Assembly (NCBI GenBank): GCA_964036295.1
Contig: OZ038470.1
Coordinates: 7,965,078-8,029,077, forward strand
From: Plumapathes pennacea
Lineage: Eukaryota > Cnidaria > Anthozoa > Antipatharia > Myriopathidae
Length of the DNA: 64,000 nucleotides
Direction: 5' to 3'
The notes under the pieces were generated by a model that did no database searches, had not been told where the DNA came from, and saw nothing but the letters and a program-made list of their open reading frames with translations. Position 1 is the stretch's first letter. Each line of letters opens with the position of its first letter. A program made the translations under genes and the position numbers. This document shows positions 1 through 64,000 of the stretch, piece by piece.

Positions 1-455
1 GATGTGACAGAATGATCTGAACTACATGTATCTGACAGTTCATATTCATTTTCATGACATGGTGATGTAATTGGGGATGATGGGGGTTCAGTGTCGACAT
101 CAGATGGGTAGCACTGGTCAAACATTGTTTCCCTTTTTCTCCTTTTACCACAATTTAATCCATCAACCTGCACTCCTTTATCAGAGAGAACCTTGGATTC
201 TGTTTGAGCAGCAACAGTCTTTGTCACAACATATCTTGCCCCCACACAACACTGGGTTCCAATTTCTCTCGTAGATGGGGCCTGGCTAGATGCAGTGCTA
301 CTACCAGAATTATCAGTGCCATACTCATCATGGACTAACTCTTCCACTGAACTATCTCTACTGGTAGAGCTAGCATTTTGTTGCAGATGATGCAAAACCT
401 TATGATAAATAACAAATGTATGCAGTTGACAAGGAAAGCATGCAAGCTATGTTAT

Positions 456-486
<31 letters not shown>

Positions 487-1267
487 TAACAGTTCTTGTA
501 CGCATTTTGCAAAGCCTCAATATTGATAGTAAATTTACATAGTCATATGACTGTCCTTGTAGTATAAAACATCAGACCAGCAAATATATTAATATATACC
601 AAACTTGAGACAGCTGCATGTCTAAAACTCTTGACCACTACTGTATATGAGATAGATTCCTTTTAAATTATATCATTCCATCTTTAAGAGGTTGCTAACA
701 ATGAACAATTTTCGATCTAAATTTTTCAGTTCATGGCAACCGGTCAGTATGAAGAGAAATAATCATCCAAATATAAAGAGAAATGAGAACCTTACTGAAG
801 CACAAAAAACGGCAAGGGATATTGAAACAAACAAAGAGCACTTTATACCATCACTAAAACTTTTATTTGGTTCAAATACACGCAGGAAGCATACATGTGC
901 GGCATATGCGCTATCAAAAACTCACCTCTTCGTGCTGACGTTGGTTCGCACGCTTCTCGCTAGCTATTCTACTTTGCTTCAGCTGCGGTCCAAAAGGAAA
1001 CACTGACGGTACAGCTTCTCGTTTAAGGCGCCTTTTTGTTTTTTGCCCGACCAATAATTGTGCCTTTAAATCGGACTCAAAACAATCTTCGCTGAAATGC
1101 TCGCTGCACACATAGCAGTTCTCGTGTGGAGGCAAATTATCTCGACGAAGTCTAGCGATCCACGATTTTCTCAGGCCTTTCTCCTTTGGAATGCGGTGGT
1201 AACTAATTCTTTTATCGGATGACTTTGAAGAGTAATTCGTGCAGCCAGGGACACAACAATGAACCAT
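1..1267 (-). CDS. THAP-type zinc-finger protein, 5' part (runs off the window)
   Basis: Two exons fit: 926-1267 (start codon at 1265-1267) and 1-398, joined in phase 0 by a GTGAGT donor at 925-920 and an AG acceptor at 400-399. Exon 1 encodes a THAP zinc finger: an N-terminal CCVPGC pair of cysteines, a Trp in SWIARL, CSEHF supplying the last Cys and His, and the closing AVPSVF motif. THAP domains bind DNA and come from P-element-type transposases. Exon 2 stays open to the window edge for 132 codons and is Ser/Thr-rich and acidic, with a short basic KRRKRE patch that could be a nuclear signal. Frame and splice fit are clear, but the rest of the protein is not visible, so it could be a host regulator or a THAP-transposase derivative. 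The acceptor of exon 2 has a weak pyrimidine tract. Confidence 0.82.
457..486. repeat. (TAA)n microsatellite
   Basis: About ten TAA units, lying in the intron of the THAP gene. Confidence 0.9.
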
Positions 1268-1502
1268 GATTACTTCAAACAAATACTTGAAGCTCTTCAG
1301 ACCGAAACGTGGTTTGACGATATGACGTCACATATCAAACCGCTGACTGTTTCTGTTCCCGCGATGAATAAGCAAGATGGCGGCAGGTTTCCTGTTCCTC
1401 CGATGGGTTTTCTTTAAAAAATACTGAGACTTTTTCAAAAATACTCACCAAAACTGAGTCTAAACAGCATTTAGAAGAATAGGAAATTTACTTCAAATTA
1501 CC

Positions 1503-1785
1503 CCTGAGTTCCCCTTTAAAACTTGTCCCCCATTCCACGCTCATATTAAAACTAGTTCCCATTCCACGCTCACTTTAACACTAGTTCCCATTCCACGCTC
1601 ATATTAAGGGGGAGGGGGAGGGGGAGGACTAAGTTTCGGAAACAGGAGCCACTTTCGTTGTTCAACAAGGAGTGGTGGTGAAAACATAGCATTTTTTCAG
1701 AGTGTCCCACATACTTTTGGCCAGGATTGTAGTTCCATTCCACGCTCACTTTAAAACTTGTCCCCATTCCACGCTCACTTTAGTC
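1503..1785. repeat. short direct repeats sharing an ATTCCACGCTCA core
   Basis: Five copies of ATTCCACGCTCA followed by an A/T-rich TTAAA-type spacer and a TTCCC or TCCCC run. Three copies sit at about 34-bp spacing (about 1530-1605) and two more near 1735-1780, separated by a purine-rich GGGGGAGGGGGAG stretch. It lies between the divergent THAP gene and the micro-exon gene. No coding potential seen. Confidence 0.7.
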
Positions 1786-1903
1786 TTTTTCATAGCTCAA
1801 ACGCATACAATGGCCTGTTCTTCCTAGTTACTACTGACAAGCCTTTTGATAAGCAAATTTAAGAAAGAATCATGTAATAATTAAAACTAATGAATTTTAC
1901 AGC

Positions 1904-1910
1904 TATAAAT
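1904..1910 (+). promoter_or_regulatory. TATA-like box upstream of the micro-exon gene
   Basis: TATAAAT lies 69 bp before the start codon of the gene beginning at 1979. A start of transcription about 30 bp further on would leave a short leader. This is inference from sequence and spacing only. Confidence 0.4.
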
Positions 1911-1978
1911 ATATTAGCAAAGCTGCGCGTATTTTCACTTTAATCTTTTGTTCGCAAACGTGAAAAAAGCTCATCAAC

Positions 1979-3717
1979 ATGCCTCTGTTCAACGAGAATA
2001 TCACTGCAATCGAAGAATTGATAAAACGCATCGACGAAGAACCGATCCCGGTTCGAGATGAAACGGAGACACTCCATCAAATGTTATCTGTTGTGCTAAG
2101 CGACATGAAGAAACTGACCCCACAAGAGAAGGACATTCCATTATATAATTCCATGTGTAATAAGATGACCGTAATCATGTGCGGGTTGGGCGGACCTGAA
2201 CCAGAAGACGATGACGACGACATGGAAGACGGGGATAGTAATTGTCCCGATGCAGGCAGGTAAGTTAACAAGCAATCTTGAATGTTTTTTCTGTTTCACT
2301 TGACTTTTGTTCGCAAAGCCGTATACACAGTTTAAACAAATCATTTCACAAGCAAACTTGAATGTTTTTTCTGTTTCACTTGACTTTTGTTCTCAAAGCC
2401 GTATACACAGTTTAAACAAATCATTCACAAAATATCTTTCTTTTTCCTCAACAGCACCATACCACAGCACCATATGCCAACGGCGTTATCCAGCATTGCG
2501 GAGAGGTAAGTTAATCAATCTTGATTGTTCTTTCGTTTCACTTGACTTTTGTTCTCAAAGCCGTATACACAGTTTAAACAAATCATTCACAAAATATCTT
2601 TCTTTTTTTTTCTCAACAGCACCATACCACAGCACCATATGCCAACGGCGTTATCCAGCATTGCGGAGAGGTAAGTTAATCAATCTTGATTGTTCTTTCG
2701 TTTCACTTGACTTTTGTTCTCAAAGCCGTATACACAGTTTAAACAAATCATTCACAAAATATCTTTCTTTTTTTTTCTCAACAGCACCATACCACAGCAC
2801 CATATGCCAACGGCGTTATCCAGCATTGCGGAGAGGTAAGTTAATCAATCTTGATTGTTCTTTCGTTTCACTTGACTTTTGTTCTCAAAGCCGTATACAC
2901 AGTTTAAACAAATCATTCACAAAATATCTTTCTTTTTTTTTCTCAACAGCACCATACCACAGCACCATATGCCAACGGCGTTATCCAGCATTGCGGAGAG
3001 GTAAGTTAATCAATCTTGATTGTTCTTTCGTTTCACTTGACTTTTGTTCTCAAAGCCGTATACACAGTTTAAACAAATCATTCACAAAATATCTTTCTTT
3101 TTTTTTCCCAACAGCACCATACCACAGCACCATATGCCAACGGCGTTATCCAGCATTGCGGAGAGGTAAGTTAATCAATCTTGATTGTTCTTTTCGTTTC
3201 ACTTGACTTTTGTTCTCAAAGCCGTATACACAGTTTAAACAAATCATTCACAAAATATCTTTCTTTTTTTTTCTCAACAGCACCATACCACAGCACCATA
3301 TGCCAACGGCGTTATCCAGCATTGCGGAGAGGTAAGTTAATCAATCTTGATTGTTCTTTCGTTTCACTTGACTTTTGTTCTCAAAGCCGTATACACAGTT
3401 TAAACAAATCATTCACAAAATATCTTTCTTTTTTTTTCTCAACAGCACCATACCACAGCACCATATGCCAACGGCGTTATCCAGCATTGCGGAGAGGTAA
3501 GTTAATCAATCTTGATTGTTCTTTCGTTTCACTTGACTTTTGTTCTCAAAGCCGTATACACAGTTTAAACAAATCATTCACAAAATATCTTTCTTTTTGC
3601 CTCAACAGCACCATACCACCTACAGAATATGTTGACCTAATAGATTGGTCGGAATCGTCAACTGATGACATGTCTCAATTCGACATTGATAAAATTCTTG
3701 ATTCTCTCTTGAATTAG
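1979..3717 (+). CDS. unrecognised acidic protein with seven identical 17-residue exon-encoded repeats
   Basis: Nine coding exons fit: 1979-2259, then seven 51-bp exons (2455-2505, 2620-2670, 2785-2835, 2950-3000, 3115-3165, 3281-3331, 3446-3496), then 3609-3717 ending in TAG. Every donor is G|GTAAGTTAA and every internal acceptor is a T-rich tract ending CAACAG; all junctions are phase 2, giving 248 residues. Exon 1 encodes about 93 residues with a helix-prone N-terminus and a Glu/Asp tail (PEPEDDDDDMEDGD). Each internal exon adds STIPQHHMPTALSSIAE with no change between copies. The last exon starts with the same 11 bases, then encodes a unique acidic end, DMSQFDIDKILDSLLN. Any retained intron gives a stop two codons after the exon (AGG TAA). 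I do not recognise the family. An acidic, intrinsically disordered regulator is possible but not shown. Confidence 0.75.
2340..3608. repeat. tandem array of about 165-bp exon-plus-intron units
   Basis: Exon starts are spaced 165, 165, 165, 165, 166, 165 and 163 bp. Each unit is a 51-bp exon plus an about 114-bp intron, and copies differ by only a few bases, mostly in the T-tract before the acceptor. The intron-derived half is also partly duplicated inside intron 1 (from about 2280). Near-identity of introns as well as exons means recent amplification or homogenisation by unequal exchange. Confidence 0.95.
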
Positions 3718-4261
3718 GATCGATGTCGAATTGAGACTTGTCGATGTTCCTTAGCGGACCAAATCCTACATTTGGATCAATGGCTAAGCTTCTTGGCAAA
3801 CAAGCGCTCAAAGGAATTGTTGACAATATAAAACATTAACATTGCTACATGTAAAATTTCATAACACATATCTTTTTTCATTAAAAATGTTTTTCAATAT
3901 CACTTTGTTGTGCATTTTCATTTCAATTTCCCCACGGTACCCGTCCCATAGCTACCCTGCATCTCAAATTGATCAATCAATCATAACATGAAAGCGAGGC
4001 AATCTGTCCCAACTGGTTACCTAGAAACCACATGTTGACCTTAGAAACGCAAGATTTTACGTATCGAACGCGCCAACCAATTTGGCGCCAAAATTATCCC
4101 TAACTAAATTAATATTTAAATCTTAAAATTTACCCATAATAATCTATGCATATCGATTACCTAGACACGTCATCTTGAATGCTAATGCCTATATTTACGT
4201 GACATGAAAGCGAGGCATTTTGTCCGGATTGGTCAGACCAAACTACTATTAAAGATTGCTA
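3718..4261. other. 3' flank without a recognised gene
   Basis: AT-rich sequence after the stop of the micro-exon gene. An ATTAAA-like signal lies near 3880. Nothing else supportable seen. Confidence 0.4.
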
Positions 4262-5060
4262 CTCTTCCACATTCGTTGCTGCTTGGTGCAAAGACTACCA
4301 AAGAAAACTTTCCTGACTATGAGCCGGATACTACTGACTTTTAATAAAATAATTGAAATTGAGCGTCTGTAGGATTCCATTGATAAAACATCATTCGAAT
4401 TTAAGCCTTTCTCTCCCGAGAGTGATCAACACATATCATAACATGGCTATTATTATTAACATATTAATAATTATTAATCTCAGATGACAGTTGGTCACAG
4501 TATCAGCACATAACCCATACACTTTAGTTCCCAAAAAGCTGAGAAACATTCAAATCAGGAGAGCATCATGATAAAGCTGAACTGTGAATGTTTTGTTTGT
4601 TTATTGGTTTTATTCACAAACAATCTCAATGGAATGTAGTGACTCAGAAGTTCGCGATTTTGTTGCTATGCTGCAAACAGTCCCTTTTAACTCGTGAATA
4701 CGAAGCAATGAACGAGTTATTGTGAGAGGGGGGATTTTTTTTCACTCGCCCAGTCGTTCTATGGGTGTAAACCGGGTTGCACTGACTAGTTCATAACGCT
4801 GGCGCAGGCCCTGCCAAACAAATTAGCGGCCTTGACTGAGAATACTCAACCGCCGAAACAGAGGTAAGGACTTTGAGAATCGCAAAACTTTGGCTAAAAT
4901 CACAGTAATGGTATGACCTCAATGCTTTTATTTTTCAATGCTATATACAGAAGATGATAGATCTATAACGTTTCTATTCACGAGTTGGTTCACAGGACTA
5001 GCCTTGATTTACACTGGGATTACGTCAAGCAATGCGCGCGGTCTGGGGATAGTGAGAGTC
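4262..5060 (+). repeat. dispersed repeat, copy 1
   Basis: Two blocks match blocks near 35 kb. 4262-4550 matches about 35822-36090 (shared landmarks GCCGGATACTACTGACTTT and TCTCTCCCGAGAGTGATCAA). 4565-5060 matches about 35178-35430 (shared AATGTAGTGAC and GCACGGTCTGGGGA-like ends). The blocks are in the opposite order in the second copy. No open frame seen; family unknown. Confidence 0.6.
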
Positions 5061-5167
5061 AGGTAACCGCAGGCTGGAGGCTGGTGCTGACTTTTTTTGC
5101 GGCCTATTGCAAATGCGTCGATCAATTCGAAACTTCGACAAGATTCTTCTCTCTCTGGAAGCAAATA

Positions 5168-5336
5168 CAGTCGAAACCCGCTATTTTGAAATCCCACGGG
5201 ACATGAAAAAAAGTTCGAAATAGTGGGGTTTCGAAATGACTGAAAAAAATATATATACACGGAGATTCGGCTTGACTTAGAAATAACGGGGATTTCGAAT
5301 TATCCAAGTTCGAAATAGCGAGGTTCGACTGTATAG
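5168..5336. mobile_element. pogo/Tigger-like MITE
   Basis: Imperfect palindrome with ends of the form ACAGTCGAAACCCGCTATTT / CGAGGTTCGACTGTA. The same element in inverted orientation is at 11306-11481 and a diverged relative at 9026-9197. CAGT ends next to TA fit Tc1/mariner-superfamily elements; the pogo assignment is inference. Confidence 0.7.
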
Positions 5337-6250
5337 ATCAACTTCAATCTGAGATTTTATTGCAAAACGACATATCGGTGTGGCTGAAGGTGGTGAGACT
5401 CTCACTATTACCACTGCACAGCTATGGAACACTATTATTACAGGGCTATAACAGACTTTAGAGGTAAAGCTTACTTTAATCCAACTTCTGCGGTGATGTT
5501 CTGTTTACAAGAACAAGTATAACTCTCCTAGTCAGTACAGGTACGAGTAACCAACCCCAACTCTGACTCTACTCTAGTTTCGAGCTCACGTATTTGACCA
5601 TCAAGTGTTAAGTCGTCAAAGCGATTACTAACGGCTTTTCACACGAACCGAATAGAGAACAAAGGGATAGGAAATAGATTTAGCCTAAGTCACATTCGGA
5701 ACTCACATTTCCAAATGGACTTTTTCGCTAGGATGTCGTAAACACTCAAGTGGTTTCTCTACTTGATTAATGCACTTATCCTAAAATAACACTAACACAT
5801 TTCGATATGATTGGTTATAGATCTGAAGGAAGAGAAGGTGCTGGCACGCCTACATTATTCATTTCCTAAGACAGGATCTTTCATTAATAACAAGATTAAT
5901 TAGATTTCCTGGGGAAGGCCTCAGTGCTAGTCACTGTAAACAACAACGTAATATTTGATTAAACATCTATACCAACTCCTTCAATTGTCAACAAAAGAAC
6001 GCCAGTTTTCTAATTCATTCGCTTCCATAACTACGGAAAGTTACTCCAATACTACAACACTATTGATTTAAGCATTCGTTAATTACCAACCGTTGGGTCT
6101 TTCAGAAACGCACTAAAGTCGAATATCTTAAACAATCAACAGGATTTAGCACATTTCAATCCATAATTTAATTTTTTTATACGTTAGTTCTTATTGCTTT
6201 CATTATACCTACATTGTATTTTAATCTTAGCATAAGTTTTTATAATGTAC
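5337..6250. other. stretch without recognised features
   Basis: AT-rich single-copy-looking sequence. No coding exon or clear repeat was identified. Confidence 0.4.
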
Positions 6251-6494
6251 TGGGCCCGGTTTTTCAAAGCACGATTACGCTAATCCTGGATTAAGTCTAA
6301 ACTTTCTTGTCATTTTTTAGCCTGAAAACGTGAAAGTTTTGTCCACAACGACTTTCTTGATAACGCTTTAAGCTGGAAAAAGCTTTCTAATCCATCTTCG
6401 AACAAAACCCTGCAGTTTATTGGGAGAGAGGTCGAGAGAAAGAATTTCGTTAATCCTGGATTAGCTTAATCGACTTTCGAAAAACCGGGCCCTG
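6251..6494. mobile_element. MITE with CGGGCCC-type inverted ends
   Basis: Ends GGGCCCGGTTTTTCAAAG and CTTTCGAAAAACCGGGCCC are near-perfect inverted repeats, and the inner TTAATCCTGGATTA motifs also mirror each other. A partial relative of the left end is near 7323. Non-coding. Confidence 0.8.
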
Positions 6495-6560
6495 TAGGTT
6501 AAGAGCCACTTGTTTGTTAGTACTTTGTACTCTTTTGTGATTCCCTCGTTAAATAAAGTC

Positions 6561-6605
6561 TTTACTTACTTACTTATTTACTTACTTACTTACTCACTTA
6601 CTCGC
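6561..6605. repeat. (CTTA)n microsatellite
   Basis: About ten imperfect CTTA/ACTT units, just after an AATAAAG that looks like a decayed retroelement tail. Confidence 0.8.
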
Positions 6606-7389
6606 ATGGACCGGTATGTTGCCGACTTTTGACAAGCATTGACAGCAAACTCCGGAACTCAGCGAATCACGAAACTCGAAATACACACAAAAGGGTAGTG
6701 GCCAATCACAGACAATTTCAATGAATCGCGCAGACGCTGCTCACAGTGCCTGAACAGGGAATGTGTAATCTAAGTACATCACTATGATGTATATACAACG
6801 CGATCCAGTTGGCTATTCCCAAATGTGACCGCTTAAATAGAGATTCAACTGTGTCAATCTTTAACGAGTGTCAACCTTTTGTCCAAACTGCAAGAGAGGG
6901 CATGATTCATAGCTTTTAAGTTTCACCGATTGTAAAATGGGTTGCAAAGATGCCCATCATGAGCTTGATATTAATCTCAAGAGCTCTTTGCACTTTTAGC
7001 CTAACTTTGTTCAAGAGCTCTTTGCAGTGATAGGTCCCTTCCTTAGATGTAAATATCTATTCTGCAATTTTTAACTGTGTATTTTTAGTCAGTTATATAT
7101 GTTTTTTGGTATTAACCCTATAGCTTTAGCTCTAGTTTTACGTTGTAGGACCTCCCTGAAAATCACTTAGGTGAGCGGAACTTCCTACTAAAACATGCTA
7201 TCACTTTGGAAATGCATCTTATGCTCTCGTATCGATTTTATCTACAAAATCTATCTTTAACATCTCGGTGGATGGCTGGGTGAATTAAAGGCATGTATTT
7301 GCACGAGCCTCCCCAACTCACCCCCGGCCCAGGTTTTCAAAGCACAATTGACAAGCTAGTCGTGAATTATGTCTGAACTCTCCTATCAG

Positions 7390-10300
7390 TTACTCCAGAG
7401 GATATCTTGATCGAGTGTCACCTCCCAACCTCCCCTCGTCCATTTGCTGGAGGTACCACAATCTCTTCAACGCCCCCTGCAATGCTCCTGCAAATCCATG
7501 TTTCCTAGCAACCTTTTCAGCTCGTTCAAGTGCTTCGATCCCTGCAGGAGAACGGAGTGTAAGATGTTGTCATGTTTCTTAAGCTAGCGACGTTAACTGT
7601 GAACAGTTTAGAATAAAAGGAAACAACACAGATGATCAAACCAATGTCCTCATTGATAACTCGAATTTCGTTTTTGTCCAGCAAACGCCGTATGAAGTTA
7701 GAAGGCTCTTAGTTCGAACTGTCTGCGGATTCCAATAAGTCTGCGGAAACAGACTGATTTTCCGCCTGTTATTTCATCCTTGTGACCAGATTTCTCCATC
7801 TGGGGGTGGGGTAGGAAACGAACCCGGGAACGCGGATGCTGTCGTTTTGAGAGGCTGAAAGTACCATCTGCCTAATTGAACAGACAAACGACTTCACTTT
7901 GAGGATAATCTCTTCAAAACTCAAGAAGCACCGCGTGTGGAACTGTATGAAACATAGCGCCTGTGCAAGCCCGATGTTTCCTGCCTGGAATTCCTCTACT
8001 GGCATTTCCGAAGTCCCTGCTGCCTTTATTTAAAAGCAAGGACTAGCTTGAACGAATGCGCACACAATTTCGTAAGAATGGTGTACAATCAACTCTCTCT
8101 AAGCGGACACCTCTCAAAGGCGGACAGCAAATTTGGTCCCTGTTGAATTTCACTTGTTTCTCTGTAACCGAACTCTCTCTAAGACGGACAGCAGAAACCT
8201 TTTCCAAATTTTTGGTTCAAGAAACCTCTTAAAGCAGACACCGGATTTTAAAACAGACCCGAAATCTGACAACCAGACCTGACAGTAGAGAGTAATCAAT
8301 GCACATCGTATCGGTATTACATTTAGCGGTGATAGACGATCATACCTGCATCGGTAATACCCATCCGAATGAAGTAGTCTGCTTTCCCAATGAAAAACAA
8401 CGGCAGAGGCCACGGCGGGCACCGGTGCAGATACTGCTGTTCAAACATCACCATGATGCTCCATGCTTTCTCGAGGTTCCCCCCTGGCACAGGTTCGTGC
8501 ATTTCGGGCGACCTAAAAGGGGAAGACTTCAGGTACAAGCCAACTCGTCTGCTGTGAACTCTTAAGGGAAGTCGGGGAACTAAATGTCCGGCTTGATAGT
8601 CCCAATGCGCCAGGGCAAGGTGGAATTCCATATCTGCAAAGACTGCAGCGTCGCTTGTGATAGAATCAGACGTTAATCTTGCTGACACGCATGTACCGAT
8701 GTTGTAGTGCAGAAGAGCACTGTATTTGGACGGCTCGAATGGCTCAAGCATCTATAATAGAAGAACAACTGTAAGTGCAATCAATGCCTAACACAGATAA
8801 AGCAGTTTCCGGCTAACTGTCGAAAGTAACCACGTGATTGCCTTGGTGCGTTTGCTTCGCTTTCGGATTGGTCCAAACAAGTTTGGAAGCATTTGTGGCC
8901 AGTCAGAACAAAATCAAATTAAACCTAATTGCGATATTCTCACGCAAGGGAGCAAACGGTAATGGCGCTTTCTTGCACTGCTGATTTGTCTCTACTTCAA
9001 AGCAAAATCAATCGTAAATTACAATACAGCCCCGCTAACTCGAACTCGGTTAACTCGAACTCCCCGCTATCTTGAACTCAAACCCATTTCCCTTGGATTT
9101 CCCTTTCAGTCATTTACTATCGGCTAATTTGAATTCCCGCTAACTCGATCTATTCTCTTTTCCCTCGGGAGTTCGATTTAGCGGGGTTCTACTGTAGTCC
9201 TGTTTCAGCCTCTGCGATTGCAGTTATTACTATTTTGGTTCTAATTTTCGACAGTCATTAAAGCACCGGTCTATCTCGATACACCAGCAAGGCCTGGTTG
9301 CTGATCTGTTCGCACACGAGAGTATCCCTTCAATAGGTTCCATTTAAGAAATGTTTTAACTCTTACCTGACGTGCAGACAAGAAGCACTCGTTAGCCAAA
9401 TCAAAGCTTCCTTTGCGCATGTGCGCACCACCAAAAATAATATTGGCGTATCCCGTGATGAGACGATCGTTGACAAAATTGTGGCGGGAACACAGCTGAC
9501 ATGCATCTTTGGCAAGATCCTCGGCCTTTTTGATATCATCGCGCACGAGTAAAGCATCGCATTCCTGTCAAGTAAAACAAAAGAAAGAAGAAGGAAGCAA
9601 GAAAGAAAAGAAAAAAAGAGAAAAAAAAAAGTTAAAAGTGACACACAGATAACTATATATTTTTATGCTTTTCATTTCACTTTTCGTTGCAATAAGATTT
9701 TCAAAAATGTGCAGATATTTTCACCAATCCTTCGTTGTGTACGGGTGCTGATTCTGGTTACGAATCTAAACACTAAGTGATACTGGTCTACAAACTACGC
9801 ATCACGTTTTACAATGATACATTGTTTTCTTCGACTAATAGAAATTGTACCAGCATGAAACATGACAGGTCAACTATTACTTACGTTAAGGAGAACCATG
9901 GCAAGCAATTCTTCATAGTCAGTATTCTTGTGAATCCAAACTGCAAGTCGCTCTCGAAAATCCCTGAGCTCCTCGATAAGGCCTGGAATGGTAGGGACAC
10001 GTCACGGTCAAACTGTCAAAGTCATTTCGATTGCAGGCTCGGACCAGATTGGTGGACAATCTTCATAGCTTTGTTCTGAATGATCATAAATTAGTGTACT
10101 CTCTGCACTCAATATTTCCTGCTTCGAAATGACTTTAAACAAACATTCACTTTCAAATACCAGTCTAAAACCTCTTTCGATAAAACAAGTTCTGACCGAC
10201 TGAACAACCCCTTCTAGATACCATTTTAAAGACGTTAAACACACCCAAGATCTAACTTTAATTTTTACAAACCTAAGGAGCTTGAATTGGGTCACATAAA

Positions 10301-13300
10301 ATTCAGATGTTTTCGAACAGTTTTCAAGAAGCGTACAAAATCTACACACCATGGTCCACAAGATGTTCAGAGTACCCAAGAATCCTTCTGGAAAACGACG
10401 ACTGGAGAACTCCTTAAAATATGAAAGATAGTATTACAACATGCAATAAGACTATATGATGTGCATAAGACTGGTCACATGACCAAAATCCACCACGTGA
10501 CTGAAAATTCATCACCTCAGGTTTTTAAGTGCGAGAAATGAAAAGAGCATCACAAAATATGTTTAAATGCACAATTTCAGGTTATAGCATATATGTATCA
10601 AATTTGGCAAGGCCTTGAGCGTCCAAGCAACTTTTCCGATACAAATCTTCTTTATATTTCTGAACTTTCAAGTCCTACCAAATTCGATCTATAAATGCTG
10701 CGAGCCTGAAATTTTGCATTTCTACATATTTTTCAAGCTCTTTCCATTTCTGGCACTCAAAAAGCCTGAAACGATGAATTTTGTCACGTGGTCGATTTTG
10801 GTCATGTGAACCTGCCTGATGCAACGGCCTATTTGGAAAGTATTGGACGAAAAAAATCAAGGACTTCCAATATGGTAGTCAGAGGAATGATGTTAATACG
10901 TGCAAGTTGTGTTACATGTTACTCACATTGTACCTACCGTTATTGTTCAATAATACATTTGAATGTCCAAATTTATGGTACATTTGACTAGCATGGAAAA
11001 TACGTTCTGTGGTTGCTCCCATGGAATTTCAAGCTAGCATGACTAGAAAGCCCGTTGCAGGGAATAGAATAGCTGGAATTGCGGACCAATGCATTTCTTG
11101 AAATGTTGTCGAAATTAATCACTTTTACGTCAGCCGTAAATCCCTTTCAATACAATACATAGCTATATTTATCCACGATAATGTAAGAGCTTGATGGGTC
11201 GTAACTTAACAAAGAGATAAAACGTATCTATAAAATTGAAACTAACATTTACAAACGTAAATACTAATATATACAGTATGGTGAATACTATAAAGGGATG
11301 TTAATACAGTCGAACCTCGCTATGTCGAACTTGGATAATTCGAAATCCCCGTTATTTCTAAGTCAAGCCGAATCCCCGTGGATATATTTTCAGTCATTTA
11401 CTATCGGCTATTTCGAAACCCCACTATTTCGAACTTTTTTTCACGTCCGTGGGACTTTAAAATAGCGGGGTTTGACTGTAGATATTTACCTAAGATAACA
11501 CAAAAAAACTCAGCAATAATATGTTCGTGTACATTATCTATGTACTGGTGGTTTGTATACAACTATCCCTTGGGTGTACCATAACTAATTGAGTCGAGTT
11601 CTCACAACATAAAATGACTTTTTACGTGTAAATTCGTTCTTTACTCAATAAAAACGGCTTACCAGTAACTTTTATCTTTGGCAGTGGACGTTCTATGTGG
11701 TTCAGGAAACGTCTTGCCTGAGAGTGGACATGTTCTGAAGAACTGTGTTCCACGAAAACAAAAGCTGAATCACTCTTGGTGTAGGAACCCATGGAAGTGA
11801 TCTTTTCGTAAAGTACAAACTCCACGCTTGACACCGAGGCAGCAGGACCTGGCGAAACGATGGAGAACTCCCCCAAAGCAGATGCCCCAGGAAATATTGA
11901 ATTCGCCAGTTTCCAACCAGTGCGTGTCTGGGTACCCTGTAAAGCCTTTACATTCGCTACAATTTTGTAGCATCCTCCATTCTTTATAACATAAGGAAAG
12001 AAATAATATTAAGGAGTCGCCATCGAATGTAAAAAAAACAAACAAACAAACAAACAAAAAACAAAAAACAAAAAAAACTTAAAACATGCAGATCTGAACT
12101 TTAAAAATTGACTTGCACACATACTAAAGGAACTAAAACATGTCATCAATGGATGATGCGAACAAGCTCTCTTGGCTCCCGATTGGATGCACGGGAGGGA
12201 AGAGAGTCTGTCCTCTCCTTCCCCCCTCCACCACATCTCATTCCAAGCCAAGAGAGACTATTTGATAACAGTGATGATGACGATTTCACTCAGGTGGTGC
12301 ATGTTGAGGAAAATGGTGATATTACAATATTACAATAATAATTATGGTGTTCCATAGACTCATGAGGATAATACGTCAGTGCTACTGAAAATGATGAAAC
12401 AGATGAAAGTGCTGATATGCTTGGTGGTGGTGGCAAAGTAATCCAGGTGAATGTAGAGAAGGAAAAAGAAAGATAGCAATGATGAATAATAATGACAGCA
12501 CTCACCACATTTAAAGTATGTCCTTCTTTCACTGCCATACAACAACACAGAATTTCCATGGTCTTTACATTCAAAATGGCTACTTGAAATGTCATCTTCG
12601 AATAACCACTTTCTTGATCACATTTTGATAGAGATGTTGTCATAACTGTGAGGGCAGCATCAGCTGGACTGCTGACTTCAGTGGTGTGCTGACAAATACC
12701 TACAAAAGGATATAAAGGATATAAAAAATCCAGACAATAGAATGGTGAGTAAAAACAGTGTAATTCTTACCAACTTTTGATTGCACCACATTTTCATGGT
12801 TCCATGGTTTCTCTTCGCAGACATGGCGACACTCTGAGGTATCTACAGTACTTGCTTGATCGTTGTCTGATGGCAGGTCACTGCCAATTCCACTGTCTAA
12901 AAATAATACTCAGATGTCACTTCCTACTGCACATGATTGTGAAAGTGACTTATTTAGACAAAGTCACACTGAAGACAATGCTGGTAAGCGGTCTTGTCCA
13001 ATTGTGTTGTGGGGTATTCTGGAACTACCATGGTTACAAGGCTACCTCTATGGCACCTACCCTCTATAAGTATCAGCGATGAGTTTAAGAAGTCATTAAA
13101 AAAAAAGCTGGACCTCAGTTGAGGTCTTCACAAACATTGTGTTGGTGAGTTGTCACACATGGTTTTAGTGGGAGCCTGTTACAGGTCCCTGAAGTCTTTG
13201 TGTTCAAAGATTGCCAATTAAGAACCTCATACCTTGCTCCTGGTTTGCGGTTTCAGCAGTTTTCAAAGCAAGATCTTGATCATCTTGATTTGCACACGTT

Positions 13301-14474
13301 AAACTAAAAAATTGTAAAAGCAGGACAATATTACTACTAGAAATACGATAATCGCAGATACCCCCTCGCTCTGCCATTGATGGGACTTTTACTTTGGTAC
13401 TCCCAACAAGAGTAGCCTTTTGTTTTACCGAAATGTTGACTCAATCTTTTCTTCCAAGTCAAGTGCTACACGCAAAGGAAGGAGAAAAAGAATGGTGCGT
13501 GACGAAGTACGTAATTCCCACGGTCGGCACGTCAAATTAATTCATACAGTCTGCCAAGGACGTTCTCAAAATTTAATACTCAAATTTTGAAGTTGGTCGG
13601 CCGTCGTAGTACGGAAAAAAAGGAACACTGATTTTCTACTTTTGAATTCATAGGTAGTACAATTAAATAGGCTTCCTGTGCGATTTGTTTTTACTCTGGA
13701 CTGCATGCTCCAGACTCAGGCATGCATATTTAATAAGCTCGAATTGTTTTGTATGTGAACCCGCTCAAATTCTCCCCGGCAGAATCAAAGCAAAACTTAA
13801 ACGGTTTACTTCAAATTATACACGGGCTTCAGACCTAGTCATACTTCGAAGGCTTGTGAACGATTCTCGCCTGAATCACCGCATGTCAGATTACAGAATT
13901 TGCTACAGTTTTAGTCTTGAAAGAAAAAGTAAGACCTCTGCTGACTAAATCAGTCATTCAAGACTCCAGGTTCCGATTGCTCTGAGCGAATACGGTAGCC
14001 GAAACTGGCCACAGAAGCGTATTAAAACAATACTTCGAGGGAAAATGATCAGCATACAGATTCTAATACATTCTTGATGTGATCGAGTTACAAGATACGG
14101 GTAGAATATATTTGTTACGGTGATTGTTCGATTTCCACTGACTAACCTTTGTTGCTTTTCCTTTCTGAATAAGTATCTTAGTTTAACACAAAACGGCGTC
14201 TGAAGCTCCCTATTTTCTTTCAAGCGCTGTTCCCTTTGCGGAGCCGTTTCTTCGGTTATAACATGATTGTCGTATTTTCTCTAGACGTATTTGGCTCTGT
14301 TCGATCGTTTCACGATTTCGCCTTGCCCGTGCCTGTTCCCTTCTCTTTTGAAGACGAGCTTCGCGAGACCGTTTTCTTTCAAGTCTTCCAGTTTTCTAAT
14401 TCATTTTCGTGAAAGGAGACGCTAATCAATGATTATTACGTCATTGCCTTAGGCACCTGGCCTAAAAAGTCGTA

Positions 14475-14510
<36 letters not shown>

Positions 14511-17500
14511 ACATTAAATTTCGAGATGGCGACACGCTTGGAATCTTCAAATGAGGCGACTATGCTGCATTAGCGTCGTGAATATTACCCTCGCTTCGCT
14601 CGGGGATAAGAAAAAGAACAAGAAATTGTCTACGTCTACATTGAGCTCATGTGTGGAAAAGATGTAGCATAAATAGCTACAGTGCTCCTGCAGAGACTTT
14701 ATGAAGTGGCAGACCTCTACATACCAACTTATCATGGAGGATTGGAACAGTACTTGCATAAAACAAGGTATCATCTGTAAATTTCCTGTTTCTAGTTTAT
14801 AAACAATGATGAGTAGCAATGATCAGCCATTGATGGTTAGGTTACCTGACTTTGCCAAGTTCCTTAATGAGTGAGTCCTGAGAGCAGCTGCCTGAATAAA
14901 ATGAACAATAATTGTTGAATAACATTTTACAATACCAAAAGAGCTGGGATTTTATTAAATGTGTGCACTTGTGTAAAATCATCATTGTGCATTTCAGGGA
15001 CGTCTGAAACGATGTGGGTTGTTGGGTTAAGACTATAAGATCTATTGATTTAGAAACGACCACACATATTTCCCGAAATCCAAATGTTTGTCATAATAAT
15101 CATGATGGCTATTGCTTTTTTGAATCTCTGTCCTTGTCAAAAACAGCTCCTGGTTTTGGGAGAGACATCTGTAGTTAATCTTAAATACATTTTTTTAGTA
15201 GTGTGAGGTTCATTTTAATATCATTGGGTGTGTTTTGCAGAATGCAGAATGTGACTGCAGTAAGGCTCCGGTCGCACTCATATTAACTTTAACGAAATTA
15301 ATATTGACATTGCATCATTTGAAGTGCAAACAGCGCTTGTCACCAGAAATATACAGTGTATGTCAGCAAGTTGCTACCGGCAAACTGATTGAAGAAGCCG
15401 TCGTATTGCTCTCGATGCTGAGTTATTATTGACTAAACTTCCTTGTGTGACCGGACCCTAATTGAAGAGAAACTAAACTTAACTCTAAACCCAAGGGGCC
15501 CCCAAAAATGTGGGGAAGTTTCCAGCGAATTGTCAAAGGAAACCCGGGTTGGTGACTTAATATTTTGTGGTTGCTGAAACACAAATCAAGAGTTTTCACG
15601 AATTCAGAAAAGCGAGCTGGCACTTCAATCCGGTCGTACTTTATCTTCGATACTGTTTTACCCAACAAATGTCAATATATTTTCATGTGACTTTTCATAC
15701 TTCACGGATTTCGTTCACGGCGACTGAAAACAACAACATGATTCGATCTTCAAATTAGCATTGTCACCTTTGTCATGCAACGCGGCTTGTCTGTGGCATG
15801 TGGCTTCTTTTTCGCACTACATATCGATCCTTTAGAATAAAACCTTCCCCGCGTTGTTCAAAAAGGGTCCCATGCAACCGATTGTTTCGTTTCATTTTAT
15901 TTTGCAAAATACAGTAAGCCCTTCATTTCAGTACAGTCACGTTCTGCATTCTGCCTTCTCCAAAATACACCCGCTGTTTTGATATTTCAAAATCTCTGTT
16001 GGTTAAACAAAGCTTCAAATGCTTCCTTTGCAGTTTACCTCTATCTTCTGAAGAATCGCTATCAGAGGAGTTAGAGCATTCTCCAGTACTGTCTGTCTGT
16101 GGTGCTGGGCTGTCCACATCTGTACTGTCTCCCCCAGTGCTACCACAATCGTCCCAGTCACAGGCAGCAGACGGTGCATCGCTTGGACCACCTAAAAATA
16201 TGGAGCGTTATGAATCCAGTACTCAAACACTAAACAATATAATCAATTCCAAAATTTATAAACAATTCAGTGATGCATGGCATATAAAAACTCACACAGG
16301 ACAAATGTCCCAGCTTGCTAAAAACAATGAGACATTTCTCCTCCTCAGCATGCACCCCACTGTAAGAAGAAACATCTTTCATTTCTGGTGCCCGAGGACT
16401 CCTACATGAATTTAGAATTTTTCTGAGCACTAAAACAGCTGGTATCTGACTTGTCAGAATTTGGCCATTTCTAATCAAAGGCATGTTATGACTGTGAGGA
16501 TTTTACAAGTAGATAATGGCACACACAAATACATGCACAAAACCTTAGTAGGTGACATGTACAGCATGACAAAACAAAACAGCAGTTGACATTCATTCAC
16601 ATGGTCCATTACAAAAATAGTTTTACAGTGTACTGTTTTAATCTTCTTTTGAGCTCGAAGTAAGAAGGCTTGAAGTGTACAATAATAGCAAAATAGAAAA
16701 AAAAAACCGACCTTGGTCACCTTGGCTTGACTCCTCAAAAGCTTGCCGTTTTTGTCCACGACGTGAAGGATCTTTGAAGTGGGATGCAATTAGTTGTTCA
16801 AACACTTTTTTACTGAGTGTCACACAGTTCAGCACTTCCTTGGCGGCCTCTTCTTTAACATCATAGTATCTGAAGTCTGCTTTACGAGCCAAATCGTGCA
16901 TAGTACTCTTAAGTACTACTGAGCAAAGTCCAGCCTTCTTGGACACTATGTGGTAATCAAAGCATGCAATAAAAATTATTAATTTGTAAAGCAATGCACA
17001 ATATTTAAAATGTGTAGGTATAATATTAACAAAAATAATAACAGCACAGAATAAGATGATGCTTCCACCATTTTGATATCACTAGTAGACAGGGGCGTAG
17101 GCAGACTTTTTTGTGTTGCATGCACATAGGGGCAAAGTGAACACCCAAGGTGTAAATCTCAAGAGCAGTCTGGGGGCATGGCCTCTCCCAGAAATTTTTT
17201 AAATGCTATTTCCGGCCATTTCCGTGATATGTTTTGTTCGTGTCAAAACAGGCAATTAACAAGATAAAACATTGCACTGTTTGTCAAGCAATCCAGTTTC
17301 TGCATTAAAAGATATTGTTAGGTTCATATCTGCAAATAATTTCCAATCCAGTTTGCTTCGCAGATCTGTTTTTCTGGACGTTAAAGTGGCATATCAAAAC
17401 AAAAACAGTCTCATGGCCTGGCAAAATGAGGACACATTGTGGCTGCAACATTGTGTCCTTAGATGTTTCAAGGGTGACTAAATGTGCAGTAACATTGTTG

Positions 17501-20500
17501 CACTCTGTACAGACACAACAAATGTTTCTGAAGTTTTCCAGAAATATTTTTCGAGTCCAGGACAAAAATTTGTGTCTGCAACAAATGTTTCACATGGAGT
17601 CTTTAAGCAGGTCTACAAGTACAAACAAACTCAATCATAGCCAAGATTGTATTGTGTTCCAGCTTGACAAAACTTGTTTTGTCCCACCCGAAAACTCTAT
17701 ATTACCGGTAATCATCAGGCCACGTTATACATGATGCCCTCTGATACCCTCATACACAGCAAAGTCTGCCCTGAGAGCTAGAGAGAAATCTGGTCTTCTC
17801 CTCAACATGTCAGTCATTGAAAAGAACATATTATTTTATCTCCTCTGTCTGTGTGTTTCTGATCAAATAGTAAATCATCACATAGGACTTTCTTCTTTGA
17901 GTTAATTGTGCAGAAAGATAAGGAGGCACATGTCCAAAACATGCAGGAAATTGAAAGAAAAAAAACAAACCTGGTATTTTGTCAAATGTGATGGTGCAGT
18001 TATCCACCTGTTGGCACTGAACAGTTCCCCTTCCAACAAACTCCAAATTTAAATCTTTGCCAGAGGTCATTGACAAAGGATAGCATAAAACCAAAATACC
18101 TCCATCGGGTCTGCCCTGCAATTGGAAAAAAATGTTTAAGAAATATATAATGTGTTCCTCTGTAATGTGGCCTCATCTAAACACGTGGGAAGTTGGGAGA
18201 ACTCAAGAGCAGCATAGGACTCTAGTGTTTTTCTAAGCTATCTTTGCAACTGCTTGAAAGAGTTCCACTGTAAACTCAAGTAATTATCACGGTAAAACAA
18301 AATAATATTCTTGTACCAACACAACATAATGTATTTGTAATTGAGAATTTTTCATCACTTCCTTGAAGATCTCAGATGCCATGCATCTTTTACTGAACAG
18401 CAAAAGATAATTCATAGCTCAGTGGTTAAGGCTTCACACCAGTATCATGGAGGTCATGGGTTCGATTCCCATTGAAGCCCAGATTCTTTTTTCTGGGCTA
18501 TCTTTGCAACTGCTTAAGTTGCTTCATAACTGCAAACTTCATAACTTTGTCATCGAATTGCCAATACTTAAATTACCACATTGCCTTTTATAATTTGACA
18601 TCCTGAACATAATCACTTAAGTACGGTGGAGAAAAATCACGCTTCTTCAAGTGCAAAGTCTTAACAAGACGCACAAACGAGAAACACATAAGAAATGTGT
18701 CAAACAAAAACCTTACTGACGCACAAGTTAGCCACCCGTGTTGAAAGAACAAAACATGAGGCGCCAGTTATTGCGAGATTTTAATTCACAAGACGAATGC
18801 GCCCCCAATACATTTTCAATGGATCAAATAATGAGCCACATCCCTTTCATGTCAAATCTGTTTGGCAACCACCGGTTCAAACATCGGTTGCACTTGAGAG
18901 CTATCTTGAAGAGGTCAAGATACAATTGGCAGAAATAAAAATACAACAGCCAAAGCAAAATCGGTCACACAGCAAACGCAAGGCTCGATTGATCTCAAAG
19001 AGCTAAGAAGCGACGCAACAGTCAATCTCAAAAAGGCAGATAAAGGCACAACAACCGTCATCATGAGCAAACAAGACAAAATACATGAGGGTCAAGTCCA
19101 ACGTGATACCCCTCGAAAAGCCTTGGTACAAACTATGTTAAACAGGGTAAACTGTTTGATATCAGAACTGTATCAGGGTAAGCACATTAAGGAAATGACT
19201 AGAAAATGGCTCTCACAAACACCAAAACCCGCCACAAATACCGCAATTTTATACCCTTATGAAAATCCACAAGCCAAATCTGGTCGGAAGACTGATCATT
19301 TCCAGCTGCGAAGGCCCTACAGAAAAATTAAACTGTCGTCTTTTGTCGACAGACTACTTAAGCCAATAGCCAAAACACAGAAGTCATATCCAAAAGATAC
19401 TACAGACTTCATCAACTTCATAGAGAGGACAAACGTCCCAGAACAAGCAACTATTGTATCAATGGACGTTACGAGCCTGTACACAAACATACCACAAGAA
19501 GAGGGAATAAACACAGTGTGCAATGCATACATGGAAATTTCACAGCAATAACCCTCCTATCCAGTTCACCGGAAAAAATTACACATCAGAACTGCTATGG
19601 GCACAAAAATGGTGGTAGCCTTTGCCAGCATTTACATAGCTTCCATAGAAACACAAATTCTAAGCAAGAGTAGCATCAAACCACTTGAATGGAAATGCTT
19701 CATCGATGATATACTCTCTCTGTGGAATAACAACTTGCAGGAAATCGAACAGTTCATCGAGGGTGCTAATCATTTTCACCCCACTATCAAATTCACGGCT
19801 GAAATCTCAAACAAACAAACCACATTTCTGGACACCACCGTTTACAAAAGTGAATGCTTTCTCAATCAATCCATCTTTGATATTCACACCCATTTTAAGT
19901 CGACTGAAACCTTTCAATACATGCATTTTTCCTCTTGCCACCCAGGCGTTACAAAAGTATTCATAAAGGGGGGAACCCTAAGACTCCTAAGAACAAACTC
20001 TTCAAAAACGACATTTGAAGAGCATGTTGCAAATTTCAAAACATGCCTTAAATCAAGAGGTTATCCCAACCACCTAGTAGAGAGAACAATTTCTGGTGTG
20101 GTTTTTACAGAAAGGCAGTCGGCACTTCAACCAGCTGTCAGTGTACAACTTACAAGAGATTTTAATGAAACACTGGCAGCTAATACAAAACCAACCTTTA
20201 TTGAAAACAATATTTACGGAACCTCCTATAACATCTTTTAAGAGAGGCAAATCTCTTAAAGACATGCTCGTCAAAGCAAAATTAAAAAGGTGCAGGAAGC
20301 AAACTACCCACGTCCGCAGGGTGTGCTTGAGTGTTGACAGTAAGCCTGCACAATTGGTCAAAGGGGAAAATCCCTGATCGGACAACCTTGCATGTCAAGT
20401 TGCAGGCAGTTCCAGGAGCCATTTTTTTGATGTGGTTGAGATCTGTAAATAGGTAAAAGGAGAAGGTACATAATTTGTACGGTATAAATCACACAGTTTG

Positions 20501-23500
20501 CTGTTTGTACATAATTGTCCTGCACCTTTTGTTCACTGTTGGTCTGACTCAAGAGGATTCTAGACTCATCCCTTCCCTTTTTAGCGGCTAATTTTGTCAT
20601 GCTCTTTCATCAATAAATTTGGGGTCTGCACTAACTGCTATGGTGCAGTTAAAGACTGCACAGCAACTTCCTTCAAGTTTTGGGATTGTTTTAACAATCC
20701 AGTGCAAAAGGTCAAGAAACTTATCCTATTTGCATGCTTTCATCAATCTTGGACCTGGCAGCTTCTTCCTCCTCCAGTTTGCCAAATCAATATTAAACGT
20801 GATTTTTAATTCAATGTGCATACCTGACAAAGGCAAGCTATCCACTGGGGGCTCCATGCTGCCCATGAATACCCCACTTTCAACCTTACTTTCACTATTA
20901 GGATATTGCTCTTGTACCTGCATTATTCAAAAAATGGTACAGAGTCAAGTCTTTAATAATCTGTATATCCACATTTAGCAAAATTAATTAATTCTTGCTG
21001 TAACTCAATTTTACGCACTGACATAATTATTAGTAGAGGTAATCATTGGTGTGCAAGTTCAATTAACAATTATTAATAGTGCAAGTAATGGAATAGAATT
21101 TTCAAACATTACAAGCACTATTAATCGTTAAATGAATCAGCACACCAATGATTACTAGTTAATAATATAGATGCAAAAATAGACAAGGTGAAGGAAGCCA
21201 TTCCAAAGCAAAACCAACAGTCAATCAATGTCAAACGCATGACTTTTTATTGGACGCTGAAAATTCACGCTGTGGAAATTTGTGTAATGCAAAACTCAAG
21301 TCAACAAGGATCACTGTCTTGAATAGCCTTGAATGAAAGACTGAGTTGACCCTGAGCTTAATGCTATGGAACACGTTATGGATGAAAGTCACCAAACAGC
21401 AGAACCACTGAAATGGCACAACTGGCTGCCGACAATCTCCGAAAGGAAGAGAAACCCAAGTTACGGCAAGTCTATATAGTTATATTTACTTAGCGAAGAT
21501 TAAGAAACCATTGAAGCTTCTGTTCAGTGAAAAAAATGCTATCATATCATGCTTCATGCTTCAAGCTTCAGTCATAAAGTTCTGCAGAGCCGATTGACAC
21601 ATTTGCAAACATTGAGCGACTAAACTTTCACAAACAAGCTTTTCAGCAGAAGAAACTGTATCAAAACTAGAGAAATCAACTTACGAAGTTTCTTGAAGTT
21701 CTTGAAGTTTTAGACTATTCATGCTGCAAATGGCTTGGCACTTTACTGATCTCCAAAGTACCATAACTTGACTTTGGGCTCATAGATTTCCACTTTCATT
21801 CTGACAATAATTCTGCTGGCTCCTCCACAAATTTCTTACAGGCATTAATTTTCATCCATGTTTTAGAGTCAATTTCGTGTGTTTGAATTTCCCAGTTTAA
21901 ACTTTTATGGCTGCTTTGTTTATGTTTTGGGAATCTATCGCTCTTGGCCACCATTTTTTCTCAATGCACAAGTTGAGCTTGTGTGATTGTCTTAAAAAGA
22001 AGTGTGCAAAATTAATATTAATCTGTGCAATTAAATCTGATTAACTACTTTTGCACATCTAATTAACCTTTTTTGCACACTTGCACACTAATTTAAATAT
22101 AACACCCCTGTTCTCAGCCAATCAGAATCGAGTATTTTTGCATCTATATTATTATCAGAAAAACAACGAGTTCAGCTAAATTGGCAAATGGTTTAAACCC
22201 AGGAGTGTGAACAGGAGGTTGGTTGTGATCGTCTGGGTTAGAGTAGTCTCCAGAAAGACTGTTGTTGGTGACTGACGTTTTGACTCCCTGAGCGGAAGTC
22301 ATCTTCAGAGTCAAGTGGAAGTATTCGTCAGATTGCGGTTTTTATGTCTCCCTGGTTGTTGAAGTGATTGGTCTGTTTTGTCAGTTTATGGTTGGTCGAG
22401 TTGGCTTGGTTGTGTTTTGTTATTGCCATCAGTGGATGTTCTGTTGTCCTGTCAATTTGTCTATTGTTCGTTCAGTTGCGTTTGATGTCATCTATCAGTC
22501 GTTTGTAAGGTGCAGGTAATTGTTGGCATCTGTTGAGGGTGTCTCAAAAACTAAGACCTAAGTCCTAAGACCTAAGACCTCGAAAACCAAGACCCCCAGA
22601 AATATGCTCAGCGAAACGCTTGATTCGCCTCGGAATTGTTTTTACCAGAAGCTGGTTGTGTGACACTTCAAACAATGCGGTATTTTTAGACGTTTGGCAA
22701 TGATTCCAAAGGGTCTTAGTTTTCGAGATCTCAAAAACTAAGACCCCCAAAAATATGCTCAGCGAAATGCTCGATTCATCTCGGAATTGCTTTTTGGGCC
22801 GTAAGCAGTGAGGACTACATAAGTAGAAATAACGTATAATTACGGAGCTCTATTTGTTCTTCAAAATGTACAATATCTTCAAATACAGATAATAGAATTA
22901 TTGTCCATTAATGCAACGCAGACAACACACTGCGTCTTGCTTATCATGTTGTACATCAGGGATTGGTTTAAACCTAATTAAAGGCTCTATTCAAGTCTGG
23001 AAAATCCTATGATGTTATGGCTAGACATTCGGTCACAAGATTTACAGATGACCAAGTTTTCAAACAGTTCTGTCTAGAATTTCTCCCCACAAACTGATCA
23101 TTGAAAATTCGTACCCACGTGCAATGACAAGTATGGCATTCAAACTACCAATATTTTCCCGAAAGAAACCCCCTGAAAGCAACGATCTACCTGGATTCCG
23201 GTATACAGACCTGCAGCATTTGACGAATCGAGGGGGTTCGCTGAGCATATTTTTGGGGTTCTTAGTTTTTGAGATCTCGAAAACTAAGACCTTTTGGAAT
23301 CATTGCCAAATGTCTAAAAATACCGCATTGTTTGAAGTGTCACACAACCAGTTTCCAATAAAAACAATTCCGAGGCAAATCGAGCGTTTCGCTGAGCATA
23401 TTTTCAGGGGTCTTAGTTTTCGAGGTATTAGGTCTTAGGACTTAGGTCTTAGTTTTCCAGACACCCCATCTGTTGAGTGGTTTCTGTTCTAAGTTTGTGT

Positions 23501-26500
23501 ACCAGCCTTCCAGTGTAAGTCGTTGGTAGTAGTTAGTACTGTGGCTGATGCATTCAGTAGAGTCCCAGTTAATGTCGTGTTTAGTCTGTTGATGGTGTTC
23601 AGAAATGTGATTTCTGATGTTGCCGTTTCTGGTAGCTCTTTTGTGTTCAGTAAGTCTCGTGTTCAGGTTTCTGCCAGTTTCATCAATGTAGGTGGCTTTG
23701 CAGTCAGTACAAGATATTCTGTATACTGTTCCCTGTGTCTGTTGATAGGTTTGTCTTTGTCCTTTATGTTGGTCAGTAAATCTCGTAGAGTTGTGATGGG
23801 TTTGTGGGCTACCCAGATGTTGTAGGGTCGTAGAATATGGGCTCGTGGTTTCGTTGTTGGTGGTTTCTTGGGTTCGGTGTTCTTGTGAGTGTTGCATTTG
23901 ACAAAGTTTGGGTCATAGTCATTCTTCTGGGAAACACGTTCCAGGTGTCAGGTCTCAATGAGTAAGTCGTCGGGAGAGTTACAAAGTTGTTGCGCTTGTT
24001 TCATTGCGTTTTGATCGTGATTGCCTTGTGTGAAGTAGGGTTGTAAGAAGTCTGGTCAAGTAGTCTGTCAGTGTGTGTTGGTTTTCTGTAAACTGTTGTT
24101 CATAGCCTGTCACTGTCGTGGCTCACGAGGAAATCTAAGAACGGAAGTTTTCCGTTATCTTTGATTTCCTGTGAACTGTATGTCAGGGTTTTGGTCGTTC
24201 AGGTGGTTGTGAAAGGTGTCAATGTTGTCTTTGTGTACAACAGTGAATGTATCGTCAACGTATCATAGCCAGATAGGCAGTGTTTGTTCGAAGGTTGCAA
24301 GGGCGCATTCTTCAATGTGTTGCATCACAATTTCTGCTACAATAACAGAGACCGTTGAACCCATTGCTGTTCCGTTTAGTTGTCGGTATAGTGGGTGTTT
24401 TCTGTTGTACTGGAAGTATGTGGAAGTTAAGAATAGAGAGTTAGCAACTCTGTGACGTCTTTTGTCGGTAAGGGTAGTTTAGTATGTGGCATTCAATTGC
24501 AGTTTTGGTACACTGTAGTGCCAACTGAAGTGGAATATTGCACTGGTGAACAGTGATTTCACATCAAGACATGAGTTTGTAGTCGTTTGGTATCTGTACT
24601 GTCTTGATCATGTCGTCCTCAGTTGATTGTAATATTTGTGTTTAGAGTTGTTTGTCAGCAGTTTCAGTATGGTCGTTAAGTCCTTCGAGAGTTCGTAAAT
24701 CAGGGACCCACAGAACGACAAAGACAAACCTATCAACAGACAGAGAATAGTATACAGAATATCTTGCACTGGCTGCGAAGCCACCTACATTGGTGAAACT
24801 GGCAGAAACCTGAATACGAGACTTACTGAACACAAAAGAGCTACCAGAAACAGCGACATCAGAAATTACATTTCTGAAAACCACCGACAGACTGAACACG
24901 ACATTAACTGGGACTCTGCTGAATGCATCAGCCACAGTACTAACTACTACCAACAACTTACACTGGAAAGCTAGTACACAAACTTAGAACAGAAACCACT
25001 CAACAGATGCCAACAATTACCTGCACCTTACAAACGACTGATAGATGACATCAAACGCAACCGAATGAATAGACAAATCAACAGGAAAACAGAACATCCA
25101 CTGACCAATAATAAAACACAACCAAGCCAACTTGACCAACCATAAACTGACAAAACGGACCAATCACTTCAACAACCAGAGACATAAATACTGTCATCTG
25201 ACGAGTACTATCACTTGACTCTGAAGATGACTTCCGCTCAGGGAAATGTCAGTCACCAACAACAGTCTTTCTGGAGACTACTCTAACCCAGACAATCACA
25301 ACAAGCCTACTGTTCAGCTAAATTGTCATTTAATTGCACCACTGATAATAACATTTCATGTACCAGAAAAATGTTTTGAGTTTTTCTTTGAATTTTTCAT
25401 ATCTCATTTTTATATCTAGAATTTGTTTCAGGAATATTATATTACTAATATCAACACAAATCGATTGCATCAAAAAAAAAAAGGCTGTGTTAAGGTATCA
25501 CCAGTCACCCACTCCCCCAAATATTCCACACATGTTTTAAATGTTTTACTTGACAGAAAAACATGAAACATCAGCATGTGCAATGTAGCAAGTGCTTGTA
25601 AAAACAATAACCCCTTGATTATCAGTTGTGGTTGCCATGGATATTGAGCTTGGGGGAAGCTATTGCACAATCAGTGACATCATAGATTTTATATATTTTT
25701 GACTTAATGTCCCTCAATATTTAACCAACTGGAACAAAACTAATGGCCAATTAAGTGATCTAGTGGGAATCTACAAAAGTATGTCTCACAATTTTGAAAT
25801 TTTAGTAATAAAGAATATTCTGAAGAGGAATGGCGTCCCAATACATTGCCTGAGTATTTGATTTGGCTGGTTCATCTTTTCACTAAAATGTCTAGTATAA
25901 GGTCTTCTGTGTTACACTGGAGCTACATTTTGTTTAATTGGTAATATGGGAAGTTATCCACTTTTAACTGATGTAAATTGGCCATGTTCAAGTTTGACAT
26001 TTTCCATTTTTGTTCTGAAGCCTTGTTTAAAAACTTGTTTGAAACATCAATTCATCACACTCTTTTTTATAGCCATGTTATGTTTTGATACACCAAAAGA
26101 GAAATTTCCAAATCTCTTCCGACTCAAAACATTGTTTACGCAATATAATGCTAATTGCGACTCTTTCATAAATCTCTCAGAAAAAGTCTGTGCACGAAAA
26201 TATTAACTACACTTCGCTGTGATTCAGAAAAGTTTGTGAATACACTTTTAATATTAAATGCATATTACATAATGATATTAGAGGTCCAGCTTAACTTTAA
26301 TTAAAATAACATTTGGAACAAATTTTAAAAAAACTGAGACACTTTTTCAGACCTCCATTGGCCCTTTCATAATATGCTATTAGTTTTGTTCCAGTCGGCT
26401 AAATACCGAAATATATCATTAGTTAAGAATATGAAACCACCTGTGAAGCCAATGATTGCACAATGATGTTTGCCATATGTGGAATTAATGACAGACATAG

Positions 26501-29500
26501 AAGCAGTTAGACAATATGCAAGTTTATAAGTCAATTATTTCTGGAAAGTGGTCATATTGAGGGTTATTATCACCTTAAATGATCCCTTCCAAAACAGAGT
26601 AACTTCACATAAACAAGAAAACTTTAAAACAAAAAACAGGATTAGATTTCAAAATGAAAAAGTAGAGAAAAAATAAAGCCAAAACTGTACTTATACTACA
26701 TGTCAATGTACAAAATTAAGCCTGTTACAGCTGATCACTAAAACATCAAAGAATGTGAAAACAAACTGTAAGATCCATTTTTACCTTTGGTACAATATAC
26801 ACTGCTCCATTCCCTTTAATAAATGATTTGATCTCTTTAAAAGATGGCTCATCACTGGGCATAAAATGTAACTGCCCTGATCCATCTCCTCTTGCTATCC
26901 TATAATTACACCTGAAAAAAGAGAAATACAGCTGTTTATTTATAGGAAAATGTTCTTGCACTTTTGCTTTACTGAGTGAATATTAACACAACCCAAAATG
27001 ATGAGACTCTTGTTATTTACTCTCAATCAGTGATTATTCAGCCTTCACTCTTTGATTCTGAGAAATGTGTCAGAAAATGCAAATGTGCCATAAAAGTGTG
27101 TATGACAATAATTATTAACTGTCTGAAAAAAGGGATATTGCTTGCAACAGAAAATATATTACCATATTTACTCTAATTTAGGTGCCACACTCTGCAAGTG
27201 TTTTCTTTTTTTACTCCCATTATGCCATGAAGATATTACTGGTAAAAGTTTCAGAAATAGTGGCAGACAATTTGAAGTGGGATGTGGCCTACACAATTAA
27301 ATCACAACATGAATGTGAACCAACGTAAACATCAAATGCTGACGTTTTTATGCGGCGTGGTACTCAGGTGTCAGTTAAATGAACTTCTATTGTATGGGTT
27401 TTATATAGCCATTAAAGGCATTGAAACTTTAATATCTTGAAGTGCTTTTATTGGTACTTTTTAAGAGTTAAAATAAGCTTGAGCCATGCCAATACTTTTG
27501 CACCTCTTAGGGGTCAAAACAAAAATTCCCAACAAGCATCCCTGTCCTTTTGGGAGTCCCCTTAGGAGTTCTACCTGCTCTAAAATACTATTTAAGGGTA
27601 TCTTATACCTTTGAGTTCCATCTAGAGTGAAATATATACAGTAAAACCTGAGCTGACGACCTATTAAATAGACACCTCCATTAAGCGGACACCAGCTTGG
27701 GTCTCAAAATTTTCTTCACATATTTACTGTAAAACAAACTTGTATGCAATGGACACCTCTTTTAAGCAGATGCCAACACCAAAACTAAGCCATTTTGTTA
27801 CCCTAAACTTGTATTAAGCAGACACTTTTTAGAGTGTATTTTCATTAGATTATGAGATTACTGTCTACTTGTAAAAGTGTCTCTTCCAGTTGTGATGGCC
27901 TGTTGTGCAAGACTGATCAGATAAATCATGTCAAACAGCAATCCACAATTAAAGGGCACCTCACTTGCGTCTCTGGCTATTATAGCGCAATATTAAGAAG
28001 ACACTAGCTACATTTCACTGCATGTTTATGTTACAATTCCTTCGAAGCACCAAACAAAAGGCAGCCTGAACATGCCAGTCTTAAATTTCAAGGTTTTTGA
28101 TGCAGTTTTAATCACTTCAAACCTCTGGCAAAGAAACTGAAGTTGCATATAGGAGGTTTTTCTTGGGTGGCCCATCCAACAAAAACAATAATTTTTTTTT
28201 GTTGATTAGAGACTCTTGATTGACAAGATAAATGCTGGCAGCATGCCCAGTGCTGCGCAAACATTTTAAATTGTGACAAGGCAACCTTGTAAATAATGAT
28301 CAAATTTGGAATACCGTCCACTTCAAAGAAAAAATTGAACTTGCATAAAATACATTTATACATGTAAGTTTTTTTTATGTGTGAAAGACGTGTATACATA
28401 CGCCTGGTCAATACCTGGCAATGAATCCCAACGAATGTATTAAATATTGATTTCAACTGCAAGAAATTCCTCATTGAAGAAACCGCAAGTAACTTATACT
28501 CCACCCAGCCTGTTCTTTGTAGAATGAGATACTACCAAAGAATGAGTCATTTTAGAACGAGAAACCATAAAGCTTTAAAATAACACCACACGTTAAAGTT
28601 TTAAGGTTTCTCGTTCTAAAATGACTTGGTAATATCTTGTTCTACAAGGGACAGGGGTGGCATATAAGTTACTTGATCCAGAAACCGGACTTCCATTACT
28701 TTTTATACATGCAGTGGCTATTCGTACAGGACCCGTCACTACCGTGAATTGAATTTGCTATTCGTATGCGAGTCCAGTATTTTTGTCAAATTTCTATTGA
28801 ACTACTTATTCTTGCCGCTCCAAAGTAAAAAATGTTTGTTTAGATGTATTAAGTTAATGTTGCATTAAATTGTTCCCTGTTCATCTATGGAAGTAGTAAA
28901 CACTTCACACCCGAACTCATCAAAATCAAAGCCCTGACTTTGTAATGCCAATAGAGCTGTTTTTGGATGACTGTCGAAAGTAATCGTGTGATTGCTCTGG
29001 TTTTGTGTTTGCTACGCTTTTGGATTGGTCCACACAAGTTTGGCAGCATTCTCAACCAATCAGGAACAAAACCAAAACCAAACCCAAACACTTCTCACGC
29101 AAGCGACGGCGTGCACTCGCACTGCTGATTGGAAAGTAAAACCAAACGCAAGACCAAACATGAATTTCTTTGGCTTCTGATTGGCTGAACTGTTTTCTCT
29201 CAGTCTCTGTGATTGGCCTGTGTGATTACTTTGGTTTTGGTTTTCGACAGTCATCCGAAAACGGCTCTATCTACGTGAAATGTACGTGTTGGACCAAACG
29301 AAGAATTACCATGAGCAAAAGACAATATTTTGACAGCACTAATATTATTTGTATTACAAGTCATGTTCAAACGGTGTAATATTACAGTATCTTTACTTAC
29401 TTTGGAAGAGATGGAAAAGCATCATGAAGCTGGTTTTGCACGACATTCCCATCAGCGTCTGATGCAAAAACAATTTCTTTGTGAACTGAGGAAATGGGAT

Positions 29501-29969
29501 CTTTTCTGCTACTTGCCATGTTCATTTTTATTGGCGATTTCGTTGCTCCAGGTTTCAGTAGGTAGCAGTGTTTTTGAGTTTGTCTTCGGGCAGAAGAATC
29601 TTTCTGGGAGGACATGGATGTGGAAACAGCATTCGGCGATGTTTGTACCTGGCCAGCCATTGTCACTGACAACGGTGCTCGAATACTGTCAGGGATCAAG
29701 TAACTGTCAGGACCGACACCAGTGGTTTCGGTTGTCGAATGTGGCATACCGCGTCCAACAACTAAGGACGAAGCCTCACTGAGCGGCAGTTGGGTGTTAG
29801 GATTCACATGCAGGAATTGCTCGCCAAGCTCAAAACTAGCAGGGGCATCGAAAATAGCCAAACCAGCATCATAATTCGGCGCTGGCAGCGTTTCAGAGTC
29901 GATGTCAGAGTCTAACTTCTTTCCGAACAGCTCGGACAAGAACTCTTGACCGCCTGCATGTCCCTCCAT
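7390..29969 (-). CDS. unrecognised 974-residue protein, 15-exon model; helical TPR-like C-terminal third
   Basis: Exons in transcription order: 29401-29969, 26785-26911, 20824-20917, 20387-20442, 17971-18115, 16721-16945, 16039-16191, 12771-12896, 12506-12699, 11663-11981, 10350-10412, 9885-9982, 9367-9564, 8346-8751, 7390-7541 (TAA). All 14 junctions agree in phase, giving 975 codons with no internal stop. Residues 1-190 are acidic then Ser/Thr/Gln-rich, like a disordered regulatory region. Residues about 190-400 form a compact stretch ending in a basic RRGQKRQ patch. Residues about 405-500 are a Ser/Asp/Glu-rich linker. The last 350 residues are Ala/Leu-rich helices (AEDLAKDACQLCSRHNF, ALERAEKVARKHGFAGAL), typical of TPR-like solenoids. 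I cannot name the family. Weak points are the small exons 20387-20442 (donor GTTGTC) and 10350-10412, and a second possible donor that extends the 16721 exon to 16712. Two adjacent genes cannot be excluded. Confidence 0.72.
8089..8292. mobile_element. MITE of the CTCTCTCTAAGCGGACACC type
   Basis: Repeated CTCTAAGCGGACA / GCGGACAGCA motifs on one side and a CTGACAGTAGAGAG end on the other. The AAGCGGACACC motif recurs at 27638-27850, showing a shared family. It abuts the donor side of the 8346-8751 exon. Confidence 0.55.
8812..9262. mobile_element. MITE with CTGTCGAAAGTAA inverted ends, interrupted by a second MITE
   Basis: Left end GGCTAACTGTCGAAAGTAA and right end ATTTTCGACAGTCATTAAAG are inverted. 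Inner sequence (TTTCGGATTGGTCCAAACAAG) matches copies at 28952-29275, 39282-39477 and 53425-53600; a very short copy is at 50523-50606. The block at 9026-9197 belongs to a different, CAGT-ended family, so it inserted later. Confidence 0.75.
9026..9197. mobile_element. nested CAGT-ended MITE
   Basis: Ends ACAGCCCCGCTAACTCGAAC and TTTAGCGGGGTTCTACTGTA are inverted, and the inner CAGTCATTTACTATCGGCTA is shared exactly with the element at 11306-11481. It splits the older element at 8812-9262. Confidence 0.75.
10463..10826. mobile_element. MITE with GGTCACATGACCAAAATCCA ends
   Basis: The left end GACTGGTCACATGACCAAAA and the right end TTTTGGTCATGTGAACCTGC are inverted, and the inner CACGTGACTGAAAATTCATC mirrors GATGAATTTTGTCACGTGG. 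A shorter copy with the same ends is at 53904-54062. Confidence 0.75.
11306..11481. mobile_element. pogo/Tigger-like MITE, inverted relative to 5168-5336
   Basis: Ends TACAGTCGAACCTCGCTATG and TAGCGGGGTTTGACTGTA. It shares most of its length, in opposite orientation, with the copy at 5168-5336. Intronic in the 974-residue gene. Confidence 0.75.
12029..12076. repeat. (AAAC)n-rich simple repeat
   Basis: About a dozen AAAC/AAAAAC units in an intron. Confidence 0.85.
14270..14400 (-). pseudogene. fragment encoding an Arg/Glu-rich coiled-coil-like repeat
   Basis: One minus-strand frame reads RKRSREARLQKRREQ, then ARARRNRETIEQSQIRLEKI, and closes shortly after. This charged RRNRE-type pattern is common in N-termini of helicase or transposon proteins of invertebrates. 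It has no clear splice sites that link it to the surrounding gene, so a decayed mobile-element piece is likeliest. A real small exon is possible. Confidence 0.3.
14475..14508. repeat. (CA)n microsatellite
   Basis: About 17 uninterrupted CA units. Confidence 0.95.
17417..17600. mobile_element. dispersed repeat with GGACACATTGTGGCTGCAAC motif
   Basis: Motifs GGACACATTGTGGCTGCAAC, AACAAATGTTTCTGAAG and GTCCAGGACAAAAATTTGTG recur, in part as mirror images, at 41510-41760 and 42442-42690. This looks like a non-autonomous palindromic element family. Confidence 0.55.
18412..18510 (+). mobile_element. tRNA-derived SINE-like unit
   Basis: TAGCTCAGTGGTTAAGG fits a tRNA A-box and GGTTCGATTCC a perfect B-box, 35 bp apart, so an internal RNA polymerase III promoter is present. 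A T-rich stretch follows. The downstream tail CTATCTTTGCAACTGCTT occurs a second time at about 18239-18256, implying a second, headless copy. There is no proper acceptor stem, so it is not a tRNA gene. Confidence 0.6.
18700..20377 (+). pseudogene. Penelope-like element reverse transcriptase, frameshifted
   Basis: Overlapping plus-strand frames (about 18797-19006, 19010-19551, 19560-20241, 20245-20377) together read as one Penelope-type protein. Landmarks are KADKGTTTVIMSKQDK, then SMDVTSLYTNIPQEEGI, AMGTKMVVAFASIYIASIE (a family-typical start of the palm), FIDDIL in place of YxDD, PTIKFTAEIS, the SCHPGV block and KRGKSLKDMLVKAKL before the usual nuclease. At least two frame breaks and stops (near 19004 and 19549) show it is dead. 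The GIY-YIG nuclease expected next is missing; the match ends about 10 bp before exon 20387-20442 of the opposite-strand gene. Confidence 0.85.
21030..22160. mobile_element. diverged MITE-like element with AATATAGATGCAAAAATA ends
   Basis: The motif TTAATAATATAGATGCAAAAA (about 21163-21183) is mirrored at about 22134-22155. CAGCCAATCAGAATCGAG near 22118 matches the same position in the elements at 42915-43248 and 49960-50296. Boundaries are uncertain. Confidence 0.4.
22537..23466. mobile_element. 930-bp long-TIR element, Mutator-like, inside the Penelope copy
   Basis: The element starts GGGTGTCT and ends AGACACCC and is flanked by an exact 10-bp duplication, CATCTGTTGA (22527-22536 and 23467-23476). 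Its ends are about 210-bp inverted repeats rich in AAGACCTAAG units, with further shared blocks (ATGCTCAGCGAAA, GTGTGACACTTCAAACAATG). Long inverted repeats with a 9-11 bp duplication are typical of Mutator-like elements; this class call is inference. No transposase frame is seen, so it is non-autonomous. Confidence 0.8.
23477..24460 (-). pseudogene. decayed Penelope-like RT plus GIY-YIG nuclease
   Basis: On the minus strand, 24455-23990 reads LNGTAMGSTVSVIVAEIVMQ, WL*YVDDTFTVVHKDNI and LPFLDFLVSHDSD with several in-frame stops: the RT palm with a YVDD catalytic box. 23897-23477 stays open and reads TVYRISCTDCKATYIDETGR then NLNTRLTEHKRA and HINWDSTECI-like sequence, the GIY-YIG domain. Its YIG motif has become YID. 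The 930-bp element interrupts the C-terminus. Confidence 0.8.
24714..24974 (+). pseudogene. GIY-YIG nuclease fragment of a second Penelope-like copy
   Basis: The plus strand reads RIVYRISCTGCEATYIGETG then RNLNTRLTEHKRATRNSDIR and a stop after YQQLTLES. The YIG motif is intact here, unlike the minus-strand partner at 23477-23897. It faces away from that partner, so the two copies form an inverted pair inside one insertion. Confidence 0.8.
27638..27850. mobile_element. MITE of the AAGCGGACACC type
   Basis: Starts ACAGTAAAACCTGAGC and contains CATTAAGCGGACACC and TTTTAAGCAGATGCC repeats, as at 8089-8292. CAGT end suggests the same broad pogo-like group. Right end unclear. Confidence 0.5.
28509..28653. 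mobile_element. compact hairpin MITE
   Basis: Two arms of about 55 bp mirror each other: CATTTTAGAACGAGAAACC and GGTTTCTCGTTCTAAAATG, with GTAGAATGAGATACTACC against GGTAATATCTTGTTCTAC further out. The loop is about 35 bp. Confidence 0.85.
28952..29275. mobile_element. MITE with GGATGACTGTCGAAA ends, full-length copy
   Basis: Left AGCTGTTTTTGGATGACTGT and right ACAGTCATCCGAAAACGGCT are inverted, followed inward by CGAAAGTAATC / GATTACTTTGG. Best-preserved member of the family found at 8812-9262, 39282-39477, 50523-50606 and 53425-53600. It lies about 125 bp from the first exon of the 974-residue gene. Confidence 0.85.
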
Positions 29970-30065
29970 TACAATGATCTGTGCGAAAAGGAAGACCAAA
30001 CCGCGTGCGAAGCATTATCATGGCAATAATATTTTGAAGTTACAGTCACGTGGTTGTTCAGGCGA

Positions 30066-30118
30066 TCCACAACCTCGTTCCCAGGTTCTGTCGCGGATGG
30101 CCCTGGGAACGAGGTTGG
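30066..30118. repeat. short hairpin repeat CAACCTCGTTCCCAG
   Basis: Arms AACCTCGTTCCCAG and CTGGGAACGAGGTT are perfectly inverted about 20 bp apart. It lies about 100 bp upstream of the start codon of the 974-residue gene, in its likely promoter or leader. Confidence 0.75.
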
Positions 30119-31563
30119 GTGATCCAAGTATCCCAGAAAGCTTTGCGACAAAACGCGTCATTTCGCGCTAAATTGTTAGCGTCTGCAACTGTTGCTTTCT
30201 GCTCTAGAGACAATATTATTTGCATGCTCTTTGCTGATTGACAATTTTTTTACTGATGAATTTTTTTGTTGTTGTCGCTTTTTCATTTGGTATAAGAATA
30301 TCGGAGTTTCTCATTGTAAATCCTTTTTTCTGGTTAAGATCGCTGCATTCAGTTTGCTCGTTCCATCGAAATCCTGACTTTGTGTTTAGTTTTTTTCTTC
30401 AGTTTTTCTAGTAACATTGTGATAACATTTTGTCTACTATTTTTGGATAGTCAAAGTTTCTTGTGGTGTTAATGTCCTCTAATTTGGGGCCAATGCAAGG
30501 GCATGTCCTACGTTTTCAATACTGCTACACATGGAAAAGAAATTATAAGCACCAAGTGAAAGTACATAAAAATAGTCATACTTTCAGAAATTTGAAATCT
30601 GTAACTTGAAAGCCAGCAAAATTACAGAAGGGATTAGTATGGAAAAAGCCAAGCTGGCCTTATTAGCCTCGCTTTCATGCTTTTCCTGCACTTTGATGTG
30701 GTACTCCTTCAAAAATCAAACATTAAGCTGCTCATTCCCAGTCCTCCACTCTTTTTGCATAGGGTCTATGTCTCCAAGTTTCACAGACTAGGTCCTTAAA
30801 GTTGCGCTAAAATATCGCGCGCAAACACAGTTTGGAATAAATAGTCTACAACTACGTGATTAGAATATACTTTGGTGTCTAAACCGAGCACTACCATGTT
30901 TTATCGTGGGGAGGGGGATTCTACTCGATTTTACTATGAGAGGCTCAGTTTTATGAAGAAAAGGGGGTGTATGAAATTTGTAGCCTGTAAGCGCACGAAA
31001 AGCCACTGTCAAGCAGACTAAGCTTCCAAAGTTTCTGGGGCCTTAGATGCGAGGAGAACCGTTCTTTCTCTTTTTCTACACGGGATATTGTTAAATATGC
31101 CTTCTACTTAAAAAAAAAAACACTGCTAAGCAACAGGCTGGGAAACAGGCAAGTAGTAAAATGACGAAGAACGGTTCATCTTTTAAAATGACCATTTTGC
31201 TGTTCATCCATCAGTTACAAAAGTACTTTGAGAAGGCTGGTTTACAGCGTTTAATTTTGCTCAAATGTATCCTAACAGCAGGAAATGTAATTCACAGATT
31301 CTAAATTTCAAAATTTCCCCCTCCCCCCGGGAAATGCCCGTCTTCGTCGCTCAACCTCGAAAACCCTCTCCATCCGTGTCTGCCCCAGAAACTTCCTTAT
31401 CAGTCATACAAGTTATTAGTCCGTTCAGTAATGAAATACGTAGACGCAGTCTTTCGGCTCTTCCAGCCGCTCGCGCACACGTTCTATGGCTACGTACATA
31501 AATTTACATCACAAACAACGGCAGTGACATAACCGAAGTTTCAGTTGTGCGAAAATCGTCAAG
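30119..31563. other. intergenic region between divergent genes
   Basis: Separates the 974-residue gene (-) from the Trp-rich gene (+). It should hold both promoters. No coding exon and no clear repeat were identified. Confidence 0.4.
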
Positions 31564-34500
31564 ATGCACGGACCCACAATGATGAGTGAAGAATATTTTT
31601 GGGGATTGTTTATGACAACATCGTTTATAGCATTCTCGTTCATGCAGGCAGGTAAGAAAACCATTCTCGTCACACACTGGGAGTTTACACGGCGCGCCCG
31701 AATGATTTCTCTGTTAGTAAAAACATTTGCAGTGCCAATGCTGGGATAACCTGATTCTTGTGCCTACTCCTGCATAGCTTCTCGATTAAAAAAAGCAATT
31801 TTCAATTCACTACAACATGATATTTTCTTGCAACTCTTTTTGGGAAGACATCCTTTATCGGCAAGAAACCGGCACTTACATCTATTACTGAGAGGAAAAA
31901 TACCCGAATGCTAGCGCTTACCTATATTTAACAATGGATAAACAGAATCTTACAAACGGCACAAAAACTGAAGGTGAAAAGCCGACAATTCAAATAACGA
32001 AATGGCTTGGTAACTGGTATATTGTCCGTTCGTGTCACTGAGAGTAAACACACTGAACATAAAACACAATAACAACATCCACACTTCAAACCATTATTCG
32101 AGTTTACGTTTTCTTGAAAACAATTTTACTAAGTTACATAATTTGGGTGGACTGTTGGAAAGGAAAATAATTAGACTAAAAACACGTCTCTGTTTAGTAG
32201 CCTTTAGTTGACGAGAACCTTCATATTAAGCTGCTCATTAAAATCTGAGGACAGATAAACCTCGATAAAGAATGTAGTGGATCAAAAGTCATAGAGTGAA
32301 AAGCAGTCCTCCTGGCAATTTTTTAAATATTTGGAATTTTGTCACAAACCTGGGATCGGGATGCACCTCCTCCATGACACCTCAAGAAACTTGGAGATAC
32401 TTGTGTTTCCCCCTTGTGTCGCCAAACTAACAGCTTTCATAAAATTTTCTTAGTAGGCTGGAAACCATTCAACTGAACGTTGTTCAGTTATTACTCTTTC
32501 GATAAGAAATGCAATCCACTTTGTTGGCATTGGCCGTGAACAGTCTAAACGCGTAGCGGGCTTTAGCCACAATTCAACACCATTCACATAATTTTAAGCT
32601 GCTTCCCGTGTGTGCACATGACAACGCTTTTCATCCAGTAATGCCCTCATACCGTAACCCAGGGGTTATTGACAAATACAGTGAACTTTTCTTTGGGATT
32701 TGTTCCTCAGACTTTCTCTTATTCACGGCAGGCTATGATTTGATTGGCTGGTTTAATTTATCGCGACACCACACACCTTCTTTTACGAAAACAAATTTCT
32801 ATCGTCGTTTCTGATTGGCTCCCCAACCTTGATCAAGAAGCCTACCGACGCACGCTGAATGAAAGTTTAGTTGTGCTTTCAGTGCGTTCCAAATCGGTAA
32901 TAATTGCTTTTTTCAAAGACCTGAATGAAGGGTGTCCGTTGCTGAAAGAAACCTTTGTATTCTGTGACGAGACAAGAAATCGGCGGTGAGTTTGGAAGTG
33001 TAACTTTCTCGGATCGCGATTCAAGTGTCGATCGGCCGTTGAAAACAGAAATGATTTTGTGCCGCTATTCCTTCAAATTACACTTTTACCTGTAATGATT
33101 GTATGCAGCATTAATGTCTTTGATAACATAAAACTATCATTTTGAATGAAGCTGTGTTTGTTCTCAAAGAGCTAAAAGGCGTGAGTTGTTCTTTAAATGT
33201 TTAGTGTCGCTTTTACAGAGTCACATCAAAATTCAACTTCAATATAAATGTTTGGGTAGGTTAGCTCCTCTCTTTCTCTCATATTCGAGTTGATGAAATC
33301 GAAAAAGCCATAAGTGCGAATTATTTTTGGCGAACGCGTACGCTTTTAGCTGTTCATTGTGCATGTGGCTTGGACCAAACACTAAAATAACATAGCAAAT
33401 AATACAAAAATAAAAACGTTCCCAGCTGAGGAATAGTACAGCAATCTGAGAAATCAGTCACAATCATAAGAATCTATCTAAAAACGTATCACCCGATCTA
33501 CTGATAACGACTACTGATAATTTTTGTTCATTTGGCAGATGGGCTTACGACCAGGTTTGGTCTGGCAAATCTGTTTGGAGGAAACTTCAGCGGTGGCCAA
33601 ACAGGGTAAGACATTTCGACAAAGTCACTAAACATCTAAGAAATACTCCCACATTGCGAGGTAGCACAAGAGGACTTTGTATTCTAAACGGAAGTCTTCT
33701 TTTCATTATAAAACGCAGATCCTCAGAGAAAAGAAGCAAGAAAAGCTATAAGCACTGGCGGAAAAGCCAAGTAAATTGTGCAAGTTCAGCACAACAACCA
33801 GGAGGAAATCCACAGGCCTCTGGTAAAAAAAGATGGCGCTTATGGAAAGAGTCATCCCCAACCTCGTTAAAAGAGCCAGGGGACAAGGCTGAGTCAGCCC
33901 AAACTGAGAAAGGCACAAAATGGTGGCGCATATGGAAAAATCCCTCCTCAACCTCGTTAAAGAAGCCTGGCAACGATGTTGAGTCACCCCAAGCTAAAAA
34001 AGGCACAAAGTGGTGGAGGTGCTGGGCGAAGGAGCAAAATGATGTCACGCCTTATGTTCCTACGTCTGCTGTAGTCAAGTTAACTCCAGATCTTGAGACA
34101 GTTTGTGTTCCAGAATTACCTTCTGTTCCTGAGTTAGCTTCAGGTCGCAAGTCGGTACCAGATTCCAAGGCTCCAGTTATTGTTTCACAGTCATCGGTTC
34201 TTGACCCCGAGTCGACTCCAAAGCCGAATCCAAAGCCGACTTCTGTTGTGGAGTCCGTAGAGGAGAAACATCAGATAAAGCTGGGCGCTAGGGTGCACAA
34301 GCGCGCTATAAAAATAAGACGACGGAATGCAAAAAATCCACGTAATCAAGCTAGAAGACCCATTCATGACCGCACACCGCCGCCCGATTTGCCTAAAGTG
34401 CACTACAAGAACTTATGGAGACCACCAGCGCCCAAGAAGGGCAAAAATCCCGTAGAACCTGCGCCCAGAAAGATTCCAGCGAAGGACATGAGCGACGAAA

Positions 34501-35528
34501 GAATGAAGAAACTCTTCCACAAGCGCTACTGGAATCCTGAGGCTGGAACATCAGGAGTTGAGGAACGTGACATAATAGAAGTGTGGCCCACTATCACAGA
34601 AGATGTGACTTACCCCGAAAACCCGCGCATTGTTAACGCACGAGGAACAATGGAAAGATGGGACATATTTTATGGCGACCAGTTCCAGGAAGCAGAAAAT
34701 CCCGAGGAGGAGGTAATAATTATACAAATAAAAGTTAGTAAGCTTAACCAAAGTGCACTCCGCACTTAAAACTTATGTCTGCGTATCCGGGTACACAGAT
34801 ACGCAGTGAACCGCAGACCACCCCTCACGCTATTTTTTTGAGGCATTTAATCAGATACACAGTGAATCTACACCGCGCGATAACGCTTTGAAAACTTAGG
34901 GAGAGGGTGGTCTTATTACACTGTGTATCTGTGTATGTACCCCATCTAATGCTTCTAAAGCTCAAGGGGAGGGGTGGCTACTTTCTGCTGCACCGCGTAT
35001 CCACTTCATAAAATCCTTCTTAAACTTCAACAAATTCACTGCGTATCCGCCGTTTACAAGGGGGACCGCTTAAAATTGCGGGGTATCATGTACTCACTCC
35101 AGTTGTGGAACGCAGAGATGGCTTTTTTCTGTAATATTTTTGGAGGGGGGGGGGGAGTTCTCAACGGCTAGTAGAGCATTGTGACAAAGCTGTACTGCGA
35201 AGACTTTGTTTGTCTGTTTGTTTTCATTCAAAAACAATCAAAAATGATCAAAGACATTTAGAATGTAGTGACCCTCTTTTTTGTTTTTGTGTTTGGTTTT
35301 GTTTTTGTTTTTGTTGTTTTTGTTTTTGCTGTTTTTTTTTTTTTTTTTCAGTCAGACTGTGAAACAGTTCTTTAGCTCCACTGGTATTGCGTCAAGGAAC
35401 ACGCACGGTCTGGGGAGGCAACGGAATCATTTACTAATTCTCACATAAAAATAACTTTAATATTTCAGGATTTCACGGACGAAATACGGGCAATAGGTGA
35501 AGCCGTGGCAAGGGCCTCGCTGTACTAA
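31564..35528 (+). CDS. unrecognised protein with N-terminal hydrophobic segment and cationic Trp-rich repeats
   Basis: Four exons fit in phase: 31564-31651, 33539-33605, 33719-34712 and 35469-35528 (TAA), giving 402 residues. Donors are GTAAG, GTAAGA and GTAATA; acceptors TTTGGCAG, AAACGCAG and ATATTTCAG. Residues 11-28 are hydrophobic and aromatic (YFWGLFMTTSFIAFSFM), a signal peptide or type II anchor, followed by a Gly-rich stretch to about 52. Residues about 79-150 hold three repeats built on KKRWRLWKE, KGTKWWRIWKN and KGTKWWRCWAK separated by SSPTSLKEPG-type spacers. The middle is Pro/Val/Ser-rich, then a strongly basic Arg/Lys/Pro region, then an acidic tail. No enzyme motif is visible. 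If exported, the repeats resemble cationic Trp-rich membrane-active peptides; if it stays inside, a nucleic-acid or membrane-binding role fits equally. Family unknown. Confidence 0.75.
34775..35165. repeat. GCGTATCC-rich repeat
   Basis: Several mirrored CTGCGTATCC / GGATACGCAG-like motifs (ACACAGATACGCAGTG, TGTGTATCTGTGTATG) alternate with GGGGAGGGGTGG runs. The same vocabulary is tandemly arranged at 59338-59640. It fills the last intron of the Trp-rich gene. Confidence 0.65.
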
Positions 35529-36090
35529 GGTTAGCAAAATAAAGTTGATGTTTTTCTTGGTAACTATGTCGGTCTTGATCAGAGACAGAATATACAAGAA
35601 TACCACAAGACACCAAGGAGTTCCACACCGACAATATGGTTTCAATCTAGCTAAACAAGTGCGTTCCATAATTTGCTCAACTAATTGTTGTTTATCGCAA
35701 AGTAACATTTATATGCATTTATTATCGACAGGCGCTGAGAAACAAGAAACACAAGAATCAATTTGCTGAAAGAAATTTTAAACATGGATAGAGAAGACCA
35801 TGCCGATTCAAGATTGTTAAGCTTCGACTTTCGCTGCTTGGTGCATAGACTACCAAAAAAAAACTTTCCTGATATTAAGCCGGATACTACTGACTTTGAA
35901 TAAAAGAATTTAATTTGAGCGTCTGGAGCATTTTATTGACAAACCATCATCTTTCTCTCCCGAGAGTGATCAACACATATCATAACGTGCAGGCTTAAAT
36001 TATCAATATCTTCCTCAGATGACAGCTGATTAAACGATAAATTCTCACTACATCATCACCCATACGTTTTGTTTACAAAAAGTTGAGAGG
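35178..36090 (+). repeat. dispersed repeat, copy 2
   Basis: 35178-35430 and 35822-36090 match the two blocks at 4262-5060 but in swapped order. The last coding exon of the Trp-rich gene (35469-35528) lies between the blocks. Confidence 0.55.
35538..35543 (+). terminator. polyadenylation signal of the Trp-rich gene
   Basis: AATAAA begins 9 bp after the stop codon, so the 3' UTR would be very short. Confidence 0.5.
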
Positions 36091-36593
36091 CTCTGCATTT
36101 TTTTCCGGTTCACTTGGGACGGCTTTACGACAATTACCGAATCTCTACCAAAATCTATCGAGCTTCTGTCGGAATCACGCGTTCAAATCGTCGATTTTTC
36201 CCCTTATTTTATTTCCTCCTTGATTTTGCGACCTACTTTGCGCGTGTTTCAGGGAAAAGAGGAAAAAGGGAACTTGCAGGCGAGACAATCTTTGATCACA
36301 GGCGAGTAAATGGTCACTTGGGTCCTTTTTCCATTGAGTCCTTCTTCAACTGGACATACAGAGGAGTAACCAACTTTAATTTTTCTTTTCAGCTTCTCAC
36401 TAGAAATATCACATACAAATGATGGATAATGTATCATTTGATAGCTTTTTCTAGCAAAAGCTGGTTGAACAATTAAATATTGCTCATGAATCGTACCAGT
36501 CTTCTTGATTGCCGAGTAGGTCCCAGACCCCAGACTGCCATTTAGTCATTACGCATATCAGACATACAAACTCCCGCGGAGTGAATGCTGACA

Positions 36594-36599
36594 TTTATT
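36594..36599 (-). terminator. polyadenylation signal of the LCAT-family gene
   Basis: AATAAA on the minus strand, about 18 bp after the stop codon at 36617. Confidence 0.6.
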
Positions 36600-36616
36600 G
36601 AACAGAAACGCCTTAC

Positions 36617-39600
36617 TTACAACAACAGCAAACCTTTGATATAATTATGCACATTCTCATCTTTAAGAATGTCATTGTGATCGACGCCATTATATCCCTT
36701 TAAAGTGACTTTATACACCTGCCGCTGGCTCCACAGCTTACACGCTTGCAGGCTCCTCAGGTTAACAGTGCCATCGCCGTCGCCATTGGTGGTTTTTGGC
36801 TGTACATCCGGGAATTGGCCTTCAGAGAACGCGAAGGACTCTGGGGTATCCACGCCTGAGCCATAAAGACAATAGACTGTGACGTTGGGATAGTGGTTCG
36901 TCAGAGGATACGTCAAATTTTCAACATTCCTTCTAATGTACACCCCATCAGAGTAGCCAATGTCTTTGAACAGTGTGTCGTAATTATAAGCAGTGTAGTT
37001 TTGCTTAGGAGTGGTCACCAGTACTTCGTCCGGTTTCCACAGTTCCCGGCTCGGAAGTAAGAAGTTGTTACTTGGCCCGGAACGCTGTTGATCTCTAACA
37101 GTCAGCGGATTGACGAGAAACTGTGGAATTTGGAGCGTGTCTCCCGAGGTGAATAGACGGACGAGACGGGCCGCTCCTCCCCAGACTCCTACAAACAAAT
37201 AGGACTTCCCGTCATATTTTTTGGTCACAGTAGTACAACCAAGATTTAATTAGCAAGTTTGACAAACGTTCAAGCAAAGTTCAACAGAAAGCATGAGTTC
37301 CGACGCAATTCTGAGTTTCTCCATTACTTACACTTTTCAGTAAACTGGTGATTAAAATAAATAAATAGGGTGTTTAGCTTTGGGATTTTTTCAGTTAAAA
37401 GTTTTACTATGAGTAACGTTTCTTAGGCCCTGTTTACTTGGAAGAAGGGTCACCCTACTCTATTGAAATTCCTTGTTCCATTTACATGATAGGTGGGGTC
37501 ACCCAAGGAGGAGGGTTACCCTATCTCCTTGCTAGAGTAACCCTCCCAGTAGGGACAACTTTTGGCCATGTAAACGCTCGAGGTAGGGTTACCCTCCCAG
37601 GGGGGCTAAGTTTAGCGGTGCCAGGTTACTATCGCAAATCTCGCGACCGCGCGATGCCTTTCAGACTCTTGCCGAGATAGCCTTTGGGATAGCGTTTGGC
37701 ATGTAAAGGGGCCATCTTCTGACCCTTCTAAGAGAGTGTTCCTCCTAGAAGGGTCACCCTCCTTCCATGTAAACAGAGCCCAAGTCGGAAAACAAACATA
37801 AAAAGCGCAGAAAGACCGGTTCATACACTGACCTGACAACGTGATCCACTGATAAATGTACTTGTCCTTCCAATCTTGTGATTGTTTGTTTAGGAAGACA
37901 AGTGTGTAGGGACATCCTAAGCTGTGCGACATTAACGTCACTTTCTTGTTTCCGTTCTTTGTGAATGATTCTTCTATCAGTTCCTTGAGCTTGTCGAAGT
38001 AGGTGCCGGCGGTATCTGACAGTAAAAAGAAAGAAAGAAAGAAAGAAAAACACCGAAATTTATGCAGCATGCACACGTTTTCTTCCGGGTATAGTGAAAT
38101 AAACAAAGCCGGGAAAATATAAGAATAATTTTAGGGAAATAATTTGTAATAAAGGGGAAGCCATCCTCAGTCCTGCACCCTGCTGATTTGTTGTTGTTGT
38201 TGTTGTTTTTGTTTTGTAAAATTTTGTGTAACATTCCAAATCGTGTGTAACAGAGTACCCATACTAATTCTTGAGCAAAATCAATGTTAAACTCGGGGTT
38301 AAAGAAATCATATTGATATAACTATACAGCTGCTGCCTAACTTTTAATGAGTTATTGGCTAAAATGTCTTAAAGGGTTTTACAAGCATTGCACGAACTGC
38401 ACAAAGCTGCTGTCGTTTCTAATATTTTCGTACACGTGACCGCGGACTGTGACGTATCTCTACTCACCCGGTGCATACCGGAAGTCGTAAGGGGCAGCCC
38501 TGACGGACACCCCGCGTTCGTAGCCCCAAGACACAAGCGAGCTCACCAAGGGCGCGAAATATTTGATCAAATGATCGGTGTCAAGATATTCAACAGTGTC
38601 GGTGCCGCCAAATCCCGGAATACGTGACTGCACACCAAGGTTGTTGCTAACAGTATTGGTGGTCTTGTCATATAACACTCTAGGAGAGAAAACAACAAAT
38701 TAACATGTGCCCATACCCCCGGGGGGGGGGGGGGGGGGCACTCCCATACATGGGCTATACGGGGATGTGCCGCTCAACAGGGTATACTTTTCGCCTCTCC
38801 GACTCTGGAACAGGGTATACAAATCACCGTTTCTCTCTGGAACAGGGTATATTTTTCGTTCAGTCTGGCTCTGGAGCAAGGTCGATATTTCTTCCTGCCA
38901 GAATCCTTGATGATTTATAGTCGAGTCTGTCGCTGCAAAACAGCTCTGAACTGTTGCTTTAAATCATGCAACGCCACATGTTTATTCAAGCACGCCATTT
39001 CCGATTTGTGGAGTCGCCTCTAGTCTGGAACAGAGTATCTATTTTCACCATTTTGTCTGGAACAGGGTCGCAAAATTGCCTTTCTTTACTCTGGAACAGG
39101 GTCAGGGTCACAGGGACTCAGCGGCACACCCCCATACTAAATTTAAGGGAGTGCTCCCCCCCCCGGGACCCTGGGGGCCCATAAGCATGAGCAGTTCGGG
39201 TGTGCCGTCCGAACCAAGTCTCGTAGGGTTAGGTTTATGATTATCATTTAGATGGTCTGATGTCTTAACCAATACAGAACCGTTTTCGGATGCCTGTCGA
39301 AAACTAAAGCAAGTGCACCGCCAAGCACAGAGGCTGTAAGAAACACTTTCAACCAATCGGAAGCCAAAGTAAGATAGTAATTACTGCTGCAAAACCTGTT
39401 TGGACCAATCGAAAAGCGAGCAAACGCAAAACCAAAACAATCACTCGACTACCTTCAACAGCCATCCGATAGCAGCTCCAAACCTAACCGTACAAGATTG
39501 AACACTTCAAATCTTTTTTGCCCGTTTACCGTTTCAGTAACATCCATGTTGGGGCTATTTGTTCGTGTGCCTTCATGCGGACGAGCGTGGGCAAGCGCCT

Positions 39601-40684
39601 GTCTGCCCGCAAAAATGTAAGTGCGAGTATTTTCGCGGAAATGCATGCGCGTGTTTGCGAGAGCCTTATGTTTGTCCATGTGCATGCGCGGGTGCAATTG
39701 CGCGCGCACGTGTGCGGTGTTTTTAGTGCTTTTCGTAGCTTTGTATTGAAAATCGAGAGGAACTCAATATTCGACGCAATGCACGTCAATTCGCATAGTA
39801 GTCATAGTAGGATTCCCGTTTTAAACATTTTAGTCCCATTTCTTACTTCATGTTGTCAGCGAAACAGTTGATTGCTCCAGGAAGTAATGAAGACTTTGCA
39901 AGCCAGAGCGTGAAGAAATCCGATGTGGTCTTGTAGCAGTACCAGAACGGCACTGAAGGTTTGTTGAGTTTCACTTCAATCTGACTACCACCGCTGCCTG
40001 GAACTAAAAAGAGAAATCGAGCCGTAAGCAAGGACCTGTCCAGCTCCCTTCGCAGCGTTTCAGTTAGCCACTGACCGGTTTCACAGCATTCCCTTCTGAA
40101 TCAGTTTCACGGTTTCGTACTTGACATCTTGATCAATATTCTTATTTAAACGTGAAAACAAAATCAATGACATATGCACATTTAACAAACCCAGGATTAA
40201 ATCCACTCTCCAAATCGATGAGATGATTACATAACGACCCGCATCTATTTCACAGTTTCAGAGCGCTTTGTAGAACGAGGACAAAGACATCTTGAGTCAA
40301 AAATGACCGGGGGGGGGGGGGGGGGGGGGGAATTGAGACCAAGACCGGGGGACAAATCCGGGGTTGCGGCAATATCACTGGTGGATTTGGACCGGAGTTT
40401 CATATTTCCCGACGAGGAACGGGGGTGCAAAAATTGGCTACGTCGTTCACCTCAAGCGCTGCAACGCATGCACATATTTTGCAATCAACACGGGACGGCC
40501 GCTATACTGAACGCGGCTGTACGTAATAATTCAGTGCACACTTACTGATGACCACAGGGCTCTTGACTTCATTTGGATCACGATTCACAGCTTCGTTGGG
40601 TTCATCATTTCGAAGCCGATGTCCGTAGCCTTCCTGCAGTAACAGCGCTCCTAAGAATAACTGAGCGGACAAAATTTGCCACAT
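36617..40684 (-). CDS. LCAT-family acyltransferase/phospholipase (group XV phospholipase A2-like)
   Basis: Five exons fit in phase: 40546-40684, 39847-40003, 38468-38679, 37833-38015, 36617-37188, giving 420 residues, the usual size for the family. The N-terminus (MWQILSAQLFLGALLLQEG) is a signal peptide. Family landmarks in order: PGSGGSQIEVKLNKP (oxyanion and lid region), YCYKTTSDFFTLWL, VQSRIPGFGGTDTVEYLD, VRAAPYDFRYAP, the nucleophile elbow SHSLG (Ser about 201), DGDGTV (catalytic Asp about 369) and GVDHNDIL (His about 401). These enzymes cleave or move the sn-2 acyl chain of phospholipids, in lysosomes (PLA2G15) or extracellularly (LCAT). Which of the two it is cannot be settled here. 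SHSLG replaces the commoner AHSMG or GHSLG, which should not affect catalysis. Confidence 0.93.
37430..37790. mobile_element. MITE with GGCCCTGTTTAC ends
   Basis: Left GGCCCTGTTTACTTGGAAG and right CTTCCATGTAAACAGAGCCC are inverted, with inner GGGTCACCCT / AGGGTGACCC motifs. The same family, in inverted orientation, is at 57148-57445. Intronic in the LCAT-family gene. Confidence 0.8.
38028..38050. repeat. (AAAG)n microsatellite
   Basis: Five to six AAAG units beside the acceptor of exon 37833-38015; a (TTG)n run is at about 38188-38210. Confidence 0.85.
38716..39172. mobile_element. repeat element with GGAACAGGGTATA motifs and poly-G/C ends
   Basis: CCATACCCCCGGGGG and GGGGATGTGCCGCT at left mirror AGCGGCACACCCCCATA and GGGAGTGCTCCCCCC at right. 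Inside, TCTGGAACAGGGT occurs at least five times. Intronic and non-coding. Confidence 0.7.
39282..39477. mobile_element. MITE with CGTTTTCGGATGCCTGTCGA ends
   Basis: Left CCGTTTTCGGATGCCTGTCG and right CAACAGCCATCCGATAGCAG are inverted. A diverged member of the family best preserved at 28952-29275. Confidence 0.7.
40308..40331. repeat. poly-G run
   Basis: About 20 G residues in an intron; length in an assembly is likely unreliable. Confidence 0.9.
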
Positions 40685-41151
40685 TTCGAAGCCAAAGTCC
40701 TGTGCGCACTGCCCCTCGAACGAGATGAGAAAGTAAGACTGATTATACAGCGACACACTAGTGCTTTTATGTCGCACGAACAATGTGAATCCAGGATGTA
40801 ACACAATCTGTTTATGCTCTATTTCAATAGGCTGCCACAGAAATGTGATCTGACCTGACGCGCGTGTGTTCAGGTTTCGGTAGTCTAAACAAAACGACAA
40901 CAGAATTTGTGTCAGCTGTTTTTGTGCATAAACTCACACGTTGAAATAATTTGCTTCTTAGCACACAGGAGAAAGGACCTGTGGCGCAGGAGTTATCAAA
41001 TTTGTTTCAGACAGGGCTGAATCAATATTAAAACTGCCTATAATACAAAGCCACACAGACATTTTAAAGAATAACACGCACCAGGTAAAGACAAACACAT
41101 TTTATTGACAGGGTAACAACGAGAAAGCACAGATTCACTTATGAGCCCACT

Positions 41152-41264
41152 ACAATAGAGGGTTTGCACGGCGGCCATGTTGAATGGCAGGAACAATAGG
41201 ACATTTTTCCATAACAATAGCATTTCTTTCCCAACATGGCCGCCGTGCAAACCCTCTATGGTTT
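41152..41264. mobile_element. near-perfect hairpin MITE
   Basis: ATAGAGGGTTTGCACGGCGG and CCGCCGTGCAAACCCTCTAT are perfect 20-bp-plus inverted arms (CCATGTTG / CAACATGG continue them) about 50 bp apart. It lies upstream of the LCAT-family gene. Confidence 0.88.
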
Positions 41265-41509
41265 TCCATCCACCATTGAATAAAAAACTGGTTCTCTCGT
41301 AGCTTGTTTCGACGTGTTGTGTGTTCAGTCGTGTCAGGCAGACGTTTGCAAAACGGGGAAGAGCTCAAACAGATTAGAAATTAGTGCAGTTTTAATCGCA
41401 GAATACGGGGGTCTGCTCTTTGGAAAAATATAAATGATCTCCTTTATAGTATGTTGAAGTTGAACATGCGCTCTCCGAAGAGTACGTGTATGCTTGCTAA
41501 ACTGGGTTC

Positions 41510-41760
41510 AAAATACTGTAACGAATTGTGCTTGTCCCAGAAATGGCAGTGTTTTATTCAAAAAGCGCGCTGTTTCCCAACTGTAGCCCCGTTTTGCCAC
41601 GCGCAAAACATGTGTTGCGAATCCAATTTTGCGTCCTGGACACATACAAAAAATGTTTTTTTAGAATTTCAGAAACATTTTTGTGCCCGTGTTACGCGCA
41701 ACAATTTTGCCGCACGTTTTGACAACGAAGGACACAACAACGTATTCTCGTTTTGCCCTG
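41510..41760. mobile_element. dispersed repeat of the 17417-17600 family
   Basis: Contains CCGTTTTGCCACGCGCAAAACATG, GTCCTGGACACA and TTCAGAAACATTTTTGTGC-like motifs in partial mirror arrangement, shared with 17417-17600 and 42442-42690. Confidence 0.5.
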
Positions 41761-41769
41761 CCCTTAGTC

Positions 41770-41967
41770 TTAACCCATTCACCCCCAAGCTCAAAATGCA
41801 GATTCTCTCAATCTTGAACAAATGTATGAATGATGTATAGTGAGAATTCCTAGTTTAATCAGCTTTCAACTTACAAGGTATCGAAAGCCAGGTTCCCCTC
41901 ACTATGTTATACTTCTGGTGAAAAACAGGAGAAAATCGAAGCTGATCACTTGAGTGAAAGGGTTAAT
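41770..41967. mobile_element. MITE with GCTCAAAATGCAGATTCTCT motif, copy 1
   Basis: CTCAAAATGCAGATTCTCTC near one end and GATCACTTGAGTGAAAGGGTT at the other. Further copies at 60957-61153 and, inverted and diverged, 43766-43968. Confidence 0.65.
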
Positions 41968-42441
41968 CTGCGTAGGCGTAGAAATAAAAAGTGCAACGTA
42001 TAAATGTTTGTGGATAAGTCTGTAACGCAATTAAGTTTAGACTTTTGTGCGACTTGTCAGCCTAGGCGAACCGGGCTAAAAGGTTTGTGAGCATTTGTCA
42101 TTATAGTTATTGGCATTTTTGTCAAGATCTTGACAAATGTAATAAAATCCTTCAATAAAATAATGGTAGAATGCTGACCCAGAGAACACAGAAAGTGAGG
42201 GTATTACATCATACTTATATTATTGCAATATTTAACGCAAAATGTTTGTAAATTTTATCTGTACTTTATACGGATGTGATGCTGGGATACCGCTTTATCA
42301 GTAAATAAAGTAGAAGTAAAAGATGACATGTCTGCAACGAATTTTGAGACTTTTGTTTGAACCTCTTCAGATGTACGAGTACGGTATTATTATGATACCG
42401 TGCATATTTATAAAATTTCTACAAATTCTCAAGACCCTAAA

Positions 42442-42690
42442 GGCCTTGCAAAACGACGACACATTGTGGCAGCAACATTGCCCATGTTTCCCAAATGTTG
42501 CCCCGTTTTGCCACGCGCGAAACATTTCTTGCGGACACAAATTTGTCCTGGACACAATAATGTTTCTGAAAAGCTTCAGAAATGTCTCTTGAGTCGTCAC
42601 TGAGCGCAACAATATTGTCGCACGTTTGCCACCCTGAAAACATTGAAGGACACATTGTTGCCGCAACAATATGTGGTCTTTAGGCCAAAT
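42442..42690. mobile_element. dispersed repeat of the 17417-17600 family, second local copy
   Basis: Starts GGCCTTGCAAAACGACGACA and ends with a mirrored GGACACATTGTTGCCGCAAC block. Overlapping open frames on both strands come from its palindromic structure. Confidence 0.55.
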
Positions 42691-42914
42691 TATCAAACAT
42701 CATCAGCATGCATTTTTTGTCTCAATGGACACTGAATGGAACGCTAGACCCTATGAAAACCAGTTTTGTTCTGTTAGTGTAGCGGTAAGACAACCAAAAG
42801 TGGGGGCAGATTGAGGAGGCAATCTGAAAAAAAACTTTCAAAGAGCGCCGCGCGAGTGCAATTTGTGGTCTTTGAAAAATTTACGAGTGCTTATTTATTC
42901 CAAAATTGCACGAG

Positions 42915-43248
42915 AAATCATGTGACTACTTGTTAATAACATGCATACAATAATGTACGTCGCGCAATTTTTTTCAATTTCGTTACAATTCACTAGTGTC
43001 TCTCAAGAACTTTGTTTTCTCGCAAACAGAATCGGAATCGTCCTGAGGAAAGGAAACACGCCTCTTTGTTTTGTTTGGCTTCGCAAATACGCGCGCCAGC
43101 TGTCGGCAATTTTTAATTTCAAATTTCTACACTCTTAATTTCAAATTTCTGCACTGTTAATTACACATTTTTGCACTGTTTGGGATAAATTGACATGCGC
43201 TCAGCCAATCAGAATGAAGAAATTATTGTATGCATGTTATTAATAAAT
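42915..43248. mobile_element. MITE with TTAATAACATGCATACAATA ends
   Basis: TTAATAACATGCATACAATAA at left mirrors TTATTGTATGCATGTTATTAA at right. The inner CAGCCAATCAGAATG and AAATTTCTGCACTGTTAATT are shared with 49960-50296. Confidence 0.75.
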
Positions 43249-43542
43249 AAACATATCCAAAGCAATGTAATGTTGTTACCTAGAGACTATGCAACTAAAC
43301 ATGATGCTTATAGTAGGCCATTTCTGAGATGCCTGTTGTCTGTTTCAGAGCAAGGCCTGCTGTGAAAAAATTCGTTTACACTTACATGTTCATTTTCATG
43401 CAAATCAAACTAATTTTTATAAGGTTCCTGGAAATGGCCTATTAGTGCTTAGAGAGACAGACAAAGCCAGCCAGCCAGAGAGCGACAAATCTATACTTAG
43501 CACACCAAAAGGGCTTGCCACAAACTGGAAGGAAACTGTTTA

Positions 43543-46500
43543 TCAACTGGGAGTCATACTTTTGTCAATATGAACTTTAACCATTGTATACAGAGGAGCT
43601 TCCACCACATCTAACAAGTTGTACTTTAAACTGCTCAGTCCATCACGACCCATTCGCTGTTCTGAGTTCCTCAATTTGTTAAATCTGCCAAACAAAGAAA
43701 AAATTATTAAAGAGATACCGATAAACACAGCTGGGAATCAATGTTAAAAATACAAAACCTTTGGGAGCACCTTTGAGTGATCAACTTGAAGTTTCTCCTT
43801 TCTTTCATCATAACAGTAAGGAGAATTTGGTAATTTAATATTATTGATAGGTCAGATGAAAACGGATCAAAATATCAGTTCTCACTACATCACTCACATG
43901 GTTTCTTCTTGACTGGATGGGTGAATATGTAGTATGAGCTTAAGAGTGAAAGGGTTAAACCTTTCATAGCGCTCAAACTAAACTTCAAATGATGAACACA
44001 TGATCCATAAACAAGTGAACATAAACAAAATTTGTTTATGCTTTTTAAAGCCATACTCTTGTTTATGCGAACTTGTCAAATTTGGCAGTTTTTATTTATG
44101 TAACAGAACTATGTACAGTCCAATCCGCAGGCCAAGTCCAATTTGGCAGTCGGAAAAAATTTTCAAATTCAGTTATTTCCAAATTGGACAGCATGTAGTC
44201 CTGTTACGAGTTAATTATATTGTATAAATAAGATTGATATATATAAAATTTGCTGTCCAATTAATCCTTAATCAGATTGAAAAATTAAGAATACGGTGGT
44301 TACTTGTATGAGATGTCGAGCACACAATACAATTAAGTAGTAGTAATAGGACATCTTCATCCCACACTCTTGAAAACAGCACAATGGTCACATGCACAGT
44401 TTTTGACCCAACAGTAGCAAATTATAGTAATTTGCAGCATTAATTTTTTTGACATTCGAAGACTAACATTAATCAGCAGTGCAAAGAAAAAGCAATGTCT
44501 GAGAATATGAGCCCCAGAGTGCTTTTAATCTTTTCAACTACTGAGCCTTTGATAGCTGAGTTCTCCTGACTTATATGTGTGAGTGACGAAGTGATTATTC
44601 TCATCAGCTTTCAGCTGTGTAAGCTAAATTATTCTTACTCGACGATGTACAGTATCACAGGCAAGAGAATGGAAGAGAAAATTGGGGTTGATCACTTGCA
44701 GGAGTAAGGCCCAGTTCAGACGTCAATCTTTTATGAGCTGAACCTGATACCTTCAATTTTATAGTGATGTGAAAAGTTTGGGGCCAAATCAGTTTAGAAA
44801 AGCTGATTTGATTTTAAAGGGCTCTGCCGTTTTTCGCGTCTGAACCAGCCAGGAATTACGGCTTTGGGTGACTTTGATTCAGATGCTGAACTTTTCATGA
44901 GCCAAATCTAATACATAAAGAAACATTTTAGTTTGTACATTTAGATTAATTTGCTTTAAAATTAAATTAAGTTGGGCCAAATAAGTATGGCATCTGATTT
45001 CAAATGGCAGGATTTTCTTGATTTGGGTCGACCCAAATTCAAATATTAAGTTTGGCTCATGAAAAGATTGGCATCTGAACTGGGCTTTAGTAGTTAGAAC
45101 AGTTGGAAAATTGCCTACCTCTCTGGATCTGCTTTGCCTGACTGCTTGTGATGAATTTTGATCATCGAATATCTCCCCACTTCCAGGGAAGGTCTGGTTA
45201 ACTTGTAGTTTTTTGCCCTAATTCTAGAATAAATGTAAACATATGACATTATTCAATACTAGTGGGACCCCCGTAAAATATGGGTGCCATTGGATTTTTA
45301 GGTCCATTTCAAGCATCTTGGATACAGTTTACTGTGTCACTACTTGACCACACCACTTGCCCATCAATCGACATCAATATCTCCCCCTGTTTTTCAACAG
45401 TCCAACATCACAAGCTTTTTTCATAAAATCATACACATACGAAACTGACACTAAAGTAACACCACTACAAATGCATTTGTTCAGGTTAATGTTCGACTAA
45501 ATCTTGATAATAGTATATGCTTAAAATAATTATGCATTTCACATAAATTATTTTAGACTATCTCTGCTGCAGTATTTCATACAAAGTGACCAATTCTTGT
45601 TTAAAAATACATCTGATTCAACATGAGTCTTTATAGACACTACTTGTTATGATAAAATGTTTTAGTCACAACGTGGGCTAACTCAATTCATTAGCAATTA
45701 AATTTCACAAGATTCAGTTATTGTGCTTTCTGTGGAGATTTTTTTCTATCAAGAGATGTACCACTTCTTCATACACCAAGGGTGGTCGCTTAATGGAGGT
45801 TCGACTGTAAGCATGAATAAAAAATATTCCTAGAAACTCACATAAAAATAAATAAATATCGTTTATTTAAAGTCGAAGCATTAGAGAGTGGTTGCCCATT
45901 CTCCCGAGCCAGAGGCTCATGTTTCAAATGTCCGACATAATATCCTCAAACAACTATCCTTGCATACTTCTGAAGCCAAATTGAGACAAAAAAGGAAATC
46001 CCAAGTACATGAGATAAGCAAAGTTGACAGCATGTACTCCACACTGTTGTTACAGGGAAATAATGCATATCAAGGAATAAATTTCTAAACACCCACTGGA
46101 GTATTGGGTGGCACAACCACTCTATTAGAGAAAGGTTCATGCCCGCCTCCATCTATGTATTTTCCTCACATGTAAATTTGCTGGGGACTGCTGCTAGTTA
46201 ATGTAGTTGTAAGATATTATTAATAATAATCATCATTTTGGACACTGCATGCACTGCAAGCCTGTCACCTACCTTTTATAAAGGTCGTCATCTTCACCTC
46301 CCCAACCCCAGAATACATTGGAAAAGCCATTAACGTCTTCAAAGTGTTTTCTGGTAAAGGCACCTGCTCCACCAAATATAGTAGCATATGGGAGACTGAG
46401 AAGTGGATGGGAAAGCCACATTGAGCACAAACTTTTAACTACAATAACAAGTAACATGACATACCATATAATGCACCAAATATATGGATCAGCAACATAT

Positions 46501-49500
46501 TTTATAGCCCTGATTGCTACAACACATGGCTTTGTAAAATCAAGTGCAGTCAAACTTGCATAAGTGGTCACCTCTCCAAGACAGACACCTGGTAGGAGTG
46601 GTCCCACTCAAGATGCGAAATTTGTGAAATTAAAGTATTGGAAAAATTTAGTGTAATATGGCTTGAGTGATCCCTTGATATTAACTGATCAGACTACTGG
46701 GAATATGTAGTCAACTCCCTCTAAGACAGACACCAGCTCTAACTGTATATTTTAGAGAGGTGGTCATCTTAAAAAGAGTTCAGTAAATGATTGAAAAAAC
46801 AGCTACACCAACAAGGCGACCTTTTTTTCTTGAGGCACAAACTAAAGCTAATTTGGAGCTTAAGTTGGTTCTGTGTTGCTTGGAATTATTTCCATCTACT
46901 GTTTAAAGGATTCCAGGATTAAAACATTCAAATTCACACACAAACATTACGATTCCTGCAGTGGAAAGCATCACACGGTCTTGTTGTTGTGGATTTGAAA
47001 CTTTGTATCTGCCCAGAACTTTGCATATAACTTTGCATGATAACTTAACTTATGGTGTCTAGAAAATACAAATGTATTAGTTTTGTAGAATGCATAACTT
47101 TGAGATAACTTTTGATGATGACTGTGTATTGAAAGAAGAAGTAATTGCTTATGATTGCCGTTGGAGCTGAAAGGGTTAATCAAAGCAGCAAGGCAGCTGT
47201 AAGCTTGCGTCTTTTGAAAGGTGCTGTTTTGTGGAAAGAATTAGTAAAAAAGTACTTTTGTTGGGAGTAAAGGTATTAGAACTGGCTCCAGGTCACAATA
47301 TATAATTTGCCCAATTTTAGGTATATAAAAGTTCGTGTTCTAAATATGCATCTGTTTCTGTTGGCCTCCACTTTCACTGAACCATGTATTTGAATTAGTC
47401 TCAGTTTTGAAAACTCTCCATTTACTGTACGAGGTGGACAGAGGGTGAACACTATAAAACTTAGTATCCATGGTGTTCAAAACTATTTCTAAAACACTAC
47501 AGCAATCATTTAGAACTCTGAACTGGAATGACACGTCCCAGCCAGCAAAGAAAAAAGTATATCTATGACTTCATTATCCAGTTACCATGTGCAGCTTATC
47601 TTTGACACCAACATATTTATCAGAGGCCATGATTAGATACTCCAGCCTGGGCTGCATCCAAACTACAGTAAATACATGGGCAAAGAAAACTATGCCTTTC
47701 TTCTTTTGGCTGAGTTTCAAGTTGAATAAATTCAAATGAAACATGATAAATTTGTTGACATGTACTTGCCGTTTTGGTCAATAACAATATTATTCTATTC
47801 ACCTTCGCATTCTTCCTCTTCTAGTTGTGTACATTTTTTTTATGGATGGTTTTTAAACTTTGACCTATGCTTGTCGAACACTGAGAATTTACCAGAACCT
47901 TGCTGATAATGGTTCTGAAATGCAACAGATTGACTGGCAATTCGTTTTGCAACAACTGTGACGACTTTTGAACTGCATTGTTACAACACACCTTGATCAT
48001 GACCAAAACTGCCTTATTTGGAAATCCATTGTTGACAACAGTTGGAATTAGGGAGGTAGGGAGGTACAGAGTGATTACAAGAACCTCTTAACAAGCTAAA
48101 AAATGAACAAAAACAATACTGACTGATAATTAAACTTGTCCACAGCAACAGACATGTGCCTGGGGGATGTGGGGCAACTGTACATATTCCGATCATCCTC
48201 GGGGATGAGATCCACATCATGGAAGATGAAGCACTCAAAGTCATCAAACTTAAGAGCTTCCTTGTAGCCAATATTAAACAACATTGCCCTGTTGAATGGA
48301 GTATTACCAGCCTGGAACAAAAAATCTTGAGTCAGCTCTGGCCTTACAAGCCAGAGACAACATCGACACATATACCTAGTATCCAAGAAATTGGTGCCAT
48401 TTGTGTCATTTGATTTCTTATATATATTACCATTATTATTAGCTTGGCCATTTCTATGTCTATTGTAATCTTTTTATTGTACAAATCTCACTCACATGCA
48501 ATGTTTTGTTATTGATAAACATTTTGACTTAAAATTAAATATATCATTTAAGAAATTGATGCCAACTTTGAGGCTTACATGTACATTATAGTTCTTGAAG
48601 ATACTTTAAATAATTTGTGATATTCAATAAAACATCACAGAAAATTTGATCACCTACCTGCTCTACTACCACAATCCTATAATCCAAATTCTGACGTTTA
48701 AGCATGGGATGCATGTGGCGAGCAAAGATTGACAGTTGTTCATAACGATTCCGAAAAGGAATTATCAAGGCCATCTGAAAGAGCGATAATATAGAAAATC
48801 AGCTCTAAAGAGTCAACTAGATTGACTACGTCGGTAAGGAGAAATTCATATAACATGGATTGACTGAGGGTTGATGTATGAAAGCTGGATGCTGTGAAAG
48901 AATTTGAAGCTGACGTTTCGAGCACTAGCTCTTACATACCAGAAGACTAATTATCTTCCAGAAAATGTAGCGCTTGAAAGGTCAGCTTCGACTAATTCTT
49001 TCACAGCATCCAGCTTTCACACATCGACTCTCAGTCAATCCAAGTTATACATATTTCTCCTCACCGACATAGTCAATCTAGTTGACTCTGAATGAGCAAT
49101 GAGGGTTTAGATCAATATTAATAACAGCCAAAGAATAAGGAATGACTTTATTGACACCTACCATTGTCATATAAAAGCTATGACAGCAATTTTAGAGTAC
49201 AAACCAGAGCAAGCATAAACCATTTAAAATAGGATATGTCACTACTTTAATCATACTGTACTGGATCCAATTTGGTAAGCAAATATGGCTTTTGCCTGCC
49301 CTGCTTCAAATCACCCACTCAATTAGTTTTCTGTCAGTGACTGCATACAGTGTGGTAGATCATAAATGTCTGTGACATCACTTCAGCATTCCCCTCATTA
49401 CCATACCTTTATCCTAGCCTTGCAGTCTGTGGGTCTCCATGCTCCACCTTTGAGTACCCAACCTCCAAACTCAGCTGAGAAGTCTTTGTTTAAAGCTTCC

Positions 49501-51119
49501 ATGTTAGTAACCATTGAATTCACAGCCAAGCGGCCAACTGTGTGCAGAAACAGAGGGGTCATATCATGATTTGGAGGCTTGGCAATGATTGGGTAGTGAT
49601 GGGAAGACGAGCCAGTAGTTTATAGCAAGTGTCTTAAACCGGTGACTGACTACTCTGTGGTAAGCTTTCACTGCCAAAGTGAATATTCTAAGGCTAGGTA
49701 ACTATTCTACTGGAAGATCTTGGCTACTGGGTAATTCTAACAGCAATATTCATGTTGTGTGTTGTAAAGGAACAATAATAATAAGACATGTAAGGACATT
49801 GTTTAAGAAATATATAATGTGTTCCCATGCAAACTGTAGCCTCATTAAACACTTGGGAAGTCAAGTGAACACTTGAGTAGCTAGGGAAACCACAAGGCTG
49901 CCTTTTATAAAATAATTAGTCAATAAAATACATCACATATCACATCAGCGTGTAATATACTCTCATCTTACATGGTTATTTAGCCAATCAGAACATCCGT
50001 AGTGTCATAGTTATTCTTTAAAATAATATGTATAGGTAATCACACGATTTCTTGTGCAATTTAGAATAAATTAGCATGAGTAAATTTTTCAAAGACAACA
50101 AAATTGCACTAATGCCGTGCACTACACACACCCTTTTGTCTTGTTTGGCTTCACAAATACACGCGCCGGCTGTCAGCAATTTTTAATTTCAAATTTCTGT
50201 ACTGTTAATTTCACAATTTTGCACTGTTTGGGATAAATTGGCGTGTGCTCAGCCAATCAGAATGCAGAAATTATTGTATGCATGTTACTAATATAATGAT
50301 TTTTGCATTTATGTGTTGATAAATTTAACCAGTTTGGAAAAAGAGAACTAGGGCCTTATTCTTTCTTGACATTATACATTAAACACCAAACATTATTACT
50401 TTGTTTTCAAACAAACTCGTTTTTTAGGATACTGTGCAAACAAATACCCTGCTTAATATTATTAATATTATTTTAAAGTGTTAAAACATGCACCCAACAT
50501 CAAGTATGACTCAGCTGTGATAGAGCGCTGTTCGGATGAGTGTCGAAAACTAAAACCAAAGCAATCGCACAATTACTTTCGACAGTCATGCGAAAACGGC
50601 TCTATGTTGAGTTGAATTGACTAAAAGTTCTTGATGGCCATGGTACATATATGCTTAAGCTTTCCATATATACTCACCAAGCAAAGATTTGTCATCAGGA
50701 CACAATTGCAAAGATTCAGTGGCAGGCTCTTCAGTAGATACTTGGTCTGTTTTTTCCTCGCTGTTTCCCGATGCTGGCAGCACTTGGCCGCCACTTTGAT
50801 CCTGAGGGCTCCCGCTCGTAGCATTCTGATTGTCGAGCTCACGTAGAATTAAATTGTCTATGGGATCAGGAAGCTTTACAGAATTCTCGGTACTGTGTTT
50901 CGCTGGTAAAGTTCTCTCTGAAGACACCTCAGCAGTGTTCGTACTAATAATGCTTTGTTCTTGGGTACTTACCCGCTTTGTAGGCATCGTCGGCACTTTC
51001 CTCCATGTCGAATAATGCAATAAAACACCAACGGAACACACCGCAACAATAAACGTTACTGCTAAATAAATCTTTAGTCTATTAAGCAATGCCATGGCTC
51101 GAGAGTGCTTATATCGCAT
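43543..51119 (-). CDS. beta-1,4-galactosyltransferase
   Basis: Seven exons fit in phase: 50678-51119, 49407-49537, 48658-48774, 48124-48311, 46273-46395, 45119-45223, 43543-43684 (TGA), giving 415 residues. Architecture is the type II Golgi layout: short cytoplasmic tail, membrane anchor (IYLAVTFIVAVCSVGVLLHY) at about residues 17-36, a Ser/Thr/Glu-rich stem to about 145, then the catalytic domain. Catalytic landmarks: GGAWRPTDCKARIKMALIIP, IPFRNRYEQL, the DVD metal site (about 262-264), FGGAGAFTRKHF and WGWGGEDDD (about 322-330), then KYNLLDVVEAPLYTMVKVHI. The enzyme moves galactose from UDP-galactose to terminal GlcNAc (or, in some relatives, xylose or Glc). Which paralogue is not resolved. 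A second Met at 51095 is an alternative start that keeps the anchor. Confidence 0.93.
43766..43968. mobile_element. diverged inverted copy of the 41770-41967 MITE
   Basis: Begins near GAGTGATCAACTTGAAGTTTCTC and ends AAGAGTGAAAGGGTTAAACC, with a central TCTCACTACATCACTCA block corresponding to that of the other copies. Confidence 0.5.
44705..45089. mobile_element. MITE with GCCCAGTTCAGA ends
   Basis: TAAGGCCCAGTTCAGACGTC at left mirrors GGCATCTGAACTGGGCTTTA at right, and AATCTTTTATGAGC mirrors GCTCATGAAAAGATT. It lies in the intron just before the 45119-45223 exon of the galactosyltransferase. Confidence 0.85.
46545..46790. mobile_element. pogo-like MITE fragment
   Basis: GCAGTCAAACTTGCATAAGTGG and AAGACAGACACC motifs, repeated as TAAGACAGACACCAGC toward the right end with CTAACTGTATA. 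A related end fragment is at 45775-45810 (GAGGTTCGACTGTA). Confidence 0.5.
48790..49095. mobile_element. long palindrome with retroelement-like end motif
   Basis: Arms of about 120 bp: CTAGATTGACTACGTCGGTA / TAGTCAATCTAGTTGACTC, TGGATTGACTGAGGGTTGAT / ATCGACTCTCAGTCAATCCA and GAAAGCTGGATGCTGTGAAA / TTTCACAGCATCCAGCTTTC. The centre carries CTGACGTTTCGAGC, whose complement GCTCGAAACGTCAG resembles the ends of the Penelope-like elements here. Non-coding, intronic. Confidence 0.75.
49960..50296. mobile_element. MITE of the 42915-43248 family
   Basis: Shares TTGGCTTCACAAATACACGCGCC, CAGCCAATCAGAATGCAGAAATTATTG and TATGCATGTTA blocks (each over short runs) with 42915-43248. Left boundary uncertain. 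Confidence 0.65.
50523..50606. mobile_element. minimal copy of the TGTCGAAA-ended MITE
   Basis: Only the two inverted ends remain: AGCGCTGTTCGGATGAGTGT and GACAGTCATGCGAAAACGGC, with about 40 bp between. It sits about 70 bp from the donor of galactosyltransferase exon 1. Confidence 0.8.
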
Positions 51120-51362
51120 ACAGTAGCCAGTTCAAACACCAATTACAATAAAAAGGAATAAAACTTGTCGTCGCATTCTTTATGTGCTGTACGCGTCCAC
51201 GACGACATCTCACTCTACCCAGGAGCCTGGATACCATTACTTCATGTCGTGCGTAAATATAATGTCCCTTCACCTTGGAAACCGACTTGATGACACTTGC
51301 TGGACGGCGGTGGTGAAGAAGGCGGTCTGCAGCTTGAATTGTGTGTAGAACGTTTGATCGCG
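51120..51362. promoter_or_regulatory. candidate bidirectional promoter
   Basis: The start codons of the galactosyltransferase (-) and the SPMIP10-like gene (+) are only 243 bp apart. The stretch is richer in CpG and GC than its surroundings (ACGCGTCCACGACGACATC). No TATA box is obvious. Inference from layout. Confidence 0.45.
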
Positions 51363-53637
51363 ATGACAACAGAAGGCCAGATGCAGTCCACTGCAAGGTG
51401 AGTTCACAGAGTACTCTCAGCCATTTTCGATTGAGCTATAAATGGATCGATGCGCGCAAAAACAGTCTGATCTAGCGACGAATTTCTGTCACTGTTTTAT
51501 TTCGTAGAATCGTGCTCTTGCATTACATAGCAAAAAGAAATATCTGTTGATGAGAAATGACAGATGAAACAGTCGATATTTACCAAGAATTTACCTTCTG
51601 ATTAGCAAACACGGGCCCCGCAACGCGGCTAGCTCCAGTCTGCAAACAACCAATCTATATCAGTTGTTGATGACTATTATAATACATGAAACTACCTCCT
51701 ATTGATATGCTTCAGTTTATCTACTGTATATCCACATTACACAGTAAATCTGTCTACTGCCCGGAGGCGTTGGGGTGGGGAGTGGACCTGAGTGTATAAA
51801 AATAATTTCAAGTGACAGGCTCCACCCAGGCTCTCAAACCCTGGTATCGAAATAGTGACCTTTTGTAAAAGAAATGTGCCCCCTTTTTTACCTTTGAGCA
51901 GGAACATGTCAAGAAAACCGCATGCAACAACTCGGCAAGTAGACAATTTTTGCAAATATCTCAATCAGGTGATAAGTTTTAGAAAGCCTATGAAAATGCC
52001 GCATTTATGCCCAGGGCTACTGTGTGTGCAGCTATCTAATACTGTTCATCTTAAGCTTGTAAAATTTGCAAAGAAGATCAATGATAATTGTCAAAGTGAA
52101 CAGCAAGCTTAAATTGATGATTTCCTTTGCAGCATACCTGTCTGGTCTCGCTACCATCCTCAGATTCCCTCTAGGTATGTTCCACCATGGACAGTCGACA
52201 TGAAAAACAGAGATCTGATTCTTGAGGTGAGCATAAATCTCAACTTGACCATCAAGCCAAAGTTAGTATCAAGTCCACTAATCTCCATTTTGATTAGTGC
52301 AGCAAACTAGGATGCTTGATATAAAAATTAATCATGTCATCTCAAAATTATAATCACAGCCAGAGTCAGTGGCAATTAAATACATTGCTTTTACATACAG
52401 TACACATGAATGTGAATATATTTTTACCTTAACTTTCCTCTGTGAATGTGCTGCACAAGATTAATTTTTTCTAAAAATAATTTTTGCAGGATCTATTTTT
52501 TTGTGGATCATTGGAAAACTGCAAAAAACATCAAAAACATTATCAGTTGACGGTATCATATAAATAGCAAGACTTACACATTTCAAGCAGACAAATGTTT
52601 CAATGCCATCACTGTCTTTGGAAAACTGCAAAAAATAGTTCCCAGGAAAACATTACCGCCAGTGGTATCATATAAATAGGAAGACCTATTAGGGTGTTTT
52701 CACATGACATCATCAAAAAGCTGTCTCAGACATTACGCATCCTATGAGCCTGATACACTGACATTTTCAAGACACATTACTGCAAAAATCTGGATCAATA
52801 CGACATTTCTATCGGGAACTGTGGATGTTTGAACACAGTGACAACAAAGCCATGTATCACACTTGTGGCCCTTAGAATCGATGCTTGGGGTCTGAATTAT
52901 AAAGTTTTTCTTCCTGAAACATGTTAAAATTACACTGCTAAAGATTTAGAGTAAAGCAGAAGTTACAAAGATCAGCTTCAGTTTGTGTTCCGAGTTATTG
53001 GCAGTCATGTTGGTGTACAACCTTGGTACACCAACATGGCAGCTCCATACAAAGCTAATTTAATAAATCTTCAAAAAAAAAAACAAATTGTGGCTACTTC
53101 ACCAAAATTACACCTAGACAATCGAAATTTGGTATCTGGACTAATTTGAATGTGCTCTTTTCATTTCTGGAGTCAAAAAAGCAGTATATCATTCTGCTAT
53201 TTTAGAGGGTGTTGCAGTCGCATGACCACTTGATGAAAACACTATACATTTTGAAGCAGACAAAATGTTTTGAATGGTACCATCACTAATTTTATAACAT
53301 TTGCCACTTTACAGAATTGCACATCATCTCACTATCCTCGTGGTCCCCATGATACCAGCATCTATTTGCAACATCGAGGTAAGGAACATAAGTTGCCCTA
53401 AGTATTTAATATAAATAGATAGCAATTTTCAGACAACTGTCAAAAGTAATCAGGTGCATGACTATTGCTTTGATGTTGCATCATGGTACAGGGTCTTGGA
53501 TTGGCCCAGACGGGTTTTAATAGACAGCATTCTCGGCCAATCCAAGATAAAGCAAAACTGCCCTGATCGGACACCCATCAAATAAGAAGCCACTTTAACT
53601 TGCAAACAACTCCTCGAAAATATGAATGAAATTAACA

Positions 53638-53680
<43 letters not shown>

Positions 53681-54284
53681 TCTTCCCACACCCCTCCCCC
53701 TTAGTCATAAATATGCATCCCCACCTCACCCCTCAGAGTTTGATGTGACTTGATGTGAATGGATGTGTCTCTGCTGATATTTTATCTATACATCTATGCA
53801 TGCATATCTACATACCTGTTCTGTTTACCTTGGCCCATATATTGTCTAAATTGTACAACCATTATCCAGGTCCCACAACACAACCTCGATAGGCCCCTTG
53901 TCAACCTTTGCATCAAGCTGGTCACATGACCAATGACCTATTTATGCTATAAGGCTGAAATTTGCATTCCTACGTATTTTATCACACTCTATCCATTTCT
54001 GGCAATCGGTGGTGAATTTCAGTCACGCGGTGGATTTTGGTCATGTGACCAGCCTGATGCAAAGCACTCTTTTCCCGCCTACAAAACTTGATCAGATACA
54101 GTAGCTGTACATTTTATATCTTACATCGACACGAATTTATCTTGCAGAGCGCCTAAACAACGTAGAACCATCTGAAATTGTAGACAGCAAGAGCATCCGA
54201 GTTCCGCGGGAGAGGTTGTTGCGACCCTGGTTCCATTCTCCTCTCTCCAAATACCAAAGTAGCTTGATGTTTAGGAGAAGTTGA
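51363..54284 (+). CDS. SPMIP10/TEX43-like sperm/ciliary microtubule inner protein
   Basis: Four exons fit in phase: 51363-51397, 52133-52226, 53315-53378, 54148-54284 (TGA), giving 109 residues. Landmarks are IPSRYVPPWTVDMKNRDLIL, the DTSIYLQHRERLN block and WFHSPLSKYQSSLMFRR near the C-terminus. These correspond in order and spacing to the RYVMPWKENM, LFLNHSERL and HSPLSRYQS blocks I recall for vertebrate TEX43 (SPMIP10), a small protein inside axonemal microtubules. The match is from memory. No membrane segment or enzyme motif. Exon 1 encodes only 11 residues. Confidence 0.75.
53425..53600. mobile_element. diverged member of the TGTCGAAA-ended MITE family
   Basis: AGACAACTGTCAAAAGTAATC at left; the inner TTGGATTGGCCCAGACGGGTTT and CAGCATTCTCGGCCAATCCA match the arrangement at 28952-29275. 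The right end is eroded. Confidence 0.6.
53638..53679. repeat. (AAT)n microsatellite
   Basis: About 13 AAT units in an intron. Confidence 0.95.
53904..54062. mobile_element. short copy of the GGTCACATGACC-ended MITE
   Basis: GCATCAAGCTGGTCACATGACC at left mirrors GGTCATGTGACCAGCCTGATGC at right, each compared over short stretches. A longer copy is at 10463-10826. Confidence 0.8.
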
Positions 54285-54423
54285 GTCGAGCGCGCAAGCC
54301 TTGCGTGTGACACGCGCGTGGATGCTCTAACGAAACAACCGAGAAAAACAGAAGATGTGCGTTCGATATTTCCTCAAATGAAGACGCGACTTCGTGTGTA
54401 ATGGCTTTTCGCCGATTCTTCCA

Positions 54424-54531
54424 GTTTTTTTTTTTTTTTTTTTTTTTTACCATTCACTTGATTGCGAATGTTTGATCGCGTGCACGTGAGGGCATTGATG
54501 ACGTTTCTTCTCACTTTGGTAAACAAAAACG

Positions 54532-54574
<43 letters not shown>

Positions 54575-54578
54575 AAAG
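54424..54578. repeat. poly-T run and (AAC)n microsatellite
   Basis: A run of over 20 T at about 54425-54448 and about 15 AAC units at 54529-54575, just 3' of the SPMIP10-like gene. Confidence 0.92.
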
Positions 54579-54624
54579 GCAAAACACAAGGTTATTCTCG
54601 AAGCATTTGAACACCTCATATATA

Positions 54625-54949
54625 TAGGGTGAATTCGTTTGGGACTATTCCGTCTACCCCTTATTCCGGAATACACAGAATAACAGTTCCCAAAAGAACC
54701 ACAGACTTTGCGCTATAGCTGACGTGACAGAATACGGCAAAAATAATCTCAAAAGAACACGATTACCGGCTATTCTGTCCATTCTGAGCGCCAGGCGTCT
54801 ATATTCCGTCAATTCTGCTATCAGGAGCAGAATGGGGGCGGAATACTATTCCGTTCATTCCGGAATCAGAATTGGTCCCAAAAGAACAGGATTACCGTCT
54901 ATTTCGGAATAGGAATACACGGAACAGTCCCAAAAGAACGCGCCCTTAC
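54625..54949. mobile_element. MITE with AAGGGCGCGTTCTTTTGGGA-type ends
   Basis: TAGGGTGAATTCGTTTGGGACT at left mirrors AGTCCCAAAAGAACGCGCCCTT at right (each partly matching). Inside, ATTCCGGAAT and CCCAAAAGAAC recur several times. Confidence 0.8.
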
Positions 54950-55730
54950 TCTTTAGATACTGTACAGTTTTAACAATTTATTCAGATTTTTTTTTCTTTT
55001 TTTATTAAGCATCATTTGCATTGTAAATCAATTTCATGTAAAACCGAAGTTGAAAAAGAAAAAGTACGATTCGAAAAGAAATAACATCTTTTGGTCTCGT
55101 CCAAGCCTAAGATCAACGTCCAGGAGATATCAGTGTACTCTAGTCTGTGAATCACTTGCCATTGCAAATGTTGTCAGATATATATGCTGTTCTCTTTATT
55201 ATTCACAGCGCTTTAAATGGCTGACTACTGACTAGCACTAAACTCTGAATGGCTGCAAGGTCAGGATTATTTTGGTCTTTTTCCGCAGTTTGGACCGCAA
55301 ATATGATGACATTTCGCTTTCCGGCTTCAAATAATTCTGTCAGAGCTATAGCCTAAGTAAGTTTTGCTGTTTCAGTTTTATACCTATAATCCTCCTATAA
55401 TGTGACACGCTCATTTTCAGCTTGCAAATCTAAACAATCAATAACTCCTTTTCCTGGTTCAAACGACAATACGCCACGGGCGTCAAAAGCTACATTTGAA
55501 TTTCAAATTGACAGCCTTATACCCTCCCTTCTCTCGTGAGGAAAAATACCTGATAGATTCCAGTCGTGTTGAATTTCGAACTGTTAACGATATTTTCGCG
55601 TTAATTCACCTCCACTTTGAGGGAGATTTCTTCTCTGTTAGTCGATGCTGGAAACGAAGAGGAAAAAAAATCAAACAATTAAATAGTGCCACGAATACAA
55701 TGGCAGGTGAAGCCAAGATGTCCATGCTCA
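54950..55730. other. intergenic stretch between convergent genes
   Basis: AT-rich, with an unclear 3' boundary for both neighbours. A plus-strand frame overlapping the CPPED1-like gene is only its shadow. No feature supported. Confidence 0.4.
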
Positions 55731-56666
55731 TTAGAATATCGAGTCTAGCTCGTTGGGGCTGTCATCCAGAGGGAAATATCCATGGCATATTTTGTCGCGG
55801 AAAATTTTTACGATCCGCAAGCCGGGTTTCGCGTCATTTTCATTCTGACTCAACGACGAAGTCGAGAAAATCTCAATATGTCCTTCCTTGGTAGAACCGT
55901 TTGAATTTCCGCAAAAAATTGCTTTTACGTCCGCTTCTTTGAGCTTCGACATGACTTCTTTTTCAGTTTCCGAATCGATGTACGGGTCGCCAGCTTCGTG
56001 GAATGACTCAGAAAAGCACGAAGATCCTTGCAAAATGATCATCTGAAGCGGCGGATTCACTTGGGCTTCAAGAACATTCGACTCCAACCAATCAAGCTGT
56101 TCCTTTCTAAGATCGGCCAAATCTGTTAACTTCCTGTAATACATCGAGTTTAAAACGAGAAATTGCACGCCCTCTACCCAAAATGAAAAGCGGTCTTCGC
56201 CGAAGTTGCCCCGATAAGTCTCAATGCTTTCCTCCGAAGGATTCTCGCCGATATCGTTGCTGCCGCAAACGCATACAACAGGAATATCCGAGTCCAACTT
56301 GCGGAGGGAAGATTTAAATGCTTCGACCTGCGGGAAGTACTGCTTTTCTCCAGGATCGGCAAGTGTGAAGTTACCACAAACGGCCAGAAATCGCGGTTTC
56401 GGTTTCATTTTGTTGAGTGCTTCGGCTACGTTTTCGATTCTCCCCTTTTCGACTTGAACGTCTTCTTCGGGATGCGCCGAGCGACCAAACATCGGGCTGA
56501 CGACCTGGGCAAAATAGAACGCCTCTTTCCATGTTCCTTCGCGATATCGAGTTAGAAGAGGTAATTTATAATCCTTAGCTTTGAGGATCCTGCACTCTTC
56601 TGGTGTTTTTCCGGCTTGACTGGCTTGATTCAGTACTAAAGCATCGGGGTGGATTTTTAGATTCAT
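55731..56666 (-). CDS. CPPED1-like calcineurin-fold protein lacking metal ligands (probable pseudoenzyme)
   Basis: One uninterrupted 311-residue frame from the first ATG (56664-56666) to TAA. It follows human CPPED1 in order: WKEAFYFAQVVSPMFG, NKMKPKPRFLAVCGNF, IPVVCVCGSNDIGENPS, RFSFWVEGVQFLVLNSMYYR, QLDWLESNV, ILQGSSCF, ADVKAIFCGNSNG and GLRIVKIFRDKICHGYFPLDD. CPPED1 is a metallophosphatase acting on phospho-Ser/Thr. Here every metal-site motif is changed: the Asp of ADPQFG is Ser57, GDL is GNF (98-100), GNHD is GSND (135-138), QHIP is QGSS (213-216) and GHYH is GNSN (253-256). The fold appears kept and catalysis lost. The single exon suggests a retrocopy or old intron loss. The short N-terminal extension (about residues 1-45) is not recognised. 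Confidence 0.85.
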   Translation of the reverse strand: MNLKIHPDALVLNQASQAGKTPEECRILKAKDYKLPLLTRYREGTWKEAFYFAQVVSPMFGRSAHPEEDVQVEKGRIENVAEALNKMKPKPRFLAVCGNFTLADPGEKQYFPQVEAFKSSLRKLDSDIPVVCVCGSNDIGENPSEESIETYRGNFGEDRFSFWVEGVQFLVLNSMYYRKLTDLADLRKEQLDWLESNVLEAQVNPPLQMIILQGSSCFSESFHEAGDPYIDSETEKEVMSKLKEADVKAIFCGNSNGSTKEGHIEIFSTSSLSQNENDAKPGLRIVKIFRDKICHGYFPLDDSPNELDSIF

Positions 56667-57147
56667 TGCACAGGATCTACGGAAAGACACTTATTACACT
56701 TAGAAATTATTTGACTCGTACTTTCAGCGCCTTTCGCCAAAACACAGCGCAGCATTCATACATAATGCCGATTAAAATGCAAATTTGGCAGAGCTGTCTC
56801 GTGAGTCGTAAATAATTAAACGGGGAACTCAATATCTTCTACTGTACAATAAAGATCGTCAGATCAACGAAATGTTTTGGCGAGGAGTAGGCAAAAACAA
56901 TGAAAATTTATCCAACAAAAACATATTTTATTGTGACAACCTTTCAGCTTATGTTGGTTAAATCTGTCAGGAAATTAATACCGCAAAGGATTTCGTGGAT
57001 TGGCTTCTCGTACTTCCTTTCCCTAATATTGTGTTCTCTCCTTTTCTGTTTTATCGTTTCTCTTCTCTCTTCACTAGTTTTGCGCACTGTCTGTCTGTTG
57101 GTCTTGTCTCCGAGTTACAGACACAATGATCAACGAATTCCGCTCAG

Positions 57148-57445
57148 CGTCTTAGGCCCTGTTTACATGGAAGGAGGCCCTCCTAGAAGGGTCAAAAGAT
57201 AGCCCCCCCCCCCCCCCCCCCCCCCCCTTTACATGCCAAGCGCTATCCCTGGGGCCATCTCGTGAAGAATCTGAAAGGCATCGCGAGGTCGCGAGATTTG
57301 AGATAGTATCCTGGCACCGCTAAATTTAGCCCCCTGGGAGGGAGGAGATAGACCCTACCTATTATGTAAACGGAACAAGGCATTTCAATAGAGAAGGTTG
57401 ACCCTCCTAGGAGAGTCACCCTCCTTCCATGAAAACGGACCTTAC
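57148..57445. mobile_element. MITE with GGCCCTGTTTACATGG ends and TTA duplication
   Basis: GGCCCTGTTTACATGGAAGG at left mirrors CCTTCCATGAAAACGGACC at right. TTA lies directly outside both ends, a 3-bp duplication of the kind made by PIF/Harbinger elements. It contains a poly-C run of about 22 bp. Relative of 37430-37790. Confidence 0.8.
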
Positions 57446-60400
57446 GCATTATTACACGGCGGCCATATTGGATTGACGTCATAGTTTGTAACACGAAAAC
57501 GAGGTGGGCAGTGACCATGCACGTGAACTGTAACAGCAAATAGTACTTTTACTGGCCGAATAAACTAGTGTCTTTCAAGTAAATCTTTGTTTAGCTCCGT
57601 TTTGTTTCTCTACAATTAAATTCTAACCAGATAAGCACTTCTCCACTCCGCCAGAATATCTCAGCCACGCGAACTGCGCATGATTGTAAAAGTGACTTAT
57701 TGCGTTTCTTTACGCACAAATGTCGTGAAAAACATCGTGACTTTTACAGCTGATAAAAATGACAGGAACTCAGTAACACCACGATCGTGCGCAAGAAATG
57801 TAGCGCACAAATGCACGGTCGCATTGACTATATCACCATATATGGTAGTCGCAACTGAAAGGCGTACTTACCTACACCGACTGCACTGGGAGGAAACCAT
57901 CTGTGCACACGAACGATCCCGTCGTCCCCAGCGGTCACTAAGCAGGGTCCATCGCCGTCGTCATCCAGAGAAACGGAATTGATATTACTGTTGCCGCTAT
58001 GAACGACGGTATAGACTTTACTGAACTGAAGAAAAAAGGTCGACGGGCGAGAAATCACCAACTGAAAGAAGGCATGGTATATTGTTGACCATTGTCTTTT
58101 AGAACGAGAAAACTCTACAACACTAAACAATTCTCACCGAATGCCGTCACTCCTAAACGCCTCGAGCTAGGTGAAGTTATGGGAATTGGCGAGCCCGGAG
58201 GCGAAAGGGAGCGGGAGTGTGCACGCGGGGTCCAAGTCATCGCTGCGGGGAGGAGAGAGGGACGCCAACAATCCTTCTGGCGGCCGTTTTACGAAAAGAC
58301 AATTATCCAGAGCGTGATTGCCTAATTTATACTCTTCAGGACTGGGGATTGCATCATACACTCTCCCAAAAGTGTTAAATCTCACTGGGGATTCCAGCGT
58401 GTGAGATATTCGGGTGTTCGTGCGTGAAGGCAGCAGCGAGAATAGTCCCCCACCCGAGTTCCCCCTTTTCCCTCCAAGATCGTATTGCGGGAGCCCCGTC
58501 GAGAGCGCGCGCGACGACACGAATGTCGGCCGCAATACGATCCTGGCGGGAAAAGAAGAAACAGTTCGCAGTCTATAGGAATACCAAAGACAAAATCATG
58601 GGATGGGGTAGTTCTCTTTAACTATCCAAATTAAGCGAACAAACAAGTAAAGTACCAAAAAAGGCCTACATGTTTTTACCAGCCTTCAGTGCATAGTTGT
58701 TCAACCCACTAATCCAGTGTAAGGTATAAATTTTTTCTTCGTTTTATAGTCTGGATACTGAAAGCTTTCTATGGAACAACGTTTACTCGAAAAGTGTTAA
58801 CCCAAAACAACCTCAGCTGGTTTTTAATCGCCATTATATATTTTATTCACCGAGAGATCTGGCGCAATAGTGTGACCGCTGCCTGTGTGGTTTGCGGCCT
58901 CTGAGGCAAGGCAAGGCAAGGCAAGTCATGTTGTTCTTGACAATACAACAGATAAACAAACAAAAAAAATGACATCAGTCACAAATATGCATTCAGGGAA
59001 GTATTCAGGTTTACCTGATTTTTCCAGTCTTCAGAACAATGATACATGTATACAGAGCCGGAGTGGGTTCCTATGGCAACCAAGTTACCACGCATCGCCA
59101 CACACGCTCCACTCTGTACGTCTTTGGTGGATGGACCAATCACGAAGGAGCTTTGCAACGCTGGGATTTCCTCGTTGTCTTGTACAGAACGCTGCAGCCT
59201 GAAATTTGTACATTAAATTTGAATAAAGCCAGAGCAAAGTTTTGTAAAAACAAAATACTATACTACCACATAAACTTGACGGTGAAGAGCTTTCGAGGCA
59301 AATTGAGGAGAAATATTGAAAGAAACGACCGTGACACGCAGATACACAGTGAGCTTCGGACCACTCTTTCCCCAAGAGGGAGGGGTGGTCTTATTCCACT
59401 ACGTATCCGCGTATCAACTTTATACAATGTTTTAAAAACGTAGGGGAAGGGGTGGTCTTATTTGATAACGCATCCGCGTATCAACTTTATACAATGTTTT
59501 AAGAACGTAGGGGGAAGGGGTGGTCTTATTTAATAACGTATCCGCGTATCAACTTTATACAATGTTTTAAGAACGTAGGGGGAGGGGTGGCCTCCACTCC
59601 GTATCCGCGTATCCACCGTTTTCAAGGGGAGCCTCCAAAAAAGTGCAGAGTGTTCTATAGTATTCTCCCAAATAGAAGTATGTTGACCTCGAGGCTGAAG
59701 ACAAGCTAAAAATCGAAATTCAAAGCTTAGATTCGCAACAGCCTCGGATCAAGCTGCTATGTGGGAAGCAAGAGTAAAATTACGTGAATCGTAGTGTCCC
59801 TTATCGCGCCGCGTTCTCTCAAATAATACGCGAGTATTCTAGTTCCTACTTGAAGACTGTTTCGCATAAAGATTGATCTTGATGTGAAATGACGAAGTTC
59901 GTTCGGACGAGGCTATAAGGGATGACTGACGTCCTTTTGATATCCAAAGTTCCAACCCTAACCCTAATCCTTAATCCTAACCCTCACACTATAACCCTAA
60001 ACCTAAGCCTAGCCCTTAACCCTTTGAAGATGTCCATAACGTCAGGTCCTTTAGAGGCCTTGTCCTTTTGAGTCTTTTGACTCATTCCTTTTAGCCTTTA
60101 CCAGCTCGTTCTCAGCCTTCATCAAGAGCACGAGGCACGCAAAGGCTTATGGGCTTCTTATTCCTGGTTGTAATTCACGGGAGCGGATTGGCTGAGGAAT
60201 AAGGGATGCTCTTGAGAAGGAACCGCACACTGACCACAAAACGAACTTCCCGTCGCCCGTGAGCACCAGCGCCTTCCTGCCTCTCAAAACAGCTCCGTTA
60301 ACTCCAGAGTTTCTTGCTTCTTGCTCTTCAATGATTTGGGCTGAAAACAAACGTTCTGCCGTAGATGGTAACCTGCGGTGTGCAAAGTTTAGAGGGCTCA

Positions 60401-63123
60401 GAAGTTACGACTGACAACCGGGCGCCCTGTGTCCAGTGACATGCCTCGTTTGCCGCGAACTCACGTCAATCTCCCGCTCCCACGCCTCATCTTCCGCTCT
60501 AGCACAATCTCATGTCAATCTCCCGCATTCGTGCCTCATCTTCCGCTCTAGCACAAACTTACGTCAATCTCCCGCCCCCGCGCCTCATCTTCCGCTCTAG
60601 CACAAACTCACGTCAATCTCCCGCCCCCGCGCCTCATCTTCCGCTCTAGCACGAACTCACGTTAATCTCCCGCATTCGCGCCTTGTCTCCCGCGAGCTCA
60701 CGTCGACCTCTCGCTTTTGAGAGCTAGAACTTAGTTATTTTAACAATAGTTTACATGACACATAAGAGCTAGATAGATCCATAGTTAAAATCAATCCGTT
60801 GGCGTTAGTTGGCTGGTACTAAATTTCAGTTTACCAAACTACCCCTATCCTTCCATAACTCTTAATCTTCCGCCTGAAAATTCAGTTGTCTCTGCAATGA
60901 GCATCCCAGGAAACATACAGGCAAAGATGGACAGAAACAGACAAAAACAGTGGTGAATCATTTCACTTCCAAGCTCAAAATGCAGATTCTCTCAACCTTT
61001 TTAAGAAGAAAACGTATGAGTGATGTGGTGAGAACCTGACAAAGGTATCAAAAGCCAAGTTCTCCTTTCTATGTAACATATCCCTATTGAGAAACTGAGG
61101 AAGAAAATAATTTTCTTCAATTATTGAAGTTGATCACTTTTGGGAGTGAGGATTAATGAGAGAGAAATGGCATCAGAGAGTCAGAAATGGCGAGCACTGG
61201 TGTTCTCACCACAACGCCATCCGTCCATCATCTGTTACAGTGATTGCCTTCCCTTGCCAAAAGTTGACATGCTTGACCCAGTCTCCAAGACTCAGCTTAT
61301 GCAACAAGCTGGGGCCCTGGAATTTAAAACTCCACAGTATTAATCAATGTTACTGGTTTGCATTGATTTGGGGATCTGTGAATAAACCTGGTAGACTTGG
61401 CAGGTGCATTAATTATGTGGGGATGGGAGAGGGAGGTTGAATATATTGATTCTTTCCAGATTTGGTCCTCACCTTTGTGGCACAGAATAGAACAATGTAA
61501 AGAATGAAGAGAAAGAATCATTAAATGGAAACATTAGAATAACAATGACAAACCAATCACATTATAACCAAATCAACAACTAAACCAACCAGTCACAACA
61601 ACAACCTGATACATACATGTACATTAATACCATCATCTCACAACAACTAATAATATTAGTTTGTCTGGCAAATACAGAGGGCTGATATTTCTCAATATGA
61701 ACTGAGCAAACAAGGTTATATATTATAAAAGTCCATACAGAGAAATATCAGTCCTCTGTCTTCACCACAGAAACCTCAATATAGCTTTAGATTCTCAGAA
61801 ACTCAATTCAATTAATATAACTTGTATTTGTCTATGACACACTAGTCATGAATTCTGGACTTACCTTACTTATATCCCATATCATCGCTGAATTGTCCTC
61901 AGATCCTGACAGGACTATATTTTTCTCTACTGCCACACATGTCACCCAGTGAGTATGACCATATAAGGTGTGCAAATGCTTCCCACTAGACATGTGCCAA
62001 ATAATGACAGTGCAATCTCTTGATCCAGAAACAATAAGGTCATGTTGATTATCATCATGCAGCAGACAACCTGTGTGAAAAGTGATAGTTCATCTTTTAG
62101 TTCACTAACTGGGGCCAATTCAGTAAGCATTTAAAAGTGTATTTTACAAGTCACACCAATATTTCCCCACATGTTATACATATTGGCTGCACTTAAATAT
62201 GCAATGATTTGTAGACTTATGTCAGACTAGAGTGATTTCAGTGGTGTTAGAATAGAATAGTCCAACTTGCAAAATACACTTGTAAAATAATGTTTATTGA
62301 ATTGGTCGATGATTGAGTGCTATGGGAAAGTACACTCTTGAAACACTCTTGAAATAATCCATCACACAAGATTGTAGGTATAATTATTTCTGATAACTGC
62401 AACAAAATATAGTTTGTTCCTTTTCCCAAGTTAAATGTTTTATGGAATGTTTTGCAACATTAACTGATGCAATAAAAAAAAACGTGGAAAAAGGAAGGAA
62501 TTTGATAGCCCAACAAAACCAAAAGTGCTTGAAACTACAGCATGAAAGAAGTGTTTAGGGAGAAATGCAAGATGGGATCAGTTAAGCACCCCACTCTCCA
62601 CCTCTCTTGTTTGACCCAATACCATTGTTGTGATACAACCATTTACAGTATGTCAGTGGCAACATTTTAAAGGGACCTAGTTTGACACTACAACTTGGTT
62701 TGATTAATAATCAGGATACCAATGATTGCTTTTGCAGTAATGAACTATGAGTTACATATGACCACAAGTTCAAATTGCTCCTGATCCAGTTGCTCATATG
62801 TCACTCGCACTTTGTTGAGACAAAGTTCAACATGTCTTGAACTTTGAGAGAGCTCTCATAGAGATCACATCCCTTTGCTCTCCACGAATGTATTTCTGTC
62901 CCTCTCCCACTGCCTTTTTCCTCCACTCTCTTTATATTCTCACAAAGCCTAGCATTTTGTTGTGTACCTGTTATTTCTCTCAGAGCAATAGTTAAAACTG
63001 CTCCCAAGTGTCCAGTGAGGACATGAAGACAATCCTTTGTCCAACTGTCCCACACACGGATACTCTTGTCTTCACCACAACTTATCACCTTCTCACCAGA
63101 AAATCTAGCATCATAAACCACAC
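57442..63123 (-). CDS. WD40-repeat protein, 3' part (5' exons beyond the window)
   Basis: Six exons fit in phase: 62968-63123, 61870-62070, 60235-60340, 59015-59198, 57872-58025 and a last one at 57442-57527 (TAA). WD40 blades are plain: VISCGEDKSIRVWDSWTKDC, LTGHLGAVLTIAL, LIVSGSRDCTVIIWHMSSGK, LYGHTHWVTCVAV, IVLSGSEDNSAMIWDI, then weaker ones (ALVLTGDGKFVLW, LVAIGTHSGSVYMYHCSEDW, LVTAGDDGIVRVHRWFPPS). Such propellers serve as protein-binding scaffolds. The 61870-62070 exon alone carries two blades. The sequence before 62968-63123 must continue upstream, since that exon starts in phase 1 with no start codon. The final exon adds 28 residues and is less certain. I cannot name the subfamily. 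Confidence 0.85.
59338..59640. repeat. tandem repeat of about 81 bp with GTATCCGCGTATCAACTTTA
   Basis: GTATCCGCGTATCAACTTTA, ATACAATGTTTTAA, GAACGTAGGGG and AGGGGTGGTCTTATT occur in this order three times, with a partial fourth unit on each side. The outer parts use the same words as 34775-35165, so one element seems to have amplified its middle. Intronic in the WD40 gene. Confidence 0.85.
59950..60030. repeat. degenerate interstitial telomere-type repeat
   Basis: CCAACCCTAACCCTAATCC and further imperfect CCCTAA/CCTAAC units over about 70 bp (for example TAACCCTAAACCTAAGCC). Animal telomeres are TTAGGG; this is a decayed internal tract, in an intron. Confidence 0.7.
60463..60718. repeat. 49-bp minisatellite
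   Basis: Unit starts (ACGTCAATCTCCCGC or a variant) at 60463, 60512, 60561, 60610 and 60659 are exactly 49 bp apart; a shortened sixth starts at 60700. Units differ mainly in a CCCCGCGCC / ATTCGTGCC segment. It lies just after the telomere-type tract. Confidence 0.92.
60957..61153. mobile_element. MITE with GCTCAAAATGCAGATTCTCT motif, copy 2
   Basis: CATTTCACTTCCAAGCTCAA at one end and AAGTTGATCACTTTTGGGAGTG at the other, with the central GTATGAGTGATGTGGTGAGA block as in 41770-41967. Confidence 0.65.
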
Positions 63124-63239
63124 CTGAGAATACACAAAAACAGCATGAATGGGGATATAATTTCTGCTTAAATTATTTTTGTTCACAGAAATTTGACTAC
63201 TCTTTATTATAAGTGATAATAACACTACTTAACATCAAG

Positions 63240-63642
63240 GCAAATGGTTTGAACCCAGGAGTGTGAACAGTAGGTTGGTTGTGATCGTCCGGGTTAGAGT
63301 AGTCTCCAGAAAGACTGTTGTTGGTGACTGACGTTTCGACTACCTGAGCGGAAGTCATCTTCAGAGTCAAGTGAAAAGTATTCGTCAACGAACAATAGAC
63401 TAATCAACAGGACAAAAGAACATCAACTGACATCAACAACATCAACACAACCAAGCCGTCTCGACCAACCATAGGCCGACATAACGGACCAATCACTTCT
63501 ACGACCAGAGACATATATACCGCCATCTGACGACTACTTTTCACTTGACTCTGAAGATGACTTCCGCTCAGGTAGTCGAAACATCAGTCACCAACAACAG
63601 TCTTTCTGGAGACTACTCTAACCCAGACGATCACAACCAACC
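63240..63642. mobile_element. Penelope-like terminal remnant with 14-bp target duplication
   Basis: The exact 14-mer TACTTAACATCAAG flanks it (63226-63239 and 63643-63656). Both ends are inverted copies of the same block (GGTTAGAGTAGTCTCCAG ... CTGGAGACTACTCTAACC) and correspond to the ends of the 22184-25311 insertion. About 150 bp between the arms contains no RT or nuclease frame. Confidence 0.88.
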
Positions 63643-63656
63643 TACTTAACATCAAG

Positions 63657-64000
63657 TTATAAGTCTCAGATTGAAGAAGTTACAACAGACATTTCGTCAA
63701 AACTACAGCATAGTCATAACATTCTGCCACCCCACACTAGTTTGTCAAACACAGAAAACATATTTGAATTTCCTAGCAGACCAGAAGGGACATATTAGGG
63801 TACATAACGCTCTTCAAATGGTTGAATTAAACAAAACTACTGCGTAAAAAATAAGGAAATGCCATTTCAGGGAGACTAGATTTCAAAATCTGTAAAAACG
63901 TCACGCCTTGGAATCGAAACTGTTGGCAGGTATACCACCCCTGGTAGTATATTTACACGGCTAACCTAATTACTCTAACAAACTCATCTTCTGAAGCTGT
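63657..64000. other. right edge of the window
   Basis: Probably intron of the WD40 gene. No exon or repeat was identified. Confidence 0.4.

What the first reader, a model, noticed from the sequence alone, without database searches (positions are those of the whole stretch)
1979..3717. Tandem micro-exon array adding identical 17-residue units to a protein
Seven 51-bp exons, each with its own strong acceptor and donor, sit on an about 165-bp tandem repeat. All are in phase 2 and encode the same STIPQHHMPTALSSIAE. Exon length and intron length (about 114 bp) are both multiples of three, every internal junction phase is identical, and retained introns stop at once. Splicing could therefore include any number of units without breaking the frame, and unequal exchange could change copy number between individuals. 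Intron identity shows the array is recent. I know of no described protein with this repeat.
Basis: partly seen in the sequence, partly recalled or inferred. Interest (0 to 1): 0.85.

Follow-up and report, generated by a model that had tools for sequence, protein, structure and literature searches.

The report
Exon-repeat gene inside a virus-like transposon
The repeated mini-exons are real in the DNA, but they belong to a gene at the end of a large virus-like jumping element (a Polinton), whose copies in this genome carry from none to seven of them, so the likely protein length differs from copy to copy.

Summary
Observation confirmed: seven identical 51-nt phase-2 exons (window 2455-3496) lie between exon 1 (1979-2259) and a last exon (3609-3717). 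But this is not a stand-alone host gene. Window 1-4248 is the right part of a 35.5-kb Maverick/Polinton insertion (C9:7933870-7969325) with ~510-bp inverted repeats, (AGT)2//(ACT)2 ends and a 6-bp target duplication. The gene is the terminal accessory gene and reads into the inverted repeat. Fourteen copies examined carry 0, 1, 2, 3, 5 or 7 units; 25 of 28 units are 51 nt and in frame. Exon-1 and last-exon types occur in all four combinations among 8 copies, so ends have recombined. Exon 1 shows strong purifying selection against a 45%-identical relative; the unit exons diverge no less than adjacent intron, so selection on the repeats is not shown. Pfam, PHROGs, NCBIfam and PDB sequences do not name the protein. 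Splicing and expression are untested. Ten paper searches showed no spliced Polinton gene with such an array; one paper (passages seen) reports no introns in intact vertebrate Mavericks. New variant of a known kind; a neutral minisatellite is the strongest rival.

The parts
1..4248 (+). Right part of Polinton insertion C9:7933870-7969325 (window is C9:7965078 onward); 1790-4248 is continuous with other copies, 1-1789 is rearranged or nested material
1979..2259 (+). Exon 1 (281 nt), 93 codons plus AG; three predicted helices (low-confidence model) and an acidic tail
2268..2430 (+). Intron 1 stretch holding two copies of an ~80-bp block that also varies in number between copies
2455..2505 (+). 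Unit exon 1 of 7 (51 nt, phase 2)
2620..2670 (+). Unit exon 2 of 7
2785..2835 (+). Unit exon 3 of 7
2950..3000 (+). Unit exon 4 of 7
3115..3165 (+). Unit exon 5 of 7
3281..3331 (+). Unit exon 6 of 7
3446..3496 (+). Unit exon 7 of 7
3609..3717 (+). Last exon, STIPPTEYVDLIDW...FDIDKILDSLLN and stop; one of two alternative last-exon types
3666..3743 (+). Long hairpin astride the stop codon (z -7.6)
3739..4248 (+). Right terminal inverted repeat, ends in ACTACT
3744..3839 (+). Short reading frame inside the terminal inverted repeat (31 aa)
4249..4254 (+). 6-bp target-site duplication ATTAAA, also found beside the left end

Best explanation
The array is part of a spliced accessory gene at the right end of a Maverick/Polinton family. 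Shown: the element identity, the gene's place beside the inverted repeat, unit numbers of 0-7 among copies, and reshuffling of exon-1 and last-exon types. Inferred: the exons are spliced in, each adding 17 residues to a linker (probably disordered) between an N-terminal helical domain with an acidic tail and a C-terminal acidic/hydrophobic motif. The protein is probably a regulatory (early-type) protein of the element; this step is the weakest. The unit, one symmetric exon plus a near-identical intron, expands and shrinks by unequal exchange or slippage. Because every junction is phase 2, a change in unit number keeps the frame, and the array can serve as a homology tract through which different 5' and 3' ends are exchanged. 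The confidence covers the element plus splicing of the units, not selection on unit number; it overlaps with the neutral rival below, so the odds are not meant to sum to one.
For: Pfam hits on the C1 copy: DNA_pol_B_2 4.9e-39, rve 1.2e-10, Chromo 3e-13, Pox_A32 2.2e-06. Inverted repeats bound elements of about 15.5 to 36.5 kb; 6-bp target duplications match at 6 of 7 paired elements, 5 by script and C11 by eye. Ends AGTAGT//ACTACT equal a motif reported for vertebrate Mavericks (PMC8097293 section 7). In-frame unit numbers: window 7, C2:17.54 5, C1 3, C7 3, C9:7.947 2, C11 2, C6:17.155 2 (upstream end lost), C2:26.46 1; 25 of 28 units found are 51 nt and in frame, all 25 with AG and GTAAGT. 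Window units all carry a Met codon absent from the 18 other 51-nt units, and lie on 114-115-nt introns where those between C1/C7/C2 units are 190-193: at least two separate expansions. All four end combinations occur among 8 copies: LP 1, LS 4, VP 2, VS 1. Exon 1, window versus the divergent L033: 42 of 52 synonymous but 66 of 212 nonsynonymous sites differ, p about 1e-10.
Against: No RNA evidence. Unit exons diverge as much as the adjacent downstream intron (2.5% versus 2.4%, one unit per locus, 8 loci) and more than it when all 25 units are used (3.8% versus 2.2%); of 10 codon variants 6 change the residue, too few to test. Within the young family exon-1 dN/dS is 0.42-1.12 for the 12 L-V pairs, 1 of 12 with p < 0.05, and 0.13-1.79 over the finite pairs. 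3 of 28 units are out of frame (38, 55, 55 nt); C2:17.54 has a 22-bp gap in exon 1 and C2:26.46 has exon 1 split. L033, the most divergent relative found, has no unit. No structure or family match supports any function.
Confidence: 0.68

Rival explanations
1. A neutral minisatellite in a decaying element: the 165-bp unit grows and shrinks by slippage; the exons ride along and unit number does not matter to the element. (Compatible with the element identity and even with splicing.)
For: Exon divergence is no lower than that of the downstream intron. The same element family has other tandem arrays that differ between copies: a 29-bp and a 45/90-bp array. The window's own element holds nested retroelements and a broken capsid-like frame.
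Against: 25 of 28 units keep frame, and all 25 keep AG and GTAAGT, though the copies are young. Exon 1 is under long-term constraint.
Confidence: 0.45
2. The units are not used: exon 1 is spliced to the last exon and the array is intronic.
For: C3:26.218 and L033 have exon 1 followed by a phase-2 acceptor with no unit between.
Against: Consensus donors and AG acceptors at all 25 of the 51-nt units and a shared open phase.
Confidence: 0.15
3. An ordinary host gene family spread by segmental duplication.
For: Open frames in several dispersed copies.
Against: Homology ends at inverted-repeat termini flanked by 6-bp duplications, with polymerase, integrase and ATPase inside.
Confidence: 0.02
4. 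The array length is an assembly artefact.
For: Near-identical repeats are easily mis-counted; no reads were available.
Against: In-frame arrays of 1-5 units that differ from the window's stand at seven other loci, and the window's units share a private codon.
Confidence: 0.05

Closest known systems
Maverick/Polinton elements (vertebrate survey PMC8097293; found passages and section 7 read)
   Same: PolB, chromodomain integrase, A32-like ATPase, inverted repeats, (AGT)2//(ACT)2 ends, 6-bp target duplications; that paper places accessory genes in regions flanking the core
   Different: That paper reports no introns in genes of intact elements; here a terminal gene is predicted to have up to eight introns and a variable exon array
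Adintoviruses (PMC11071296, passages only)
   Same: PolB plus rve integrase with C-terminal chromodomain
   Different: N-terminal OTU-like domain of PolB and hexon similarity were not tested; no match of the micro-exon protein to any family searched
Schistosome micro-exon genes (PMC5825161, PMC8293314, passages only)
   Same: Short symmetric exons that can be skipped without frame loss; described as very dynamic
   Different: Those exons are 36 bp or less, in animal genes for secreted or membrane proteins; here identical 51-nt units in a virus-like element
Tandem-duplicated exons coding for near-identical peptides in frog host-defence peptide genes (PMC3899252, passages only)
   Same: Identical exons in a row giving repeats in one transcript
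   Different: Animal host-defence genes, not a mobile element
Variable internal tandem repeats in human duplicated genes (PMC2812944, passages only)
   Same: Minisatellite expansion that mostly keeps the reading frame and lengthens low-complexity regions between domains
   Different: Human segmental duplications; not a mobile element

Membership tests
Maverick/Polinton | Family B DNA polymerase | tested here: met
   DNA_pol_B_2, E 4.9e-39, L022:3-3440
Maverick/Polinton | Retroviral-type integrase, here with chromodomain | tested here: met
   rve 1.2e-10 and Chromo 3e-13 in two neighbouring open frames of the C1 copy
Maverick/Polinton | A32/FtsK-like packaging ATPase | tested here: met
   Pox_A32 2.2e-06, 27.8 bits against a cut-off of 22.8
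Maverick/Polinton | Major capsid protein and protease | tested here: inconclusive
   479-aa and 196-aa frames sit in the expected place, but Pfam, NCBIfam and PDB sequences gave nothing, or chance-level hits only with the alignment of six relatives; the labels are recalled. Fold prediction not accepted
Maverick/Polinton | Long terminal inverted repeats with AGT-type ends | tested here: met
   400-510 bp, AGTAGT//ACTACT; the C11 left end reads AGTAAT
Maverick/Polinton | 6-bp target-site duplication | tested here: met
   6 of 7 paired elements; C2:17.52-17.54 does not match
Maverick/Polinton | Intronless genes (as reported for intact vertebrate elements) | tested here: not met
   The terminal gene is predicted to be spliced; polymerase and capsid-like frames are long and open. 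A departure in one accessory gene, not a defining core feature
[quoted passage not shown]
   definition seen in passages of PMC11071296
Schistosome micro-exon gene | Most of the coding region in symmetric exons of 36 bp or less | tested here: not met
   exons are 281, 51 and 109 nt
Schistosome micro-exon gene | Secreted or membrane-anchored product | not tested
   no signal-peptide tool was used

The most novel reading that the evidence does not exclude
A virus-like Polinton carries a spliced accessory gene whose symmetric micro-exon array is a built-in variation device: unit number sets linker length, and the array acts as a recombination tract that swaps N- and C-terminal ends between co-resident elements.
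Probability: 0.25. Interest if true: 0.75.

Novelty: new variant of a known kind. Interest (0 to 1): 0.55.

Why it matters
Polintons are at the root of several eukaryotic DNA virus groups (recalled), and their genes are reported as intronless in vertebrates (PMC8097293). A spliced terminal gene with a recombining exon array would show that these elements use the host spliceosome and can vary a protein's length and ends without frame loss. Many dispersed copies in one genome make the growth of an exon array measurable.

Tried and rejected
Host gene family: rejected by element ends and target duplications. Known protein family for the gene: Pfam, PHROGs, NCBIfam and PDB sequences gave nothing. 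Relatives in IMG/VR with the capsid-like protein and with the exon-1 alignment: none confirmed (2 of 8 scans used). Exon 1 in other Polinton families of this genome: no row outside this family and L033 in two protein searches. Spliced copies of the repeat elsewhere in the genome: the 22 rows listed all run through stops and lie in the known arrays (short query, low sensitivity). Fold of exon 1: three helices, mean pLDDT 63.5, weak; the one fold search tried was not accepted. Window copy as a solo end: my first reading, dropped when the second inverted repeat and the matching target duplication were found. A 60-nt in-frame unit in the C3 copies: first reading, corrected to 55 nt and out of frame.

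Full report
CHECK. The seven 51-nt exons are as described. Each starts after an AG acceptor with a pyrimidine tract, ends at GTAAGT, and reads STIPQHHMPTALSSIAE in phase 2 between exon 1 (1979-2259) and a last exon (3609-3717). A consensus scan finds these 7 and nothing else in the window; block-shuffled windows give 0.02 each (200 shuffles). Intron lengths are 195, 114 x5, 115 and 112.

WHERE IT SITS. The window is C9:7965078-8029077 of a 290-Mb, 24-contig assembly. The 165-bp unit gives 70 matching rows at several loci, and homology between copies continues from window ~1790 to a sharp end at about 4248. Three copies (C1, C7, C2) are 20-21 kb long with ~400-510-bp inverted repeats at both ends. 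The inverted repeat has 17 matching rows. The window's right end pairs with a left end at C9:7933870, and both ends are flanked by ATTAAA. Target duplications agree at C9, C2:26.42-26.46, C6:16.77, C1 and C7 by script, at C11 by eye from the printed bases because its left end reads AGTAAT, and do not agree at C2:17.52-17.54.

WHAT THE ELEMENT IS. On the C1 copy, Pfam names a viral/organellar family B polymerase, an rve integrase core, a chromodomain and a Pox_A32-type ATPase. With AGTAGT//ACTACT ends and 6-bp duplications this is a Maverick/Polinton; PMC8097293 (section 7) gives the same end motif, TIRs of 46-1,447 bp, sizes of 12.7-24.6 kb and accessory regions outside the core. The 479-aa frame is called capsid-like from recall and position only. 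It has 64 matching rows in this genome: 8 rows at six loci at 91-100% identity, 56 rows at 29-53%. Libraries did not name it: no hit alone, and only chance-level hits for an alignment with five relatives. The window's own element is not intact: its capsid-like frame is broken, and an LTR-type element with reverse transcriptase and integrase, a LINE-type reverse transcriptase and a THAP-domain ORF lie inside it.

THE GENE FAMILY. Fourteen rows match exon 1; two of them (C3:26227171 and C3:26228657, partial) were not fetched. Among the 14 copies examined (window, L009-L020, L033) the unit exons number: window 7; C2:17.54 5; C1 3; C7 3; C9:7.947 2; C11 2; C6:17.155 2 with the upstream part lost; C2:26.46 1; C3:26.234 and C3:26.253 one each of 55 nt, out of frame (no exon 1 found at the latter); C6:16.780 one of 38 nt, out of frame and without exon 1; C3:26.218, C6:16.766 (exon 1 lost) and L033 none. 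So 25 of 28 units are 51 nt and in frame. The two 55-nt units and the 38-nt unit were left out of the divergence counts, which used 25 units. C2:17.54 has a 22-bp gap in exon 1 and C2:26.46 has its exon 1 split. No exon-1 match was listed outside this family and L033, although the genome holds many other Polinton-like loci.

HOW THE ARRAY CHANGES. All seven window units have ATG at codon 8, where the 18 other 51-nt units have ACG. Window introns between units are 114-115 nt, while those between units in C1, C7 and C2 are 190-193, from a second ~80-bp block. The window array and the C1/C7/C2 arrays therefore most likely grew separately. Exon 1 falls into two types (within-type identity 94-99%, between at most 93%) and the last exon into two types (within 96-100%, between at most 73%). 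Eight copies with both show all four combinations: LP 1 (window), LS 4, VP 2, VS 1 (L009 was compared over 176 nt of exon 1). For instance L011 shares exon 1 with L009 at 99.4% but its last exon with L012 at 99.2%. Exchange between the two ends must have happened; the array is the natural tract for it (inference).

IS IT CODING? Against L033 (45% identical in exon 1) 42 of 52 synonymous sites but 66 of 212 nonsynonymous sites differ from the window (p about 1e-10); all 8 comparisons agree but share L033 and are not independent. L033 keeps the phase-2 junction at the same place, with its own donor (GTTAGT) and a CAACAG acceptor, and its last exon is related instead to the gene at the opposite element end. 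So exon 1 and its junction are old and real. Within the young family the signal is weak: dN/dS 0.42-1.12 over 12 L-V pairs, 1 of 12 with p < 0.05. For the unit exons there is no such evidence: with one unit from each of 8 loci, exon divergence equals that of the downstream intron (2.5% versus 2.4%; the upstream value of 9.6% is inflated by one locus cut there, L016); with all 25 units it is 3.8% exon, 2.2% downstream, 5.0% upstream; 6 of 10 codon variants are replacements.

MECHANISM. Shown: element, location, variable unit number, end shuffling. Inferred: splicing of every unit, a 17-residue linker repeat, a regulatory role. The exon-1 model has three helices at low confidence (pLDDT 63.5) followed by an acidic stretch; both last-exon types end in an F-x-I-D-x-I-L-D-S-L-L-N-like motif (cut short in C9:7.947), which recalls an activation motif (recalled, untested).

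LITERATURE. I made 10 searches. Polinton with microexon: 0 papers. I opened passages of PMC11071296, PMC5825161, PMC8293314, PMC2812944, PMC8097293 (also section 7), PMC3899252, PMC12220804 and PMC11244446; other papers were seen as listings only. PMC8097293 states that no introns were observed in genes of intact vertebrate Mavericks. PMC12220804 reports group I self-splicing introns in protist Polinton-like viruses. No spliced exon array in a Polinton appeared in what I saw, but the 2021 adintovirus paper is not held, and subscription papers and Repbase were not searchable.

VERDICT. A true observation with a changed meaning: an exon array in a Polinton accessory gene. Interesting for the intron-rich design and the natural series of 0 to 7 units; the functional importance of unit number is open, and a neutral minisatellite is the strongest rival.

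Noticed in passing
window 3666-3743; L009, L011, L012, L013 equivalents: Long hairpin astride the stop codon (z -7.6). Both last-exon types (about 70% identical) form one with different stem letters (5 copies folded, z -4.8 to -7.6); L020, L033 and the opposite-end gene do not.
   Followed up: partly
window 3744-3839: Short reading frame MFLSGPNPTFGSMAKLLGKQALKGIVDNIKH inside the terminal inverted repeat, hence present at both ends of several elements, with a recognisable relative in L033.
   Followed up: partly
C6:16765306-16780772 (L014, L015, L028): Palindromic Polinton: polymerase pieces on both strands and the micro-exon gene's last exon at both termini, with matching 6-bp target duplication.
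   Followed up: partly
window 914-1282 (-) and L021:8519-9676 (-): THAP-domain ORF (E 4.4e-21) and a 386-aa transposase-like ORF without Pfam match, nested in the Polinton; Kolobok-like by recall only.
   Followed up: partly
C9:7947223-7948135 (L010, L029): The window's 35.5-kb element holds a second, inverted copy of the gene with two units; an LTR-type and a LINE-type element lie between it and a stretch matching its upstream part.
   Followed up: partly
L023:3958-4500 (-): Predicted protein near the opposite Polinton end holds two ~32-residue repeats, so another terminal gene of the element may be repeat-bearing.
   Followed up: no
window 1516-1607; L012:3422-3844: 29-bp minisatellite near the gene and a 45/90-bp minisatellite upstream of it in other copies, both differing in length between copies.
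   Followed up: no
G000 genome: 64 matching rows for the capsid-like protein, 56 of them at 29-53% identity, many with open frames: this genome holds several Polinton families.
   Followed up: no
window 33827-34016 and 60458-60683: A 90-bp x 2.1 repeat inside a 439-aa open frame (33450-34769, no Pfam match) and a 49-bp x 4.6 repeat.
   Followed up: no
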